A DNA stretch of 64,000 nucleotides, taken from positions 4,093,001-4,157,000 of the forward strand of contig NZ_CP033367.1 of the NCBI RefSeq assembly GCF_013170845.1. Reading direction: 5' to 3'. This document shows positions 1-64,000 of the stretch, in pieces; position 1 is the first letter of the stretch; the number at the start of each line of letters is the position of its first letter. The translations under genes were made by a program, and so were the position numbers. The notes beneath the pieces were generated by a model. The model was given only the letters and a program-made list of their open reading frames with translations, ran no database searches and was not told the origin of the DNA. This DNA comes from Mesorhizobium loti R88b. Its GTDB lineage: Bacteria > Pseudomonadota > Alphaproteobacteria > Rhizobiales > Rhizobiaceae.

Positions 1-320
1 AACGACTACAAGTGGGCCTATCTAGTAGATGGCTCATCCGCCAGCTTCGTCGCCCGATTTGCATGTTCGAGAGCTGGGTTGAAACTGCACGTGTCAGACT
101 GAACGACGCCGGGATTTCGCGACGCCGTGACACATTTGGCCCGGAAGCGATCGCACTGTGACATGGCGTTCCTAAGTGTCTCGCAATTAGGAGCGGTTTG
201 ATGCTCTCAAGCCCCTTCATGGCACCATTTGGGGGTGCAACCAGATCTCTTCTCCGTACTTATGGCGTACATCGCAGCAAATTTCTTGAGAAGCCATATC
301 GTTTAAGCGATTGAAAATAT
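1..320. other. Non-coding left edge of window
   Basis: No convincing coding region, RNA gene or terminator was seen here. The stretch lies downstream of the minus-strand tRNA-Asn, so it may include the 3' flank of that gene. The gene to the left is outside the window. Confidence 0.4.
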
Positions 321-395
321 TGGCTCCCCGGGCCGGATTCGAACCAGCGACCAACCGGTTAACAGCCGGTTGCTCTACCACTGAGCTACCGGGGA
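321..395 (-). tRNA. tRNA-Asn (anticodon GTT)
   Basis: Read on the minus strand, this 75-nt segment folds as a cloverleaf. The 7-bp acceptor arm is TCCCCGG with CCGGGGA, the T-arm carries GGTTCGAATCC, and the anticodon loop is CTGTTAA with anticodon GTT. The CCA end is encoded (tgg at 321-323 on the plus strand). tRNA-Asn genes can serve as integration targets, but no integrase or att duplication is visible nearby. Confidence 0.95.
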
Positions 396-617
396 ACGGA
401 GGCTCTTTGAGCAAGTGGCGCAGCCTATAGCAAACACCTTTCGGCTTTGCAAAGAACCATTTCGTATTTTTCCGAGACTTTTTCGCCCAAGCGTTTCTCG
501 CAATCGGCGGGGTCCGCCCTCATATTAGCCGTCTTGGCGATGAGCGCGGAACCGAAACGGCGGTTGCGGCTTTCGTAAACAGGTATTTTCGAGCGACCAT
601 ACGGGTAGCCATTGGCG

Positions 618-905
618 ATGACGGCAGCAGACGAAAACCGGATACCGGCACGAAAGCTCTCGATTTTCGGGCGCGAGTTCACCATGCCGCAATCGCGCGG
701 CCTGAGAATCACGATCGGTATTCTTTTGACCATCGGCGGCATTCTCGGATTCCTGCCGATTCTTGGCTTCTGGATGGTTCCAATCGGGTTGCTGGTTTTG
801 TCCTATGAATTCGCCATGGTGCGCCGCCACCGCCGTCGCTTCGTCATCTGGTGGGAGCGCAGGCGGAGGCCGGATCGAGCGGCACGCGTCAAACCGCAGG
901 TTTGA
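618..905 (+). CDS. Small membrane protein, PGPGW-like
   Basis: This 95-residue protein has two closely spaced hydrophobic segments (about residues 30-45 and 48-62), followed by a strongly basic C-terminal tail rich in Arg (RRHRRRF, then WWERRRRP). The hairpin of two short membrane helices with a basic cytoplasmic tail resembles the PGPGW family of putative transmembrane proteins, although the PGPG turn itself is replaced by LPILGF. A TTG two codons upstream (612) is an alternative start. No function is known. It stands alone between tRNA-Asn and a minus-strand small gene. Confidence 0.6.
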   Translation: MTAADENRIPARKLSIFGREFTMPQSRGLRITIGILLTIGGILGFLPILGFWMVPIGLLVLSYEFAMVRRHRRRFVIWWERRRRPDRAARVKPQV

Positions 906-926
906 CCGCATCGCCCTTTGAATGCG

Positions 927-1160
927 CTAAACGCTTGATCGGGCTGGGGATTTTCGAGAGTCCGCCTTTCGGCCAGTGTCTCTTTCCAGGCCCTCACGAA
1001 TGTCCCCGAGAACGACGGTCGCCGAGGCAAGGCGCGCCCGGTCACGCGGTGAAAGCATGCCGTCTACTGCAATGCAGTCGATCGCATAGCGCAACAATTC
1101 CCCGCATCCCGCTCGCGACAGTCCTTTCCAGGCGTTTGTTCCCTTGTTTTCTGGCCGCAT
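927..1160 (-). CDS. Small hypothetical protein
   Basis: A 77-codon minus-strand reading frame begins MRPENKG. The start was chosen because AAGGAGG lies 8 bases before the ATG, a near-ideal ribosome binding site. The central part (GELLRYAIDCIAVDGMLSPRDRARLASA) looks helical and protein-like. The family is not recognised. An overlapping plus-strand frame exists but lacks a comparable ribosome binding site, so the minus-strand reading is preferred. Confidence 0.5.
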   Translation of the reverse strand: MRPENKGTNAWKGLSRAGCGELLRYAIDCIAVDGMLSPRDRARLASATVVLGDIREGLERDTGRKADSRKSPARSSV

Positions 1161-1384
1161 GGCGCAGTCCTCCTTGCTTCCAACGGCGGCCAGCGCCCTG
1201 AGTTTCTCGCGATCGCCACGCATGCTTAATCTTTGGCTAATGCATGCGGTGACGGCAGTGGCCGCGATGCTCTAGGCGAGAGGGTGGAATTCATGCTGAG
1301 GAAACCGCTGGGAATGCGTGGTGGCCGCTTGACGCCATTTTCGCCGCAACCTATTGGAACCGGGTGGAACGCCGGGAGCAACGA

Positions 1385-1458
1385 GGCCTCGTGGCGGAGT
1401 GGTTACGCAGAGGACTGCAAATCCTTGCACCCCGGTTCGATTCCGGGCGAGGCCTCCA
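1385..1458 (+). tRNA. tRNA-Cys (anticodon GCA)
   Basis: A 74-nt cloverleaf: acceptor arm GGCCTCG pairs with CGAGGCC, the T-arm contains GGTTCGATTCC, the anticodon loop is ACTGCAAAT with anticodon GCA, and the CCA end is encoded. It lies about 90 bp upstream of the methyltransferase gene in the same orientation. Confidence 0.95.
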
Positions 1459-1548
1459 ATACCCGAGCTCCCGCGCATCCGCGCTGGAGCTTGAAGTTCC
1501 GGTCGAAGTGTACCGCGTTGTCGACGCGGCAAGCGGATTGGTTGGGAC

Positions 1549-2217
1549 ATGAGCGCTGATTTCTCCGAGCTTCGCGTCAAGATGGTCGATGGCCAGGTCC
1601 GCACCACCGACGTGACCAGTGCGCCGCTGCTGGACGCCATGCTATCCGTGCCCCGTGAGCTTTTCGTCGGCGATCGCCAACGCGAACTTGCCTATATCGA
1701 CGAAGACATCCGCATTGCCGACAGCGCCGACGGTGCACGCTACCTCATGGAAGCATCGCCGCTGGCCAAGCTGATGCAGCTGGCCGAGATCAACACAACC
1801 GATTCGGCGCTCGATGTCGGCTGCGGTACCGGCTACGCGTCGGCCATCCTGTCGCGATTGGCGAAGTCCGTCGTGGCCCTCGAAAGCGATTCTGCACTGG
1901 CGCAGACCGCGGCCTTGACCCTTTCCGGCCTTGGCTACGGCAATGTGACCGTTGTCCAGGGCGCATTGGCAAATGGTCATGCGGCCAAGGCGCCTTATGA
2001 CGTCATCTTTGTCGGCGGCAGCGTCGAGAAAGTGCCGGTGCCGCTGCTCGATCAGCTCGCCGAAGGCGGCCGCCTGGTCGCGGTCGAAGGGCAGGGCAAT
2101 TCGGGCGTGGCGCGACTCTTTTTTAAGGCTGGGGGGGTTGTAACCGGGAGACGGGCGTTTAATGCGGCAATTAAGCCACTACCCGGATTCGAACGTGAGC
2201 ATGCTTTCGAATTCTGA
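1549..2217 (+). CDS. Protein-L-isoaspartate O-methyltransferase family protein
   Basis: A 222-residue SAM-dependent methyltransferase of the PCMT family, whose members methylate isoaspartyl residues so that damaged proteins can be repaired. The N-terminal RVKMVDGQVRTTDVT and the P-R-E-L-F-V segment match the family. Motif I of the Rossmann fold is visible near residue 90 (ALDVGCGTGYASA), followed by VVALESD. It is a paralogue of the surE-linked gene at 30466 and only distantly similar to it. The next gene downstream is tolC, 170 bp away. Substrate specificity of this paralogue is inferred only from the family. Confidence 0.85.
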   Translation: MSADFSELRVKMVDGQVRTTDVTSAPLLDAMLSVPRELFVGDRQRELAYIDEDIRIADSADGARYLMEASPLAKLMQLAEINTTDSALDVGCGTGYASAILSRLAKSVVALESDSALAQTAALTLSGLGYGNVTVVQGALANGHAAKAPYDVIFVGGSVEKVPVPLLDQLAEGGRLVAVEGQGNSGVARLFFKAGGVVTGRRAFNAAIKPLPGFEREHAFEF

Positions 2218-2387
2218 ATGATTTGGCCTTGCAGCGAAGGCTTTGTCATGGTCGCTTGCATTTGAACAAATCGTTGCTCATCCCAGACTGGGGGCACTTT
2301 GGGACCGAGCGACAGGGAACACTAAAACACGCCACGCCGGCTACTCCCAGGGAGAAGTTGGCGCGGCGCGGTTCTCATGGAAAACGA

Positions 2388-3788
2388 ATGAGGGATATAC
2401 CCGTGCCGTCTGTATCCAAGAGTCTCTTTGCCGCCGTCCTCGTTTCCGCGACCGCGCTTTCGCCCCTGGCCGCTTCAGCCGAAACCATCTCCGGCGCGCT
2501 TGCAAAGGCCTACCAGTACAATTCCACGCTGAATTCATCCCGCGCCGGCGTGCGTGTCACCGACGAGGGCGTCGCCATCGCCAAGTCGGGCTGGCGCCCG
2601 ACGATCACGGGATCGGCCAACATCGACTATACCAACACCCGCCAGGCAAATGGCGGCGGCAACTCGAAGCTGACGAGCGGAAGCTACGGCATTCAGATTA
2701 ACCAATCGTTGTTCGACGGCTTCCAGACCCGGAACAACGTGGCGGCCGCCGAATCGCAGGTCAAAGCGTCGGTGGAAAGCCTGCGCAACACGGAAGAGAA
2801 CACGCTGTTCAACGCGGCCACGGCCTATATGGACGTGATTCGCGACCGCCAGATCGCTGTCTTGACCGAGCAGAACCTGCAGTTCCTGACCGAGCAGGCG
2901 CGTGCCGCGCGCTCGCGTTTCGAAGTTGGCGAGGGAACGCGCACCGACGTGGCCCAGGCCGATGCGTCGCGCGCTTCGGCTGTAGCCTCGCTCAGCGCCG
3001 CGCGCGCCCAGGCCTTGGCCAGTGCGGCAACCTATCACCAGGTGGTCGGCGACGAGCCGGGCAAGCTCAAGCCGGCTTCGCCCTTGGGCAGGTTGTTGCC
3101 GTCGAGCCTCAATGCCGCGATCGAGATCGGATCGAGGGAACATCCGGCCATTCTCGCCACCCAGCATCTTGTAGACGCCGCCGCGTTTTCCGTGAAATCG
3201 GCCGAAGGCGCGCTCCTGCCGCAGCTGTCGGCGTCGGCTGGCATTTCGGAAGATTACCGCAAGGCCATTCCAGACTCCACCGGTTCCAATGGCAATTCGA
3301 CCTCGGCCAATATCGGCGCGACGCTGACCATTCCGATCTATTCGGGTGGCCGCACCTCCGCGGTCGTGCGTCAGAACAAGGAATCGTTGGGCGAAGCCCG
3401 TATCCAGGTCGATGTCAGCCGCGACCAGGTGCGCCAAGCCGTTGCCACGGCATGGTCGCAATACACCGCTGCGCAAGAGAGCGTCTCCGCCAACAGGCAA
3501 GTGGTCGATGCCGCGCAGTTGGCGCTGAATGGCGTCATCGAAGAGCGCAATGTCGGTCAGCGCACCACGCTCGACGTGCTCAACGCGCAGGCCACCGTCA
3601 TCACCGCCAAGATCAATTCCGCCAATTCCGAGCACGACGTGGTGGTGGCGAGCTATGCCATCCTGTCGGCGATGGGCCGTCTGTCGGTCGACCGGCTCGC
3701 CTTGCAGGTGACGAAGTACAAGCCTGAAGAGCATTACAACGCCGTCAAGGACAAGTGGATCGGCGTGCGCACGCCGGACGGTCGCTGA
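2388..3788 (+). CDS. tolC: TolC-family outer membrane efflux channel
   Basis: A 466-residue outer membrane factor. TolC trimers form the outer-membrane duct for type I secretion and RND/MFS efflux pumps. An N-terminal signal peptide (KSLFAAVLVSATALSPLAASA) is followed by ETISGALAKAYQYNSTLNSSRAGV, the usual start of the first helical repeat. The family repeat appears twice, ending in the Q-T-L/T-L-D-V-L-N segment (VGQRTTLDVLNAQ, near residue 390). The ATG at 2388 was chosen because it leaves the signal peptide near the N-terminus; a GTG at 2403 is possible. Length is typical of the family. In rhizobia TolC exports proteins and affects stress tolerance and symbiosis. Confidence 0.93.
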   Translation: MRDIPVPSVSKSLFAAVLVSATALSPLAASAETISGALAKAYQYNSTLNSSRAGVRVTDEGVAIAKSGWRPTITGSANIDYTNTRQANGGGNSKLTSGSYGIQINQSLFDGFQTRNNVAAAESQVKASVESLRNTEENTLFNAATAYMDVIRDRQIAVLTEQNLQFLTEQARAARSRFEVGEGTRTDVAQADASRASAVASLSAARAQALASAATYHQVVGDEPGKLKPASPLGRLLPSSLNAAIEIGSREHPAILATQHLVDAAAFSVKSAEGALLPQLSASAGISEDYRKAIPDSTGSNGNSTSANIGATLTIPIYSGGRTSAVVRQNKESLGEARIQVDVSRDQVRQAVATAWSQYTAAQESVSANRQVVDAAQLALNGVIEERNVGQRTTLDVLNAQATVITAKINSANSEHDVVVASYAILSAMGRLSVDRLALQVTKYKPEEHYNAVKDKWIGVRTPDGR

Positions 3789-4058
3789 CGGCAGGCTGGC
3801 GACGGCGCGGATCGCATCGTCGCAAGCGGCTCGGCATTTGATAGAAAAGCCGAGCCCGGCCATCTGTTTGTTTGCGCAATCGCGGACAGCAACCTGTCAC
3901 ACGCCTTTGCTGAAATTGCTCTAATCTGTTGAAATCCCACAAGTCCCCAGATTGGGGATTCTCGCGCGGCGATCCGTCGGCTACGCTGTCGCCATGATTC
4001 GAATCCGGCTTTGCCGGAGCGGAAGACTACAGAGGTCACAAGGGCGGCGGATGTGACG

Positions 4059-4937
4059 ATGGCAACGGCAAGCAGCGCACAGCGCGAACCTTCCATGGAA
4101 GAGATACTGGCTTCCATCCGGAGGATCATCGAGGACAGTGACAACGGCCGCAAGCAGCCGGGAGAAACCGATGAGTTGCGGCAGGATCTGGAGCCGGCGC
4201 TTGGCGTCGCCCAGGGTGCCGACGTCGACGCTTTTCGCGCCGAACTGCATGCCGCCCCCGAAGTCAGGAAACCGGTCGTTCTTGCGGAAGTCCAGGCGCT
4301 GTCGCCGGAGCCCGCGCGCATGGAATCGCAGCCGCGCATCGATCCTGCGCCGGTCAAGCCGTCGATGACGCTTGCCGAGGTCAGCGCCAGGATCGCGGCC
4401 GAGCCGGTGCCTGCCGGCAGGACCACGGCGCCAGTTATCCCGGAGGCTGAGGCGCCGCAGGCTGGCGTCCCGCAGGCCGAGGCGCCGCAGGCCAGTGCGA
4501 CAAGCGATACCATTGTTGCCGATTGGCGGCGTGAGATCACGGCGGTCGGCGAGCAGGCGAAAGCGATACCGGACCGGAGCATTCGCAAGACGCTCGCCCA
4601 GCCCGAGGCGCCGGCGAGCCAACCGGTGGTGGAGGCTGCATTCGAGCGGCCTTCTTCAAGCGACGCTCCAGCAAGCACCTCGCAGGCGCGCGCGCCGGCA
4701 AGCGAGGCGCCCACGGCTCGTCCGGCAATCCTTTCCGAGCACACGGGCCGGCAGGTCGCCGCGGCCTTCGGCGAGCTGTCCGACGCCTTTGCCAGCCGTA
4801 GCAAGAAGACATTCGACGAGATGGCCGAGGAAATGCTGCGGCCGATGCTGCAGGACTGGCTGGACAACAATCTGCCGACGCTGGTCGAAAGGCTGGTGCG
4901 CGAGGAAATCGAGCGCGTGGCGCGCGGCGCGCAGTAA
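4059..4937 (+). CDS. popZ: PopZ-like polar organising protein (DUF2497)
   Basis: A 292-residue protein with the PopZ layout. A short conserved N-terminal helix (EPSMEEILASIRRIIEDS) comes first, then a long low-complexity region rich in Ala, Pro and Glu (about residues 30-230, including repeated EAPQA), then a conserved C-terminal helical region (SKKTFDEMAEEMLRPMLQDWLDNNLPTLVERLVREEIERV). In Caulobacter and Agrobacterium PopZ self-assembles at cell poles and anchors the chromosome origin and signalling proteins. The ATG at 4059 places the conserved N-terminal motif near the start; an upstream TTG at 4011 is less likely. Confidence 0.88.
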   Translation: MATASSAQREPSMEEILASIRRIIEDSDNGRKQPGETDELRQDLEPALGVAQGADVDAFRAELHAAPEVRKPVVLAEVQALSPEPARMESQPRIDPAPVKPSMTLAEVSARIAAEPVPAGRTTAPVIPEAEAPQAGVPQAEAPQASATSDTIVADWRREITAVGEQAKAIPDRSIRKTLAQPEAPASQPVVEAAFERPSSSDAPASTSQARAPASEAPTARPAILSEHTGRQVAAAFGELSDAFASRSKKTFDEMAEEMLRPMLQDWLDNNLPTLVERLVREEIERVARGAQ

Positions 4938-4995
4938 TCTCCTCATACGATCGCTCTCGAAACGCTGCCCCATGAGGCGGCGTGTTCGTCGGAGG

Positions 4996-5628
4996 TCAGC
5001 CCGCGCTGGTTGCAAAGCAGATGAGGTTGCCGTCGGGATCCTTGACGATGAACGTGCGGGCGCCCCAGGGTTCGGTCCGCAATGTCTGATGGAACGGGGC
5101 CGTGGCCGCCTGATACTCCAGAAACAGAGCCTTGATGTTGTCGACAACGATCGTCGCCGCCAGTAGGTCATCGGTCGAGTTGGCGGCGAGCGGAGGCTTG
5201 TCGACATGGCGCAGGTTGAGCCGTGCGCCATCGCGGATGATTTGGGCATAGAAGGGCGGCTCGCCATAGGTGAAGCGCGTCTTGAAACCGAGCTTTTGCC
5301 GGTAGAAATTACAGGCGGCTTCGATATCCGAGACAAAGAGCTGTGGTTCGGCAAAGGCGAGATGCGGTTTTGCGCCGTCTGGTGCTGCATCATCGGTCAT
5401 GGTTCGAAGGCCTTCCTTCAGCGCCTGCCAGCTCTCGAAACCTGACTTCCTGGCAACGAGTTCCTGGGCATCGACAAGCTTGAAGCCGTGATCGAGGATT
5501 TGGCTGTCGCTGAGATGGTGAAAACGCGGCAAGAGCCATCCAATCACGGCGGCGACCGGATAATACCGCTCGCGGTGCCATTTGAGATAGAGCTTGGCCT
5601 GTTTCTTGTGGTGTTCGAGTGTCGGCAT
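4996..5628 (-). CDS. Glyoxalase/VOC-domain protein with helical N-terminal extension
   Basis: A 210-residue protein. The C-terminal 120 residues form a VOC fold (FVSDIEAACNFYRQKLGFKTRF, then WGARTFIVKDPDGNLICFA), as in glyoxalase and bleomycin-resistance-like proteins. The first 75 residues (EHHKKQAKLYLKWHRERY ... DAQELVARKSGFESWQALKEGL) resemble the N-terminal segment found ahead of ankyrin repeats in some bacterial proteins, with its DAQ-x-VA-R-GF-SW-L pattern. This pairing is unusual. The ATG at 5628 is preferred over an upstream TTG. The substrate is unknown. It converges with popZ. Confidence 0.75.
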   Translation of the reverse strand: MPTLEHHKKQAKLYLKWHRERYYPVAAVIGWLLPRFHHLSDSQILDHGFKLVDAQELVARKSGFESWQALKEGLRTMTDDAAPDGAKPHLAFAEPQLFVSDIEAACNFYRQKLGFKTRFTYGEPPFYAQIIRDGARLNLRHVDKPPLAANSTDDLLAATIVVDNIKALFLEYQAATAPFHQTLRTEPWGARTFIVKDPDGNLICFATSAG

Positions 5629-5892
5629 GGGCGCATTGCGGGTTGAGATGGCGTAGGCGGGCAATGCCCCTCCGGCCGGAAGCCGATGCGCCCTACAGCA
5701 GCGTTAGTACGGTATTGCCGAGAAGTCCCCGGGTCAAGGCTCGAGCGCCAGCGGCACGGCATTCCGTTGAAATGAACACGGCCGCGCCTATCTGCTTGTG
5801 ATGGACCGGGGCGGCCCTTGCGGTTGACTTGGCCAAGACCTTCCGATTTACACCGAACCAGCAAAAATCCCGACAGCGCGGACCGTTTCCCC

Positions 5893-8676
5893 ATGCTTGA
5901 AAAGACCTACGACGCAAAGACCGTCGAGCCGAAGATCGCCAAAGTCTGGGAAGAGGCCGACGCGTTTCGCGCCGGGGCCGGCGCCGAGGAGGGGGCCGAG
6001 GCCTTCACCATCGTCATCCCGCCGCCCAACGTCACCGGCTCGCTGCATATGGGCCATGCGCTCAACAACACGCTGCAGGACATATTGGTCCGTTTCGAGC
6101 GCATGCGCGGCAAGAACGTGCTGTGGCAGCCCGGCATGGACCATGCCGGCATTGCCACGCAGATGGTGGTCGAGCGCCAGCTGATGGAAAAGCAGATCCA
6201 CCGCCGCGATCTGACGCGAGAGCAGTTCATCGAGAAAGTGTGGGACTGGAAGGCTGAATCCGGCGGTGCCATCTTCAACCAGCTTAAGCGGCTCGGCGCC
6301 TCCGCCGACTGGTCGCGCGAACGCTTCACCATGGATGAAGGCCTGTCCAAGGCCGTGCTCGAAGTGTTTGTCGCCCTCTACAAGGAAGGCCTGATCTACA
6401 AGGACAAGCGCCTGGTGAACTGGGACCCGAAACTGTTGACCGCGATCTCCGATCTCGAGGTCGAGCAGCAGGAGGTCAACGGCAATCTCTGGCACTTCCG
6501 CTATCCAATCGAAGGCGAAACCTTCGACCCGGAAAATCCGAAAACCTTCATCATCGTGGCGACGACGCGTCCTGAAACGATGCTCGGCGATACGGCGGTC
6601 GCGGTGAATCCGGACGACGAGCGATACCGGCATCTGGTCGGCAAGAACATCGTTCTGCCGATCGTGGGCCGGAAAATCCCGGTCGTGGCGGACGCGTATT
6701 CCGATCCTGAAAAAGGTTCTGGCGCGGTCAAGATCACGCCGGCGCATGACTTCAACGACTTCGAGGTCGGCAAGCGCCACAAGCTGCCGGCGATCAACAT
6801 CCTCACCATCGAAGCCGCCATCAAGTTGAAGGACAATGAGGACTTCCTTGCCGACCTCGATGTGACGCCGGAGCGCCAGGCCATTTGGGACGAACTCGAT
6901 GGGCTCGACCGTTTCGTCGCGCGCAAGAAGATCGTCGAGCTGATGGAGGCCGGCGGCTTCCTCGACAAGATCGAGCCGCATCGCCACGCCGTACCGCATG
7001 GCGACCGTGGCGGTGTGCCGATCGAACCGTTCCTGACCGAGCAGTGGTATGCCAATGCCGCCGAACTCGCCAAGCCGGCGATCGCCTCGGTGCGCGAGGG
7101 CCGCACCAAATTCGTGCCGAAGAATTGGGAGAAGACCTATTTCGACTGGATGGAGAACATCCAGCCCTGGTGCATCTCGCGCCAGCTGTGGTGGGGTCAC
7201 CAGATACCGGCCTGGTACGGGCCGGACGGTCGTGTCTTTGTCGAGAAGACCGAGGAAGAGGCTCTGGGCGCGGCGATCGAATATTATCTGGCTCTCGAAG
7301 GCCCCTGGAAGGCCTGGGTCGAGGACAAGCTGGAGAACTTCAAGCCGGGCGAGATCCTGACCCGCGACGAGGACGTGCTCGACACCTGGTTCTCGTCGGC
7401 GCTGTGGCCATTCTCGACGCTGGGCTGGCCGGATCAGACGCCGGAGTTGAAGACCTACTACCAGACCGACGTGCTGGTGACCGGCTTCGACATCATCTTC
7501 TTCTGGGTTGCCCGCATGATGATGATGGGCCTGCACTTCATGGACGAGGAACCGTTTCACACCGTCTATGTGCATGCGCTGGTGCGCGACAAGAACGGGC
7601 AGAAGATGTCGAAGTCGAAAGGCAACGTCATCGACCCGCTCGATCTGATCGACGAGTTCGGCGCCGATGCGCTGCGCTTCACACTGACGGTGATGGCGGC
7701 CCAGGGGCGCGACGTGAAGCTCGATCCGGCGCGCATCGCCGGCTACCGCAATTTCGGCACCAAGCTCTGGAACGCGACGCGCTTTGCCGAGATGAACGAA
7801 GTCGCCCGTAATGACGATTTCTGGCTGAACGACGCGAAACTGGCGGTCAACCGCTGGATCCTGACCGAGCTGACACTCGCCGCTCGCGAGATCACCGACG
7901 GCATCACCTCATACCGCTTCAACGAGGCGGCGGGTGCGGCCTATCGCTTCGTCTGGAACCTGTTCTGCGACTGGTATCTGGAACTGCTGAAGCCGGTGTT
8001 CATGGGTACGGACGAGGCCGCCAAGGCCGAAAGCCGTGCCTGCGTCGCCTTCGTGCTCGACGAGATCTACAAGCTCTTGCACCCGATGATGCCGTTCATG
8101 ACGGAGGAATTGTGGGCGCAGACCGCGGGCGAGGGCAAGGAGCGCTCCTCGCTGCTCTGCCACGCCGCCTGGCCGGCGCCGGACTTCGAGGACGCGCAAG
8201 CGGCCGCCGATATCAACTGGCTGGTAGATCTCGTCTCCGGCATCCGCTCGGTGCGCTCGGAGATGAACGTGCCGCCGGCGGCCATCGCGCCGCTGGTTGT
8301 GGTCGGCGCCAATGAAGTGACACGTGAACGGCTGGCACGCGAGGAGTCGGCGATCAAGCGGCTGGCGCGCGTCGGCGACATCTCATTGGCTGACGCGGCA
8401 CCGAAAGGCTCAGCACAGATCGTGCTCAACGAGGCGACGATCTGCCTGCCGCTCGGCAGCCTGATCGACCTCGCCGCCGAGGCTGCGCGGCTGCAGAAGG
8501 AACTGGCCAAGGTGACCGAGGAAATCGCGCGCCTGCACAAGAAGCTGTCCAACGAACGCTTCGTCGCCAGCGCGCCGGCCGAGATCGTCGACGCCGAGCG
8601 TGAAAAGCTCGCCGAATACCGCGATCAGCAGGAGAAGCTTTCGGTGGCGTTGACCAGGGTGCGCGACGCTGGTTGA
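5893..8676 (+). CDS. valS: Valyl-tRNA synthetase
   Basis: A 927-residue class I aminoacyl-tRNA synthetase that charges tRNA-Val in the cytosol. The HIGH-type motif is at about residues 45-58 (PPNVTGSLHMGHAL) and the KMSKS motif near residue 570 (QKMSKSKGNVIDP). Between them lies the CP1 editing domain (VATTRPETMLGDTAVAVNP). The C-terminus carries the ValS coiled coil (LIDLAAEAARLQKELAKVTEEIARL). The ATG at 5893 gives the typical start LEKTYDAKTVEPKI. Length fits the family. Confidence 0.97.
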   Translation: MLEKTYDAKTVEPKIAKVWEEADAFRAGAGAEEGAEAFTIVIPPPNVTGSLHMGHALNNTLQDILVRFERMRGKNVLWQPGMDHAGIATQMVVERQLMEKQIHRRDLTREQFIEKVWDWKAESGGAIFNQLKRLGASADWSRERFTMDEGLSKAVLEVFVALYKEGLIYKDKRLVNWDPKLLTAISDLEVEQQEVNGNLWHFRYPIEGETFDPENPKTFIIVATTRPETMLGDTAVAVNPDDERYRHLVGKNIVLPIVGRKIPVVADAYSDPEKGSGAVKITPAHDFNDFEVGKRHKLPAINILTIEAAIKLKDNEDFLADLDVTPERQAIWDELDGLDRFVARKKIVELMEAGGFLDKIEPHRHAVPHGDRGGVPIEPFLTEQWYANAAELAKPAIASVREGRTKFVPKNWEKTYFDWMENIQPWCISRQLWWGHQIPAWYGPDGRVFVEKTEEEALGAAIEYYLALEGPWKAWVEDKLENFKPGEILTRDEDVLDTWFSSALWPFSTLGWPDQTPELKTYYQTDVLVTGFDIIFFWVARMMMMGLHFMDEEPFHTVYVHALVRDKNGQKMSKSKGNVIDPLDLIDEFGADALRFTLTVMAAQGRDVKLDPARIAGYRNFGTKLWNATRFAEMNEVARNDDFWLNDAKLAVNRWILTELTLAAREITDGITSYRFNEAAGAAYRFVWNLFCDWYLELLKPVFMGTDEAAKAESRACVAFVLDEIYKLLHPMMPFMTEELWAQTAGEGKERSSLLCHAAWPAPDFEDAQAAADINWLVDLVSGIRSVRSEMNVPPAAIAPLVVVGANEVTRERLAREESAIKRLARVGDISLADAAPKGSAQIVLNEATICLPLGSLIDLAAEAARLQKELAKVTEEIARLHKKLSNERFVASAPAEIVDAEREKLAEYRDQQEKLSVALTRVRDAG

Positions 8677-8739
8677 GGGGGATTCGGAGCCCTTCGGTCT
8701 GCCATCAGGACAGGCTGTTTCTGCCTTCAAAACAGGCAT

Positions 8740-9033
8740 TCCGTTGCGGTAATCTTGACGTAAAAGGAAGTTTGCGCCCCATTGTTGCCATAATGTAACA
8801 ATGGGGCGTTATACCTGCCAAAACAGCCTTTTCCTGGCCTGTTTTGGGCAGTTTTCGCTGATTTGATCTGTCGATTTGCGCTCAAAAGCCGATTTTTAGG
8901 TCTATGGCGAGCGCCTGCACTTTGTCGAAAATACGTTCAAATCACCTGTACGTGTACGCCTCTTGAATTCGTTGTTGCACCGTTAACCTGAATTGGTTCT
9001 AGGTTGATGCACTGATGTTCGGGGAGGATTTTC
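8740..9033 (+). promoter_or_regulatory. Promoter region of first outer membrane protein gene (copy 1 of a duplicated unit)
   Basis: A 357-bp gap follows valS, and most of it matches blocks in the gap before the second outer membrane gene (10344-10640). Shared blocks include ATTCCG-TGCG, TTGACGTAAA-GGAAGTTT, ATTGTTGCC-TAATGTAACA-TG, GTACGCCTCTTGAA-TCG and TTCGGGGAGG just before the start codon. At 8775-8808 there is a perfect 12-bp inverted repeat around a 10-nt loop (CGCCCCATTGTT and its complement). The block conservation points to shared regulation. The exact -10 box was not resolved. Confidence 0.55.
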
Positions 9034-10266
9034 ATGAACAATTTGCGACTGAAAGCATTGGCGGGGGCAGGCTGCTTTTCACTGGTGGTATCGGCGGCGA
9101 GCGCTGGTGGCTTCGATCGCGGGGGCGTCAACATCGACCAGCTGTTTGATGCTGCGCCCTATTCGTTCGACGCCGGAGTGACGTACGTGTCGCCACAGCG
9201 CAAGCTCAAGAACGTGCAGCGTCTGGATGGTTCAGGTCTGTCGACATCGGAAGTAGACGTCGGCGGTGACTATGCTGTGCCTCGGATCGGAATCAAGGCC
9301 AACATATTCGAACCGGTCGACTGCCTCGCAAGCTATTCCAAGCCCTACGGCGCTGACGCCGACTACGGGACGAACAACGCTTATTCGCCGACCGCAACCA
9401 AATACTCGGTCAAAACCAACGATTATGGCCTCACCTGCTCCTACAAGTTCAATGTCGGGAAAGGCGCCTTTAGATTTATCGGCGGCGTTTCTTATCAGGA
9501 CGTCGATGCATTCTTGTCTCGCCAGACGCTTTTGGCTTATGGCAATACAGGCCTCGGGAAGTTCCACCTTACAGACTCAGCATGGGGATGGCGCGCGGGC
9601 GCCGCGTATGAAATCCCAGACATCGCACTGCGCGGCAGCCTGATGTATTTTTCCAGCTACAAGTACGACGGCCTGTCAGGCACCGTCGACACAACAGGTT
9701 TCCGTGGAGGTCCAGTTGCCGATTCAGTTCCTGGGTCAACAGGCGTTTTCCCTGTAAGCGCGTCGGCGGAAATACCTCAGGCTTTGGAGTTTAAGCTTCA
9801 GACCGGCGTAGCTCCAGGTTGGCTCGCATTTGGCTCTGTCCGCTGGCAGCAGTGGAGCAAACTTGGGATTATTCCGATCAAAGGAGTGCGTAGTCCCGTG
9901 ACCGGTGGCATACCGAATTCGCCGGATTCGCCCGTCTCCTTCGATCTGCTTTATCGCGATGGATGGACGATTTCGGGTGGTATCGGCCACAAGTTTACTG
10001 ACCAGCTATCGGGCCTGATTTCGCTGACATGGGATCGCGGAACTTCGACCACATCCGGTTTTCAATCGGACACATATGCTGTGGCGACAGGCATTTCCTA
10101 TTCGCCGAACGACAAAGTGGAAGTCAGGCTTGGCGGATCGATCGGCGTGCTGACTAGCGGTTCGTCGACCTTCACTGGTGTGGGCGACACGGCAAATGCC
10201 ATAAGGTATACTTATGGCAACGATCTACTCTTGGCGGGCTCGGCTTCCGTCAAAGTGAAATTCTAA
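9034..10266 (+). CDS. Outer membrane protein, OmpP1/FadL-like (first of tandem pair)
   Basis: A 410-residue predicted beta-barrel. The signal peptide ends near ASAGG (residues 1-25), and the mature part has alternating polar/hydrophobic strands with aromatic girdles. Family-like segments include WGWRAGAAYEIPDIALRGSLMYFSSYKYD, PQALEFKLQTGVAPGWLAFGSVRWQQW and YRDGWTISGGIGHKFTDQLSG, and the last residue is Phe (KVKF), as needed for barrel insertion. FadL relatives import hydrophobic compounds; the substrate here is unknown. A strong GGGGAGG ribosome binding site precedes the ATG. It is paralogous along its full length to the next gene. Confidence 0.82.
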   Translation: MNNLRLKALAGAGCFSLVVSAASAGGFDRGGVNIDQLFDAAPYSFDAGVTYVSPQRKLKNVQRLDGSGLSTSEVDVGGDYAVPRIGIKANIFEPVDCLASYSKPYGADADYGTNNAYSPTATKYSVKTNDYGLTCSYKFNVGKGAFRFIGGVSYQDVDAFLSRQTLLAYGNTGLGKFHLTDSAWGWRAGAAYEIPDIALRGSLMYFSSYKYDGLSGTVDTTGFRGGPVADSVPGSTGVFPVSASAEIPQALEFKLQTGVAPGWLAFGSVRWQQWSKLGIIPIKGVRSPVTGGIPNSPDSPVSFDLLYRDGWTISGGIGHKFTDQLSGLISLTWDRGTSTTSGFQSDTYAVATGISYSPNDKVEVRLGGSIGVLTSGSSTFTGVGDTANAIRYTYGNDLLLAGSASVKVKF

Positions 10267-10287
10267 GCGTCTAGAAAAGTCTGCGCG

Positions 10288-10317
10288 AAAAGGCCGGGCA
10301 TTGCCCGGCCTTTTTTT
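10288..10317 (+). terminator. Rho-independent terminator after first outer membrane protein gene
   Basis: An 11-bp GC-rich stem (AAAGGCCGGGC, loop ATT, GCCCGGCCTTT) is followed by a run of T. A nearly identical terminator follows the second gene. Confidence 0.92.
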
Positions 10318-10343
10318 GCCGACCTGTCTTCTCATGACAAGCA

Positions 10344-10640
10344 TTCCGCTGCGTCACTGTTGACGTAAACGGAAGTTTTTGCCGCATTGTTGCCGTAATG
10401 TAACAGTGAGCCCATTTGCCTTCGGTGATGGTGTTATTCAGCCATTTTGGCCGGTTTTCGCAGGTTTTTCGCGGCTGCCTTGCACACTGGCAGGCGTCTT
10501 GAGCGCGGCCGCGTCGATGCTCGCAGCCTCAGAATTCATTTTCCGAAAATACGTACACGTACGCCTCTTGAAATCGCTGTTGCACTACCCAGGCAATTGG
10601 TTCTTGCTTGGGTTGTATTCGAAATTCGGGGAGGCGATTC
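10344..10640 (+). promoter_or_regulatory. Promoter region of second outer membrane protein gene (copy 2)
   Basis: This region is homologous in blocks to 8740-9033: TTGACGTAAACGGAAG, ATTGTTGCCGTAATGTAACAGTG, GTACGCCTCTTGAAATCG and TTCGGGGAGG. The central part (about 10410-10530) has diverged. Here the flanking arms of the 12-bp inverted repeat are degraded, but its core TGTTGC-N6-GTAACA is kept, which supports the core as the functional site. Confidence 0.5.
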
Positions 10641-11870
10641 ATGAACAATCTGCGTCTTAAAGCACTGCTGGGGGCGGGATGCTTTTCGCTGGCTTTGCTC
10701 GGGACCGCGGTGAACGCGGCGCATGCCGGTGGCTTGGAGCGTGGGGGTTACGACGTCGACCTGTTGTTCGATCCGGCCCCATTCGCTTCGGACGTCAGCG
10801 GGACTTATGTCATGCCCGAGCGCAAACTCAAGAATGCGGTGGACACCGCCGTCGGCGGACCACCCCTGACGGTTAGTAGTACGGCTAACAATACCGAGAG
10901 CTACTGGGTACCCTATGTTGGCGTCAAGGCGACGATTGGTTATGGCGTGGACTGTATGCTGGATTATTCGCAGCCATGGGGCGCGAGTTCAAACCCCGGC
11001 ATCTGGAACGGCTCCTATTCCAACATCAACACCCAAATCAAAAGCAACAATTACGCCGGCACCTGCTCCTACAAGATGGATGCCGGCAAAGGGCAGCTCC
11101 GCTTTATTGGCGGCGTTTTCTACCAGGAGGTCTATGGCTTCAAGGAAAGCTACGCCAGCCCGTTCCTGGGCACCACAATTGGCCGTGTGGACCTGACCAG
11201 CAGTGGCTGGGGCTGGCGCGCCGGTATCGCCTACGAAATCCCCGACATCGCGCTGCGTGCCAGCCTCGTCTACAATTCGCAGGTGAAGCTCGACAATATC
11301 GCGGGCACCCTGAACGTCGGCGGTGTCGTCAACAACATCTACGCTCCGACACAGTCGATGCCGGATTCACTGGAACTGAAACTCCAGTCCGGCATTGCGC
11401 CCGGCTGGCTCGCCTTCGGTTCGATCAAGTGGGTCAATTGGAGTGTGCTGCAGAGCGTTCCGATTTGCACGACAGCGTCCCAACCGTTTCCGTGCTCAAG
11501 CGGAGTTACGAATCCGCTTATCAGGCCGACTTCGCTTGATCTGATGTATCGTGACGGCTGGACGGTCACCGCGGGCCTCGGCCACAAGTTCAACGAGCAG
11601 TGGAGCGGCGCCGCGCAGATATCGTGGGATCGTGGCACCTCGCATGGCTATGGCGATCAGACCGATACCTGGACGCTGGGCGGTGGTGTTGCCTACACGC
11701 CAACTCCCAATATCGAACTTCGTCTTGCCGGCGCTATCGGTGTACTGACCAGCGGCCATTCGGGTACGCTGACCGACCAGAATGGCTATACGGCCGGCAC
11801 TGACGTCGCTTACGACTTCGGCAACGATCTGGTCACGGCAATATCGGGCGGCGTCAAGATCAAGTTCTAA
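10641..11870 (+). CDS. Outer membrane protein, OmpP1/FadL-like (second of tandem pair)
   Basis: A 409-residue paralogue of the preceding gene with the same start (MNNLRLKALLGAGCFSL), a signal peptide ending near AAHAGG, and the same core segments (GWGWRAGIAYEIPDIALRASLVYNS, PGWLAFGSIKWVNWS, YRDGWTVTAGLGHKFNEQWSG, terminal KIKF). The main differences lie in putative surface loops, for example an insert with CTTASQPFPCSSG. This suggests diversification of ligand or phage exposure after duplication. The ATG at 10641 was chosen because it follows GGGGAGG and matches the first copy. Confidence 0.82.
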   Translation: MNNLRLKALLGAGCFSLALLGTAVNAAHAGGLERGGYDVDLLFDPAPFASDVSGTYVMPERKLKNAVDTAVGGPPLTVSSTANNTESYWVPYVGVKATIGYGVDCMLDYSQPWGASSNPGIWNGSYSNINTQIKSNNYAGTCSYKMDAGKGQLRFIGGVFYQEVYGFKESYASPFLGTTIGRVDLTSSGWGWRAGIAYEIPDIALRASLVYNSQVKLDNIAGTLNVGGVVNNIYAPTQSMPDSLELKLQSGIAPGWLAFGSIKWVNWSVLQSVPICTTASQPFPCSSGVTNPLIRPTSLDLMYRDGWTVTAGLGHKFNEQWSGAAQISWDRGTSHGYGDQTDTWTLGGGVAYTPTPNIELRLAGAIGVLTSGHSGTLTDQNGYTAGTDVAYDFGNDLVTAISGGVKIKF

Positions 11871-11887
11871 GCTTTTGAAAGTGCTAA

Positions 11888-11918
11888 TAAAAGGCCGGGC
11901 ATTGCCCGGCCTTTTTTT
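11888..11918 (+). terminator. Rho-independent terminator after second outer membrane protein gene
   Basis: The stem AAAGGCCGGGC, loop ATT, GCCCGGCCTTT is followed by seven T. The stem and loop match the terminator at 10288. Confidence 0.92.
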
Positions 11919-12161
11919 GTTTGCGCCGGCATCACCGATACGCCGGTCATACAAGCCGCGTTGCATATAAGCCGCACTGTGGTCGGCTCGTGCGATTGTG
12001 ACGTTTTGGCAACACTTTCTGAACAACCCCTGCGCTAAAAGTCAGGTCGAGGAAATTGCCCATTTCCCGCCATAAACCCGGCGCACCTCGAACTTGTCTC
12101 GGGACACGCGCCAAAAGGCTCGGCGATGGGGCAGGCCGCACCGCCCGCGGCAAGGAAGAGA

Positions 12162-13886
12162 ATGGACGCCAAAGTCATTTCCAAGGCTAAGCTCCCTAGC
12201 CGCCATGTGACTGTCGGTCCGGCACGTGCGCCGCACCGGTCCTATCTCTATGCCATGGGCCTGTCGGCTGCCGAGATCGCGCAGCCGCTGGTCGGCGTCG
12301 CCTCCTGCTGGAATGAAGCGGCACCTTGCAACATCTCGCTGATGCGCCAGGCGCAGGTGGTCAAGAAGGGGGTAGCTGCCGCCAACGGCACGCCGCGCGA
12401 ATTCTGCACCATCACCGTCACGGACGGTATCGCCATGGGTCACCAGGGGATGAAGTCGTCGCTGGTGTCGCGCGAGGTCATCGCCGATTCGGTCGAACTC
12501 ACCATGCGTGGCCATTGCTATGATGCGCTGGTCGGGCTCGCCGGCTGCGACAAGTCGCTGCCGGGCATGATGATGGCCATGGTGCGCCTCAACGTGCCGT
12601 CGATCTTCATCTATGGAGGTTCGATCCTGCCTGGCAGCTATCGCGGCCGCCAGATCACCGTGCAGGATGTGTTCGAGGCGGTCGGCCAGCATTCTGTCGG
12701 CGCGATCAGTGATGCCGAACTGCTTGAAATCGAACAGGTCGCGTGTCCGTCGGCCGGTTCCTGCGGCGCCCAGTTCACCGCCAACACCATGGCCACCGTC
12801 GCCGAGGCGATCGGCCTGGCGCTGCCCTATTCCTGCGGCGCGCCGGCGCCCTACGAGATGCGCGACCGCTTCAATTTCGCCTCCGGCGAAAAAATCATGG
12901 AGCTGATCGCCAAAAACATCCGGCCGCGCGACATCGTCACGCTGAAGGCGCTGGAGAACGCGGCGACCGTGGTTTCGGCCACTGGCGGATCGACCAACGC
13001 AGCGTTGCACCTGCCGGCGATCGCGCATGAGGCTGGCATCAAGTTCGACCTCTTCGACGTGGCGAAAATCTTCGAGAAGACGCCCTACATCGCCGACCTC
13101 AAGCCGGGCGGCAAATATGTCGCCAAGGACATGTTCGAAGCCGGCGGCATTCCGCTGCTGATGAAGACCTTGCTCGACCACGGCTACCTGCATGGCGACT
13201 GCCTGACGGTCACTGGCCGCACTTTGGCCGAAAACATGGAACATGTTGCCTGGAATGAACAGCAAGACGTGGTCCGCCCGGCCAACAGACCAATTACCCA
13301 AACCGGCGGTGTCGTGGGGTTGAAGGGAAACCTTGCCCCCGAAGGCGCGATCGTGAAGGTCGCGGGCATGGCGGAGTTGAAATTCTCCGGCCCGGCGCGC
13401 TGCTTCGATTCGGAAGAGGAATGTTTCGAGGCGGTGACGCATCGCAACTACAGAGAAGGCGAGGTTCTCGTCATTCGCTACGAAGGACCGCGCGGCGGCC
13501 CGGGCATGCGCGAGATGCTGTCAACGACGGCGGCACTCTATGGCCAGGGCATGGGCGGCAAGGTGGCGCTGATCACCGACGGCCGCTTCTCGGGCGCGAC
13601 GCGCGGCTTCTGCATCGGCCATGTCGGGCCGGAAGCAGCCGTGGGCGGCCCGATCGGTTTGCTGAGGGATGGTGACGTGATCTCGATCGACGCCGTGAAC
13701 GGCACGATCGACGTTGCGTTGTCCGATGAAGAACTGGCGGCGAGGGCAAAGACATGGAAGGCGCGCACGACCGATTACCAGTCGGGCGCGATATGGAAAT
13801 ACGCACAGACGGTCGGGTCTGCCCGCGACGGCGCGGTCACCCATCCGGGCGGTGCGAAAGAAACACACTGCTATGCGGATATCTGA
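12162..13886 (+). CDS. ilvD: Dihydroxy-acid dehydratase
   Basis: A 574-residue enzyme that converts 2,3-dihydroxy-3-methylbutanoate and its ethyl analogue to the 2-keto acids of valine and isoleucine synthesis, using an Fe-S cluster and Mg2+. Family motifs are clear: [10 protein letters not shown] near residue 60, [11 protein letters not shown] near 125, [17 protein letters not shown] near 195, and the C-terminal [21 protein letters not shown]. Cysteines for the Fe-S cluster are present in these segments. The ATG at 12162 is preceded by AAGGAAG. Its 3' end overlaps the start of exoR by 14 bp. Confidence 0.96.
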
Positions 13887-14724
13887 GTTGTTGAAGTCAA
13901 CACCAGAGTTGTTGAGGTCATCTGTCCTTTCGGCACTGGTCGCTGTTGCGATCTTTGGCGCCGTGGGCCATGCCATGGCCTTCGACGACAAGGTGTTCGA
14001 CGACAAGACCGGCGTGAAGCCGCAGTCGAGCCCGTGGGCGGTGTTCCAGTTCGGCTTCTCCGCCTACAAGAGCGGCCACAAGGAACAGGCCGCCGAGGCC
14101 TATAAATACGCCGCCGAAAACGGCCAGATCGGCGCCACCTGGAAGCTTGCCCGCATGTATGCCGAAGGCGACGGCGTGGCCCGCGACGACTATGAAGCGT
14201 TCAAGTTCTTCTCCGAGATCGTCGACCAGGATGTCGAGCCGGGTTCACCGGAAGAAAGCTACGTCTCCGACGCGCTGGTGGCGCTCGGCGATTATCTGCG
14301 CACGGGTATCCCCGGCAGCCCAGTCACCGAAAACGAGGTGGCGGCCCAGGAATACTACATGCGCGCCGCAGCCAACTACCGCAATCCGAACGCCCAGTTC
14401 GAAATGGGGCAGATGTTCCTGAAAGGCGAGGGCGGCGTGAAGGCCAGCGTCAAGCAGGCCGGGCGCTGGTTCCAGCTCGCCGCCGAAAAGGGCCATGCCG
14501 GTGCGCAGGCGACGCTTGGCCATCTCTTGTTCCAGAGCGGCAAGATCGTTCGCGGCCTGGCGATGATGACCGCGGCGCTCGAACGCGCCTCGCCGGCCGA
14601 TCAGCCCTGGATCCGCGGCATGCAGGAAGAGGCTTTTGCCGCCGCCGGCGAAGCCGACCGTCGCACCGCGATCTCGCTGGCGGATGACATCCTGACCAAG
14701 GGCACCGCCAACACGGACCAGTAG
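13873..14724 (+). CDS. exoR: ExoR-like periplasmic regulator with Sel1 repeats
   Basis: A 283-residue exported protein with a hydrophobic leader (residues 14-36, ending GHAMA) and a run of Sel1/TPR-like repeats ([65 protein letters not shown]). The order and wording match Sinorhizobium/Agrobacterium Exo[15 protein letters not shown] at the mature N-terminus and [13 protein letters not shown] near the end. ExoR binds the sensor ExoS/ChvG in the periplasm and holds the ChvG-ChvI system off, controlling succinoglycan, motility and acid response. The start ATG lies inside the end of ilvD, implying translational coupling. Confidence 0.9.
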
Positions 14725-14735
14725 GGTTGTCTGCC

Positions 14736-14761
14736 GATCTCCCCACGAGAGGTGGAAGATC
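14736..14761. terminator. Imperfect hairpin between convergent genes
   Basis: GATCT...CCAC, loop GAGAG, GTGG...AGATC forms an interrupted stem between the convergent exoR and the small secreted protein gene. There is no T-run on either side, so it is at best a weak or factor-assisted terminator, or a degraded intergenic repeat. Confidence 0.3.
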
Positions 14762-14776
14762 AGCTAATGCGAAAAA

Positions 14777-15076
14777 TCAGTTCTCGGTGGGCTCTGTCGG
14801 CACCATGCTTGGCGCGGGCGTCGAGATCGGCGTGACGTGCAGGTGCGGCGCCATCGTGTTTCCGGGGCAGCTGTCGCCGACCTTCGTCCATGAGGTATTG
14901 TTGAGCACCATTTCGCAGCGGGCCAGATGACTCTGGTCGGCCACAGTCAGGCAGGCGACCTGACCGACTGAATAGGATTTTCCATTGGCGAGACATTCCG
15001 GCGCGGCGAAAGCCGGCGCGATAGCTGCCATGGCAAGTGCCACGCCGATCGGACAAAGAGCAAATCGAATGGTCAT
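14777..15076 (-). CDS. Small secreted hypothetical protein
   Basis: A 99-residue protein with a clear signal peptide (MTIRFALCPIGVALAMAAIAPAFAAPEC). The short mature part carries four Cys (ECLANGK, VACLTV, ARCEM, DSCPGN), which could form two disulfides in the periplasm, and ends in a Pro/Thr-rich tail. The family is not recognised. The ATG at 15076 starts the signal peptide cleanly. Confidence 0.6.
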   Translation of the reverse strand: MTIRFALCPIGVALAMAAIAPAFAAPECLANGKSYSVGQVACLTVADQSHLARCEMVLNNTSWTKVGDSCPGNTMAPHLHVTPISTPAPSMVPTEPTEN

Positions 15077-15185
15077 GGGAACCCCGGCCGCCATGATGAT
15101 TGCCCATCATGCGCCCGATTTGTGGCGATACAAGGTCGTTGTGGCGGCACAAGGGTCGGGCGATTCGCCGGCAGAAGGATTTCCG

Positions 15186-15980
15186 TCAGGCCGGCTGCAG
15201 GGCGAGGTCGATTGCCACCGGCACGTGGTCTGATGGTTTTTCCCAGGCACGCACATGCTTTTCGATCGAGGCCGACGAGAATCGGTTGGCGGCTTCCGGC
15301 GACAACAGCAGATGGTCGATGCGGATGCCGTTGTTCTTCTGCCAGGCGCCGGCCTGATAATCCCAGAATGTATAGGTGTCGGGCGCATCGGTGACCGCGC
15401 GCACCGCTTCGGTAAAACCGAGGTTGAGCAGCCGGCGGAAGGCTTGCCGCGTCTGCGGCTGGAACAGCGCATCGCCCAGCCAGTTCTCCGGAAAACGCGC
15501 GTCGATCGGCTCGGGAATGACATTGTAGTCGCCGGCCAGCACGAGCGCCTCTTCCAGCCTCAGGCGCTCTTCGGCCCAGCGTTCCAGGCGCGCCATCCAG
15601 GACAGCTTGTAGGGAAATTTTTTCTCGTCATCGATCGGATTGCCGTTCGGCAGATAGAGCGAGACGACGCGTAGCGCGCCCTTGTCGGTGGAGAACACGC
15701 CTTCGATGAAACGCGCCTGTTCGTCGGTGTCGTCGCCCGGCAGTCCCCGGTTCACTTCATCAAAGCGCAGCTTCGACAGGATGGCGACGCCATTAAAGCC
15801 CTTCTGGCCATGGGTTTCGACGTTATAGCCAAGCGCTTCGATCTCGGCGCGTGGGAACTGCTCGTCGACCGTCTTGATCTCCTGCAGGCAGACGATGTCG
15901 GGCGCGCTTTCGGTCAGCCAGTGGGTGAGGTTGCCGATGCGGGCGCGAACGCCGTTGATGTTCCAGGTGACGATTTTCAT
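15186..15980 (-). CDS. xth: Exodeoxyribonuclease III
   Basis: A 264-residue endonuclease/exonuclease/phosphatase-fold enzyme acting at abasic sites in base excision repair. Catalytic motifs are present: MKIVTWNINGVRAR at the start, CLQEIKT (metal-binding Glu) near residue 34, SLYLPNG near 107, LAGDYNV near 148 (Asp/Asn), IDHLLLS and the terminal SDHVPV (catalytic Asp-His). The length matches XthA. It lies 6 bp downstream of the VOC gene on the same strand, so the two may be cotranscribed. Confidence 0.95.
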   Translation of the reverse strand: MKIVTWNINGVRARIGNLTHWLTESAPDIVCLQEIKTVDEQFPRAEIEALGYNVETHGQKGFNGVAILSKLRFDEVNRGLPGDDTDEQARFIEGVFSTDKGALRVVSLYLPNGNPIDDEKKFPYKLSWMARLERWAEERLRLEEALVLAGDYNVIPEPIDARFPENWLGDALFQPQTRQAFRRLLNLGFTEAVRAVTDAPDTYTFWDYQAGAWQKNNGIRIDHLLLSPEAANRFSSASIEKHVRAWEKPSDHVPVAIDLALQPA

Positions 15981-15986
15981 GATGGT

Positions 15987-16379
15987 CTATTCTTCCTGCG
16001 GCGGATGGCGTTCGACCAAGCCGATCGTATTGCCAGCCGGGTCTTTTAGGAAGGCCATCCATTCGCTTTCCCCCGCCGGACCGAATGTGCCTTCGGTGTC
16101 GCGATGGACAAGCGTCGGCGGCGCGGTGAAGGGGACGCCGGATGCCTTGGCGTCGGCGTGGAAGGCTTCGAGGCCTGTAATGTCGAGATAGACCGTGCCG
16201 GCCGGAACGCCGTCGGTGAACAGCAGGCGCACATCGCCCGCCATGATGAAGGCAATACCGGGGGGATCGTAGCGGGCGTGAACGCCCATGCCGAGCACGT
16301 CGCGCCAGAAGGCCAGCGTCGAATCAAGGCTGCGTCCGGCGGACAGCGCGACCTGACGGACCGCGCCGATGGCAGGCAT
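15987..16379 (-). CDS. VOC-family (glyoxalase-like) protein
   Basis: A 130-residue single-domain VOC protein. The two beta-alpha-beta-beta-beta modules are readable: DSTLAFWRDVLGMGVHARYDPPGIAFIMAGDVRLLF, then ESEWMAFLKDPAGNTIGLVERHP. Likely metal ligands and substrate cannot be fixed from sequence. It sits between the Fe-S carrier gene (4 bp away) and xth, all on the minus strand, which suggests one operon. Confidence 0.8.
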   Translation of the reverse strand: MPAIGAVRQVALSAGRSLDSTLAFWRDVLGMGVHARYDPPGIAFIMAGDVRLLFTDGVPAGTVYLDITGLEAFHADAKASGVPFTAPPTLVHRDTEGTFGPAGESEWMAFLKDPAGNTIGLVERHPPQEE

Positions 16380-16383
16380 GCCA

Positions 16384-16731
16384 CTAGATGGAGAAACTGG
16401 TGCCGCAGCCGCAGGAGGCGACCGCATTGGGATTGCGGATCTGGAACGACTGGCCCATCAGGTCGTCGACGAAGTCGATCACCGAGCCGCCCATGTAAAC
16501 CAGCGACAAATCGTCGATCAGCACCGTGGCGCCGTCCTTCACGATGGCGACGTCGTCATCGTTACGCGCATCGACCAGATCGAACTTGTAGGAAAAGCCG
16601 GAGCAGCCGCCACCTTCGACGGAAACGCGCAGCGCCGTCTTGCCGGCGTCACCCGAAACGATTTTCGCGATCCGCTTGGCGGCGGACTCGGTCATTTCGA
16701 CTTTCATGGCGGTCTTGGCATCAGCGCCCAT
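16384..16731 (-). CDS. erpA: A-type iron-sulfur carrier (ErpA/HesB family)
   Basis: A 115-residue Fe-S cluster carrier that delivers clusters to apo-proteins. The three conserved cysteines are present in [11 protein letters not shown] (near residue 50) and the terminal SCGCGTSF. The segment [23 protein letters not shown] is diagnostic. The ATG at 16731 follows AAGGTGA at good spacing; [13 protein letters not shown] (16707) is an alternative. The upstream stretch to the divergent dgt start (16732-16807) is only 76 bp and must hold both promoters. Confidence 0.9.
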
Positions 16732-16807
16732 GGGCGTCACCTTGCTTTCGGTTTCACATGATAGGTATGAAGCGCGAGGGGCCAAGTCAACTGCGGCAGC
16801 ATCAGCC

Positions 16808-18022
16808 ATGACCAATGAGTTGGGCGACATCGGATTCGGCTACCGGCCGCGCGCGGCCTATGCCACCGATCCGGCGCGCTCGCGCGGGCGGCTGTTCGAT
16901 GAGGTCGAAAGCCCGACCCGCACGCCGTTCCAGCGCGACCGTGACCGCATCATCCATTCGACCGCGTTCCGGCGGCTGAAGCACAAGACCCAGGTCTTCA
17001 TCGCCCATGAAGGCGACCATTATCGCACAAGGCTGACCCATTCGATTGAGGTGGCGCAGATCGCGCGTGCCTTGGCGCGAGCGCTACGCGGCGACGAGGA
17101 TCTCGCCGAGGCGGTGGCCCTTGTGCATGATTTCGGCCACACGCCCTTCGGCCACACCGGTGAGGATGCGCTGAACGAGAAGATGGCCACCTGGGGCGGT
17201 TTTGATCACAACGCGCAGTCACTGCGCATCGTGACGCGGCTGGAGCGCCGCTATGCCGAATTCGATGGGTTGAACCTGGCCTGGGAAACGCTGGAGGGCC
17301 TGGTCAAGCACAATGGCCCCCTGACGGACGCTGGCGGCAAGGGCCTGAAAGGGCCGGTACCGCAAGCGATCCGCGATTATTCGGAGCTGCAGGATCTTGA
17401 GCTTGACCGGTTCGCCGGCATCGAAGCGCAGTGTGCGGCGATCGCCGACGACATTGCCTACAACACGCATGACATCGACGATGGCTTGCGGGCAGGGCTG
17501 CTGACGCTCGACATGCTGGAGACGGTTTCGCTGCCGGGAACGATCCTGGCCGGCGTGCGCGAGCGCTACCCCGCGCTCGATGATGTGCGCACCGGGCATG
17601 AGCTGATGCGGCGGCAGATCACCGCCATGGTCGAGGATGTCATCGTCTCCACGACCGCCAATCTGGAGCGTGTCGGGCCGCGGAGTGCCGATGCGGTGAG
17701 GGCAGCAGGCGAGACGATGGTGACCTTTTCCGCCGAGATGGCAGCTGCCGAGAAGGAACTGAAGGCGTTCCTCTACAAGCATCTCTACCGGCACAAGGAG
17801 GTGATGCGCGTGCGCGCCGACGCCGACCGGATCGTCCGAGACCTGTTCGACGTCTATTTCGTTGACCCGCGCGCCATGCCGGACGGTTGGCGCGAGGGGT
17901 TGGACCGGGCCGAGGACCGCATCAAGGCGCGCAGCGTTGCGGACTTCCTGGCGGGCATGACCGACACCTACGCGCTCAAGGAACACCGGCGTTTGTTTGA
18001 CCATACGCCGGATTTGAGCTAG
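16808..18022 (+). CDS. dgt: dGTPase-like deoxynucleoside triphosphate triphosphohydrolase
   Basis: A 404-residue HD-domain enzyme that hydrolyses dNTPs to nucleosides and triphosphate, limiting the nucleotide pool. Metal-binding HD motifs are present: [18 protein letters not shown] (near residue 75), [19 protein letters not shown] (near 105) and [15 protein letters not shown] (near 215). [11 protein letters not shown] is typical of the family. The gene is divergent from erpA and lies 62 bp before argS. Confidence 0.94.
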
Positions 18023-18084
18023 GGCGGGCGCGATTTTGCCGGCCAACGAGCCGGATTCGCCATAAAGCCGCCAGAGCAATACCC

Positions 18085-19842
18085 ATGAACATCTTCGCCG
18101 ATTTCACCGCGCGAGTCATAAAGGCTGTCGAAGCGCTTGGTCTGAAAGACAAGGACGGCGCTTCGCCCGACCTGTCGCGCATTGCCGTCGAACCGCCGCG
18201 TGACGCCAGCCATGGCGACCTCGCGACCAATGCGGCGATGGTGCTGGCCAAGCCCACCGGGCAGAATCCGCGTGTGCTGGCCGAGACCCTTGCGCAGGCG
18301 CTGCGCGCCGATGCTGATGTCACGGCCGCCGAAGTCGCCGGTCCCGGCTTCGTCAATCTCAGGCTCAAGGACGGCTTCTGGCATGCGCATCTGACCGCGC
18401 TGCTTGGGGAGGGCCGCAACTATGGCCGCTCGACGATCGGCGGCGGCCGGAAGACCAATGTCGAATATGTTTCCGCCAATCCGACGGGGCCGATGCATGT
18501 CGGCCATTGCCGGGGGGCTGTGGTTGGCGACGCGCTTGCCAATCTGATGGCGTTCGCCGGTTACGACGTGACCAAAGAGTATGTCATCAACGACGCCGGC
18601 TCGCAGATTGATGTGCTCGGGCGCTCGGCCTTCCTGCGCTATCGCGAAGCGCTGGGTGACGACATCGGCGAAATACCGCCCGGTCTCTATCCGGGCGATT
18701 ACCTGATGCCGGTCGGCCGGGCGCTGGTCGCCGAATTTGGCCGCAAGCTGCTGGAAATGCCCGATGACGAGGCGCTGGCCATCGTCAAGGACCGCACCAT
18801 CGACGCGATGATGGCGATGATCCGCGAGGATCTGGCGCTGCTCAATGTGCATCACGACGTGTTCTTCTCCGAGCGCACGCTGCATGCAGACAATGCCAAG
18901 AAGATCCGGTTGGCGATCAACGATTTGACGTTGAAGGGCCATATCTACAAGGGCAAGCTGCCGCCGCCCAAGGGCGAGAAGCCGGATGACTGGGAAGACC
19001 GCGAGCAGACGCTGTTCCGCTCGACCGCGGTCGGCGACGACATGGACCGGGCGCTGGTCAAGTCCGATGGTGCCTTCACCTATTTCGCCGCCGACGTGGC
19101 GTATCTGAAGGACAAGGTCGATCGCGGCTTCGTCGACCTGATCTATGTGCTTGGCGCCGACCATGGCGGCTACGTCAAGCGGCTGGAAGCGCTGGCGCGG
19201 GCAATTGCCGGCGACGAGGTCAAGCTCACCGTCCTGTTGTGCAATCTGGTCAAGCTGTTTCGCGATGGCGAGCCGGTCCGTATGTCGAAGCGGTCCGGCG
19301 ATTTCGTCACGTTGCGCGAAGTGGTGGAGGAGGTGGGTCGCGACGCGATCCGCTTCATGATGCTCTATCGCAAGAGCGATGCGCCACTGGACTTCGACTT
19401 TGCCAAGGTGACCGAGCAGTCCAAGGACAATCCGGTGTTTTATGTGCAGTACGCTTCGGCGCGCTGCCATTCTGTGTTCAGGCAGGCGAGCGAGCAGTTG
19501 GGCGAGGCGAATTTCGATCGCAGCGGTCTGGCGGCCGCAGTGGATTTGCTGACTGACGAGGGCGAGCTCGGCCTGATCCGCAAACTCGCCGAATATCCAC
19601 GCCTGATCGAGTCCGCCGCTCTTGCGCTGGAGCCGCATAGGCTGGCATTTTACCTCTATGATCTGGCTTCCAGTCTCCACGGACACTGGAACCGTGGCAC
19701 GGAAAATCCGGACTTACGTTTTGTTAAGGTTAACGATCGTAAATTGACGCATGCCAGACTAGGGCTGGTGCAGGCTGTTTCGGACGTTCTCACGTCCGGC
19801 CTGACGCTGATCGGAGCCGCTGCGCCCACCGAAATGCGTTAG
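18085..19842 (+). CDS. argS: Arginyl-tRNA synthetase
   Basis: A 585-residue class I synthetase. The N-terminal Add-1 domain is followed by the HIGH region ([19 protein letters not shown], near residue 130), the KMSKS-like [19 protein letters not shown] (near 400), and the helical anticodon-binding domain with [15 protein letters not shown] near the end. This dgt-argS-SPOR order is, from memory, common in Rhizobiales. Confidence 0.96.
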
Positions 19843-19945
19843 GTTTGACTAAAAAACCTGTCACCTTTTGCCCACATTGCGCTGGTATGGGCCAACCCTG
19901 CGCGACGTCCATGGCGTCCGAATGAGTGCGAGTTCGGGAACAATA

Positions 19946-22900
19946 ATGGCAGACAGAACCCAGCTGAGAATAGCCGACAACAACGACATCGCCGCCGATG
20001 ATCCGTTCGCGGAACTGACCAGGATCATGGGCTTCGACCCACGCCAGCCGGTCAAGCCGCAGTCGCCCGCTCAGCCGAAAGCCGACGAGTTGGCACAAGA
20101 GGGCGATTTCGACATCGACCTCGAAAAGGAAATGATGGGCGAGTTCGACGCTGGTGACAGCGCCGCCGCTCCGCTTGTCGAGGCTCATGAGCCGGCATTC
20201 GAAGCGGCCGCCACCGCATCGGACGACGATTTTGCCGTGTCGCTCGACGATGATTTTCATCGTCTGGACTTCACGGGTGCCGACGACCATGCGGTCGATG
20301 CCCGCCATGTGAGCCCTGATGCGGTCGAAACCGCGCCAGTCGTCGAACCTGCCTTCGACGTCGATTTCGACAATGCCGTCGCCAGTTCGCTCGAAGACGT
20401 GTCGCCCTTCGAGGAGGATCTGCCGATGGAGGACGAGCTAGCCGCGTCGCTCGATCACGATTTCCACATCGAGGTCGAGGCCGAAGAGTCCCAGCAGGCC
20501 GCTGCCGAAGTGCCGGTGGCTGCCGCCTCCGATCATGAATTCGACGACGCGGTCGCGATTTCGCTCGAAGACGAGCTGATGCTTGACGACCATTCACTTG
20601 ACCACCACTCAGCGGATCAGCGCCATGCGGCGGCGACCGCGGTCGACTATCCGGAGCCGGCCGCCACGCATGAGGCCCAGGCGATTTCCGACGAGGATTT
20701 CGCGGGTCACTTCGACGACGCCCTGGCGGATGTCGATATGGATTTCGACGTTCAGGCGGACGAGCCGGTGGCCGTTGACGGGGCGCAAGCGCACGAAGTG
20801 TTCGCCGATGCCGTGGACGCGAGGGGCGCGATTTCAGAGCCTGAAGCCGTGTCGGATGACGCTTTCGATCTGGACCTCGACGACGCGTTCGCCGAGGAGC
20901 CGGCGGCCGAAATTGCTGCCGCCTCGGTCCAGCCGGTGGCACCAGCAGCTCCAGCAGCCATCATGGCCGAGCCGGTGCGGGCGCCCGTGGCGAACGAGCG
21001 GAGCCTCGAGGACGAGTTGAATGCACTTCTGGGCGCCATGACCGCGCGCACGCTGCCGTCGGCCAAGGAGCCTGTCGCTGCTCAGCCAGTCATGGTTCAA
21101 TCCGTTATGTCTCAGCCGGCTGCTGCTCCTGTCCAGGCGCCTGTCGCCGTGCCTGCAAGGGCTGCCGAGGAACCTGCCGATCTTGTTGGCGATCTCGACT
21201 GGGATCTCGATGAGCATGCGCCCGGGGATCTGCATGCCTCCAGCGCCGCTCACACCGATGCCGATCTCGACAATCTGCTGCTCGATGAGCTCCAGGGCCA
21301 TGATCTTGGCGCCGATACCGCTGATGTCGATTTCGACAATGACGCATTCGATGCGGCCTTGGCCAGGAGCCTCGATCCGCACGACACGGCAGCCTCCCGG
21401 CAGGACCAGGCTGATTCCCTTGACTGGTTGGCCGAACGCTCCGCGCCGACGGAGCCGACCCGTTCGTGGAGCCGCGTGACGCCGGTTCCCCAGCAGCCGG
21501 CATTTGCCGCGCAGCCGGCCGCTTCGATGGCAGCCAGCACCGTCGCGTCGGCAATGGCTCCATCTGTGGCTGTGGTGCCGCCCTACCGTGCGCCCGAGCC
21601 GGTTGCTGCTGCCCCCTATGCAGCCCCCGTATCCGCACCGCAGCCGCGACAGTCCTCGCGCTACGAAGAGATGCCCGATGTCGAGACAGTCGATGTGCCG
21701 GAGCGTGTCGTGGCGCTGGCGGACGATCTCGACATTCCCGAGCTGCATTTCGAGGAAGATGAGCCAGCCGCATCAGGCTATGACGATCTCGACGCCGAAT
21801 TCGCCAGCCTGCTGACTGAAATGAATTCGGTGGAAGTCGCTCCTGCTGCTCCCGCGAGCAGTGCTGCTTATGCCGATGACTCCTACAATGCCGGATTCAA
21901 TCCGGGATATGCGGCGGTCAATCAGGGGTATGACGCGGTCAATCCGGGCTATGAGACACAGGCATATGAAGCGCCCAAACCGGGTTATGACGGGGTCAAA
22001 CCGGCCTATCAGCCGGAAGCGCGGACCTATGCGGCACGACCGGCGGAAATGCCGGCTCGTGCTGCCGCGAACACAGGCTATGCCGATGCCTCCGACGGCT
22101 TCGATCTCGACAATCTGCCCGGCAGTCAGCCGGTCTCGCAGGCGGATGATTTTACTGTCGACGAGCTCGACTATGATCCCGAACTGGACGAGGCGATGTC
22201 CGTTCCGGGGCTCGGCGAACGCGAGGCGGCCAAGCCCGCGCGCCGGCGCGGCCTGTTGCTGGCCGGGATTGTCGGCGCTGTGGTGGTTGCCGGTGGCCTC
22301 GGTGCCTTCGCGCTGTCCTTCGGCGGCAAGCATGGCAGCGAAGCTCCTGTCATCGTCAAGGCCGACAATTCGCCGATCAAGGTCAAGCCGGAAAATCCGG
22401 GCGGCACCGTGGTGCCGAACCAGGACAACAAGGTCTATGACGCGGTGATCAAGGGCGCCAAGCCCGCCGAGCCGGTCCAGCAAAAACTGGTCACCAGCAC
22501 CGAACAGCCGGTGGATGTGCAGGCCAAGGATCCGGCCCGCGCCATCGATCTTTCCGCGGATCAGAGCGCTGCCGCCGGCGGAACGGATGACGGCAATGCC
22601 GTGTCGACCGCGGGCGCCGCGCCCGCCGACAATGCGGCACCCGCGCCGAAATCCGAGGATCGCATCGCGCAAGTGCTGCAAGATACCGACAAGGGCAACA
22701 GCACCGATGTTGTCGCCGTCGCGCCACGCAAGGTGAGGACGATGGTGGTGAAGTCGGATGGTTCGCTGGTGCCACGCGAGGATCCCGCACCCGCCGCACC
22801 GCAGGCGTCTGCCGCTGAACCGACCGATCCGGCGCCTCAGCATGTCGCCCCGGCGCAGGCCGATGCCGACCAGACCGGCACAGTGCCGACCGCTGCCGCC

Positions 22901-23341
22901 CAGTCGGATGACGAGCCAGCCCTCAAGCCGGCAGCCAAGCCCGCTGCTGCGCCCAAAGCCACCGCCAAGGCACAATCCGCTAACACGCCCGCCAAGGTTG
23001 CGGTCGCGCCGCAACGCCCGTCCGACCAGCCGGTCGATGTCGTCGGCGAGGTCAAGCCCGATCAGGTGGCTTCGATCGATCCGGCCGCGGCCGGTGGCGG
23101 TTCGTGGTCGATGCAGGTTGCGTCGCAGCCGACGATCGAAAGCGCGCAATCGAGCTACCAGGATCTGCAGCGCCGCTATGGCAGCGTGCTTGCTGGCCGC
23201 ACCGCCAACATCGTCAAGGCCGAGATCGCCGGCAAGGGCACGTTCTACCGCGTCCGTGTCGTGGCCCAGTCGCGCAACGATGCCATCAATCTGTGCACCA
23301 GCTACAAGGCTGCCGGCGGTAACTGCTTCGTCTCGCGCTAA
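19946..23341 (+). CDS. Large acidic SPOR-domain protein with one transmembrane segment
   Basis: A 1131-residue protein. The long N-terminal region (about 1-760) is very acidic and low in complexity, with many repeats of D-F-D-x-A-x-A-x-S-L-E-D-E. A Tyr/Pro stretch near residues 640-690 repeats NPGYxAVN/KPGYDGVK. One membrane helix follows a basic RRR anchor (LLLAGIVGAVVVAGGLGAFALSF, near 770), then an Ala/Pro-rich periplasmic linker, and the last 75 residues form a SPOR domain (SWSMQVASQPTIESAQSSYQDL to CFVSR). SPOR domains bind denuded septal peptidoglycan, so a division role is likely. The start at 19946 was chosen over 19922 and a TTG at 19868. Confidence 0.85.
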   Translation: MADRTQLRIADNNDIAADDPFAELTRIMGFDPRQPVKPQSPAQPKADELAQEGDFDIDLEKEMMGEFDAGDSAAAPLVEAHEPAFEAAATASDDDFAVSLDDDFHRLDFTGADDHAVDARHVSPDAVETAPVVEPAFDVDFDNAVASSLEDVSPFEEDLPMEDELAASLDHDFHIEVEAEESQQAAAEVPVAAASDHEFDDAVAISLEDELMLDDHSLDHHSADQRHAAATAVDYPEPAATHEAQAISDEDFAGHFDDALADVDMDFDVQADEPVAVDGAQAHEVFADAVDARGAISEPEAVSDDAFDLDLDDAFAEEPAAEIAAASVQPVAPAAPAAIMAEPVRAPVANERSLEDELNALLGAMTARTLPSAKEPVAAQPVMVQSVMSQPAAAPVQAPVAVPARAAEEPADLVGDLDWDLDEHAPGDLHASSAAHTDADLDNLLLDELQGHDLGADTADVDFDNDAFDAALARSLDPHDTAASRQDQADSLDWLAERSAPTEPTRSWSRVTPVPQQPAFAAQPAASMAASTVASAMAPSVAVVPPYRAPEPVAAAPYAAPVSAPQPRQSSRYEEMPDVETVDVPERVVALADDLDIPELHFEEDEPAASGYDDLDAEFASLLTEMNSVEVAPAAPASSAAYADDSYNAGFNPGYAAVNQGYDAVNPGYETQAYEAPKPGYDGVKPAYQPEARTYAARPAEMPARAAANTGYADASDGFDLDNLPGSQPVSQADDFTVDELDYDPELDEAMSVPGLGEREAAKPARRRGLLLAGIVGAVVVAGGLGAFALSFGGKHGSEAPVIVKADNSPIKVKPENPGGTVVPNQDNKVYDAVIKGAKPAEPVQQKLVTSTEQPVDVQAKDPARAIDLSADQSAAAGGTDDGNAVSTAGAAPADNAAPAPKSEDRIAQVLQDTDKGNSTDVVAVAPRKVRTMVVKSDGSLVPREDPAPAAPQASAAEPTDPAPQHVAPAQADADQTGTVPTAAAQSDDEPALKPAAKPAAAPKATAKAQSANTPAKVAVAPQRPSDQPVDVVGEVKPDQVASIDPAAAGGGSWSMQVASQPTIESAQSSYQDLQRRYGSVLAGRTANIVKAEIAGKGTFYRVRVVAQSRNDAINLCTSYKAAGGNCFVSR

Positions 23342-23358
23342 ACGCCGATCAACCAATC

Positions 23359-23392
23359 AAGCCGGCGCGGCCCAAGGCCGCGCCGGCTTTTT
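23359..23392 (+). terminator. Rho-independent terminator after SPOR-domain gene
   Basis: A very stable 14-bp stem (AAGCCGGCGCGGCC, loop CAA, then its complement) runs into TTTTT. It begins 18 bp after the stop codon. Confidence 0.93.
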
Positions 23393-23451
23393 CATGTGCC
23401 CAGCGTTTTTCATGTGCCCAGCGTTTTCATGTGCCGGGTGTTTTTCATGTG
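23388..23451 (+). repeat. Short tandem repeat, about 18 bp x 3.6
   Basis: The unit TTTTTCATGTGCCCAGCG is repeated with small changes: two full copies, one with four T and CCGGGTG, then a partial copy. It starts inside the terminator T-run, as if the terminator tail had been amplified by slippage. Confidence 0.8.
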
Positions 23452-23526
23452 GAAGCACTTCTGGCGTTGGATCGTCTGCGACCCGAGACGATTCCCTTTG
23501 ATCGCGCGAAGCCCTAGACTCCTGAT

Positions 23527-24546
23527 ATGACCGAATCAAAATCCATGATCCTCGGCTGTGCCGGGAAATCGCTCACCCGCGAAGAAATCAATTTCTATCG
23601 CAATGAATGCCCATGGGCGTTCATCCTGTTTGCCCGCAACATCAGCGAGACCGAGCAGATCCGCGATCTGGTCGCCGAGATGCGTGACTGTATCGGGCGT
23701 CCGGACGCTCTCGTCTTCATCGACCAGGAAGGCGGCAGGGTGCAACGCCTGCGGCCGCCCCTGGCGCCAAACTATCCGGCGGGCGGGGCGCTTGGCGCGC
23801 TGTGGCGCGACGATCATGACGCCGGCGCCCGTGCCGCATGGCTGATGGCGCGGCTGCACGCCTTCGACCTCTTACGCTACGGTATCACGGCGGATTGCCT
23901 GCCGGTGCTCGACGTGCCGATCGAAGGTGCCAGCGACGTCATCGGCGCGCGCGCCTATGGCAAGGAGCCGAGACCCGTGATCGAACTCGGCCGTGCGGCG
24001 GCCGAGGGGCTGATGGCGGGCGGCGTGCTGCCTGTGATGAAGCACATTCCCGGCCACGGCAGGGCTTTTGCCGACACGCATTTCGAGCTGCCGGTGGTCA
24101 ACGCCTCGCTGAGCGATCTGCAGCGGCACGATTTTGCCCCGTTCCGCGAGCTCAACCATCTGCCGATGGCCATGACGGCGCATGTCGTCTATAGCGCCAT
24201 CGACCCCAACAACCCGGCGACCACCTCCGGCAAGGTCATCGATGAGATCATCCGTCGCGAGATCGGGTTCGATGGGCTGTTGATGAGCGACGACACCTCG
24301 ATGAAGGCACTTTCTGGGGATTTCCCGACAAAGGCGGCCTCGATCCTTGCGGCGGGGTGCGATCTGGTCCTTCACTGCAATGGCGTTTTCGAGGAGATGG
24401 CGGGCATTGCGTCGCGCACCAAGGGGCTTGAAGGCAAGTCACTGGAGCGCGCAAAGCGGGCACTGACCTATATAAAGAAACATGATGCGGTTGAAGAAAC
24501 CGAGATACGCGCTGAATTTGCCACCTATTTCGATGCGGTGGCCTAA
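23527..24546 (+). CDS. nagZ: Beta-N-acetylhexosaminidase (glycoside hydrolase family 3)
   Basis: A 339-residue cytosolic GH3 enzyme that removes N-acetylglucosamine from anhydromuropeptides during cell-wall recycling. Diagnostic motifs are FIDQEGGRVQRL (near residue 72), KHIPGHGRAFADTHFELP (near 175, containing the NagZ His/Asp pair) and GLLMSDDTSMKAL (near 255, nucleophile Asp). Downstream is scpA after 20 bp. The SPOR gene, nagZ and scpAB together form a cell-wall and chromosome group. Confidence 0.94.
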   Translation: MTESKSMILGCAGKSLTREEINFYRNECPWAFILFARNISETEQIRDLVAEMRDCIGRPDALVFIDQEGGRVQRLRPPLAPNYPAGGALGALWRDDHDAGARAAWLMARLHAFDLLRYGITADCLPVLDVPIEGASDVIGARAYGKEPRPVIELGRAAAEGLMAGGVLPVMKHIPGHGRAFADTHFELPVVNASLSDLQRHDFAPFRELNHLPMAMTAHVVYSAIDPNNPATTSGKVIDEIIRREIGFDGLLMSDDTSMKALSGDFPTKAASILAAGCDLVLHCNGVFEEMAGIASRTKGLEGKSLERAKRALTYIKKHDAVEETEIRAEFATYFDAVA

Positions 24547-24566
24547 CCAGAGGAAGTAACAGGGCT

Positions 24567-25409
24567 GTGGCGGAAACATTGGAAAGCAAGGCCGCGAAGG
24601 CCGCACCGATGGACCGTCTGTGGGCCGAGAATGACGATTCACGCGTCACCGGCGATCCGTCGCTGGTCGTCGACGTGGCTGGCTTCGAAGGCCCGCTCGA
24701 TCTTCTCCTGCATCTTGCCCGCACCCAGAAGGTCGATCTGGCGCGCATTTCGATCCTGGCGCTGGTCGAGCAGTATTTGACCTTTGTCGAGACGGCGAGG
24801 GCGCTCAGGCTCGAACTCGCCGCCGACTATCTGGTGATGGCGGCGTGGCTGGCCTTCCTCAAGTCGAAGCTCCTGATCCCCAAGCAACCGGGCGAAGAGG
24901 GCGAAAGCGGCGAGGAACTGGCGGCGGTGCTGCAGTTCCGGCTGAAGCGGCTGGAAGCGATGCGCGATGCATCGGCGCGGCTGGTCAACCGCAACCGGCT
25001 CGGCCGCGACGTGTTCGCGCGTGGCATGCCCGAAATGGTCATCATCGAGAAGCGCAACGCGTATTCGGCGTCGCTCTACGATTTGCTGACCGCCTATGCC
25101 CAGCAGCGGCAGAAGCAGGCGATCAACAATGTGACGATCGCCAGGCGCGGTGTCTGGTCGCTGAAGGACGCGCGCGACATCCTGACCCGGCTGGTCGGGG
25201 CCGTAAGCGACTGGACGACGCTGGAAAGCTTCCTGATCGTCTACATGACCAGCCCCGAGGAAAGGCGCACGGCTATCGCCAGTTCCTTCGCGGCAACGTT
25301 GGAACTGGTGCGCGACGGCACGATGGACGTGCGGCAGGATCAGACGTTTGCGCCGATCTATCTGCGCGGCCGCACGCAGGCAATCAAGGCAGTCGAGGTG
25401 GCATCATGA
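24567..25409 (+). CDS. scpA: Segregation and condensation protein A
   Basis: A 280-residue kleisin subunit of the SMC-ScpAB condensin. Family segments include FEGPLDLLLHLARTQKVDLARISILALVEQYL (near residue 36) and LAADYLVMAAWLAFLKSKLLIP (near 85), which bind SMC and ScpB, and a C-terminal winged helix. The start is GTG at 24567; an internal ATG at 24609 is possible. Its stop overlaps the start of scpB in ATGA. Confidence 0.93.
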   Translation: MAETLESKAAKAAPMDRLWAENDDSRVTGDPSLVVDVAGFEGPLDLLLHLARTQKVDLARISILALVEQYLTFVETARALRLELAADYLVMAAWLAFLKSKLLIPKQPGEEGESGEELAAVLQFRLKRLEAMRDASARLVNRNRLGRDVFARGMPEMVIIEKRNAYSASLYDLLTAYAQQRQKQAINNVTIARRGVWSLKDARDILTRLVGAVSDWTTLESFLIVYMTSPEERRTAIASSFAATLELVRDGTMDVRQDQTFAPIYLRGRTQAIKAVEVAS

Positions 25410-26170
25410 GCGAACGCGCCAACGCGTCCGTGATCCCGTTCAAGGTCGAGGATGAGCCGGATCGGGAGCTGTTTTCCGAGGAGGCGGCAGAGCAGGTGCA
25501 GAACCCTGGTGAGCGGCTGCACATGGCCGAAGCCGTGCGCATGGCCGAGGCTATCGTGTTCGCCAGTGCTGAGCCCGTGAGCGAAAAGCAACTTGCGGCC
25601 CGGTTGCCCGATGGCATCAACATCGCGGCGGCGATGGCTGATCTGCAGCAGATCTATGCGCGGCGCGGCGTCAATCTTGTGCGCGTCGGCGATGCCTGGG
25701 CGTTCCGCACAGCCGGTGATCTCGCCTTCCTGATGAGCCGTGACACGGTGCAGCAGCGCAAGCTGTCGCGGGCGGCCCTCGAAGTGCTGGCGATCATCGC
25801 CTATCACCAGCCGGTGACGCGCGCCGAGATCGAGGATATCAGAGGCGTCGAGACCTCGAAGGGCACGCTGGACACGCTGCTTGAGACCGAATGGGTGCGC
25901 ATGCGCGGCCGCCGCAAAACGCCCGGCCGTCCCGTCACCTACGGCACCACCGAGACCTTCCTCGACCATTTTGCGCTCGAGGAAATCCGTGATCTCCCCG
26001 GGATGGAGGAGCTGAAGGGCGCGGGCCTGCTTTCGGGCCGCATGCCGTCGAATTTCTCCATTCCGCAGCCGCCGGCCGACCCGGACGCATTGACCGACGA
26101 CGAGGATCCGCTGACAGACATCGATCTGGAGGAACTCGGCCTGCTGACGCCGCGCGTCACGGAAGATTGA
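25406..26170 (+). CDS. scpB: Segregation and condensation protein B
   Basis: A 254-residue partner of ScpA. Two winged-helix regions are seen: AEAIVFASAEPVSEKQLAARLPDG (near residue 48) and LSRAALEVLAIIAYHQPVTRAEIEDIRGVETSKGTLDTLLE (near 125), followed by GRPVTYGTTETFLDHFALEEIRDLPGMEEL, which is highly conserved. An acidic tail follows. It is translationally coupled to scpA by a 4-bp overlap. Confidence 0.93.
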   Translation: MSERANASVIPFKVEDEPDRELFSEEAAEQVQNPGERLHMAEAVRMAEAIVFASAEPVSEKQLAARLPDGINIAAAMADLQQIYARRGVNLVRVGDAWAFRTAGDLAFLMSRDTVQQRKLSRAALEVLAIIAYHQPVTRAEIEDIRGVETSKGTLDTLLETEWVRMRGRRKTPGRPVTYGTTETFLDHFALEEIRDLPGMEELKGAGLLSGRMPSNFSIPQPPADPDALTDDEDPLTDIDLEELGLLTPRVTED

Positions 26171-26351
26171 CCCGTCGGCCTCTGTCCAAGAGCGCCGATA
26201 GGTCGTAGATGCGCCGATTGGTAGCGGGCCAGCGAGTCGAAAAAGCGTGACATCCGTCACCCTTTCAGAAACTCTGTCGCTGTTGTGTTTGAATCCCAAC
26301 GCGAAAACGCATAGATCATCGCCAGGGAAAACATTCGAGAGAGATTTTGCT

Positions 26352-26573
26352 ATGGGTTCATTTTCGATTTGGCACTGGATGATCGTGCTGGTGATCGTGC
26401 TGCTGGTGTTCGGCCGCGGCAAGATTCCGGAGCTGATGGGCGACATGGCCAAGGGCATCAAGAGCTTCAAGAAGGGCATGGCGGACGACGACGTCGCCGA
26501 GGACAAGCGCACCGTCGAACACCGTGCCGACGAGACCGTTTCGGCCGTGAAGGAAAAAGCCAGCAAGAGCTGA
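26352..26573 (+). CDS. tatA: Sec-independent translocase protein TatA
   Basis: A 73-residue pore-forming Tat subunit. It has an N-terminal membrane helix ([16 protein letters not shown]), the [23 protein letters not shown] hinge and amphipathic helix with the conserved F-G pair, and a charged tail. The ATG at 26352 was chosen because it starts the helix at residue 3. It is the first gene of tatABC. Confidence 0.95.
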
Positions 26574-26605
26574 GCTAAAAAAAGTTCTAGTCGGAACAGA
26601 TTGCC

Positions 26606-27430
26606 ATGTTTGAAGTCGGCTGGACCGAAATGCTGGTGATTGCGATCGTCATGATCGTGGTCGTCGGGCCGAAGGATTTGCCCAATATGCTGCGTACCTT
26701 CGGCCGCACGACGGCGAAGCTGCGCGCCATGGCGGCCGATTTCCAGAAACAGTTCAACGAAGCGCTGAAGGAAGCCGAGCTCGACGACGTCAAGAAGTCG
26801 GTCGACGAGCTCAGGGGCCTCAGCCCGGTTGCCGAGATCAAGAAGCAGCTTGATCCGTTCCAGCAGGCGGCGGCCGATGTACGTGCCGGCGTCGACGCTG
26901 CGATGAAGCCGAAGCCGGCCGCCGATCCATCGGCGCCCGCTGCTTCGACGCCACAGGCGGCTGAGCCGTTGAAGAACGGCGCGACGGAAATGCCTGGTGT
27001 CAGCGGGCCACAAACCGCGCCCGCAACGCCCATATTCCCGGCGATGACGGATGAATCGGTGGTGACGGCATCCAAAGAACCTGCCGTGGCGCCAAAGGCG
27101 GCCAAGAAAGCTGCCAAGACGGCTCCGGCGGCAAAGGCACCGCCCAAGGCTGCGACTTCCACGAAGACGGCGACGGCAGAAGCCGCACCGCTGGCGAAGG
27201 CAAAAGCCGCACCTGTGGTGACGGCGAAAACCGCACCCGTGGTGAAGGCCAAAGCTGCGCCCGCGTCCAAGGCGTCGACAAAGGCCGTGGCAGCGGCAAA
27301 GCCTGAAACCGCCGCTGTGACGAAGCCCGCGCCCAAGACAGCTGCTCCAAAGACCGTGGCGAAAGCCGAGCCGAAACCTGCGCCCGCGAAGAAGCCGGCG
27401 TCCAAGAAGACGGCTGGAGCCGCCAAGTGA
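26606..27430 (+). CDS. tatB: Sec-independent translocase protein TatB
   Basis: A 274-residue Tat receptor component. The start MFEVGWTEMLVIAIVMIVVVGPKDLPNMLRTFGR is typical of TatB (Glu in the membrane helix and the VGPK turn). The C-terminal half is an unusually long Ala/Lys/Pro-rich tail (about residues 150-274) with repeats like AKAAPVVTAKTAPVVKAKAAP. This is longer than in E. coli TatB (about 170 residues). The stop overlaps the GTG start of tatC. Confidence 0.94.
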   Translation: MFEVGWTEMLVIAIVMIVVVGPKDLPNMLRTFGRTTAKLRAMAADFQKQFNEALKEAELDDVKKSVDELRGLSPVAEIKKQLDPFQQAAADVRAGVDAAMKPKPAADPSAPAASTPQAAEPLKNGATEMPGVSGPQTAPATPIFPAMTDESVVTASKEPAVAPKAAKKAAKTAPAAKAPPKAATSTKTATAEAAPLAKAKAAPVVTAKTAPVVKAKAAPASKASTKAVAAAKPETAAVTKPAPKTAAPKTVAKAEPKPAPAKKPASKKTAGAAK

Positions 27431-28302
27431 GCGTTTCGGACAAGGAAAAGGACGAGATCGAAAAATCGTCCGCTCCGCTAATGGAGCATCTGATCGAGCT
27501 GCGCAGGCGGTTGATCTGGTCGCTGGGCGGCTTCTTCGTCGCCTTCCTGGTTTGCTTCTTCTTCGCCAAGCGGCTGTTCAACCTTCTGGTCGTTCCGTTC
27601 AAATGGGCGACGAAATGGGCGGGGCTTGATCCGCACAAGGTCGAACTGATCTACACCGCGCCGCAGGAATTCTTCTTCACGCAGGTCAAGCTCGCCATGT
27701 TCGGCGGCATGGTCATCGCCTTTCCGCTGATTGCCACGCAGATCTACAAGTTCATCGCGCCCGGGCTCTACAAGAACGAGCGCAACGCTTTCCTGCCGTT
27801 CCTGATCGCGTCGCCGGTCCTGTTCCTGATGGGCGCCTCGCTGGTCTATTTCTTCTTCACGCCAATGGTGATGTGGTTCTTCCTCGCCATGCAGCAGGTC
27901 GGCACCGACGACCAGGTGCAGATTTCGCTGCTGCCGAAGGTGTCGGAGTATCTCAGCCTGATCATGACGCTGATCTTCTCCTTCGGTCTGGTGTTCCAGC
28001 TGCCGGTGGTGACCAGCCTGATGACGCGCGTCGGCATGCTGTCGTCCAAGGCGCTGGCCGAGAAGCGCAAATGGGCGATCGTCATAGCCTTCATCGTTGC
28101 GGCCGTGCTGACACCGCCGGATCCGATGAGCCAGATCGGCCTGGCCATTCCGACCATCCTTCTCTACGAGGTCTCGATCTGGGCCGCGCGCTGGATCGAG
28201 CGGGATCAGGAAAAGCAGCGGGTGGCGCGCGAGAAGGAAGAGGCCGGGGAGACCGTGGCGGATAAGACGCCCGACGAGCCACCGCCGCCGGCTGCTTCGT
28301 AA
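27427..28302 (+). CDS. tatC: Sec-independent translocase protein TatC
   Basis: A 291-residue polytopic inner-membrane protein with about six helices that binds twin-arginine signal peptides. The N-terminus APLMEHLIELRRRLIWSLGGF carries the conserved EHL-ELR-R motif, and FFTQVKLAMFGGMVIAFPLIATQIYKFIAPGLYKNER contains the conserved F-T-P/K-F-P-GL segment. The start is GTG in a 4-bp overlap with tatB. Confidence 0.95.
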   Translation: MSVSDKEKDEIEKSSAPLMEHLIELRRRLIWSLGGFFVAFLVCFFFAKRLFNLLVVPFKWATKWAGLDPHKVELIYTAPQEFFFTQVKLAMFGGMVIAFPLIATQIYKFIAPGLYKNERNAFLPFLIASPVLFLMGASLVYFFFTPMVMWFFLAMQQVGTDDQVQISLLPKVSEYLSLIMTLIFSFGLVFQLPVVTSLMTRVGMLSSKALAEKRKWAIVIAFIVAAVLTPPDPMSQIGLAIPTILLYEVSIWAARWIERDQEKQRVAREKEEAGETVADKTPDEPPPPAAS

Positions 28303-28309
28303 AGGCAAC

Positions 28310-28340
28310 GGGCAGCTACGGAAAAAGACAGTCGCTGCCC
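28310..28340. terminator. Inverted repeat between tatC and serS
   Basis: GGGCAGC and GCTGCCC form a 7-bp perfect stem with a 17-nt loop just after the tatC stop. There is no T-run, so it may be a weak terminator, an mRNA-stabilising hairpin or a leader structure of serS. Confidence 0.35.
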
Positions 28341-28406
28341 AGCCTATCTTGCATCAATCAAGGATGCGGTTTACGCCCTCTGGCCTAGCTTGAGGACGGA
28401 TAGACC

Positions 28407-29711
28407 ATGCTTGACATCAAATGGATTCGCGACAACCCGAAGGCCCTTGCCGAGGCGCTGGTCAAGCGCTCGTGGTCGGCTGACGAGGCGCAGTCCACGG
28501 TCGATGATTTGATCGCCAGGGACGAGGCGCGGCGCGAACATGTCACCGAGCTGCAGACCAAGCAGGAGCGCCGCAACGCCGCCTCGAAGGAGATCGGCAA
28601 CGCCATGCGTTCGGGCGATGCCGCCCTTGCCGAAAAGCTGAAAGGCGAAGTCGGCGACATAAAAACCTTCATCCAGAATGGCGAGGCGCGCGAGCGCGAG
28701 CTCGACAAGGCGCTCACCGATGCGCTGGCGGTGCTGCCCAATGTGCCGCTCGACGATGTGCCGGTTGGCAAGGACGAGCATGACAATGTGGTCAAGCACG
28801 TCGTCGGCACGGTGCCGACGCGGCCGAACTGGGTGAAGGAGCACTTCGAGATCGGCGAAGCGCTCGGCATGATGGATTTCGAGCGGGCGGCAAAGCTGTC
28901 GGGCTCACGCTTCACCGTGCTCAAGAGCGGCCTAGCGCGGATGGAACGCGCGATCGGCCAGTTCATGCTAGACCTGCACACGACCGAGCACGGCTATGAG
29001 GAAGTGATCCCGCCGCTGATGGTGCGCGACGAGGTGTTGTTCGGCACCAACCAGTTGCCGAAGTTCGAGGAAGACCTGTTCTTTGTGCAGCACGGGGAGG
29101 GCAGGCTTGGCCTGATCCCGACCGCCGAGGTGCCGCTCACCAATCTCGTGCGCGAGGAGATCACGGCGCATGAAAAGCTGCCTCTGCGTTTCACCGCGCT
29201 GACGCCGTGCTTCCGCTCGGAAGCAGGCTCGGCCGGACGCGACACGCGCGGCATGCTGCGCCAGCACCAGTTCTACAAGGTCGAACTGGTGTCGATCACC
29301 GATCAGGAATCGTCGCTCGCCGAGCATGAGCGGATGACGCAATGCGCCGAGGAAGTGCTGAAGCGGCTGGAACTGCCGTTCCGCACCATGGTGCTGTGCA
29401 CCGGCGACATGGGTTTTGGCGCCCGCAAGACCTACGACATCGAGGTCTGGCTTCCAGGCCAGAACGCCTATCGCGAGATTTCGTCCTGCTCGGTCTGCGG
29501 CGATTTCCAGGCGCGCCGCATGGATGCCCGCTACAAGGACAGGGATGGCAAGGGCAATCGCTTCGTCCATACGCTCAACGGCTCGGGCACCGCTGTCGGC
29601 CGCGCGCTGATTGCTGTCATCGAAAACTACCAGAATGAGGATGGCAGCGTAACCATTCCTGAAGTGCTGCGGCCTTACATGGGCGGTCTGGCAAAGATCG
29701 AAGCGAAATAA
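28407..29711 (+). CDS. serS: Seryl-tRNA synthetase
   Basis: A 434-residue class II synthetase. The N-terminal helical tRNA-binding arm (about residues 1-110; [13 protein letters not shown]) is followed by the catalytic core. Motif 2 ([27 protein letters not shown]) lies near residue 270, and motif 3 ([19 protein letters not shown]) near 390. Its stop overlaps the surE start by one base (TAATG). Confidence 0.96.
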
Positions 29712-30469
29712 TGCGCATTCTTCTGACCAATGATGACGGCATTCATGCCGAGGGCCTGGCGTCGCTCGAACGCGTCGCCCGCACGCTGTCCGACGATGTC
29801 TGGGTGGTGGCGCCGGAGCAGGACCAGTCCGGCTATGCCCATTCGCTGTCGATCTCGGAGCCGCTGCGGCTGCGCAAGATCGGCGAGAAGCATTTTGCCG
29901 TGCGCGGCACGCCGACCGATTGCGTCATCATGGGCGTGAAGAAAATCCTGCCCGGTGCCCCTGACCTGATCCTGTCCGGTATCAATTCCGGTGCCAACAT
30001 CGCCGACGACGTGACCTATTCCGGCACCGTCGCCGGCGCCATGGAAGGCGCGCTGCTCGGCATCCGCTCGATCGCGCTCAGCCAGGGCTACTCTTACGTC
30101 GGCGAAGATCGCGTCGTTCCCTACGAGACCACCGAGGCGTTGGCGCCGGCATTGCTGAAGAAGCTTGTCGCCGCGCCGCTGCCCGACGGTGTGTTGCTCA
30201 ACGTCAATTTTCCCAACTGCCTTCCCGAAGAGGTCGTCGGCACCGTGGTCACCTCGCAAGGCAAGCTCGTGCACAGCCTTTGGGTCGACGAGCGCCGCGA
30301 CGGACGCGGCCTGCCTTACTATTGGCTCCGCTTCGGCCGCGAGCCGGTCGAAGGCAAGCAAGGCACCGACCTCCATGCGCTGCGCAACAGGCTGGTGTCG
30401 GTGACGCCATTGCAGCTCGACCTCACCGCGCATGAGATCCGTGACCAGCTAAGCAAGGCGCTTGCATGA
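29711..30469 (+). CDS. surE: 5'/3'-nucleotidase SurE
   Basis: A 252-residue survival protein that dephosphorylates nucleoside monophosphates. The N-terminus [16 protein letters not shown] holds the metal-binding Asp pair, followed by [22 protein letters not shown] and [25 protein letters not shown], all hallmark motifs. It is translationally coupled to serS upstream and to pcm downstream. Confidence 0.96.
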
Positions 30470-31119
30470 ACCACCCAGTCGATGATCGTGAGGGATTTGC
30501 CGCTTTCCTTTTACGCCTGCGCGGCAGGGGAACCGTGCCGAAGGCGCTGATCGCGGCTTTCGAGGCGACCCCGCGGCGCGGCTTCCTGGCGCCCCACTTC
30601 CACCAGATCGCCTGGTCGGACCGCATGCTGCCGATCGAATGCGGTGAGGCGATCGAAGGTGCCGACATGCAGGCGGCGGTGATCGCGGCCCTTGCCATCG
30701 AGCCCGGCAATCGCGTGCTCGAGATCGGCACCGGCTCGGGTTATACGGCGGCGGTAATGTCGCGGCTCGCAGCGCGCATCGTTACCATAGACCGCTACAA
30801 GAGCTTGACCGAGCAGGCGAAACAGCGCTTCGAAGCGCTTGGTATCGGCAACGCCATCGCGCGCCAGGCCGACGGTTCCGGCGGCCTGCCCGCCGAAGGA
30901 CCGTTCGACCGCATCGTCGCCTGGGCAGCCTTCGACAGCCTGCCACGCTTCCTGCTCGATCAGCTTTCAAGCGGTGGCATCGTCATCGCGCCGATCGGGC
31001 CGGAGGAAGGCGAGCAGGTGCTGGCCAAGCTGACCAAGGTCGGCAGCCGTTTCGAGCGCGAGGACATCGGCATGGTCAGGCTGCAGCCGATCCTGCACAG
31101 TGTCGCCGCGGTGATCTAA
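30466..31119 (+). CDS. pcm: Protein-L-isoaspartate O-methyltransferase
   Basis: A 217-residue repair methyltransferase. [25 protein letters not shown] matches the substrate-binding N-terminal region, and [31 protein letters not shown] is the SAM-binding motif I. The ATGA overlap with surE and the following LysM/LytM gene reproduce the surE-pcm-nlpD order of gammaproteobacteria. This is the canonical Pcm; a second family member lies at 1549. Confidence 0.92.
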
Positions 31120-31440
31120 GAGCAAGTGGGCCGGTTGGTCATGCAACGGGCGGCCGACAGCGCCGCATGTATGGCGCGTGAACAGGCGGCGCTGCTGCTC
31201 GATCCGTCTCGCTGAGATGTGCCGACCATCCCGGTCTGTGCCACGTATCCAGAGGATGCCAAGCCGTGATTGCCGGAGGCCGGCCATTTCTCGGCCATGG
31301 CTGGAACCTCTGACCGCCACCGTGAGGCTCTCCAAATGTTTTAAGAAAATTTTCGTCGGATTCTAATGGGTTAACCGCCCAGTAACATTAACGCGCTTTA
31401 ATCCTGTCTCAGTTGGTGAGAGTTTGTGCGGGTTAGTGCG
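31120..31440 (+). other. Intergenic region between pcm and the LysM/LytM gene
   Basis: No gene was found. The last 100 bp before the lipoprotein gene are AT-rich (around TAACATTAACGCGC) and probably hold its promoter, but no confident -35/-10 pair was recognised. Confidence 0.35.
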
Positions 31441-32955
31441 ATGCAACTCAGTGTTTTGAAGACAAACAGTCGCAATCTGGCGCGGGGCTGCGCTGTTCTC
31501 ATGATTGCAGGCGCGGCCGCCGGGTGCAGTTCCCAGGCTTCGCGGTTCAACAGCGTCGATGATGTCTTCACGTCCTCGACGAACAATCAGCGCGCTATCA
31601 TCAACAAGCAGGATGCCGTGCAGCCCTATCCGGGCGATGTCTCCGCTGCTCCGCTCGACGGCGCCCACACACAGTCGGTGAGCCGCTCCAGCCTCGAGCC
31701 GGTTTCGAGCCGGCCATTGCCGCCGCCGGTTTCAGCCCAGGCCGCGCCTGCCGCCAATCCGGTGCGTGTCGCATCGGCCCCCGCCATGGTGCGCCCGGCG
31801 CCGCATCTCGACAGGACGGCAACCGGAACCGTCGAACCGGCTGCGAAGCCGTTCAAGAATGCTCAGCCCGACGCGCCGAAGATGGCCGAGGCGGGCAGGC
31901 CGCATGCAACCGAAATCGTCGTCAGGGACGGCGAGACGATCAATGGCATCGCGCAGCACTACAAGGTGCCGGCCGACGTCATCATGAAGGTGAACGGCCT
32001 GAGTGCAACCAAAGGGCTGAAGACCGGCCAGAAGCTGGTCATCCCTGCCTATGCCTATTCGAGCAAGGCAGAGCCTAAGGTTGCCGATGCCAAGCCGGCG
32101 AAGGATGGCAAGCACGATCTGCCGGCCACCGCGCCTGAAAAGGTCGCCGTGCTGCCGCAGCAGCCGAAGCTCAAGGACGGCAAGTCAGCTGCTCAGGTCG
32201 ATGCGTCGGCCGCCGCAAGCCAGCCCAAGGAGCCCAAGCCCGCACAGGCGGCCAAGGCAACGGGTGCTGCCGGCACCTATACGGTCCAGTCGGGCGACAC
32301 GATGTCCTCGATCGCCAGGAAGACCGGCGTCGGCGTTGTTGCACTGAAGCAGGCCAACGGCATGAAGGATGGCTTGCTCAAGATCGGCCAGACCCTGAAG
32401 GTACCCGCCGGCGGAACAGCGACGGTCGCCAGTGCCAAGCCGGCGAAGGTCGACCCGGTGACCACGGCCACCACGCAACCGGCCGCGAAGGCTACGCCTG
32501 CGGAGACGCTGGCATCGTACACGCCGCCGAAGAAAGATTCGAAGGTCATTCAGCAGGCTGAGGACGACGATGCGGTGGCGCCCGATGCCACGGGCATCGG
32601 CAAGATGCGCTGGCCGGTGCGCGGCCGGGTGATTTCGAGTTTCGGGGCTGGCAAGGACGGTGTCGACATCGCTGTGCCCACGGGTACGCCAGTCAAGGCG
32701 GCGGAGAATGGCGTCGTCATCTATGCCGGTGACGGGCTCAAGGAATTCGGCAACACGGTGCTGGTGCGCCACGAGAACGGCCTGGTCACCGTCTACGGCC
32801 ATGCCAGCTCAATCGAGGTGCAGCGCGGCCAGAAGGTCAAGCGCGGCCAGGAGATCGCGCTCTCGGGCATGAGCGGCACGACCGACTCGCCGAAGCTGCA
32901 CTTCGAAGTGCGCAAGAATTCGGCTCCGGTCGATCCGTCCGGCTATCTCGAATAG
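31441..32955 (+). CDS. nlpD: NlpD/DipM-like lipoprotein with two LysM domains and a degenerate M23 domain
   Basis: A 504-residue lipoprotein. The signal peptide ends in a lipobox (AGAAAGC, Cys near residue 29). LysM domains are at about 155-200 (IVVRDGETINGIAQHYKVPADVIMKVNGL) and 280-325 (TYTVQSGDTMSSIARKTGVGVVALKQANGM). The C-terminal LytM/M23 domain (MRWPVRGRVISSFGAGKDGVDIAVPTG to SPKLHFEVRKNS) lacks zinc ligands: H-x3-D is replaced by D-G-V-D, and H-x-H by K-L-H. This points to an amidase activator rather than an active peptidase. An upstream GTG at 31426 is an alternative start. Confidence 0.88.
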   Translation: MQLSVLKTNSRNLARGCAVLMIAGAAAGCSSQASRFNSVDDVFTSSTNNQRAIINKQDAVQPYPGDVSAAPLDGAHTQSVSRSSLEPVSSRPLPPPVSAQAAPAANPVRVASAPAMVRPAPHLDRTATGTVEPAAKPFKNAQPDAPKMAEAGRPHATEIVVRDGETINGIAQHYKVPADVIMKVNGLSATKGLKTGQKLVIPAYAYSSKAEPKVADAKPAKDGKHDLPATAPEKVAVLPQQPKLKDGKSAAQVDASAAASQPKEPKPAQAAKATGAAGTYTVQSGDTMSSIARKTGVGVVALKQANGMKDGLLKIGQTLKVPAGGTATVASAKPAKVDPVTTATTQPAAKATPAETLASYTPPKKDSKVIQQAEDDDAVAPDATGIGKMRWPVRGRVISSFGAGKDGVDIAVPTGTPVKAAENGVVIYAGDGLKEFGNTVLVRHENGLVTVYGHASSIEVQRGQKVKRGQEIALSGMSGTTDSPKLHFEVRKNSAPVDPSGYLE

Positions 32956-32975
32956 TCGGGGGCTATCTCGAATAG
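32941..32975 (+). repeat. 15-bp direct repeat across the nlpD stop codon
   Basis: The 15-mer GGCTATCTCGAATAG, which encodes the last residues and stop of nlpD, is repeated exactly after a 5-bp spacer. It looks like a small duplication of the gene end. Confidence 0.85.
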
Positions 32976-33028
32976 AATAAAAAAAGCGATTTGCGGGCCG
33001 TCTGACCTCCACTCCGGCCCGCCGGCTC

Positions 33029-33056
33029 AGCCCGTTCCGCAAGGAGCGGGCTTTTT
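33029..33056 (+). terminator. Rho-independent terminator downstream of nlpD
   Basis: AGCCCGTTCC, loop GCAA, GGAGCGGGCT (one G-T pair) is followed by TTTTC. It separates nlpD from the EF-G fragment, so that fragment would need its own promoter. Confidence 0.88.
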
Positions 33057-33108
33057 CAGTTGAGTTCGATCCGTTGCAGACATCTGGCCAACCTGCGATC
33101 CTATCGAC

Positions 33109-34005
33109 ATGATGGAAAACCCTGCCGCGCCATGGCCTTTGCAGCAAGTCGCGATCGAGCCTAAGTCGAGGGCCAATCGGGAGAAGCTGCTTGTCGCTTT
33201 GTCTGAAGTGGCCGTCGAGGATCCGTCCTTCCGCGTCAACACCGACGAAGAATCCGGCCAGACGATTATTTCGGGTATGAGCGAACTTCACCTCGACATC
33301 ATCGTCGACCGCATGCGTCGCGAGTTCAAGGTCGAGGTCAATGTCGGCGCACCGCAGGTGGCCCATCGCGAGACGATCACGCGCAAGCACGAGCAGGACT
33401 ACACGCACAACAAGCACACCGGCGGTACCTGGCAGTTCGCTCGCGTCAAGATTCTCTTCGAACCGAATCCGGACAGCAGCGGGCTCCAGTTCGAGACCAA
33501 GATCGTCGGCGGTGCCGTGCCGAAGGAATACATCCCCGGTGTCGAAAAGGGCATCAACAGCGTCATGACGTCCGGCCCGTTCGCCGGATTCCCGATGATC
33601 GGCGTCAAGGCGACGCTGATCGACGGCGCTTACCACGACGTAGACTCCTCGTTGCTTGCCTTCGAAATCGCCGGCCGCGCCTGCTTCCGTGAAGCGGCAC
33701 CCAAGCTTGGCGTGCAGCTGCTTGAGCCGATCATGAAGATCGAAGTGGTGGCACCAGAAATCCACGTCGGCAGCGTCATCGCCGAGCTGCACAGCCGTCG
33801 CGGCCAGATTCGCGGTCGGGAAACCCGAGACCTGGCCGTCGTCATCAACGCGACAGTGCCATTGGCCAACATGTTCAAGCTGGAGGATGCACTCCTTTCG
33901 CATTCGAAAGGGCAGGCACGCCTGAGTGCCAGCTATGCCGGATACGCCGCCGTTCCTCTACCGCCCGACGACCGCGACCCGTCGGCCGCCATGGCCATCG
34001 CCTGA
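33109..34005 (+). pseudogene. C-terminal fragment of elongation factor G (domains III-V)
   Basis: A 298-codon open frame. Residues 14-298 align with EF-G from the start of domain [86 protein letters not shown] and [11 protein letters not shown]. The GTPase domain and domain II are absent, so it cannot work as a normal translocase. The last 60 residues are strongly diverged ([19 protein letters not shown]). The first 13 residues are unrelated, and the ATG has no good ribosome binding site. The frame is intact, so either it decayed recently or it has a new role. A complete fusA is expected elsewhere. Confidence 0.8.
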
Positions 34006-34054
34006 ACTCCAGTCTCCAAGGTCATTTGCCTGGACCAGCTGACTAAGTCTCGAC

Positions 34055-34945
34055 CTAGTCCTTCAGCGGCTTGCCGAGCCGGCCGGCGAGGTCTTGGGTA
34101 AACTGCCAGGCAACGCGGCCCGAACGGGCGCCACGTGTCGTCGCCCATTCCAGCGCCTCGGCGCGCAGCTGCTCGGGGTCGATGTCGAGGCCATGATGGC
34201 TGGCATAGCCATTGATCATCTCGAGATATTCGTCCTGCGAACATTTGTGGAAGCCAAGCCAAAGCCCGAAACGATCGGACAGCGAGACCTTTTCCTCGAC
34301 CGCTTCCGATGGGTTGATGGCGGTCGAGCGCTCATTGTCGATCATGTCGCGGGGCAGCATATGGCGGCGGTTCGAGGTGGCGTAGAAGATGACGTTGGCC
34401 GGGCGGCCTTCGACGCCGCCTTCGAGCGCTGCCTTCAGCGACTTGTAGGACGTGTCGTCATGATCGAAGGACAAATCATCGCAAAAAAGGATGAAGCGGA
34501 AGGGAGCTGCCTTCAGCAAGCCCATCAGTTTCGGCAGCGTGTCGATGTCCTCGCGGTGGATCTCGATGAGCTTCAGCGGCAGGTCGGATTTGGCCTTTTG
34601 TGATTGGGCCTTGGCGTTGGTCTCTGCATGCACGGCCTTGACCAGCGACGATTTGCCCATGCCACGCGCGCCCCATAGCAGCACGTTGTTGGCAGCAAAG
34701 CCGGCGGCGAAGCGCTCGGTGTTGTCGACGAGGATGTCGCGGACGCGGTCGACGCCGCGGATCAGGCCGATGTCGACGCGATTGACCTTGCGCACCGGCT
34801 CCAGATAGCCGGGATCGGCCTGCCAGACGAAGCAGTCCGCCTCGGTGAGGTCGGTTTCGGGCACCGCCGGCGGGGCGAGGCGGCCGACCGCCTCGATCAG
34901 GCGGTCGAGTTTCTTGTTGAGGGCGTCGATGATGCTGTCGGTCAT
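34055..34945 (-). CDS. AAA-type ATPase, DUF815 family
   Basis: A 296-residue P-loop ATPase. Walker A is NVLLWGARGMGKSSLVKAV (near residue 87), the Walker B region is FRFILFCDDLSFD (near 150), and sensor-like VIFYATSNRRHMLPRDM follows. The family is widespread in proteobacteria and of unknown function. The ATG at 34945 begins MTDSIIDALNKKLDRLIEAVG, a short coiled coil. It is convergent with the EF-G fragment and divergent from yajC. Confidence 0.88.
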   Translation of the reverse strand: MTDSIIDALNKKLDRLIEAVGRLAPPAVPETDLTEADCFVWQADPGYLEPVRKVNRVDIGLIRGVDRVRDILVDNTERFAAGFAANNVLLWGARGMGKSSLVKAVHAETNAKAQSQKAKSDLPLKLIEIHREDIDTLPKLMGLLKAAPFRFILFCDDLSFDHDDTSYKSLKAALEGGVEGRPANVIFYATSNRRHMLPRDMIDNERSTAINPSEAVEEKVSLSDRFGLWLGFHKCSQDEYLEMINGYASHHGLDIDPEQLRAEALEWATTRGARSGRVAWQFTQDLAGRLGKPLKD

Positions 34946-35032
34946 TTCAGGTCTTTTGGTTCGTTTCCTGGGGTGGGCAAGTAGGACTCGATCGAATCCG
35001 TCGGCTTCGAAACCGGTTCCAACCTTTTGTTC

Positions 35033-35083
35033 GAGCGTGATCTTTTCGGAAAACCGGCTCGCGCTTTTCGCGATCATGCTCTA
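35033..35083. repeat. Rhizobial palindromic intergenic repeat element
   Basis: The ends GAGCGTGATC and GATCATGCTC are near-perfect inverted repeats. The interior (TTTTCGGAAAACCGG, then CGCTTTTCG) matches from memory the abundant Rhizobiales element with the consensus GAGCATGATC-TTTTCCGAAAACCGG-GATCATGCTC. A partial similar sequence (AAACCGGTTCC) lies just upstream at 35009. It occupies the gap between the divergent ATPase and yajC genes. Confidence 0.7.
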
Positions 35084-35131
35084 ACACGCCTCAACAGGCC
35101 GGAAAAGCAGCCGATTTGCCCGGCCGCGCAG

Positions 35132-35159
35132 TTGCATTGACAACTTTACCGACTATATT
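35132..35159 (+). promoter_or_regulatory. Possible sigma-70 promoter of the yajC-secDF operon
   Basis: TTGCAT (35132-35137) and TATATT (35154-35159) are separated by 16 bp and lie about 60 bp before yajC. The match is by eye only. Confidence 0.4.
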
Positions 35160-35217
35160 CCGGCCAAATTTCAAGGGGGCCGCTCGCGGCCGTTTTTCAA
35201 GATTCAGGAGTACCTCA

Positions 35218-35529
35218 ATGCCCGGCGCCTCTCCCGATATGTTCATCAGCATTTTGCCGTTTGTCCTGATTTTTGTGATCATGTATTTTCTGATCATCCG
35301 CCCGCAGCGCACGCAGCTGAAGAAGCGCGGCGAGATGCTGGCGGCGGTCCGTCGTGGCGACACGGTCGTCACCGGCGGCGGTTTCGTCGGCAAGGTGACC
35401 AAGGTGATAGACGACAACGAGCTCGAGATCGACCTCGGCGGTGGCACCAAGGTGACGGCGCTGCGCTCGACGATCGCCGATGTGCGCGTCAAGGGCGAAC
35501 CGGTGGCCAACCAGAACGCCAAGAAATAA
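35218..35529 (+). CDS. yajC: Preprotein translocase subunit YajC
   Basis: A 103-residue inner-membrane accessory of the Sec translocon. It has one N-terminal helix (MFISILPFVLIFVIMYFLII) followed by the diagnostic RPQRTQLKKRGEMLAAVRRGDTVVTGGGFVGKV. The ATG at 35218 is preceded by CAGGAG. Downstream is secDF, as in most proteobacteria. Confidence 0.95.
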   Translation: MPGASPDMFISILPFVLIFVIMYFLIIRPQRTQLKKRGEMLAAVRRGDTVVTGGGFVGKVTKVIDDNELEIDLGGGTKVTALRSTIADVRVKGEPVANQNAKK

Positions 35530-35580
35530 CCTAATTCCAGGCGGAGCGATCCGCGGACACGCTCTGACGGACGACGCCAT

Positions 35581-38130
35581 ATGCTGTATTTTTCGCGCTT
35601 CAAGATGATCCTGATCTGGGTGGCCGTGGCCATCACAGTGATCCTCGCCGCGCCCAACCTGTTCCCCGCCAGCGTGCTGGCCCAGTTGCCCAGTTGGGTG
35701 CCGAAGCGGCAGATGACGCTCGGCCTCGATCTGCAGGGCGGCTCGCACATCCTGCTCGAGATGAACCAGAACGATCTGATCAAGGATCGGCTGGAGACGA
35801 CGCGCGACGAAATCCGCACGCTGCTGCGTGACGCCAAGATCGGCTACACCGGCCTTGGCGGTACGGGGCGGACCTTGCAGGTCCGCATCACCGATCCCGC
35901 CCAGCTCGATGCCGCCAAGACGGCGTTGAAGACCCTGACCGATCCTGTTGCCGCCGGCCTGTTCACGGGCGGCTCGGTCCAGGAAATGTCGCTGGACGAG
36001 TCCGAGCCGGGCTTGCTCAAATTCACCGTCACCGATGCCGGCATCAAGTACCGCACATCGACGGCATTGGCGCAGTCGATCGAAGTGGTCGAGCGCCGCG
36101 TCAACGAACTCGGCACCACCGAGCCCATTGTGCAGCGGCAAGGCGACGACCGCATCCTTGTCCAGGTGCCTGGCCTGCAGGATCCGCAGCGGCTGAAGGA
36201 AATCCTCGGCCAGACCGCGAAGCTGACCTTCCAGATGGTCGACCAGTCGATGCCGGTGCAGGACGCCCTCAAAGGGCGCCCGCCCGCCGGCTCGTCGGTG
36301 CTCTATTCCCAGGACGATCCGCCGGTTCCGTACTTGATCGAAAACCGTGTCATCGTTTCGGGCGAGAACCTCGTCGATGCGCAAGCGACCTACAATTCGC
36401 AAAACAACGAGCCAGTGGTTTCATTCCGCTTCGATTCGAAGGGAGCGGCGCGCTTCGGCCAGGCGACCGCGCAGAATGTCGGCAAGCTGTTTGCCATCAT
36501 CCTCGACAACCAGGTGATTTCGGCGCCGCAGATTCGTGAACCGATCCTTGGCGGCACCGGCCAGATCTCCGGCAATTTCAGTGCCCAGAGCGCCAACGAT
36601 CTCGCCGTGCTGCTGCGCGCCGGCGCGCTGCCGGCGACACTGACGGTGATCGAGGAACGTACGGTGGGTCCAGGCCTTGGCCAGGATTCGATCCATGCCG
36701 GCAAGGTCGCAGGCATCATCGGTTCGGTTCTCGTCGTTGCCTTCATGTTCGTTGCCTACGGCTTCCTCGGCTTCCTGGCCAACATCGCGCTGGCGGTGCA
36801 CGTGGCGATGATCGTCGGCGTGCTGTCCCTGCTTGGCGCGACGCTGACCTTGCCCGGCATCGCCGGTATCGTGCTGACAATCGGCATGGCGGTCGATTCC
36901 AACGTGCTGATCTACGAACGAATCCGTGAGGAACGACGTGCCGGCCGCTCCGTGATCCAGGCGATCGACACCGGCTTCACCAAGGCGCTGGCGACCATCG
37001 TCGATTCCAATGTGACCTCGCTGATCGCCACCGTGGTGCTGTTCTATCTCGGCACCGGACCGGTGAAGGGCTTTGCCATCACCTACGCCATCGGCATCCT
37101 GACCACGGTCTTCACCGCCTTCACCTTCACCCGTTTGCTGGTGTCGATCTGGCTGCGTCGGGCTCGCCCGAAGGAGCTGCCGAAGGCGCCCGTGACCTTC
37201 ATCCCGCCAGGTACCAAGATCCCCTTCATGGGCATCCGGCGGTGGACGTTCGCGCTGTCGAGCGCGTTGTCGATACTGTCGGTCGTGCTGTTCATGAGCG
37301 TCGGCATCAATTACGGCATCGACTTCAAGGGCGGTTCGCTGATCGAGGTGCAGTCCAAGAGCGGTGACGCCAATCTTGGCGATATCCGCAACCGGCTGAC
37401 GGAACTCAACATCGGTGAAGTGCAGGTGCAGCAGTTCGGCGCACCGAACGACGTGTTGATCCGCGTCGGCACGCAAGACGCCGGTGAAAATGCCGAGCAG
37501 ACCGTGATCGACAAGGTGCGCGGCGAGTTGCAGGACCAGTATGATTTCCGCCGCGTCGAAGTGGTGGGTCCGACTGTTTCCGGCGAACTGGCCAAGCAAG
37601 GCACCATCGCCATGATCGTCGCGCTGGTCGGCATCCTGGTCTATGTCTGGTTCCGCTTCGAATGGCAGTTCGCTGTCGGCGCTATCGTGGCCACGGTGCA
37701 CGATGTGGTCATGACGCTCGGCTTCTTCGTCATCACCGGGCTCGAATTCAACCAATCGTCGCTGGCGGCAATCCTGACCATCATAGGCTACTCGCTGAAC
37801 GATACGATCGTCGTCTATGACCGCGTCCGAGAAGATTTGCGAAAATACAAGCGAATGCCGCTGCCGCAGCTGTTGAACAACGCCATCAACGAGACGCTGT
37901 CGAGAACGACGCTGACCTCCGTGACGACCAGCTTGGCGCTGTTGGCGCTGGTGCTGTTCGGCGGCGAGGTGATCCGCTCATTCACGCTGGCGATGCTGTT
38001 CGGTGTTGTCTTCGGCACCTACTCGTCGATCTTCATCGCCGCGCCGCTGCTGATCCTGTTCAAGCTGCGGCCGCAGGCCACGGCCGACGAGGAGAAGCCT
38101 GTCAGCGGCGGCAAGGCGGTCGCGACCTGA
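35581..38130 (+). CDS. secDF: Fused protein-export protein SecDF
   Basis: An 849-residue fusion of SecD (about 1-530) and SecF (about 550-849) that uses the proton gradient to help pull proteins out of the Sec channel. SecD shows MTLGLDLQGGSHILLEM near the N-terminus, a large periplasmic domain, and the helix set GIAGIVLTIGMAVDSNVLIYERIREE. SecF shows NYGIDFKGGSLIEV and LTIIGYSLNDTIVVYDRVREDLRK. About twelve membrane helices are expected. The fused form is found in some alphaproteobacteria, whereas E. coli has separate genes. Confidence 0.96.
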   Translation: MLYFSRFKMILIWVAVAITVILAAPNLFPASVLAQLPSWVPKRQMTLGLDLQGGSHILLEMNQNDLIKDRLETTRDEIRTLLRDAKIGYTGLGGTGRTLQVRITDPAQLDAAKTALKTLTDPVAAGLFTGGSVQEMSLDESEPGLLKFTVTDAGIKYRTSTALAQSIEVVERRVNELGTTEPIVQRQGDDRILVQVPGLQDPQRLKEILGQTAKLTFQMVDQSMPVQDALKGRPPAGSSVLYSQDDPPVPYLIENRVIVSGENLVDAQATYNSQNNEPVVSFRFDSKGAARFGQATAQNVGKLFAIILDNQVISAPQIREPILGGTGQISGNFSAQSANDLAVLLRAGALPATLTVIEERTVGPGLGQDSIHAGKVAGIIGSVLVVAFMFVAYGFLGFLANIALAVHVAMIVGVLSLLGATLTLPGIAGIVLTIGMAVDSNVLIYERIREERRAGRSVIQAIDTGFTKALATIVDSNVTSLIATVVLFYLGTGPVKGFAITYAIGILTTVFTAFTFTRLLVSIWLRRARPKELPKAPVTFIPPGTKIPFMGIRRWTFALSSALSILSVVLFMSVGINYGIDFKGGSLIEVQSKSGDANLGDIRNRLTELNIGEVQVQQFGAPNDVLIRVGTQDAGENAEQTVIDKVRGELQDQYDFRRVEVVGPTVSGELAKQGTIAMIVALVGILVYVWFRFEWQFAVGAIVATVHDVVMTLGFFVITGLEFNQSSLAAILTIIGYSLNDTIVVYDRVREDLRKYKRMPLPQLLNNAINETLSRTTLTSVTTSLALLALVLFGGEVIRSFTLAMLFGVVFGTYSSIFIAAPLLILFKLRPQATADEEKPVSGGKAVAT

Positions 38131-38157
38131 CGCGCGGCCGCGAAGGGGTGACAATTT

Positions 38158-38550
38158 ATGGCCGGCAAAGGCATCGTCATCCGCGAGGCGCATTTCCCTG
38201 GCCGTGCGCCGATCGAGGCCTATGGCAATGGCGGGTTCCGCTTTGCCGACATGTCGCATCGCGGCTCGCTGCTGTGCCTGCCCTCCGGCATCCATGGCTG
38301 GGAGCCGGCAAATCCCTTGGCGCTTACTGTGGCGGATTTTGACAGGCTGCTGGCCGAGGCCGATAAGGTCGAAATCCTGTTGGTGGGCATGGGCAAGGAT
38401 TTGAGGCCGTTGCCGGCGGCGCTGCGGGCTGCGCTGAGAGAAGCAGGCATAGCCTCCGACCCGATGTCGACCGGGGCCGCGGTGCGCACCTATAATGTCC
38501 TTCTGGCGGAAGACCGCGCCGTGGCTGCCGCGCTCATCGCCGTCGATTGA
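38158..38550 (+). CDS. Mth938-like domain protein (DUF498, NDUFAF3 relative)
   Basis: A 130-residue single-domain protein of the Mth938 fold: IEAYGNGGFRFADMSHRGSLLCLPSGIHGWEP, then VEILLVGMGKDLRPLPAALRAALREAGIASDPMSTGAAVRTYNVLLAEDR. The human relative NDUFAF3 is a complex I assembly factor. It lies 27 bp after secDF and 1 bp before the next gene, so it is very likely part of that operon. The role in bacterial complex I assembly or membrane insertion is inference. Confidence 0.82.
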   Translation: MAGKGIVIREAHFPGRAPIEAYGNGGFRFADMSHRGSLLCLPSGIHGWEPANPLALTVADFDRLLAEADKVEILLVGMGKDLRPLPAALRAALREAGIASDPMSTGAAVRTYNVLLAEDRAVAAALIAVD

Positions 38551-38551
38551 T

Positions 38552-39403
38552 ATGGCGCAGAATGTTGAAATCGTCATGGATGCGGTGCGCGCCGCCGACC
38601 ATGACCGCTATCTCACGGCGCTCTATGCGCCGGCCGACAAGCGCGATGCGCTGTTTTCGCTCTATGCTTTCAATGCCGAAATCGCGGGCATTCGCGATCG
38701 CATCCATGAAGCGTTGCCGGGCGAGGTGCGGCTGCAATGGTGGCGCGACCTCATCGCCGGCGACAATGATGGCGCAGGCATTGGCCATCCCGTCGCCGAT
38801 GCGCTGAAGGCGACAATTTCCGCCCATCGCCTGCCTAAGCTGGCTTTCGACAACATGCTCGAAGCCCGCATCTTCGATCTCTACGACGATCCGATGCCGT
38901 CGCGCACCGATCTGGAAGGCTATTGCGGCGAAACGGCGGCAGCACTTATCCAGCTTGCGGCAATGGTGCTCGATCCCGTCGAGGCGCCGCGCTTTGCCGA
39001 ACTGGCGGGCAGGGCGGGCTGTGCGCAGGCGATGACCGGCCTCTTGCTTCTGTTGCCGCTGCACCGCAGGCGCGGGCAGTGTTTTATCCCGGCCGACATC
39101 CTGGCGGCGGCTGGGTCGTCGCCGGAAGAGTTTGTTGCCGGCGATGGCGGGCCTGGGGCACAGCGCGCGGTCGCGGCGATGATCGCGCTGGCGCGCGAAC
39201 ACCTATCCGCTTTCGAGCAGGGCGCTGCAGGGCTACCGGCGTCGTTGCGTCCGGCATTCCTGCCACTGGCCTTGTCGCGCGCCTATCTCGACAGGATGGA
39301 AGGCTCGCGCCATTCACCGCTCGATGGCGTCGTGCGGCTGTCGGCCTTGCGCCGGCATTGGCTGCTGTTGCGTCGCGCCAGCAAGGGCTGGCTGGCACTT
39401 TGA
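38552..39403 (+). CDS. Squalene/phytoene-synthase-fold protein (NDUFAF6-like)
   Basis: A 283-residue protein of the squalene/phytoene synthase superfamily: DRYLTALYAPADKRDALFSLYAFNAEIAGIRD, LRLQWWRDLIAG-type segment and EGYCGETAAALIQLA. True synthases have two DXXXD Mg-binding motifs; here YDDPMPS keeps only part of the first and the second is not evident, so prenyl-transfer activity is doubtful. The closest known kind is the family of mitochondrial NDUFAF6, a complex I assembly factor. It starts 1 bp after the stop of the Mth938-like gene. No carotenoid or hopanoid genes are nearby. Confidence 0.75.
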   Translation: MAQNVEIVMDAVRAADHDRYLTALYAPADKRDALFSLYAFNAEIAGIRDRIHEALPGEVRLQWWRDLIAGDNDGAGIGHPVADALKATISAHRLPKLAFDNMLEARIFDLYDDPMPSRTDLEGYCGETAAALIQLAAMVLDPVEAPRFAELAGRAGCAQAMTGLLLLLPLHRRRGQCFIPADILAAAGSSPEEFVAGDGGPGAQRAVAAMIALAREHLSAFEQGAAGLPASLRPAFLPLALSRAYLDRMEGSRHSPLDGVVRLSALRRHWLLLRRASKGWLAL

Positions 39404-39415
39404 CGTAAACGTCAA
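39400..39415. promoter_or_regulatory. Palindromic operator-like site
   Basis: TTGACGTAAACGTCAA is a 16-bp near-perfect palindrome (only the central TAAA is asymmetric). It overlaps the stop codon of the preceding gene and lies 70 bp before the next gene. The form recalls sites of MerR-family LiuR-type regulators; that match is from memory. Similar half sites (TTGACGTAAA) occur before both outer membrane protein genes. Confidence 0.4.
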
Positions 39416-39485
39416 TCGTGTTAAGGAGTCCCCGAGCCGGAACTGTCGCCGAAGATGACAGGCCGATCGGAGGAGATACCCGTCC

Positions 39486-39920
39486 ATGAGCTTGCCTTTA
39501 CTGGTCGCGATCGTCGCCCTTGGCATAGTGTTGTCTGTCGCTGCCGTGCATTTCACCGGCGGCAGCAAGACCGCGACGCTGGCCGATCGCGATCAGGCTC
39601 TGAGCCGCTTCGCCGAGGATTACCCTGACGAGACGGCTGCGACAGTCCGCCTGACGGCAGACGCCAGGACAGCATTCCTGGACCTTGGGCGAGGGCGTAT
39701 CGGCATCGTTCACAGCATCGGCGACTGCTTTTTGACGCGTGTCGTCACCGCTGCGGACGTCTCGGTGTCCAGTTCTGACGAGACGAACATAATTCTAATG
39801 CGGCTGACGGACTTCACCTGGAAAGGCGGCCGCTTCCGCTTCGCCAATGCCGGCGATGCGCAGGCCTTGCTGCAGGTTCTCGAAGCACGCCACTCTGATG
39901 CCGCCAGGGAGGCCGCTTGA
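39486..39920 (+). CDS. Hypothetical membrane-anchored protein
   Basis: A 144-residue protein with one N-terminal hydrophobic segment (LPLLVAIVALGIVLSVAAVHF) and a small globular domain containing TADARTAFLDLGRGRIGIVHSIGDCFLTRVV. The family is not recognised. Its stop overlaps the start of the sterol-desaturase gene (TGATG), so the two are probably made together and may act together. Confidence 0.75.
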   Translation: MSLPLLVAIVALGIVLSVAAVHFTGGSKTATLADRDQALSRFAEDYPDETAATVRLTADARTAFLDLGRGRIGIVHSIGDCFLTRVVTAADVSVSSSDETNIILMRLTDFTWKGGRFRFANAGDAQALLQVLEARHSDAAREAA

Positions 39921-40870
39921 TGGACAACTATGATTTCCCGCAGGTCACCCAGCTTGCCATTCCGTTCTTCGTCGCCGCCATCCTGATCGAGCTCTGGCTC
40001 GTGCGCACCGGCCGCGCCAGGGGTTCGTTCGAAACCCGCGATACCTTGACCAGCCTGATGATGGGCACCGGCAATGTGGTTGCCGGGCTGCTGCTTGGCG
40101 TCGTCTCCTACTGGGCGCTGCTGTGGCTGTGGCAGTTCCGTTTCTTCAATCTAGGCCTGTCGGTGTGGGTGTTCCTGGTTGCCTTCCTGCTCGATGATCT
40201 GCGCTACTATGTCTATCACCGCATCGCGCACCGGGTGCGCTGGGTGTGGGCAGAGCACGTCAACCATCATTCCAGCCAACACTACAATCTGTCGACGGCG
40301 CTGCGGCAAAGCTGGACCGGGCTGTTCACCTTCATGTTCGTGCTGCAGGCGCCTTTGGTGCTGCTCGGCTTCCATCCGGCGGTGATTGCCTTCACCTTCG
40401 GCTTCAACCTGGTCTGGCAGTTCTGGATCCACACCGAGACGATCGGCAAGATGTGGGGCTGGTTCGAATTCGTCTTCAACACGCCTTCGCACCACCGCGT
40501 CCATCACGCCACCAATCCGCGCTATCTCGACGCCAACTATGCCGGCACGCTGATCATCTGGGACCGCATGTTCGGCACCTTCGTCGCGGAGCTGGAAGAG
40601 GACCGGCCGCGCTACGGCATCGTCAAGAATCTCGGCACCTTCAACCCGCTGAAAGTGGCTTTCCACGAATGGATCGGCATGTTCAGGGATGCGTTCGCGC
40701 CGGGGCTGACTTTGAGTGATCGCCTGAACTACCTGATCAAGCCGCCCGGCTGGAGCCATGACGGCTCGCGCGAAACCTCGGAGAGTTTGAAAGCCGCCTA
40801 TGTCAGGCGAAATCCGGGGGAGGCAGGCAAGCCAGGGTTGCCGATGGCGGGTGCTGAGCCCGCCGAATAG
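39920..40870 (+). CDS. Sterol desaturase / fatty acid hydroxylase family protein
   Basis: A 316-residue polytopic di-iron membrane enzyme with the three His clusters of the superfamily: HRIAH (near residue 100), HVNHHSSQHYN (near 114) and HHRVHHATN (near 195). Four or so membrane helices surround them. Members hydroxylate or desaturate sterols, fatty acids or carotenoids; the substrate here is unknown (hopanoid or fatty acyl groups of ornithine lipids are possible). It is translationally coupled to the small membrane-anchored protein before it. Confidence 0.85.
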   Translation: MDNYDFPQVTQLAIPFFVAAILIELWLVRTGRARGSFETRDTLTSLMMGTGNVVAGLLLGVVSYWALLWLWQFRFFNLGLSVWVFLVAFLLDDLRYYVYHRIAHRVRWVWAEHVNHHSSQHYNLSTALRQSWTGLFTFMFVLQAPLVLLGFHPAVIAFTFGFNLVWQFWIHTETIGKMWGWFEFVFNTPSHHRVHHATNPRYLDANYAGTLIIWDRMFGTFVAELEEDRPRYGIVKNLGTFNPLKVAFHEWIGMFRDAFAPGLTLSDRLNYLIKPPGWSHDGSRETSESLKAAYVRRNPGEAGKPGLPMAGAEPAE

Positions 40871-40875
40871 GGTTC

Positions 40876-42294
40876 TTATTCCGCGGCTTCTGCAGTTTCT
40901 GGTTGTGCCGGCAACCCCAGCCATTGCCGGCAATCGGCTTGCGCACGCGAGGTGATGGCGTGCCGCTTGGCGACCGTTTTATCCTTGCCTCGCAGGCGTT
41001 TGCCTTCGATCTTTACCGCTTCCACTGGCGGGAACAGGCCGAAATTGACGTTCATCGGCTGGAACGAGCGCTTGCCCGGTTCGTCGTCGGAGACGATATG
41101 GCCGCCGGTGATGTGGTTGAGCAACGCACCAAAAGCTGTGGTGAGCGGCGGCAGCGACAGCGCATGGCCGAGCCTTTCGGCGGCGGCGAAGCGGCCGGCG
41201 AGCAAGCCGATCGCAGCGCTTTCGACATAGCCCTCGCAGCCGGTGATCTGGCCGGCAAAGCGCAGGCCGGGGCGCGACTTCAGCTGCAGCGAGGCGTCGA
41301 GCAAGGTCGGCGAATTGATGTAGGTGTTGCGGTGCAGGCCGCCCAGCCGAGCGAAATCGGCGTTTTCGAGGCCCGGAATGGTGCGGAAAACGCGCACCTG
41401 CTCGGCGTGCTTCAGTTTGGTCTGGAAGCCGACCATGTTGTAGAGCGTACCCAGCGCATTGTCCTGCCGCAGCTGCACAACGGCATAGGCTTTTACCGTC
41501 GGGTTGTGGGCATTGGTCAGGCCCATCGGCTTCATTGGCCCGTAGCGCAGTGTTTCGACGCCGCGCTCGGCCATGATCTCGATCGGCAGGCAGCCATCGA
41601 AATAGGGCGTGCCTTCCCATTGCTTGAACTCGGTCTTCTGGCCGTCGACCAGCGCCTGCACGAAGGCAAGATACTGCTCCTTGTCCATCGGACAGTTGAT
41701 GTAGTCCTTGCCGGTGCCGCCGGGGCCGACCTTATCGTAGCGCGACTGAAACCAGCAAATGTCCATGTCGATCGTGTCGAAATGGATGATCGGCGCGATG
41801 GCATCGAAAAAGGCGAGAGCATCGGCACCGGTCGCCTCGGCGATCGACTGGGCAAGCGAAGGAGCGGTCAGCGGTCCCGTGGCGATGATCGCCTGGTCCC
41901 ACTCCGCCGGCGGCGGGCCTGGCACTTCCTCGCGCTGGATTGATATCAGCGGGTGGGCTTCCAGCCTTTTCGTCACCGCTTCGGAGAAACCGTCGCGGTC
42001 GACGGCAAGCGCGCCGCCGGCCGGCACCTGGTTGGCGTCGCCGGCGCTCATGATCAAGGAGCCGGCCAGCCGCATTTCGGCGTGAAGCAGGCCGACCGCA
42101 TTGTTTTCGGCGTCATCGGAGCGGAAGGAGTTGGAACAGACCAGCTCGGCCAGGCTATCGGTCTTGTGGGCGTCGGTGCCGCGAACCGGGCGCATTTCGT
42201 GCAGCACAACGGGAACGCCTGCTTGCGCGGCTTGCCATGCGGCTTCGGAACCGGCGAGACCGCCGCCGATAATATGGATGGGGTTTTTGCTCAT
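40876..42294 (-). CDS. trmFO: Methylenetetrahydrofolate-tRNA-(uracil-5-)-methyltransferase TrmFO
   Basis: A 472-residue flavoenzyme that makes m5U54 in the tRNA T-loop using folate as carbon donor. The N-terminal FAD motif is [21 protein letters not shown], followed by [28 protein letters not shown] and the central [15 protein letters not shown]. The C-terminal [11 protein letters not shown] is typical. The ATG at 42294 was chosen from the conserved start [12 protein letters not shown]. It lies downstream of the hairpin RNA array on the same strand. Confidence 0.95.
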
Positions 42295-42387
42295 GCGCGC
42301 CGGAATAATCGCTTGCCGCCGCGATTGCAATTGTCGCGCGGCGTTAACCGGAACGTCTGATCTGGAAAGCCTGCCCTGAAAACAACA

Positions 42388-42499
42388 ACACCCGCCGGGG
42401 GAGGAGGTCCGGCGGGTGTCGTTTTTGGGGTCGACCCTCGGGAGGAGGTGAAGGCCGACCGTATTCGTCATCGCCGGGGAGGAGGTCGGCTTTGACGAA
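42388..42499 (-). ncRNA. Cuckoo-like (CcsR-type) sRNA unit C: three anti-Shine-Dalgarno hairpins
   Basis: Read on the minus strand this unit has hairpins at 42499-42464 (outer stem TTCGTCA, inner stem GCCG), 42460-42429 (8 bp, one mismatch) and 42419-42388 (11-bp perfect stem ACACCCGCCGG with its complement). Each loop carries CCTCCTCCC. The last hairpin is followed by TGTTGTTTTC, which could act as the terminator of the whole array. Loops of this type define the CcsR/cuckoo RNAs of Rhodobacter. Confidence 0.78.
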
Positions 42500-42566
42500 A
42501 TCTCTTTCGCGTTTTGAAAAGGGGCGAGACCCTTTTGGAGCAAAATTCGTTTGCCCCGGGGAAACA

Positions 42567-42678
42567 GCGCCCGCCGCGGGAGGAGGTGCGGCGGGCGCCG
42601 TTTTGGTGGCCAACCCTCGGGAGGAGGTGAAGGTCGGACCTATTCGTCACCGCCGGGGAGGAGGTCGGCTTTGACGAA
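42567..42678 (-). ncRNA. Cuckoo-like (CcsR-type) sRNA unit B: three anti-Shine-Dalgarno hairpins
   Basis: The middle copy of the array, offset 179 bp from unit C. Hairpins on the minus strand lie at 42678-42643 (TTCGTCA stem), 42640-42605 (imperfect) and 42598-42567 (11-bp perfect stem GCGCCCGCCGC with its complement). All three loops carry CCTCCTCCC. Units B and C share long identical stretches, indicating recent tandem duplication. The spacer after the unit contains an AAAAGGG...CCCTTTT hairpin (42517-42536). Confidence 0.78.
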
Positions 42679-42744
42679 ATCTCTTTCGCGTTTTGAAAAG
42701 GGGCGAAACCCTTTTGAGCAAATTTATTTTGCTCCGGGGAACAA

Positions 42745-42855
42745 CGCCCGCCGCGGGAGGAGGTGCGGCGGGCGCCGTTTTGGTGGTCAACCCTCGGGAG
42801 GAGGATAAGGGCTGACCGTTCGCTGGAGGTCGGGGAGGAGGTCGACCCCAGCGAA
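42745..42855 (-). ncRNA. Cuckoo-like (CcsR-type) sRNA unit A: three anti-Shine-Dalgarno hairpins
   Basis: The first unit after the DUF1127 genes, starting only 23 bp beyond the second DUF1127 stop. Hairpins on the minus strand are at 42855-42819 (stems TTCGCTGG and GGTCG nested), 42817-42785 (GGTCA and CCCT nested) and 42774-42745 (10-bp perfect CGCCCGCCGC stem). Each loop has CCTCCTCCC. Unit A is the most diverged of the three. The spacer towards unit B has an AAAAGGG...CCCTTTT hairpin at 42696-42715. Confidence 0.78.
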
Positions 42856-42878
42856 ATTCTGTTAGATCGCCATCCTGA

Positions 42879-43019
42879 TTAGAGGGCTTGCCGGGCGATG
42901 ATCTTGATTTCGTCGCGGACGATACCGAGATCATGCAGCTGACGGTTCGAAAGGCGACCCAGCTCGGTAACCGTCTCGCGATAAACGCGCCAGTTACGAT
43001 AGTTGCGGATCAGGTTCAT
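42879..43019 (-). CDS. DUF1127 small Arg-rich protein (second of pair)
   Basis: A 46-residue protein beginning MNLIRNYRNWRVYRET, with the DUF1127 core LGRLSNRQLHDLGIVRDEI and a basic N-terminus. DUF1127 proteins bind RNA in some alphaproteobacteria; CcaF1 of Rhodobacter is cotranscribed with CcsR RNAs and acts in their processing and stability. The same order is seen here, with the RNA array starting 23 bp downstream. The gene was identified by reading the minus strand directly. Confidence 0.88.
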   Translation of the reverse strand: MNLIRNYRNWRVYRETVTELGRLSNRQLHDLGIVRDEIKIIARQAL

Positions 43020-43068
43020 TGTCGTTCTCTTTTTCAAAACTTGTTCGGACCATTCGCGGCCCGAAGAA

Positions 43069-43209
43069 TTAGACCGCCTTGCGAGCGACGTAAGGAATGT
43101 CGCTGCGGCTGATGCCGAGGTCGGTCAGTTCACGGTTGCTCAGGCGGCTCAGCTCGGACACGGTGTCCCTGTAGCGGCGCCAGTTGCGGTAGTTGCGGAT
43201 CAGGTTCAT
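43069..43209 (-). CDS. DUF1127 small Arg-rich protein (first of pair)
   Basis: A 46-residue paralogue (MNLIRNYRNWRRYRDT, core LSRLSNRELTDLGISRSDI). The first nine codons are nearly identical in DNA to the second copy, as expected after tandem duplication. It is the promoter-proximal gene of a likely transcript that runs through both DUF1127 genes and the nine-hairpin array. DUF1127 proteins in Agrobacterium affect phosphate, carbon and RNA turnover. Confidence 0.88.
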   Translation of the reverse strand: MNLIRNYRNWRRYRDTVSELSRLSNRELTDLGISRSDIPYVARKAV

Positions 43210-43264
43210 GGTAGTTCTCGTTTCGTCTTTCTTGCGGATCATTCCGTTTGTGTACGAACCATAA

Positions 43265-43278
43265 ATAGGCGGGCCTAT
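43265..43278. promoter_or_regulatory. Inverted repeat in the DUF1127 promoter region
   Basis: ATAGGC-GG-GCCTAT lies about 55 bp upstream of the first DUF1127 start codon, inside an AT-rich stretch. It could be an operator or part of a promoter for the DUF1127/sRNA transcript. In Rhodobacter the corresponding transcript depends on heat-shock sigma factors; no clear RpoH-type -35 was recognised here. Confidence 0.35.
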
Positions 43279-43445
43279 ATCGATTTAAAAGCGCTATGGC
43301 TGCATGGCAGCAATGCAAATTGTGCAATGCAACATTAACGCGCCTTCACGGACCTGACATAAAGAAGCCAGAATCAGAAAGTGCCGTGACGTCAACGGTT
43401 TGGCTGGTTCGGCTGAAAAAAGACCAGACTGGGGGGACACGCGGA

Positions 43446-44564
43446 ATGGCGGGCTATTCGTCACGAGTGAGGTCGGATATTGCGCGGTGGCTGCAGGCAG
43501 GCCTGATCGACGCCGCGACAGCCGATTCCCTGACGCGTGACGTCGAGGCCAATGCGCGCCAATCGCTCAGCTTCGGTTCCATCTTGGCGATGATGGCCGC
43601 TCTGCTCTTTGGTGCCGCCATCCTGATCTTCGTCGCCGCCAACTGGGATGCGATCCCGCGCCTGGTGCGCGTGGCGGCACTCTTTATCGTCATCCTTGGC
43701 GGCTATGTCGGCGGCGCGGTTTTGAAGACACGCGACCATGCGGCGATTGGCGAGGCGTTGTGGGTCGTGGCGGCGGCGGCCTTCGGCGGTTCGATCGCGC
43801 TGATCGGCCAGATGTATCATCTGTCCGGCGACGAGGCTTCCGCGCTCGTCACCTGGGGCGCCGGCACGGCACTGGCGGCGGTCGCGCTACGGTCGAACCC
43901 GCTGACCGTCGCGGCGGTCGGTATTGCCGATGCCTGGCTGTTCCTGAAAGGGTTCGATTACTACAGCCGCAGCGAGTTTCCGCATGCCTTCGTCGTCATG
44001 GCGGTCGTGCTGTTTGTCGTGTCATTCTGGACCCGCAGCCAGCCGGCGCGGCACCTGATCATTCTCTCACTGCTCTTCTATCTCGTGCTGTTGGCGATGA
44101 ATCACGCCACGCTGCCGGTGGCGATCCCACTGGTCATTGTCTCCATCGTGCTCTTCGCGGCTTCTGTCTTTGCGCCGGAGCCGGTCGACAAGGTCGTGCA
44201 GCTTGGCGGCCGCTTGCCTCTGCACGCGCTGTTCGGCTTCCTCACCGGCCTCGCCATCATCCAGTTCGAACTGGCCGACGAAAGCATCTACAACAGCGGT
44301 TTCACCGTCGCCTCGGTTATAGCACTTGCCGGTATCGTTGCCGCTATCGTGCTGGCGGGAAGGGAGAGCCGGGGCCTGCGTTGGCTTGCCTATCTCGGCT
44401 TCGCCTTCGAACTCGCCATGATCTATGTCGTGACCCTGCAATCGATGCTCGACACGGCCGGCTTCTTCCTTGCCGCCGCGGTGCTGCTCGGCATCCTTGC
44501 GGTCGTCATCATCCGCGTCGAAAAGCGCATGAAGGGTCCAGCCAGCACGGGAGCCACGGCATGA
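43446..44564 (+). CDS. DUF2157 polytopic membrane protein
   Basis: A 372-residue membrane protein. The short cytosolic N-terminus (VRSDIARWLQAGLIDAATADSLTRDVEA) matches the DUF2157 helical domain, and about ten membrane helices follow. ALWVVAAAAFGGSIALIGQMYHLSGDEASAL is typical. Function is unknown. The stop overlaps the next start (ATGATGA), and DUF2157 with a GDYXXLXY protein is a recurrent pair. Confidence 0.85.
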   Translation: MAGYSSRVRSDIARWLQAGLIDAATADSLTRDVEANARQSLSFGSILAMMAALLFGAAILIFVAANWDAIPRLVRVAALFIVILGGYVGGAVLKTRDHAAIGEALWVVAAAAFGGSIALIGQMYHLSGDEASALVTWGAGTALAAVALRSNPLTVAAVGIADAWLFLKGFDYYSRSEFPHAFVVMAVVLFVVSFWTRSQPARHLIILSLLFYLVLLAMNHATLPVAIPLVIVSIVLFAASVFAPEPVDKVVQLGGRLPLHALFGFLTGLAIIQFELADESIYNSGFTVASVIALAGIVAAIVLAGRESRGLRWLAYLGFAFELAMIYVVTLQSMLDTAGFFLAAAVLLGILAVVIIRVEKRMKGPASTGATA

Positions 44565-45145
44565 TGACCGGAAAGAGGCTTGTACTCTCGGCGCTGGTGC
44601 TGGCGATCGTCCAGATAGGTTTCCTCGGCTGGATCATCGCCGGCCGCGCGGCGATCCTGCGCAATGGCAAGGAAGTGCTGCTGAAGATAGAGCCACTCGA
44701 TCCACGCGACCTGCTGCGCGGTGACTATATTGTCCTCGGCTACGACATTTCGCGCATACCGGTGAAGATGATCGCCAACATTCCCGCCGATAAACTCTCC
44801 AGCGACGACACCTCGATTGTTGTCAGGCTGAAGAAGGGCGCCGACGGCTATTGGACACCGACCACTGCCTGGTTCGGCAAGGCGCCAGCGCCGGCGGCTG
44901 CCGACGAGGCGGACATATCAGGCCATGTCGCGGAGGGCTGGGACCTTCGCAGCGAGGGAGCGTCGATCGCACCGGACTACGGCATTGAACGTTTCTATCT
45001 GCCGGAAGGTGAGGGCATGGCGATCCAGAACGACATGCGCGTGCGGCCATTCGGGATACGGTTGGCGCTTGCAAGCGACGGCACCGCCCAGATCAAGGCG
45101 CTGGTCGATGGCGACAAGACGCTGTTCGAGGAGCCGCTTTATTAG
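44561..45145 (+). CDS. GDYXXLXY-domain membrane protein
   Basis: A 194-residue protein with one N-terminal membrane helix (LVLSALVLAIVQIGFLGWIIAG) and the namesake motif GDYIVLGY (near residue 55) just after PLDPRDLLR. The rest is predicted to be periplasmic. Function is unknown. It is coupled to the DUF2157 gene, which suggests that the two act as one membrane unit. Confidence 0.88.
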   Translation: MMTGKRLVLSALVLAIVQIGFLGWIIAGRAAILRNGKEVLLKIEPLDPRDLLRGDYIVLGYDISRIPVKMIANIPADKLSSDDTSIVVRLKKGADGYWTPTTAWFGKAPAPAAADEADISGHVAEGWDLRSEGASIAPDYGIERFYLPEGEGMAIQNDMRVRPFGIRLALASDGTAQIKALVDGDKTLFEEPLY

Positions 45146-45165
45146 TCATGATCAATCATGGTCGT

Positions 45166-45248
45166 TGGTGCGGGTAGAGGGACTCGAACCCCCACGATCT
45201 CTCGCCAGAACCTAAATCTGGTGCGTCTACCAGTTCCGCCATACCCGC
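45166..45248 (-). tRNA. tRNA-Leu (anticodon TAG)
   Basis: On the minus strand the 83-nt sequence starts GCGGGTATGGCGGAACTGG, has anticodon loop ATTTAGG (anticodon TAG), a short variable arm (GCGAGAGATCGT), the T-arm GGTTCGAGTCC, and an encoded CCA. Confidence 0.93.
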
Positions 45249-45625
45249 ATGACCCGGCAATCCCATGTAGCCATCATTCTGTCAATGTCAGGTTCAAGAT
45301 GTTGGGTCGGGTCCAAAATGCTGGGTGATGGCCAAAATGTTGGTTATTCGCCTAAACGCGAAGACTGTTGAAAATTAGCCTCGCCTGTGACAAAAGGCGT
45401 GTCAAATGTGACGGGACGCGACGATCCGCTTCTACAAGATGTGATAAGAAGTAGGAAAAACAAGAACTTATTCACATTTTGGAACGCAGTTTGGGAGAGT
45501 TTGAGCCGTAATTCCGGTCAAATCGCCAGGTTCCGTACCAAAAGCCATTCCCGGCAAGAATATACCGGCAGGCTGTAAACGGCAGAGGCCGTGGCAGTCT
45601 CATTGGTGAAAACAAAGGTTTTACG
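45249..45625 (+). promoter_or_regulatory. Intergenic region upstream of tig
   Basis: This 377-bp gap holds a 19-bp triplicated repeat (45295-45351), then an AT-richer stretch that presumably carries the tig promoter and leader. No open frame here looks coding. Confidence 0.35.
45295..45351 (+). repeat. Three tandem 19-bp repeats
   Basis: Copies begin at 45295, 45314 and 45333. The shared pattern is CAAAATGTTGGGT followed by six variable bases. They lie just upstream of tRNA-Leu on its own strand and before tig on the other, so they may be operator-like direct repeats or a degenerate minisatellite. Confidence 0.7.
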
Positions 45626-47110
45626 ATGCAGGTCACCGAAACGCTCAACTCCGGTCTCAAGCGCGAGATCAAGATCACCGTGCCGGCCGGTGACATGGAA
45701 GCCAAGCTGATGGCGCGTCTGTCAGACGCCAGGAACAAGGTCCGCATCAACGGCTTCCGCCCCGGCAAGGTGCCGGTGCAGCACCTGCGCAAGGTCTACG
45801 GCAAGTCGTTCATGGCCGAAGTGGTCAACGAGATCCTCAACGATTCGACCCGTTCGATCATCACGGGTCGCGGCGAGAAAGCCGCCATGCAGCCCGAAGT
45901 CATCATGACCGAGGACGAGAAAGAAGCCGAGAAGATCCTGGCCGGCGGCACCGACTTCGAATTCCGCCTCAACTACGAGGTCATTCCGGCGATCGAGATC
46001 AAGGATTTCTCCGACATCAAGGTGACGCGCCAGGTGTTCGAGGTGCCGGACACCGAGATCGACGACCAGGTCAAGCGGGTTGCCGAATCGGCGCGCAGCT
46101 ACGAGCCGAAGACGGGCAAGGCCGCCGAGGGCGACCGCGTCAGCATCGACTATGTCGGCAAGATCGACGGCGAGGCCTTTGCCGGCGGTGCCGGCACCGA
46201 CCAGCCGCTGGTGCTGGGTTCCAAGGAGTTCATCCCCGGCTTCGAGGACCAGTTGGTCGGCAGCAAGGCTGGTGACGAGAAGCAGGTCATCGTGACCTTC
46301 CCGGAAAACTACCAGGCGGCGCATCTGGCCGGCAAGGAAGCGACCTTCGACGTCACCGTCAAGGAAGTGTCCCAGCCCGGCGCGCTTGAAATCAACGACG
46401 AGACCGCCAAGAACCTCGGCCTGGAATCGCTGGAGCGCCTGCGTGACGTGGTGCGCGGCCAGATCGAGAACCAGTTCGGCTCGATGACGCGCCAGAAGGT
46501 CAAGCGCCAGCTGCTCGACCAGCTCGACGCGGCCTATTCGTTCGAAGCGCCGTCGAAGCTGATCGAGGCCGAGTTCAACAACATCTGGGCGCAGGTCAAC
46601 CGAGACCTGGAAGCCGCCGGCCGCACCTTCGCCGACGAAGAGACGACGGAAGAGGAAGCCCGCGCCGAATATCTGCGTCTTGCCGAGCGCCGCGTGCGCC
46701 TTGGTCTGGTGCTGGCCGAGATCGGGGAGAAGGCCGGCGTCACCGTATCGGACGAGGAGCTGCAGCGTGGCCTGTTCGAGCAGGTTCGCCGCTTCCCGGC
46801 CAACCAGCAGCAGGAAGCCTTCGAGTTCTACCGCAGCAACCCCGAGGCGCTGAATGCGCTGCGGGCGCCGATGTTCGAGGAGAAGGTGGTCGACCACCTG
46901 CTCGGCCTCATCTCGGTCACCGACGTCAAGGTCAGCAAGGAAGAGCTGATGGCCGACGACGAGGAAGCCGAAACCACGACCAAGGCCAAGCCGGCGAAGA
47001 AGGCCGCGGCCAAGAAGGCTGAGGCCAAGGCTAGTGAGGCTGGCGACGATACGGAAGAGCCGAAGAAAAAGGCTGCGCCGAAGAAGAAGGCCGCCAAGGA
47101 CGCTGAATAA
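45626..47110 (+). CDS. tig: Trigger factor
   Basis: A 494-residue ribosome-associated chaperone and prolyl isomerase. The N-terminal ribosome-binding domain contains [20 protein letters not shown] with the signature G-F-R-x-G-K-x-P (near residue 45). The FKBP domain (about 165-250) shows [19 protein letters not shown], and the C-terminal helical chaperone domain follows. The last 50 residues are a Lys/Ala-rich extension ([19 protein letters not shown]). A terminator follows. Confidence 0.96.
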
Positions 47111-47135
47111 GCTCCCCCATTTGATGGAATCGACG

Positions 47136-47161
47136 AAGGCCGCCCTTGAGGCGGCCTTTTT
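47136..47161 (+). terminator. Rho-independent terminator after tig
   Basis: AAGGCCGCC, loop CTTGA, GGCGGCCTT is followed by TTTC, 26 bp after the tig stop. Confidence 0.92.
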
Positions 47162-47274
47162 CGTTGCGAAACTGCAACAGCCGGTTGCCTTCGCGGGAGG
47201 TGGCACTTGGCGACACCATGCGTTGATCATTATCTGCGCTTGTGCTGCAAACCGTATGGTTCTTGGAGGGGGCG

Positions 47275-47799
47275 TTGAGCTTATTCTTTGAAACGGGGCG
47301 GGCCGTCGCCCTGGCGCTCGTTCTGACCTTCTCCTGTGATATTGCCCACGCCGACGCGATTGCCGGCGACTGGCGCTTCGGCACGGGCGATGACGGCCTC
47401 GTCACCGCGTCGCTTCATGCCACCAACAAACTGATCACCGGCGGCGGGGCGTTGAGCTATAGCCCGGTCCTGACCATTGCCTGCCGGGCGGCCGGCGAAC
47501 CGCGCTGGACCGAATGGCTGGAATTGAATGACGCGGTTTCGGCCAGCCGCAAGATCACCATGTCGGTCACTGTCAATGGTGGCGGCAAGTTTGATGAAAG
47601 TTGGTCTGTCGGTCCGCGCGGCAGGGTTCTGGTGCGCGACGGCGGCGACGGAATCAAGCGCCTTGTCTCCGCAAGCGAGCTGTCACTTTCCTGGCGGTTC
47701 GGATTGTTGTCAGGGCGCGGCCAGGCGGATTTCGACCTTGCCGGGCTTGAAGGGGCGGTCACGCAGATTGCCGGAACGTGCAGGACGGCTCCGCCCTGA
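47275..47799 (+). CDS. Secreted hypothetical protein
   Basis: A 174-residue exported protein with a signal peptide (VALALVLTFSCDIAHADAIAG) and a beta-rich mature part (ITMSVTVNGGGKFDESWSVGP, ELSLSWRFGLLSG). One Cys pair is possible (IACRAAG and GTCRTA). The TTG start at 47275 was chosen because GGAGGGG lies just before it; a GTG at 47242 is in frame. The family is not recognised. Confidence 0.65.
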   Translation: MSLFFETGRAVALALVLTFSCDIAHADAIAGDWRFGTGDDGLVTASLHATNKLITGGGALSYSPVLTIACRAAGEPRWTEWLELNDAVSASRKITMSVTVNGGGKFDESWSVGPRGRVLVRDGGDGIKRLVSASELSLSWRFGLLSGRGQADFDLAGLEGAVTQIAGTCRTAPP

Positions 47800-47811
47800 C
47801 CAGATTTCGCT

Positions 47812-48984
47812 TCAGGCGGCATGCGGCCCCTGAAACCGTTTTCCCGAAAAGACCTCAAGCGCTTGCGGCTTCTCCCCGCCGACGATCCAGTCGGTCAGGT
47901 ATTTGGTGAAGCCAAGGGCGATGGCAAAGCCATGGCCGGTCCAGGCAAACCCATAGATGGTGTTGTGCAATGCAGCCGGCGTGTCGACGATCGGGATGCC
48001 GTCCACCGCGCAACTCTCGACACGGGAAGCATAGACCTTGAGGAAGGAGGACTCGTCGATGAAGGGCAAGGTCGCGATGGCATTGGTGAGGCCGAGCGCT
48101 GTCGAACTGAGCGATCCCTTCCAATGCCCCTTCGGCGTATGGGCGACACTCTGACCGCCTGAAAGCATCAGCGTTCCATCCTGGAGCTGCTTCACCGACA
48201 GCGTGCGGTGGGCATGACCCAGGAGGTGATTGATCTTTTTGCCGTGCGGGTTGGTGACGAACATCATCTGCGGCATCTGGGTGATGACGGGCATGATCTC
48301 TTGCGGCTGGAGGACCGGTTTCAGCAGCGGCAGCACACCGTTGTTGGCCAGGAGAACGAGTTTCTCGCCAACTGGCACGACTTCACCACTCGCCAGCCTG
48401 ACCCCCGTTGCGCTCCCTTTGTCGTGGAGGATTTCGGTGACGCGTGCGCCGGTACGCAGGTTCGCTCCAGCCTTCCGCGCCTGTTTGGCGAATGCCAGCG
48501 TGGCGAAGGTGTGATCGCACACGCCGTCATTCGGGCAATAGACGGAACCGATAAGATCGCCCGACAGTTCCGGCTCACGTTCCAGCGTTTCGTCCCGGTT
48601 GAGAAGCTGGGAAGGAACGCCGAGCGCGTTCTGCACCATGGCCATGGCTTCCATGCTGCCGCGCACTTCATGCTCATGGGCGCCATGGGGGATGTTGAAG
48701 AGATGAAGCCCACCGATCCGGCGGTAGCCAACGCCGCCTTCGAATTGTTCCTGATACTTCGCCCAGAGCGGAAAGCTGACAGTCGCCATCGGCAGTTCGC
48801 GCAAATCTCGGCTGTTTGCACGCACGCCCCGTTCGCCGGAACCACCCGATGCGCCGGCCGCGATGTCGTCGGCCTCAAGCAGCGTGACGGTCTTGCCGGC
48901 CTGCGCCAGTTCGTAGGCGAGACTCGCACCATAGATACCGCCCCCGACGATCACGATTTCAGCCGCGGTGGCCTGTGTGGTCAT
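47812..48984 (-). CDS. FAD-dependent oxidoreductase (DAO family)
   Basis: A 390-residue D-amino-acid-oxidase-type flavoenzyme. The N-terminal dinucleotide motif is IVIVGGGIYGASLAYELAQAGKTVTLLEADD (near residue 10), followed by ASGGSGERGVRANSRDLREL. The C-terminal FAD-contact region is IYGFAWTGHGFAIALGFTKYL. The family oxidises amines, N-methylated amino acids or hydroxy acids; the substrate here is unknown. It lies 114 bp downstream of the gntR gene on the same strand and back to back with the ABC/catabolic operon, so it probably belongs to that pathway. Confidence 0.83.
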   Translation of the reverse strand: MTTQATAAEIVIVGGGIYGASLAYELAQAGKTVTLLEADDIAAGASGGSGERGVRANSRDLRELPMATVSFPLWAKYQEQFEGGVGYRRIGGLHLFNIPHGAHEHEVRGSMEAMAMVQNALGVPSQLLNRDETLEREPELSGDLIGSVYCPNDGVCDHTFATLAFAKQARKAGANLRTGARVTEILHDKGSATGVRLASGEVVPVGEKLVLLANNGVLPLLKPVLQPQEIMPVITQMPQMMFVTNPHGKKINHLLGHAHRTLSVKQLQDGTLMLSGGQSVAHTPKGHWKGSLSSTALGLTNAIATLPFIDESSFLKVYASRVESCAVDGIPIVDTPAALHNTIYGFAWTGHGFAIALGFTKYLTDWIVGGEKPQALEVFSGKRFQGPHAA

Positions 48985-49098
48985 TTTTATCGAGTCCTTC
49001 TCGGATATGTGGTCGTGACAATGGCATGCGGGGGAAGTGCCGTCGGCTCACTTCGATATGAGCGGAGGTGTACGATTATTTTAGCCGGCTTTGCAGTT

Positions 49099-49779
49099 CT
49101 ATTTCAGCAGGTCGACCAGCACATCGAAAGCCGCGTCGATGTCGGCACGGACCGCGATCCGCACCGCCTCAGCATCGCGATTTCGCAGTGCGGCGAACAT
49201 CTCCTGGTGGTGCTCGTTGGCGGTCGAATAGTTCCCTGAATCATGCAGCATGTTGAAATAGGGGCTGATCTGCAGCCACAAATTCTCGATAATGTTGAGA
49301 ATGTTTTCCGAGCCCGCCGCCCGGTAGATGGAGAAATGAAAAGCGTAGTTGGCGCGCAGATAGGATTTGACGTCTCCCGCCGCATTGGCCTGTTCGAGCG
49401 CTACCAAGTGCTGGCCGAGCTGCGCAATGCCCTGATCGTCGATGCGCTCGGCTGCCCATGCGGCGGCGATAGCCTCGATCTCGAAGCGGACATTCCTGAG
49501 GTCTATGAGGCGCGCGCGGCTTAGTGCGGGAATGCCGATCGAGCGGCCTGAAACAACCATCAAGGCATTGGCCGCGGTCAGCCGCCGCAATGCTTCCCGG
49601 ACCGGCATCGGACTGACCTCGAAGGCGTCGGCCAGGCTTTGCACCGTGACCATCTCGCCCGGCACGATGCTGCCGTCGAGGATTAGTTCGCTGACATGGC
49701 GATAGACCCTGTCCTGCAAGGTCTCTCTGGACAGGGGCGCGATCTCGACCCCCTGTTTCCTGAACGCCGCTCCAGCCAT
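49099..49779 (-). CDS. GntR-family transcriptional regulator (FCD domain)
   Basis: A 226-residue regulator. The N-terminal winged helix-turn-helix (LQDRVYRHVSELILDGSIVPGEMVTVQSLADAFEVSPMPVREALRRL) is typical of GntR, and the C-terminal all-helical FCD domain binds a metabolite (NVRFEIEAIAAAWAAERI, then ANYAFHFSIYRAAGS, then NEHHQEMFAAL). It is divergent from the ABC operon and most likely controls it, with release by a pathway intermediate. GGAGG precedes the ATG. Confidence 0.9.
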   Translation of the reverse strand: MAGAAFRKQGVEIAPLSRETLQDRVYRHVSELILDGSIVPGEMVTVQSLADAFEVSPMPVREALRRLTAANALMVVSGRSIGIPALSRARLIDLRNVRFEIEAIAAAWAAERIDDQGIAQLGQHLVALEQANAAGDVKSYLRANYAFHFSIYRAAGSENILNIIENLWLQISPYFNMLHDSGNYSTANEHHQEMFAALRNRDAEAVRIAVRADIDAAFDVLVDLLK

Positions 49780-49901
49780 CTCCCATCAACCTCCCCGCGC
49801 AAAGTCCTGCGCGACAACCCGTATCCGGAATGCAGGGTTCCGGCTGTCGCGTCAAGCGTCCGCGCATGCCGCTCTGCCGTCAAGCCATTTTATCATTGAT
49901 C

Positions 49902-49911
49902 TTTGATCAAA
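49902..49911. promoter_or_regulatory. Candidate GntR operator
   Basis: TTTGATCAAA is a perfect 10-bp palindrome in the 220-bp gap between the regulator and the substrate-binding protein gene. A second TTGATC lies 5 bp to the left, giving a direct repeat. Short AT-rich palindromes are usual for FCD-type GntR proteins. Confidence 0.4.
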
Positions 49912-49999
49912 TGCTGATACGGTCGGCGACATCGGATGGCGAGGGCTACGTTTCGTGCCTTCGGGAGGCATTCGGTCGTTCGTATCGGGAGGAATTCAC

Positions 50000-51127
50000 A
50001 TGGGTATCGGATCGAAAGTCCGGCGGCTCACGCTGCTGGCGGGCATGGCTGCTTGCGCCTTTGGCATATCGGCCGGGCAAGCCGCCGAAAAGCACAAGAT
50101 TTTTCTCAGCATGAGCTATATCGGCAATGATTGGCAGGCGGAGGCGGCAAACATGGTCAAGGCCATGGCCGCCCACAAGAGCCTTGCCGACAAGGTCGAC
50201 CTGCAGGTCCAGGTCGCCGGGCCCAACGCGCAGCGCCAGATCCAGCAGATCAATGCCATGGTGCAAAGCGGCGCCGAGGCGATCGTCGTCTATCCAATCT
50301 CGCCGACCGCACTCAACCAGGTGGTGAAGAATGCCTGCGACAAGGGCGTGAAGGTCTTTGCCTACGACGCCGAGATCACCGAACCTTGTGCCTACAATGT
50401 CCATATTGACCAGTTGGAAGCGGGCAGGGTGACCGCCGAATGGCTGGTCAAGAAGCTCAACGGCAAGGGCAACATCATCGCCATCACCGGTGTTCCCGGA
50501 ACATCCGTCGACGACCAACGGACCAAGGCCGCCAAGGAAGTCTTTGCCAAATATCCCGACATCAAGATTGTCGGCGAGGCTGTCGGCATGTGGAGCCAGG
50601 CGGTCGCGCGCACCGAGCTCTCCAAGATCCTCGCCACGCGCAGCTGGGGCGATATCAACGGGCTGTGGATGCAGGTCGGCTGCTTCACCGCCAACTCGCT
50701 GCAACTCGAGGCCGGCAAGAAGACCAGCGAACTTCTGCCTTGCGCCGGCGAAGGCTCCAATGGCGGCCGCATCCAGATGCTGCCGGAGGGCACCGACGTC
50801 GAAGGTGCGGCTCCCCCCTATGCACCGGCGGGCGCGCAGCGCATTTCCTATGCCTCGCCGCCTTACTCCGGGGCGCTGGCGCTGAAGCTTGCCGTCGAGG
50901 CGATCGAAGGCAAGGATGTGCCCAAGACCACGATCCTGCCGCTGCCGCTCGTCACCAATGAGACGATCAAGCTGTGCGATGAAGGCACCTGGGCGGAGAT
51001 GAAGGCCGGCTGCAACGTCTTCAAGCCGTCGCTGGTTTCCAACCCCGGCTGGTTCGCCTCGATCTTTTCCGATCAGACGCCGGAGATCGGCCTCAACGCG
51101 GCGCTTGTCGGGCAACCGGAGAACTGA
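50000..51127 (+). CDS. Ribose-type ABC transporter substrate-binding protein
   Basis: A 375-residue periplasmic protein of the sugar-binding type (Peripla_BP_4). It has a signal peptide (LTLLAGMAACAFGISAGQAAE) and the core motifs FLSMSYIGNDWQAEAANMVKAMA, NAQRQIQQINAMVQSGAEAIVVYPISPTALNQVV and IAITGVPGTSVDDQR. The segment GVKVFAYDAE lines the ligand pocket in this family. GGGAGG precedes the ATG. It is the first gene of the catabolic operon. The ligand is probably a sugar, polyol or sugar acid. Confidence 0.88.
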   Translation: MGIGSKVRRLTLLAGMAACAFGISAGQAAEKHKIFLSMSYIGNDWQAEAANMVKAMAAHKSLADKVDLQVQVAGPNAQRQIQQINAMVQSGAEAIVVYPISPTALNQVVKNACDKGVKVFAYDAEITEPCAYNVHIDQLEAGRVTAEWLVKKLNGKGNIIAITGVPGTSVDDQRTKAAKEVFAKYPDIKIVGEAVGMWSQAVARTELSKILATRSWGDINGLWMQVGCFTANSLQLEAGKKTSELLPCAGEGSNGGRIQMLPEGTDVEGAAPPYAPAGAQRISYASPPYSGALALKLAVEAIEGKDVPKTTILPLPLVTNETIKLCDEGTWAEMKAGCNVFKPSLVSNPGWFASIFSDQTPEIGLNAALVGQPEN

Positions 51128-51229
51128 GTCTCAAGCCAAATCGCGACGATGCGCTGACGTCTTGTCCGCGCATCGTCGATCCGCGCCAATGCGTGGCGTC
51201 CAAAAGTGTGCAGCCCGGCGATCGAGGAC

Positions 51230-52762
51230 ATGACAGAACACTCCGCGCTTCCCGCCATCGAGATCGACGGCATCGGCAAGGCGTTCGGCCCGACCGTCGC
51301 GCTCGACAGCGTGTCGTTCCGCATCGCGCCCGGCAGCGTCCATGCGCTGCTGGGGGAGAATGGCGCCGGCAAGTCGACGCTGGTGAAATTGTTGTCCGGA
51401 CTGGTGCGGCCGAGTAGCGGCCATATCAGGGTCTTCGGCAAGGAGATCGGCTACGGCGCGCCGCGCACGGCACATGCTTTGGGCGTGCAGACGGCGTTCC
51501 AGGAGATGACCCTGGTGCGCGACCTCTCGGTCCTCGACAACATGCTTTTGCCCTATGCTCCCTTCGGCATTTCCGGCCTGATCCGCCGCGGTGCTGCCCG
51601 CAAGGCGGTCCGCCGCCACATCGACGAGCTCGGTTTTTCCGTCGATCTCGACGCGGAGGTCAGCGAGCTCGAGCTTTCGGTGCGCCAGAAGATCGAGATC
51701 GCGCGCGCCGTCTATCGCAAGCCGCGCATCCTTTTGCTCGACGAGCCGACCTCGACGCTCGCCGGCCGCGACGTCGAGTGGCTGGGCGACATCATCGCCA
51801 GACTGAAGGCTGTGGGCACGACCATCGTCTTCATCACCCATCGCATGCGCGAGGTGCGCACCTTTTGCGACACGCTGACGATCCTGAGGAACGGCCGCCA
51901 CATCGTCACCGCGCCGGTTGCCGATGTCACCGATGGCGACGTCATCGAAAAGATCATCGGCCGCAGCATCGAGCAGACCTTTCCGCCCAAGCCCGATAGT
52001 GCCCAGGCCTTCGGTCCGCCGGTCCTCGGCGTGCGCAACCTCAAAGTCGGGCGCAAGCTGGACGGCGCGAACTTCGACCTGCGCCGGGGCGAGATCCTCG
52101 GTATTGCCGGACTGCAGGGGATGGGCCAGCAGGACCTGTTCCTGGCCTGCTTCGGCATGGCCGAGATCACCCGTGGCGACGTCCTAGTCGATGGCCGCAA
52201 GGTCTGGCTCGGCTCTCCGGCTGACGCCTTGCGACCCAACATGGCCATCGGCCTGGTGCCCGAGGACCGCAAATCCGAGGGCCTTTTCCTGAAACTGTCG
52301 GGCAGCCAGAACGCCACTTTGCCCGTTGTTTCGCGCTTCACGCGGTTCGGCCTTGTCGATGCGGCGGCCGAGACCCGCTCGGTCGAGGAGGCATTCGCCA
52401 CCGTCGAGGTCGACCGCCGCGCGCTGTGGACGCGGGCCGGTGCGTTTTCGGGGGGCAACCAGCAGAAGATCGCCATCGCCAAATGGCTGGTGGCGCAGAG
52501 CCGCATCCTGCTTCTGTTCGATCCGACACGCGGCATCGATGTCGGCACCAAGCATGAGCTTTATGTGATGATGCGAAATTACGTCGCCGCAGGCGGCTCG
52601 ATCCTGCTGCATTCGACCGAGATTCCCGAACTCGTCCACCAATGCGACCGGGTCCTGGTTCTCTATGACGGGGGTATCGCGGCCGAGCTCGAAGGCGACG
52701 CCATCACCGAGCCCGCCATCATGCGCCCGGCGCTCGGCCATGCCGGGGAAGCCGCGGCATGA
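51230..52762 (+). CDS. Ribose-type ABC transporter ATP-binding protein (two NBDs)
   Basis: A 510-residue double ATPase like RbsA. NBD1 is complete: Walker A GENGAGKST (near residue 38), Q-loop TAFQEMTLV, signature-like LSVRQKIEIARAV and Walker B ILLLDEPTSTL. NBD2 is degenerate: Walker A reads GLQGMGQQDL, while the signature FSGGNQQKIAIAKW is intact. Its Walker B reads ILLLFDPTRGID, so the usual D-E pair is F-D. Degenerate NBD2 is common in this subfamily. The stop overlaps the permease start (ATGA). Confidence 0.9.
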   Translation: MTEHSALPAIEIDGIGKAFGPTVALDSVSFRIAPGSVHALLGENGAGKSTLVKLLSGLVRPSSGHIRVFGKEIGYGAPRTAHALGVQTAFQEMTLVRDLSVLDNMLLPYAPFGISGLIRRGAARKAVRRHIDELGFSVDLDAEVSELELSVRQKIEIARAVYRKPRILLLDEPTSTLAGRDVEWLGDIIARLKAVGTTIVFITHRMREVRTFCDTLTILRNGRHIVTAPVADVTDGDVIEKIIGRSIEQTFPPKPDSAQAFGPPVLGVRNLKVGRKLDGANFDLRRGEILGIAGLQGMGQQDLFLACFGMAEITRGDVLVDGRKVWLGSPADALRPNMAIGLVPEDRKSEGLFLKLSGSQNATLPVVSRFTRFGLVDAAAETRSVEEAFATVEVDRRALWTRAGAFSGGNQQKIAIAKWLVAQSRILLLFDPTRGIDVGTKHELYVMMRNYVAAGGSILLHSTEIPELVHQCDRVLVLYDGGIAAELEGDAITEPAIMRPALGHAGEAAA

Positions 52763-54834
52763 GCAGCGTTTCATCCCCCGTTTCCACTGGCTTCGGGCTG
52801 CGCCGCGCGCTGATGCGCAACCGTGGCGCGCTGATTGCCGCCGCCGTGCTGGCGATCCTGCTTTTCATCGTCGACGGGATCAGCGCCGGGCCGCTGACCT
52901 ATTTCGATGTGTCGTTCCTGTCGAGCGGCGGCGCGACCTCGGCGCTGGCGGCGATCGGCCAGACCATTGTCATCCTGTCGGGCGGCTTCGACCTGTCCGC
53001 CGGCGCGGTGATCTCGCTGGTCAATGCCGTGCTGGCATCGAGCATGGACCCGATGGCGCCAGGCGCCAGCATCCTGTTGTGGACAGCGGTCGGCGTCGGC
53101 GTCGGCATGGCGGTGGGTGCCTTCAACGGCTTCTTCATTGCGGTGCTGCGCATGCAGCCGATCGTGGTGACGCTGTCCACCATGTTCATCCTGCAAGGCG
53201 TCACGCTGCTGGTGATGGACAAGCCCGGCGGTTTCGTGTCGCCCGATCTCGGCACCTTCTATCTGGGCGACGCGATCACCGGCTGGCTGCCAATGCCGCT
53301 GGTGGTGATCGGTGTCGTCCTGCTCGCCTGGTTCTGGCTGAAGGGAACCCGTTTCGGCACCGCACTTTATGCCGTCGGCAGCGATCCGGATTCGGCCGCA
53401 GCCGTCGGCATCAATGTCGTTCTGGTGCGCTTTGCCGTCTATGTCATCGCCGGCGGCTGCTACGGCCTTGCCGGCGTCTTCATCAGCGCGCAGACCGGCA
53501 GCGGCGACCCGCTGGTCGGCAATCCCTTGCTTCTGTCGATGTTCGCGGCGGTCGTCGTCGGCGGCACACGCCTTGGCGGCGGGCAGGGTGGTCCGGTCGG
53601 CAGCGTCTTCGGCGCCTTTATCCTGATGATGGTGGTGAACATCCTGCTGGTGCTCAATGTGTCGGCCTACTACGCGACCATCGCGGAAGGCACCATTCTG
53701 GTGCTGGCGGCTCTTGCAGGGTCCTTGTCTCATGCATCCGTGCTTGCCGTGCAGCTGCGCGCGGCGCGAGCCCGGTTCGCCGCCTGGCGCGCCGGCATAC
53801 TGCCCTCGCAGCTTGAGCCGATCGACCGGCGGCTGAAGATCGCCGGGCCGTCGCATGGCCAGCGCGGTCCGGCATCGCCACGCCCGGCGTTCCGCCTGCG
53901 CAATGCCGAGACGCTGCGCTATGCGCTGCCGGCCTATGCCTGCCTGCTCATCGTCGTGATCGTCACCCAAATCTGGCTCGGCCGCGCCATCCTCAACCCG
54001 GGTTATTGGAATTCTTTGCTGGTGTTGTCGTCCTTCCTCGCCGTGCTGGCGCTGGGGCAGGGTACCGTCATCCTGACCGGCGGGCTCGATCTTTCCGTGC
54101 CGTGGACGATCGGTATTTCCGGCATCATCCTGGCCGGCATGGTCAATGGCTCCGATGCTGCCCTTGTCTACGCCTTGCCGGTCGTGCTGGTGATGGCCTG
54201 TGCCATCGGCTTCGCCAATGGGTTCGGCATCGCCTATCTCGGCATCTCGCCGATCGTCATGACGCTTGCCACCAACGGCATCCTGCAGGGCTTCGCGCTG
54301 ATCTATTCGCAGGGAACGCCGGCCGGTTTTTCCTCGCCAATGCTACGCTGGTTCATGACGGCCAAGCTCGGTTTTGTGACGCCGATTGTCCTGCTAATGG
54401 TCGTCTTCGTGGTCGGGGCTGTGCTGCTGCTTGGACGCACGCCGTTCGGCCGCCGGGTCTATGGCATCGGCAACGGACTGCGCGCCGCGCGCCTGTCCGG
54501 CATTGGCGTCGAGCGCACGCTGATACTGGTCTACATGCTGTCGGCCGTTTGTGCTGCTGTTGTCGGCATCATGCTGACCGGGTTTTCCGGTCAGGCGAGC
54601 CTTGGCATGGGCGACGATTATCTCTTGCCGTCGATCGCGGTCGTCGTGGTCGGCGGTGCGCTGATCACCGGTGGGCGCGGCCACTATCTCGGCATGCTCG
54701 GCGGCGTGCTGCTGTTGACGGCGCTGCAGATGCTGCTGGCCGGTACCACGCTTCCCTACGCTACGAGGGCAATTCTCTACGGGCTGGTCGTTCTGGGTGC
54801 CGTCATGGCGCTGCGCGAACGGCGGCTGCAATGA
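52759..54834 (+). CDS. Fused ribose-type ABC permease (two permease domains in one chain)
   Basis: A 691-residue protein with two full RbsC-like permease domains. Domain 1 is about 20-335 (GQTIVILSGGFDLSAGAVISLVNAV, GINVVLVRFAVYVIAGGCYGLAGV) and domain 2 about 385-690 (GQGTVILTGGLDLSVPWTIGISGII, GIGVERTLILVYMLSAVCAAVVGIM). A polar linker of about 50 residues joins them. Most RbsC-type permeases are single-domain homodimers, so this fusion makes an obligate heterodimer in one chain. Confidence 0.9.
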   Translation: MSSVSSPVSTGFGLRRALMRNRGALIAAAVLAILLFIVDGISAGPLTYFDVSFLSSGGATSALAAIGQTIVILSGGFDLSAGAVISLVNAVLASSMDPMAPGASILLWTAVGVGVGMAVGAFNGFFIAVLRMQPIVVTLSTMFILQGVTLLVMDKPGGFVSPDLGTFYLGDAITGWLPMPLVVIGVVLLAWFWLKGTRFGTALYAVGSDPDSAAAVGINVVLVRFAVYVIAGGCYGLAGVFISAQTGSGDPLVGNPLLLSMFAAVVVGGTRLGGGQGGPVGSVFGAFILMMVVNILLVLNVSAYYATIAEGTILVLAALAGSLSHASVLAVQLRAARARFAAWRAGILPSQLEPIDRRLKIAGPSHGQRGPASPRPAFRLRNAETLRYALPAYACLLIVVIVTQIWLGRAILNPGYWNSLLVLSSFLAVLALGQGTVILTGGLDLSVPWTIGISGIILAGMVNGSDAALVYALPVVLVMACAIGFANGFGIAYLGISPIVMTLATNGILQGFALIYSQGTPAGFSSPMLRWFMTAKLGFVTPIVLLMVVFVVGAVLLLGRTPFGRRVYGIGNGLRAARLSGIGVERTLILVYMLSAVCAAVVGIMLTGFSGQASLGMGDDYLLPSIAVVVVGGALITGGRGHYLGMLGGVLLLTALQMLLAGTTLPYATRAILYGLVVLGAVMALRERRLQ

Positions 54835-54847
54835 AAAGGACAGAACG

Positions 54848-55654
54848 ATGAGCACAAAGGCACCCGCATCGGCGGACGAATTTCTGGCCGGGCTGAAAGG
54901 ACAGCGCGTGCTGGTGACGGCAGGCGCCGGCGGCATAGGCTTTGCTATCGCCGAAACGCTGTCGCGGCTCGGCGCGCGCATCGTCGTCTGTGACGTTTCC
55001 GACGAGGCGCTGGCCGCCGCTCCAGGCAAGATCGACCTAGTTGCGGCGGTCAAGGCGGATGTCTCGCGCGACGACGACGTCGACCGGCTGTTCGAGACGA
55101 TCAAGGAAAAGCTCGGCGGGCTCGACGCGCTGATCAACAATGCCGGCATTGCCGGGCCGACCGGCGGTGTCGACGAGATCGAGCCAGACGACTGGCGGCG
55201 CTGCATCGATATTTGCCTGACCGGCCAGTTCCTGTGCGCACGGCGTGCCGTGCCGCTGATCAAGGCGGCGGGGGGCGGCTCGATCGTGTCGATGTCGTCG
55301 GCGGCCGGCCGCCATGGTTACGCGTTCCGCACGCCCTATTCGGCGGCTAAGTTCGGTGTCATTGGCTTCACTCAGAGCCTTGCCAAGGAGCTTGGGCCGC
55401 ACGGCATCAGGGTCAATGCCATCCTGCCCGGCATCATCGAGGGACCGCGCATCGAGGGCGTCATCTCGGCGCGTGCCAAACAGGTCGGCATCAGCCACGA
55501 GGAGATGACCGGGCGCTATCTGCAGAACATCTCGCTGCGCCGCATGACCAGCCCTTATGACGTGGCCTCGATGGTGGCGTTCCTGCTGTCCGATGCAGGC
55601 ATCAACATTTCAGGCCAGTCGCTCGGCGTCGACGGCAACGTCGAAACACTCTGA
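54848..55654 (+). CDS. Short-chain dehydrogenase/reductase
   Basis: A 268-residue NAD(P)-dependent oxidoreductase of the classical SDR type: cofactor motif TAGAGGIGFAIAE (near residue 25), NNAGIAGP (near 98), catalytic Ser in SIVSMSSAAGRHG, the YSAAK pair (Tyr/Lys, near 162) and the family-typical VNAILPGIIEGPRIEGV. Asp in VVCDVSD after strand 2 favours NAD. Within the operon it is suited to oxidise a sugar or polyol hydroxyl. Confidence 0.9.
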   Translation: MSTKAPASADEFLAGLKGQRVLVTAGAGGIGFAIAETLSRLGARIVVCDVSDEALAAAPGKIDLVAAVKADVSRDDDVDRLFETIKEKLGGLDALINNAGIAGPTGGVDEIEPDDWRRCIDICLTGQFLCARRAVPLIKAAGGGSIVSMSSAAGRHGYAFRTPYSAAKFGVIGFTQSLAKELGPHGIRVNAILPGIIEGPRIEGVISARAKQVGISHEEMTGRYLQNISLRRMTSPYDVASMVAFLLSDAGINISGQSLGVDGNVETL

Positions 55655-55664
55655 GGAACAATCC

Positions 55665-56612
55665 ATGGCCAATGTCGCGATTGTCGGAAGCGGGTTCATC
55701 GGGCGGGCTTGGGCGATCAGCTTTGCCCGCGCCGGCCATGATGTGCGGATGTGGGACCAGTCGCCCGCCGCGACAGGTGGCGCGCGCGACTACATAGAAG
55801 GCGTACTGGGCGATCTTGCCGCGAACGATCTGCTGCGCGGGCAGTCCGTCGACACCGTGCTTGGCCGCATCGCCATCGTCGCTGAGCTGGCGGAGGCGCT
55901 GGCAGATGCAGCCCATGTCCAGGAGAACACGCCGGAAAACCTCGACGTGAAGCGGCAGGTTTTCTCGCTGATCGATAGCCTTGCCGGCCCGCAAACAATC
56001 ATCGCAAGTTCCACTTCGGCGCTGTTGCCGTCGAAATTCACCGACCATCTGCAAGGGCGGCACCGCTGCCTGGTCGTGCATCCGATCAACCCGCCCTATC
56101 TCATTCCGGCGGCCGAGGTGGTGCCTGCGCCGTGGACGTCAGCCGAGACGCTCGAAAGGACCCGCGCTTTCCTCATCGATGCAGGCCATGCGCCATTGGT
56201 GATGAAGCGTGAGCTCGACGGCTTCATCATGAACCGCTTGCAGGGCGCCTTGCTGGAAGAAGCTTTCCGGCTTGTCGCGGATGGCTACGCCAGCGTCGAG
56301 GATGTCGATATCGGCATTCGTGACGGGTTGGCGCTGCGCTGGTCCTTCATGGGACCATTCGAGACCATCGACCTCAACGCGCCCGGCGGTGTGCGCGATT
56401 ATGTCGAGCGCTACCAGGGCATCTATTCCAACATCTTCCCGCAGATGCTGCGCCGGGTCGACTGGGCGGGCGAGGTCATGAAAACCGTCGAAGCTGAGCG
56501 CAGCAAGCGCCTGCCCAGGGAAGGCCTGGGTGAGCGGCAGGTCTGGCGGGATCGCCGACTGATGGCGCTAGCGGCACACAAGAAGAAATCGGATCAGGAG
56601 TTCGGACAATGA
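55665..56612 (+). CDS. 3-hydroxyacyl-CoA dehydrogenase family / L-gulonate 3-dehydrogenase-like
   Basis: A 315-residue NAD-dependent dehydrogenase. The Rossmann motif IVGSGFIGRAWAISFARAGHDVRMWD is at the start, QENTPENLDVKRQVF near residue 85, ASSTSALLPSKF near 110, and HPINPPYLIPAAEVVP near 138 carries the catalytic His. DGFIMNRLQGALLEEAFRLV follows. This layout is that of lambda-crystallin/L-gulonate 3-dehydrogenases and carnitine dehydrogenases, which act on free beta-hydroxy acids and not on CoA esters. Its product would be a beta-keto acid, the substrate type of the next gene. Confidence 0.87.
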   Translation: MANVAIVGSGFIGRAWAISFARAGHDVRMWDQSPAATGGARDYIEGVLGDLAANDLLRGQSVDTVLGRIAIVAELAEALADAAHVQENTPENLDVKRQVFSLIDSLAGPQTIIASSTSALLPSKFTDHLQGRHRCLVVHPINPPYLIPAAEVVPAPWTSAETLERTRAFLIDAGHAPLVMKRELDGFIMNRLQGALLEEAFRLVADGYASVEDVDIGIRDGLALRWSFMGPFETIDLNAPGGVRDYVERYQGIYSNIFPQMLRRVDWAGEVMKTVEAERSKRLPREGLGERQVWRDRRLMALAAHKKKSDQEFGQ

Positions 56613-57571
56613 CAGAAACCAGCCGCAAGCCCGGCGCCACAGCAGCCAGGGGCAAGATCATCATTACCTGCGCGGTGACGGGCGCGATCCATACGCCGAC
56701 CATGTCGCCCTATCTGCCGATCACGCCGGACCAGATCGCCTCGGAGGCGATCGCGGCGGCAGAGGCCGGTGCCGCAATCCTGCATCTGCATGCGCGAGAC
56801 CCGGAAACCGGCAAGCCCGACCAGACGCCGGAGGCCTTCGCCCGCTTCCTGCCCCGCGTCAAGCAGGGCACCAATGCCGCCATCAACATCACCACCGGCG
56901 GCAGCCCCTACATGAAGGTCGAGGAGCGCGTGCGCCCGGCCGCCCAGTTCAAGCCTGAAGTGGCTTCGCTCAACATGGGGTCGATCAATTTCGGGCTCTA
57001 TCACCTTGCCGACAAATACGAGACCTTCAAGTTCGACTGGGAAAAGCCGCATCTGGAGGCGACGCGCGACCTCGTTTTTCGCAACTCGTTCAAGGACATC
57101 GAGTACATCCTGGCGACTTGCTACGACAATGGCACGCGCTTCGAGTTCGAGTGCTACGACATCGCCCATCTCTACAACCTCGCCCACTTTGCCGATCGCG
57201 GGCTGGTGAAGCCGCCATTCTTCGTGCAGTCGGTGTTTGGCCTGCTCGGCGGCATCGGCACCCATTCCGAAGACGTTGCCCATATGAAGCGCACCGCCGA
57301 CCGGCTGTTCGGCGATCAGTTCCGCTGGTCGGTGCTCGGCGCCGGTGCCAGTCAGCTGCGCATCGCCGCGCAATCGGCCGCGCTCGGCGGCAACATCCGG
57401 GTCGGGCTGGAGGACAGCCTGTGGGCCGGCAAGGGCAAGCTCGCCAAGTCGAACGCCGAACAGGTCCTGCTGGCGCGCAAGATCATCGAGGGACTTGGCA
57501 TGGAGGTGGCGACGCCCGACGAGGCGCGCGAGATTCTGTCGCTGAAGGGCGGCGACAAGGTCGCCTTCTGA
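56609..57571 (+). CDS. Beta-keto acid cleavage enzyme (BKACE, DUF849)
   Basis: A 320-residue TIM-barrel enzyme. BKACE family members cleave a beta-keto acid with acetyl-CoA to give acetoacetate and a new CoA ester. Family motifs are KIIITCAVTGAIHTPTMSPYLPITPDQIA, AAILHLHARDPETGKPDQTPEAFARFLP (Zn-binding HLHAR), NITTGG, SLNMGSINFG and VGLEDSLWAGKGKLAKSNAEQV. The ATGA overlap with the dehydrogenase gene strongly suggests sequential steps. The specific substrate is unknown and is likely a 3-keto sugar acid or a related 3-keto acid. Confidence 0.92.
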   Translation: MTETSRKPGATAARGKIIITCAVTGAIHTPTMSPYLPITPDQIASEAIAAAEAGAAILHLHARDPETGKPDQTPEAFARFLPRVKQGTNAAINITTGGSPYMKVEERVRPAAQFKPEVASLNMGSINFGLYHLADKYETFKFDWEKPHLEATRDLVFRNSFKDIEYILATCYDNGTRFEFECYDIAHLYNLAHFADRGLVKPPFFVQSVFGLLGGIGTHSEDVAHMKRTADRLFGDQFRWSVLGAGASQLRIAAQSAALGGNIRVGLEDSLWAGKGKLAKSNAEQVLLARKIIEGLGMEVATPDEAREILSLKGGDKVAF

Positions 57572-57607
57572 CCAGTCGCTGCAGTCGTCGAAACAGAGGA
57601 GGATGGC

Positions 57608-58486
57608 ATGAAGATCGAAGTCGTGGTGGATGTGAAGACGACACTGGGCGAAGGCCCACTGTGGGACGTCGAGCAGGAGCGCCTTTACTGGATCGACAGT
57701 TTCGACGGTCGCGTGTTCCGTGCCACCGCCGACGGGCGCGAGATCCGCTCCTGGGACGTGCCGATGAAGATCGGCTCGATGGCGCTGCGTAGGGATGGCA
57801 GCGGCGCGGTGGTCTCGCTGCAGCGCGGCTTCCATCTGCTCGATTTCGCTTCTGGCGATGTGACTTTGATCCATGATCCGGAGCCGGACAGGCCGAGGAA
57901 CCGTCTCAATGACGGCAAGGTCGACCGGCGTGGCCGTTTCTTCGCCGGCTCGATGGACACGATGGAGGAGGGGCCTTCCGGCGGGCTCTACCGGCTCGAT
58001 CCGGATTTCTCCGTCACCAGGATCGATTCCGGCATCATCTGCTCCAACGGTCCGTGCTGGAGCCCCGACGACCGCACCTTCTATTTCGCCGACACCTGGA
58101 CCGGCGAGATCTGGGCCTACGACTACGACGTCGCCACCGGAGCGGCCACCAACCGTCGCACCTTTACCCGTGTCGACACCAGCCGGGGCGGTGCGGCGGA
58201 TGGCTCGACCGTCGATGCGCAGGGCTATCTGTGGAATGCGCTGGTCTATGACGGCCGCCTGGTACGCTATGCGCCGGACGGTACCGTCGATCGTATCATC
58301 GACATGCCGGTGAAGAAGATCACCAGCGTGATGTTCGGCGGGCCGAAACTCGACACGCTCTATGTCACCTCGATGGCCAAGCCGCCGTTGCCGCGCTTTC
58401 CCGGCGACGGTGTCCTACGTGGCAGCCTGTTCGCCATCACAGGCCTCGGCGTGACCGGTGTTCCGGAGCCGCGATTTGGCGGCTGA
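57608..58486 (+). CDS. SMP-30/gluconolactonase family lactonase
   Basis: A 292-residue six-bladed propeller of the SMP-30/regucalcin family, which hydrolyses sugar lactones with a divalent metal. TTLGEGPLWD (near residue 11) holds the metal-binding Glu, RNRLNDGKVDRRGRFFAGSMD the substrate/metal Asn-Asp, SNGPCWSPDDRTFYFADTW the next metal site, and GGAADGSTVDAQGYLWNAL the catalytic Asp. It is the last gene of the operon. Lactonase next to an SDR suggests oxidation of a cyclic sugar to a lactone. Confidence 0.92.
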   Translation: MKIEVVVDVKTTLGEGPLWDVEQERLYWIDSFDGRVFRATADGREIRSWDVPMKIGSMALRRDGSGAVVSLQRGFHLLDFASGDVTLIHDPEPDRPRNRLNDGKVDRRGRFFAGSMDTMEEGPSGGLYRLDPDFSVTRIDSGIICSNGPCWSPDDRTFYFADTWTGEIWAYDYDVATGAATNRRTFTRVDTSRGGAADGSTVDAQGYLWNALVYDGRLVRYAPDGTVDRIIDMPVKKITSVMFGGPKLDTLYVTSMAKPPLPRFPGDGVLRGSLFAITGLGVTGVPEPRFGG

Positions 58487-58549
58487 GGGTTGGCGCTCGA
58501 TGGCCTGCGCCGGCGGCGAGGCTACCGCTCTCTGCGTCCAGGAACCAGC

Positions 58550-58580
58550 GATGCCGCCGGCGAAAGCCTGGCGGCATCTT
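58550..58580. terminator. Hairpin terminator candidate between convergent genes
   Basis: GATGCCGCC and GGCGGCATC form a 9-bp perfect stem with a 13-nt loop, followed by only TT. It lies between the lactonase gene and the convergent secreted protein gene. Confidence 0.5.
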
Positions 58581-58606
58581 GACTGGCTACCTTTCGATTG
58601 CTGTCC

Positions 58607-59374
58607 CTACGGCGTTCCAGCCTGAATCGCGGCTGCCGTCTGGTCAATCTTGCCGGCAAGGATGCCCTGGGCCCAAGCCGTCACCTGGGCGTCGACAGGT
58701 TTGTTGGCCATATCCGCCAGCGCCGCGTCGAGTGATGCCTGATCGGTGCCGACGGTGGCCGTGGCAGCTGCCGTCGCGGCCTGGGCAGCCGCCGCGTTGT
58801 CGGCGTCGACAACGGCCTGCTGGGCCGGGATCTGACTATTCAGGGCCTGGATCTGAGCAGCATTGGCGACCGGGTCCACCTGCAGCGCCGTCAGTTGCGC
58901 ATTCAGGGCATCCAGTTGGGCCTGAGCAGCCGCCGCCGTGGCGGCTGCCGCTTCAGCCGCGGCCTGGGCTAACTTGGCTTTCGCGGACTGAGTCACGAAA
59001 GCCTGAATGGCAGCGAACTTCTTGCTCTTGGAGTTCATATAGGCGTTGATATTGCGTTGCAGCGAGTTCAGCCTGCCAAGCTTGGCGTGGATGTTCTTCT
59101 CCTTGGTCACGGACGAGACCTGTGTGGTGTCGACCGTCGTGTCGGTTGTTGTGTCCGTCGTCGCCTTGGCCACTTGTCCTGGCGCTGACGAGGATTTGCC
59201 GTGCGAGGCGCCGCTGTTGCCATGCGAGGCGCCAGCGTTGCCGCCGCCGTTGCCGTTGCCACCACCGTTGCCGCCGCCATTGCCGTGCCCATTGCCGCCG
59301 GCTCCGGCGAGCGCCGGAGACGCCAGAAGCGTCAGCGCGGCAAGCGCCGCGAAGAGAGTCTTTCGGTTTGTCAT
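58607..59374 (-). CDS. Secreted Gly/Asn-rich coiled-coil protein
   Basis: A 255-residue exported protein. The signal peptide (TLFAALAALTLLASPALAGAG) is followed by a Gly/Asn repeat tract (about residues 25-60, GNGGGN and GASHGNS units), a Thr/Asp stretch (TTDTTTDTTVDTT), then a long Ala/Gln-rich helix likely to form coiled coil (about 110-220). The ATG is preceded by GAGGAGG. No known domain was recognised; a surface or matrix-associated structural role is a guess. Confidence 0.72.
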   Translation of the reverse strand: MTNRKTLFAALAALTLLASPALAGAGGNGHGNGGGNGGGNGNGGGNAGASHGNSGASHGKSSSAPGQVAKATTDTTTDTTVDTTQVSSVTKEKNIHAKLGRLNSLQRNINAYMNSKSKKFAAIQAFVTQSAKAKLAQAAAEAAAATAAAAQAQLDALNAQLTALQVDPVANAAQIQALNSQIPAQQAVVDADNAAAAQAATAAATATVGTDQASLDAALADMANKPVDAQVTAWAQGILAGKIDQTAAAIQAGTP

Positions 59375-59720
59375 GGTAACCTCCTCGGGGATTCGCCATC
59401 CGCCCGACAGCTATGGAAGCGTCGTATGAGAAATCACTAATTGTACAGAGTAAACTTTAGACAAATGCGGCCTCAATGCGCGAGACCGATAAAGCCTGCG
59501 CCATAACCATTTGATATTACACATAAATAAACGCCAAGAGACTGCTATGGCACTGAAGTCCCATGCCGGCCAGGACCATGGTCCTGGCTATCAGCCAATG
59601 TGGTCGAGCAGCTTATCGGAAAGGCGTTGAAATAAGGGAAGCCGATGACGAAATCGTGCTCACATGCGTCACGCTCGAACGCCCTGGCTTTCCTGTCGGC
59701 GACCACGGCTTGGTCGCCGC
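59375..59720. other. Intergenic region with perfect palindrome
   Basis: A 346-bp AT-richer gap upstream of the secreted protein gene and downstream of radC, both on the minus strand. No gene was seen. It contains a perfect 20-bp palindrome at 59569-59588. Confidence 0.4.
59569..59588. promoter_or_regulatory. Perfect 20-bp palindrome
   Basis: GCCAGGACCATGGTCCTGGC reads the same on both strands. It could be a dimeric regulator site or, as a 10-bp stem with no loop to spare, a cruciform-forming sequence. It has no adjacent T-run. Confidence 0.45.
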
Positions 59721-60494
59721 CTAGATCAGCAACAAACCTTTCATGCTGGCGTATCCCTTGCGCCCGATGATGATGTGGTCGTGCACGCCGATCCCCAGCC
59801 GCTTACCCGCGTCGATGATCTCCTTCGTCATCTCGATGTCGGCGCGCGACGGCGTCGGGTCGCCTGATGGATGGTTGTGGACCAGGATGATCGCGGTCGC
59901 CGACAGTTCGAGCGCGCGCTTGACCACTTCCCTGGGATAGACGGGCGTGTGGTCGACAGTGCCGGTCTGCTGTACTTCGTCGGCGATCAGCGCATTCTTC
60001 TTGTCTAGGAACAGGATGCGGAACTGCTCGCGCGCCTCGAAGGCCATGGCCGAGCGGCAATAGGCGAGAAGCTGCGTCCAGGACGACAGGACCTCGCGGC
60101 CATGCACCTCGCCGTGCGCCATGCGCTGCGCGGTCGCCGCGACGATTTTCAGGTCGAGCGCCACCGTCGGGCCGATGCCCTTGACCTCCTGCAGCAGGCC
60201 GATGGGGGCGCCAAGCACTTCGGCGAACGTGCCGAAGCGTGCCAGCAGCGCCTTGGCGGCTGGCTTGGTGTCGGCGCGCGGGATCAGCCGGAAGAGCAAG
60301 AGCTCCAGAAGTTCATAGTCGGGCAGGGCGTCTGGACCTGCCGAGGCAAAGCGTTCACGCAAGCGGTCGCGATGGCCGAGATAGTGCGGTTTTTCGGCTG
60401 GAGCGGGCTTCGCCTTCGCCGCGGGCCGAACCGGTACCTCGGAGAAAAAACTCCGCTCGTCGTCGTCGCTGGCCATCCCCATCTGCCCCCGCAT
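59721..60494 (-). CDS. radC: RadC-family (JAB1/MPN) protein
   Basis: A 257-residue protein. An N-terminal helix-hairpin-helix region ([42 protein letters not shown]) is followed by a JAB metalloprotease-like domain with the zinc motif [21 protein letters not shown] (near residue 205). The family was once linked to DNA repair, but that role is unproven. An internal ATG at 60482 ([10 protein letters not shown]) is an alternative start. It lies 44 bp downstream of map on the same strand. Confidence 0.93.
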
Positions 60495-60538
60495 CCAGCC
60501 ATTACTCGGGCAAAGCGGTCGCCCCAGGTCTTAAAATA

Positions 60539-61366
60539 TCAGGTCGGCAGGCCTGGCCGGTCGAGCTTTTTGGGCGATAGCGTAAAAATCTCGCAGCCGG
60601 CGTCGGTCACGCCGATCGTATGCTCGTACTGGGCCGACAGCGAGCGATCGCGCGTCACCGCCGTCCAGCCATCCGACAGGACTTTCACATGCGGCCGGCC
60701 GAGGTTGATCATCGGCTCGATGGTGAAGATCATGCCTGGCCGCATCTCGACGCCTTCATTGGCGCTGCCATAGTGCAGGATGTTGGGGGCGTCGTGGAAG
60801 AGTTGGCCGACACCGTGGCCGCAGAAGTCGCGCACCACCGAGCAGCGCTCCGCTTCGGCAAAGGTCTGGATGGCGGCGCCGATAGCGCCGGTGCGGGCAC
60901 CCGGCCGGACCGCGGCGATGCCGCGCATCAGGCATTCATGGGTGACCTCGAGCAGACGTTCGGCGGCGCGCTTGATGGTGCCGACCGGATACATGCGTGA
61001 GGAATCGCCATGCCAGCCGTCAAGGATGTAGGTCACGTCGATGTTGACGATGTCGCCATCCTTCAGCGGCTTGTTGTCGGGAATGCCGTGGCAGACGACG
61101 TGGTTGATCGAGGTGCAGGACGATTTCGTGTAGCCACGATAGTTGAGCGTCGCCGGCAGTGCGCCGTGATCCATGCCGAACTCGAAGACGAAACGATCGA
61201 TGGCGTCTGTGGTGACGCCGGGCTCGACCATCGGCACAAGCTCGTCCAGGCAACGCGCGGTGAGGTCGCATGCCTTGCGCATGCCGGCAAAACCGTCCTC
61301 GCCATAGAGGCGGATCTGGCCGGTGTTTCGGAGGGGTGCGGTGGCGGCGTCGAGATAGGTGACCAT
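60539..61366 (-). CDS. map: Methionine aminopeptidase, type I
   Basis: A 275-residue metalloprotease that removes the initiator Met. Family motifs include TSINHVVCHGIPDNKPLKDGDIVNIDVTYILDGWHGDSSRMYPVG (metal Asp pair), DFCGHGVGQLFHDAPNI (metal His) and FTIEPMINLG (metal Glu), ending YEHTIGVTDAGCEIFTL. The start at 61366 (MVTYLDAATAPL) was chosen for agreement with rhizobial relatives; an upstream ATG at 61408 adds 14 residues. Confidence 0.95.
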   Translation of the reverse strand: MVTYLDAATAPLRNTGQIRLYGEDGFAGMRKACDLTARCLDELVPMVEPGVTTDAIDRFVFEFGMDHGALPATLNYRGYTKSSCTSINHVVCHGIPDNKPLKDGDIVNIDVTYILDGWHGDSSRMYPVGTIKRAAERLLEVTHECLMRGIAAVRPGARTGAIGAAIQTFAEAERCSVVRDFCGHGVGQLFHDAPNILHYGSANEGVEMRPGMIFTIEPMINLGRPHVKVLSDGWTAVTRDRSLSAQYEHTIGVTDAGCEIFTLSPKKLDRPGLPT

Positions 61367-61564
61367 TTTGTCCGTGTAGAAGGGTGGGCGCTGCGGGAGT
61401 GCGGGCATAATATCGCATCAGATTTGGCACTTGGGAGCAAAAGGTTCAAGGAAGAACTGCCTGATGCGGCCCGAGCCGCCGGGATATTCGTCTCGCCAGG
61501 GCGATCTCTTGCCGGTTTTGCATGGCTTGCTTTCCTTTCCGGCCATCGTGCGCTAGGGCGGGGT

Positions 61565-61975
61565 ATGTTTTGGAGATCGCCTCCCAAGCGCGCCAGATCG
61601 TTTGAAGCGCCGCTGACGGCAGCCGGCTCATGTCTGATGGGCATGGTGCTGCTGGCGATGCTGTGCCTCGGCCGGCCTGATGTGCCCGCGTTTGCCGATC
61701 CCGCACAGGGCGGCGCCAGCGTCGGCCTGGAACGGTCGGGCGAGGTCGCGGCGCTGCTGCGCGTCACCAACAAGGCACAGGCGCTGGAGGTTCGCGCCGC
61801 CCGGCCGGCGCTGGCCAAGTTCGCCGGCGGCCATCCGGCCCTGCCGGCTCCGCAAGCTGTTTTCCTTCGGCTCAACCTGACGTCGCCAGCAGTGTCTGTT
61901 GCCGGTTATGGGGCGGTCTCCGCTCCCAGCGCAACCAGCAACCAGCCGCGTGCACCGCCATCCACGCAGGCCTGA
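61565..61975 (+). CDS. Hypothetical protein with N-terminal hydrophobic segment
   Basis: A 136-residue frame beginning MFWRSPPKRARSFEAPL, with one hydrophobic segment (SCLMGMVLLAMLCLG) and an Ala/Pro-rich remainder. It has a plausible signal anchor or signal peptide (cleavage near AFADP). It is divergent from map. The family is not recognised. Confidence 0.5.
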   Translation: MFWRSPPKRARSFEAPLTAAGSCLMGMVLLAMLCLGRPDVPAFADPAQGGASVGLERSGEVAALLRVTNKAQALEVRAARPALAKFAGGHPALPAPQAVFLRLNLTSPAVSVAGYGAVSAPSATSNQPRAPPSTQA

Positions 61976-62086
61976 GCGGTCCAGAACCGCACGTTCACCT
62001 CCTTCCAAGTCATTCGCGTCGCGATCCGTGCGGCGGCCGAGAGCCGCGCATTGGTGGCGTGGCGCGTCATTTTCCGGACCATTGCA

Positions 62087-62323
62087 ATGCAACGTATCAA
62101 GACATTCAAAAGCCTGTCGGGTGCGGCCTCGGCCGCTTCGTTTCTCTCGGTTCAGGCCTTCATCTGCATCGGAATCGTCTACTGGGCGATCGCCGAGACG
62201 CTCTATCTGTCGGGAGCCGGAGCGCTCGTCCTTGGCGCCATCTTCGCCTTGCCGTCAGCCTATGTTCTGCTGACCGTGGTGCGCATGGCCTTCGACGCGG
62301 AGACCGACCCGGCCAACCAGTAA
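62087..62323 (+). CDS. Small two-helix membrane protein
   Basis: A 78-residue protein beginning MQRIKTFKSLSGAASA. It has two membrane segments (AFICIGIVYWAIAETLYLSGAG and ALVLGAIFALPSAYVLLTVVRMAF). No family was recognised. Confidence 0.6.
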   Translation: MQRIKTFKSLSGAASAASFLSVQAFICIGIVYWAIAETLYLSGAGALVLGAIFALPSAYVLLTVVRMAFDAETDPANQ

Positions 62324-62503
62324 TCGCGCTGCCAACTCGGAAAGTTCTGCCGGATTACCTCGTATCCGGCAGGCTTTCCTCAACCATTTGCAGCAAAAAT
62401 CACCGCTTCCGCAGTGACGACACATTTTCGTGGCACAAACCGGTCAAAGCAACTTTTGACGACGAACGGCGTTGCTTGGCGACGCCAGTTCGGGAGATGC
62501 AGG

Positions 62504-62800
62504 ATGGACAGATTGCAATTCGAGGTGCCGGTGCGCATCGCACAAGCCCCCGGCCTGCCAGTCGAGGAGATTTACGGCGTCGAGCAGGCGCTCGATTTTC
62601 TCCAGGACTGGCCGGCGCGTCGGCAAGGGCCGGTCTATCAGAAAGCCTTCAACGCCTGTTTCGGCGCCACTGTGGACGTGGTCAAGACCGAGGATGCGTG
62701 CCGGGCGTTCATGGCGTTTTGCCGTGTCACCGGGCTGATGGCCAGCGACATGATGGTGCCAGGCAGACGTAGCGGCGAGGCGAAGGCGCTGCAGGCCTGA
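62504..62800 (+). CDS. DUF982-family protein
   Basis: A 98-residue protein with the DUF982 pattern: the start F-E-V-P-V-R-I, then IYGVEQALDFLQDWPARRQGPVYQKAFNACFGATVDVVKTEDACRAFMAFCRVTGL. The family is largely confined to Rhizobiales and often present in several copies; function is unknown. The ATG at 62504 was chosen because it starts at the domain. Confidence 0.75.
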   Translation: MDRLQFEVPVRIAQAPGLPVEEIYGVEQALDFLQDWPARRQGPVYQKAFNACFGATVDVVKTEDACRAFMAFCRVTGLMASDMMVPGRRSGEAKALQA

Positions 62801-62972
62801 GGGCCGCTTCGCCCATCCCGATCAACCACTACGCTTCTGAACCAAATTGGCTTGAACGCACTGACCATCTCGGTTGCGGATCGTCGCCTCCATCTTCTCC
62901 CACGACGACGCATCGGCGGCGGCGTTAAGCTTCCGTTTCCATATCAGAGGCTACGCCATTGCTTGTTCAGCA

Positions 62973-63272
62973 ATGGTTGATTCGTTGCGTCAGTTCATGG
63001 TTGCGAAGATGTCCCCAGAAAAAGTCCGTGCATTCCCGATCGATCGTCAGCTATTCCTAGTCAGAGAAGTTGCAGCCAAGCTCGACAATCTGCATGGCGA
63101 GACTGCAGCCTCGTTCTGGCGGTCCAAGGCAGCTGAGCTGCTTGATCTCGTTGTCGGGTCAGGCAGGGACAGAGCGACAGCCAGTGATGAAGTGCGCAGG
63201 TTTTTCCTGGCCGTACAGAGAGAGCTGCTGGCCGGAATGGCCGCTGAGACAGCACCAATTCTTTCCGCCTGA
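62973..63272 (+). CDS. Small hypothetical protein, possibly DUF6074-like
   Basis: A 99-residue soluble protein (MVDSLRQFMVAKMSPEKVRAFPIDRQLFLVREVAAKLDNLHGETAASFWR...). The F-P-x-x-R-x3-L-V-R-x2-A pattern resembles DUF6074 proteins of Rhizobiales; this is a recollection, not a verified match. An upstream in-frame start at 62874 would add an unlikely Cys/His-containing leader. Confidence 0.55.
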   Translation: MVDSLRQFMVAKMSPEKVRAFPIDRQLFLVREVAAKLDNLHGETAASFWRSKAAELLDLVVGSGRDRATASDEVRRFFLAVQRELLAGMAAETAPILSA

Positions 63273-63720
63273 AGCAAAGACTGCTCTATCACATTGTGCT
63301 GCTTACGCTAATAGCGCGTAAACGCTGGCTCTTGCTGTGGTTTCCTGTGCTTGAGCTGCAACACTGCACCTAATTTGCATCGCCTCTATTCTTGGGAGCG
63401 CTCATTGCTGCCGTAATCTTCTAGGTTGCATTAGCAGGGGAAGATTTGTGCCCGGGTGGTGCGAGTCGGGGGGTGATAATGGCTCGAGTATGGGGGCAGA
63501 GCGCAGTGGAGTCTCGCGTTGTTTTGGGGTGGCTAGAGCACACGGGCTAAGTCTGCGGGAGTGGCAGCGCGCGCGATGATGGTGCGGCCTTGCATCCTTC
63601 ACGTCGAACTTGCCGTTCTGGACCTCTGACAAATGCGCCGCTTCGATACATCAAAGTTAAATGCGGACAAATTGCTTCGTTGCTAATGAAGCCGTGGGGG
63701 GCTGCTCGGGAGGAGCGCCC
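63273..63720. other. Non-coding stretch
   Basis: No convincing gene, RNA or terminator was seen in these 448 bp. Short frames on both strands lack ribosome binding sites and protein-like composition. Confidence 0.4.
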
Positions 63721-63897
63721 ATGGATATACGAGATATCGTTGCGAAGATGTCAGCCAAGCTGCTGAAGCGCCGTGCGGATACACTGCCGGTGTCCATTAA
63801 GCCGATACGCGCGTCCTTGGCCGACATTCCACGTGGGCCGCGGCAGACGTCGGTGTATCGACCATCGCCTCCGGTTCGGCCAGCCAGCAACATGTAG
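63721..63897 (+). CDS. Possible small basic protein
   Basis: A 58-codon frame (MDIRDIVAKMSAKLLKRRADTLPVS...) is preceded by GGGAGGAG at 8-9 bp, a strong ribosome binding site. The N-terminal half is an amphipathic, basic helix and the C-terminal half is Pro/Arg-rich. No family was recognised. It is supported mainly by its ribosome binding site. Confidence 0.4.
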   Translation: MDIRDIVAKMSAKLLKRRADTLPVSIKPIRASLADIPRGPRQTSVYRPSPPVRPASNM

Positions 63898-63938
63898 TTT
63901 TGCACGAGCGTAAGGTGCGGGGTGGCAAGTCATCCACG

Positions 63939-63974
63939 TTGCGAATGGCCGAAATATTTTGCGAATGGCCGAAA
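63939..63974. repeat. 16-bp direct repeat
   Basis: TTGCGAATGGCCGAAA occurs twice, separated by TATT. It lies near the right window edge; whether more copies follow cannot be seen. Confidence 0.75.
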
Positions 63975-64000
63975 AGTCAGTGTAAACCGCGATTCGGCGG

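Follow-up and report, generated by a model that had tools for sequence, protein, structure and literature searches.

What is the row of nine hairpins that follows two short DUF1127 genes on the minus strand of the window (the whole 64-kb stretch of DNA analysed here), and under which regulator could it stand? A sequence-only reading had described nine hairpins in three triplets 3' of two 46-residue DUF1127 genes, and the open reading frames, Pfam, the motif count and the folds all agreed with this description. DUF1127 gene a (46 aa) is located at 43069-43209 and gene b (46 aa) at 42879-43019, both on the minus strand and both including the stop codon. Their Pfam scores were 63.1 and 56.0 bits, respectively (cut-off 23.3), and both are kept in relatives. 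Between 42399 and 42841 the minus strand carries nine copies of CCTCCTCCC, and the rest of the window has none; 0.61 copies were expected, and nine were reached in none of 100 shuffles of the 64-kb window. Every copy lies in the loop of a hairpin, and the nine hairpins form three units of three. Unit 1 (42737-42863, hairpins in the fold at 42819-42855, 42785-42817 and 42740-42779), unit 2 (42560-42686) and unit 3 (42381-42507) are all on the minus strand and about 127 nt long. The first loops of consecutive units start 177 and then 179 bp apart, in line with the spacing of about 179 bp given before, and the first stem starts 23 nt past the stop codon of the second DUF1127 gene, which is also the maximum distance that had been named.

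Folding of the minus strand, which had been proposed as a check, gave three hairpins per unit. The minimum-energy folds of units 1, 2 and 3 had z-scores of -7.93, -6.66 and -6.46, with equal stability in 0 of 200 shuffles for each unit, and the fold of the complete array had a z-score of -12.11. In the minimum-energy folds the third stems have 15, 16 and 15 pairs with G-U pairs counted; the perfect stem of 10-11 bp described earlier is the core of this hairpin, not its full length. In the whole-array fold, both linkers between the units can form extra hairpins. The linker between units 1 and 2 (42687-42736, minus strand) is a candidate processing region, and the function of the linker between units 2 and 3 (42508-42559, minus strand), which is related to the first, is likewise putative.

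All three units matched the Rfam family ar14 (RF02344), with 95.4 bits for unit 1 (42739-42859), 89 bits for unit 2 (42562-42683) and 90.4 bits for unit 3 (42383-42504), at a curated cut-off of 58.8 bits. This covariance-model search had also been suggested with the sequence-only reading, whose assignment to the CcsR or 'cuckoo' class linked to DUF1127 is borne out by scores well over the cut-off. The alpha-r14 RNAs (NfeR1, 'cuckoo') are described, in the passages cited, as having three hairpins, CCUCCUCCC in the loops, variable stems and several copies per genome (PMC3927594, PMC7143759, PMC10746234), and a locus that combines DUF1127 with CcsR-like RNAs goes by the name CIN1 in the cited part of PMC10253847. 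Both descriptions apply here: there are three hairpins per unit with CCUCCUCCC unpaired in each loop, and a short DUF1127 gene lies immediately upstream on the same strand. The two hairpins per RNA of Rhodobacter CcsR (PMC3927594, section 2.7) do not apply, as each unit has three. The locus is a further member of the already described alpha-r14 family in a CIN1-type arrangement. The three hairpins had been understood as an expansion of the two-hairpin CcsR form. Since three hairpins are the norm of alpha-r14 as described in rhizobia, the locus is no such expansion and this explanation was dropped; SmelA099, an RNA related to alpha-r14, even has four (PMC3927594). New here are a probable regulator and a probable mode of growth, together with the correction that three hairpins per RNA are the norm.

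The array resembles several described systems, each in a different way. NfeR1 of Sinorhizobium meliloti, which belongs to RF02344, has the same three hairpins, CCUCCUCCC loops, variable stems and several genomic copies, and nfeR1 has an LsrB-type site at a comparable distance upstream. However, nfeR1 is described with a promoter of its own, whereas the array consists of three tandem copies behind two DUF1127 genes. SmelA075 and SmelA099 (PMC3927594, 2011), with three or four hairpins per RNA, share the loop motif and the presence of several genomic copies, but DUF1127 is absent from section 2.7 of their description and has 0 occurrences in its main text. The CcsR1-4/CcaF1 locus of Rhodobacter sphaeroides (CIN1) has the same order, a DUF1127 gene followed by tandem RNAs with anti-Shine-Dalgarno (aSD) loops. 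It differs in having two hairpins per RNA, one DUF1127 protein of 71 aa and an RpoHI/HII promoter, against three hairpins per RNA, two proteins of 46 aa and an LsrB/VtlR-like block in the locus studied here. Finally, the VtlR-activated genes BAB1_0914, BAB2_0512 and atu1667, the last of which is called an orthologue of the other two (cited passages of PMC12595884 and PMC7486931), share with our locus a short DUF1127-type gene and a related upstream box; the passages on these genes in the same two papers do not mention downstream aSD RNAs.

In the genome to which the window belongs (7.2 Mb, one contig), RF02344 had six matches, three in the array and three solitary ones away from DUF1127 genes, and there were six DUF1127 matches besides the pair at the array. 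In two of the solitary copies (L004 and L005) the first loop is CTACTCCTCCC and not the full motif.

The arrangement is widespread in the genus. With DUF1127 detected by a profile made from the two proteins of the window and one round of matches, two DUF1127 genes were found directly 5' of an ar14 array at the best locus of 22 of the 24 other Mesorhizobium genomes, 25-32 and 211-224 bp before the first loop. The paired genes had been regarded as a special trait, and these counts rule out that they are an oddity of this one genome. In one of the two exceptions (G012) the best match was unlinked and two further ar14 matches lay on another contig; in the other (G023) a single unlinked match fell under the cut-off. 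With the window included, 17 of 23 arrays have two units, five have three and one has four, the count for L032 being a minimum as this array stops at a contig end. The flanking trmFO and DUF2157 genes are retained in the relatives compared. Over 929 bp the DNA of the array has 90.1% identity with Mesorhizobium sophorae (L109), the best-scoring named genome among the compared loci, and TrmFO is 94.7% identical to TrmFO of the same strain. In 120 genomes drawn from the order, 41 had an ar14 match, 19 of them above the cut-off. Eight of 12 hand-chosen linked loci reached the RF02344 cut-off; since the four that did not (L092, L102, L123 and L136) have 7-10 loop motifs each, RF02344 under-reports arrays of the Rhodobacterales type.

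Covariation was analysed in 61 units with three intact loops (59 distinct) from 30 paired-gene arrays, with L054 and L116 left out; the structure used was the one folded for unit 3, plus two pairs. In this alignment 94.3% of the cells were paired and 21 of 39 pairs had changed on both sides, and neither value was reached in any of 500 shuffles, which ignore the relatedness of the units. Structures slid by 1-3 columns gave 31-50% pairing and at most six double-changed pairs. Pairing was lowest in stem 1 (87.6%), where three pairs are broken in 25, 29 and 29 of the 59 sequences; these failures coincide with differences between first-type and last-type units. Tandem near-identical copies, with more copies elsewhere in the genome, are also what a mobile or REP-like repeat devoid of RNA function offers as an account of the array, but its probability is practically negligible, given the strong covariation and the fact that the array has the same two neighbours (trmFO and the DUF2157 gene) in all relatives that were compared.

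The mean departure from the majority letter was lowest in loops (0.022), higher in stems (0.135) and highest elsewhere (0.217) in 53 units from 23 arrays. These 53 units are part of 65 matches of a covariance model itself built from intact-loop units, and part of the loop value comes from three L026 units that are shifted in the alignment although their motif is intact. The loops, which the sequence-only reading had called unchanging, are thus the least variable part among relatives, and they do not drift like the sequence outside loops and stems. This bears on the idea that the hairpins are a structured 3' end and nothing else, stabilising and terminating the DUF1127 mRNA with no role in trans. 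Such a role would suit hairpins that lie directly 3' of a DUF1127 gene and of which the last is terminator-like. A stabiliser needs stems, however, and not a fixed loop, whereas in these units the loops vary least and the stems change with compensation; three copies of the RNA in the same genome also lie away from any DUF1127 gene. We regard a structured 3' end as distinctly improbable, and a trans-acting RNA as the preferred reading.

The units of an array are not equivalent. Ten diagnostic columns, each at least 80% consistent per group, part first units from last units. In the window, unit 1 is of the first type and unit 3 of the last type, while the middle unit 2 is last-type in its 5' part and first-type in its 3' part. 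The same polarity, last-type letters 5' and first-type letters 3', was found in all seven middle units of six arrays. The switch is single and clean in four of them (window, L016, L019 and L025); L015 and the two identical middle units of L026 have an extra first-type letter at the second diagnostic column. The second unit of L032, at the contig end, was grouped as last though it is of the middle type. The exchange of ACACCCGCCGG and GCGCCCGCCGC in a stem, noted earlier as a change between units, is real but tied to unit position: the last-type third hairpin, with ACACCCGCCGG, is the final one in 23 of 23 arrays with an intact example, and seven of the 30 arrays have none. The second units of L022 and L024 have just two exact loop motifs.

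The 14 nt after the stem hold 8.52 T in 23 last-type units against 4.71 in 38 others. In the window, the third hairpin of unit 3 (42384-42423, core 42388-42419, minus strand) enters such a T-rich tail and is the likely terminator; a terminator scan of the minus strand did not flag it, because the loop limit of the scan was 8 nt. As the last-type unit is always final and has a T-rich tail, the first and the terminating units look fixed, with copies inserted between them. Judged by their diagnostic columns, the middle units look like last-type/first-type chimeras, as from unequal crossing-over, and gene conversion could be another source of the pattern. The array would then have grown by unequal crossing-over in which the last unit of one copy recombined with the first unit of a second copy, and each such gain would give more RNAs per transcript. 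Fixed ends with a variable middle would be a possible way to alter the dose of the sRNA and leave promoter and terminator undisturbed.

Upstream of the DUF1127 genes, the block TTGCATTGCACAATTTGCATTGCTGCCATGC is nearly invariant in 29 aligned upstream regions. In the window the conserved block from this alignment, TTGCATTGCACAATTTGCATTGCTGCCATGCA, is located at 43301-43332 on the minus strand. It contains TGCA-N6-GCAT (43313-43326), the form of the LsrB site reported for nfeR1 in the cited part of PMC10746234, and CATTGCTGCCATGCA (43301-43315), which agrees at 13 of 15 positions with the VtlR box reported in the cited part of PMC12595884. A generic sigma-70 scan found no promoter upstream of the DUF1127 genes. 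By eye, in 29 upstream regions and with the signature CTTAGAC-N17-CTATAT (given in PMC10746234, as cited) for comparison, a promoter is predicted on the minus strand at 43263-43291, with CTTTTAA as -35 (43285-43291), a 16-nt spacer and CTATTT as -10 (43263-43268), and a start near 43256. The LsrB/VtlR-like site begins at about -70 relative to this start predicted by eye; at nfeR1 the LsrB site is reported at -72 to -60 (same passages of PMC10746234).

When up to 3 mismatches were allowed, a 22-base segment of the block matched the own genome at this locus only. TGCA-N6-GCAT alone is no rarer than chance, with 2 occurrences in the window against 3.78 expected. In named genomes, a VtlR-like box with at most 3 mismatches was present at 33 of 40 DUF1127-linked arrays (from 38 loci, of which 6 are Mesorhizobium; the arrays are not independent) and in 22 of 1056 random windows from the same loci, which lie away from the arrays, are probably mostly coding and form a lenient control. 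TTGTGCA or TGCACAA was present at 31 of the 40 arrays against 21 of the 1056 windows, and an earlier, smaller control for the box had given 4 of 395. Over all 64 linked arrays, the box was found at 56, where 1.9 were expected from an order-1 Markov model. Seven of the 40 lacked it at this threshold. At the same threshold 30 of 61 unlinked arrays also had it, by which we rejected the idea that the box is exclusive to DUF1127-linked arrays; its presence at unlinked arrays is consistent with LsrB control of nfeR1.

LsrB binds and activates nfeR1 (PMC10746234), VtlR activates DUF1127 genes (PMC12595884, PMC7486931), and LsrB/VtlR is reported to respond to oxidative stress (PMC10746234), all according to the passages cited. 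A matching gene is present: in the own genome a LysR gene adjoins trxB, the setting described for vtlR in the cited part of PMC12595884. Each of 10 genomes tested, the own genome included, had one LysR homologue. In three other rhizobial genomes it was 69-96% identical and next to trxB, so that with the own genome trxB adjacency was found in 4 of 4. In all six non-rhizobial genomes the best homologue was 39-43% identical and trxB was absent within about 1.5 kb. As LsrB is called unique to Rhizobiales (PMC11975290, cited passage) and the homologues elsewhere are distant, control by LsrB cannot be extended to non-rhizobial genomes. The upstream block points to LsrB/VtlR, unlike the RpoHI/HII promoter given for ccaF1-CcsR of Rhodobacter sphaeroides in the published passages.

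In the Rhodobacterales the box, if a LysR protein reads it at all, should be read by a different one. In L102, L123, L136 and L147 the stretch 5' of DUF1127 has TGCATGGCAGCATTG and then ATTGTGCA, which form a box of two parts that resembles the rhizobial one but has the opposite orientation. In the genomes of L102 and L136, trxB was not found beside the best LysR homologue. A general rule, in which DUF1127-linked aSD arrays are direct targets of LysR activators (LsrB/VtlR in Rhizobiales, a distant LysR protein in Rhodobacterales), can be put forward only tentatively, at somewhat less than an even chance. If it is true, the published activation of DUF1127 genes by VtlR often also turns on overlooked RNAs that block ribosome-binding sites, and the dose of this RNA battery depends on how many units unequal crossing-over has placed between the first and the terminating one, both of them fixed. 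The shared box would join two published lines, the one from VtlR/LsrB to DUF1127 genes and nfeR1, and the one on 'cuckoo' RNAs behind DUF1127. In the literature searched, which lay mostly outside subscription papers, LsrB/VtlR activation was not joined to DUF1127-linked aSD RNAs, not even where two papers citing DUF1127 also bring up VtlR/LsrB, and within the same coverage no literature on Mesorhizobium and DUF1127 was found.

For the locus in the window, we consider it fairly likely that a transcript activated by LsrB/VtlR gives rise to both DUF1127 proteins and, after processing, to RNAs that pair with ribosome-binding sites and so repress mRNAs. A LysR activator of the LsrB/VtlR type would probably turn the unit on. 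A single transcript from about 43256 would encode the two DUF1127 proteins, followed by the three tandem ar14 RNAs, and would terminate at the final hairpin of unit 3. By analogy with described relatives, RNases would cut it into three-hairpin RNAs of about 120 nt, and the DUF1127 proteins perhaps assist the cutting, as for CcaF1. The exposed CCUCCUCCC loops may then, again as in relatives, pair with the G-rich ribosome-binding sites of several mRNAs and repress their translation. ABC-transporter genes would probably be among those repressed. In the own genome GGGAGGAGG was found 3-10 nt before an ATG seven times, against two for a backwards control. The three of these seven candidate target genes that were scanned with Pfam encode parts of ABC transporters, which weakly suggests ABC-transporter genes among the targets. 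In the cited part of PMC10746234, the loops of LsrB-activated NfeR1 repress ntrB and two transporter mRNAs.

The nine loops could also act on a protein, as the sponge idea of the sequence-only reading had allowed, titrating Hfq, DUF1127 or another RNA-binding protein, with the number of hairpins as capacity. The many identical loops and the variable number of units are compatible with this, as are published passages in which CcaF1 binds RNA and aids CcsR maturation. Against it, the loop sequence complements a consensus ribosome-binding site, and the tested action of alpha-r14 is, in the passages cited above, base pairing of redundant loops with translation-start regions. A protein sponge therefore appears unlikely. 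As the same nine letters are found in all nine loops, the motif itself confers no specificity, and the loops might be thought to imitate the 16S rRNA end that carries the anti-Shine-Dalgarno sequence and to lower the translation of G-rich leaders broadly, with no specific targets. The effects published for alpha-r14, as far as the cited passages go, hit defined mRNAs, several of them of transporters, and such a global decoy is in our view highly improbable; pairing with the start regions of particular mRNAs is the reading retained.

The part played by the two DUF1127 proteins may differ from that sketched above. In published passages CcaF1 is reported to be an RNA-binding protein and to contribute, like RNase E, to the maturation of the CcsR RNAs. 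In Agrobacterium, DUF1127 proteins work through PhoR, and YjiS of Salmonella showed no binding to RNA. A processing role for the proteins of the array may be wrong because of this action through PhoR and the result for YjiS.

The window also contains three tRNA genes (324-395, 1385-1455 and 45169-45248). The remaining solitary ar14 copy of the own genome (L006, G000:C1:6454398-6454513) lies about 100 bp 3' of a phasin gene (Pfam Phasin_2). Inspection by eye showed this phasin tail also 5' of the loops in L063, L064, L067, L078, L099, L126, L128 and L152. With a phasin gene placed before solitary ar14 copies, a second pairing of a protein gene with these RNAs may exist.
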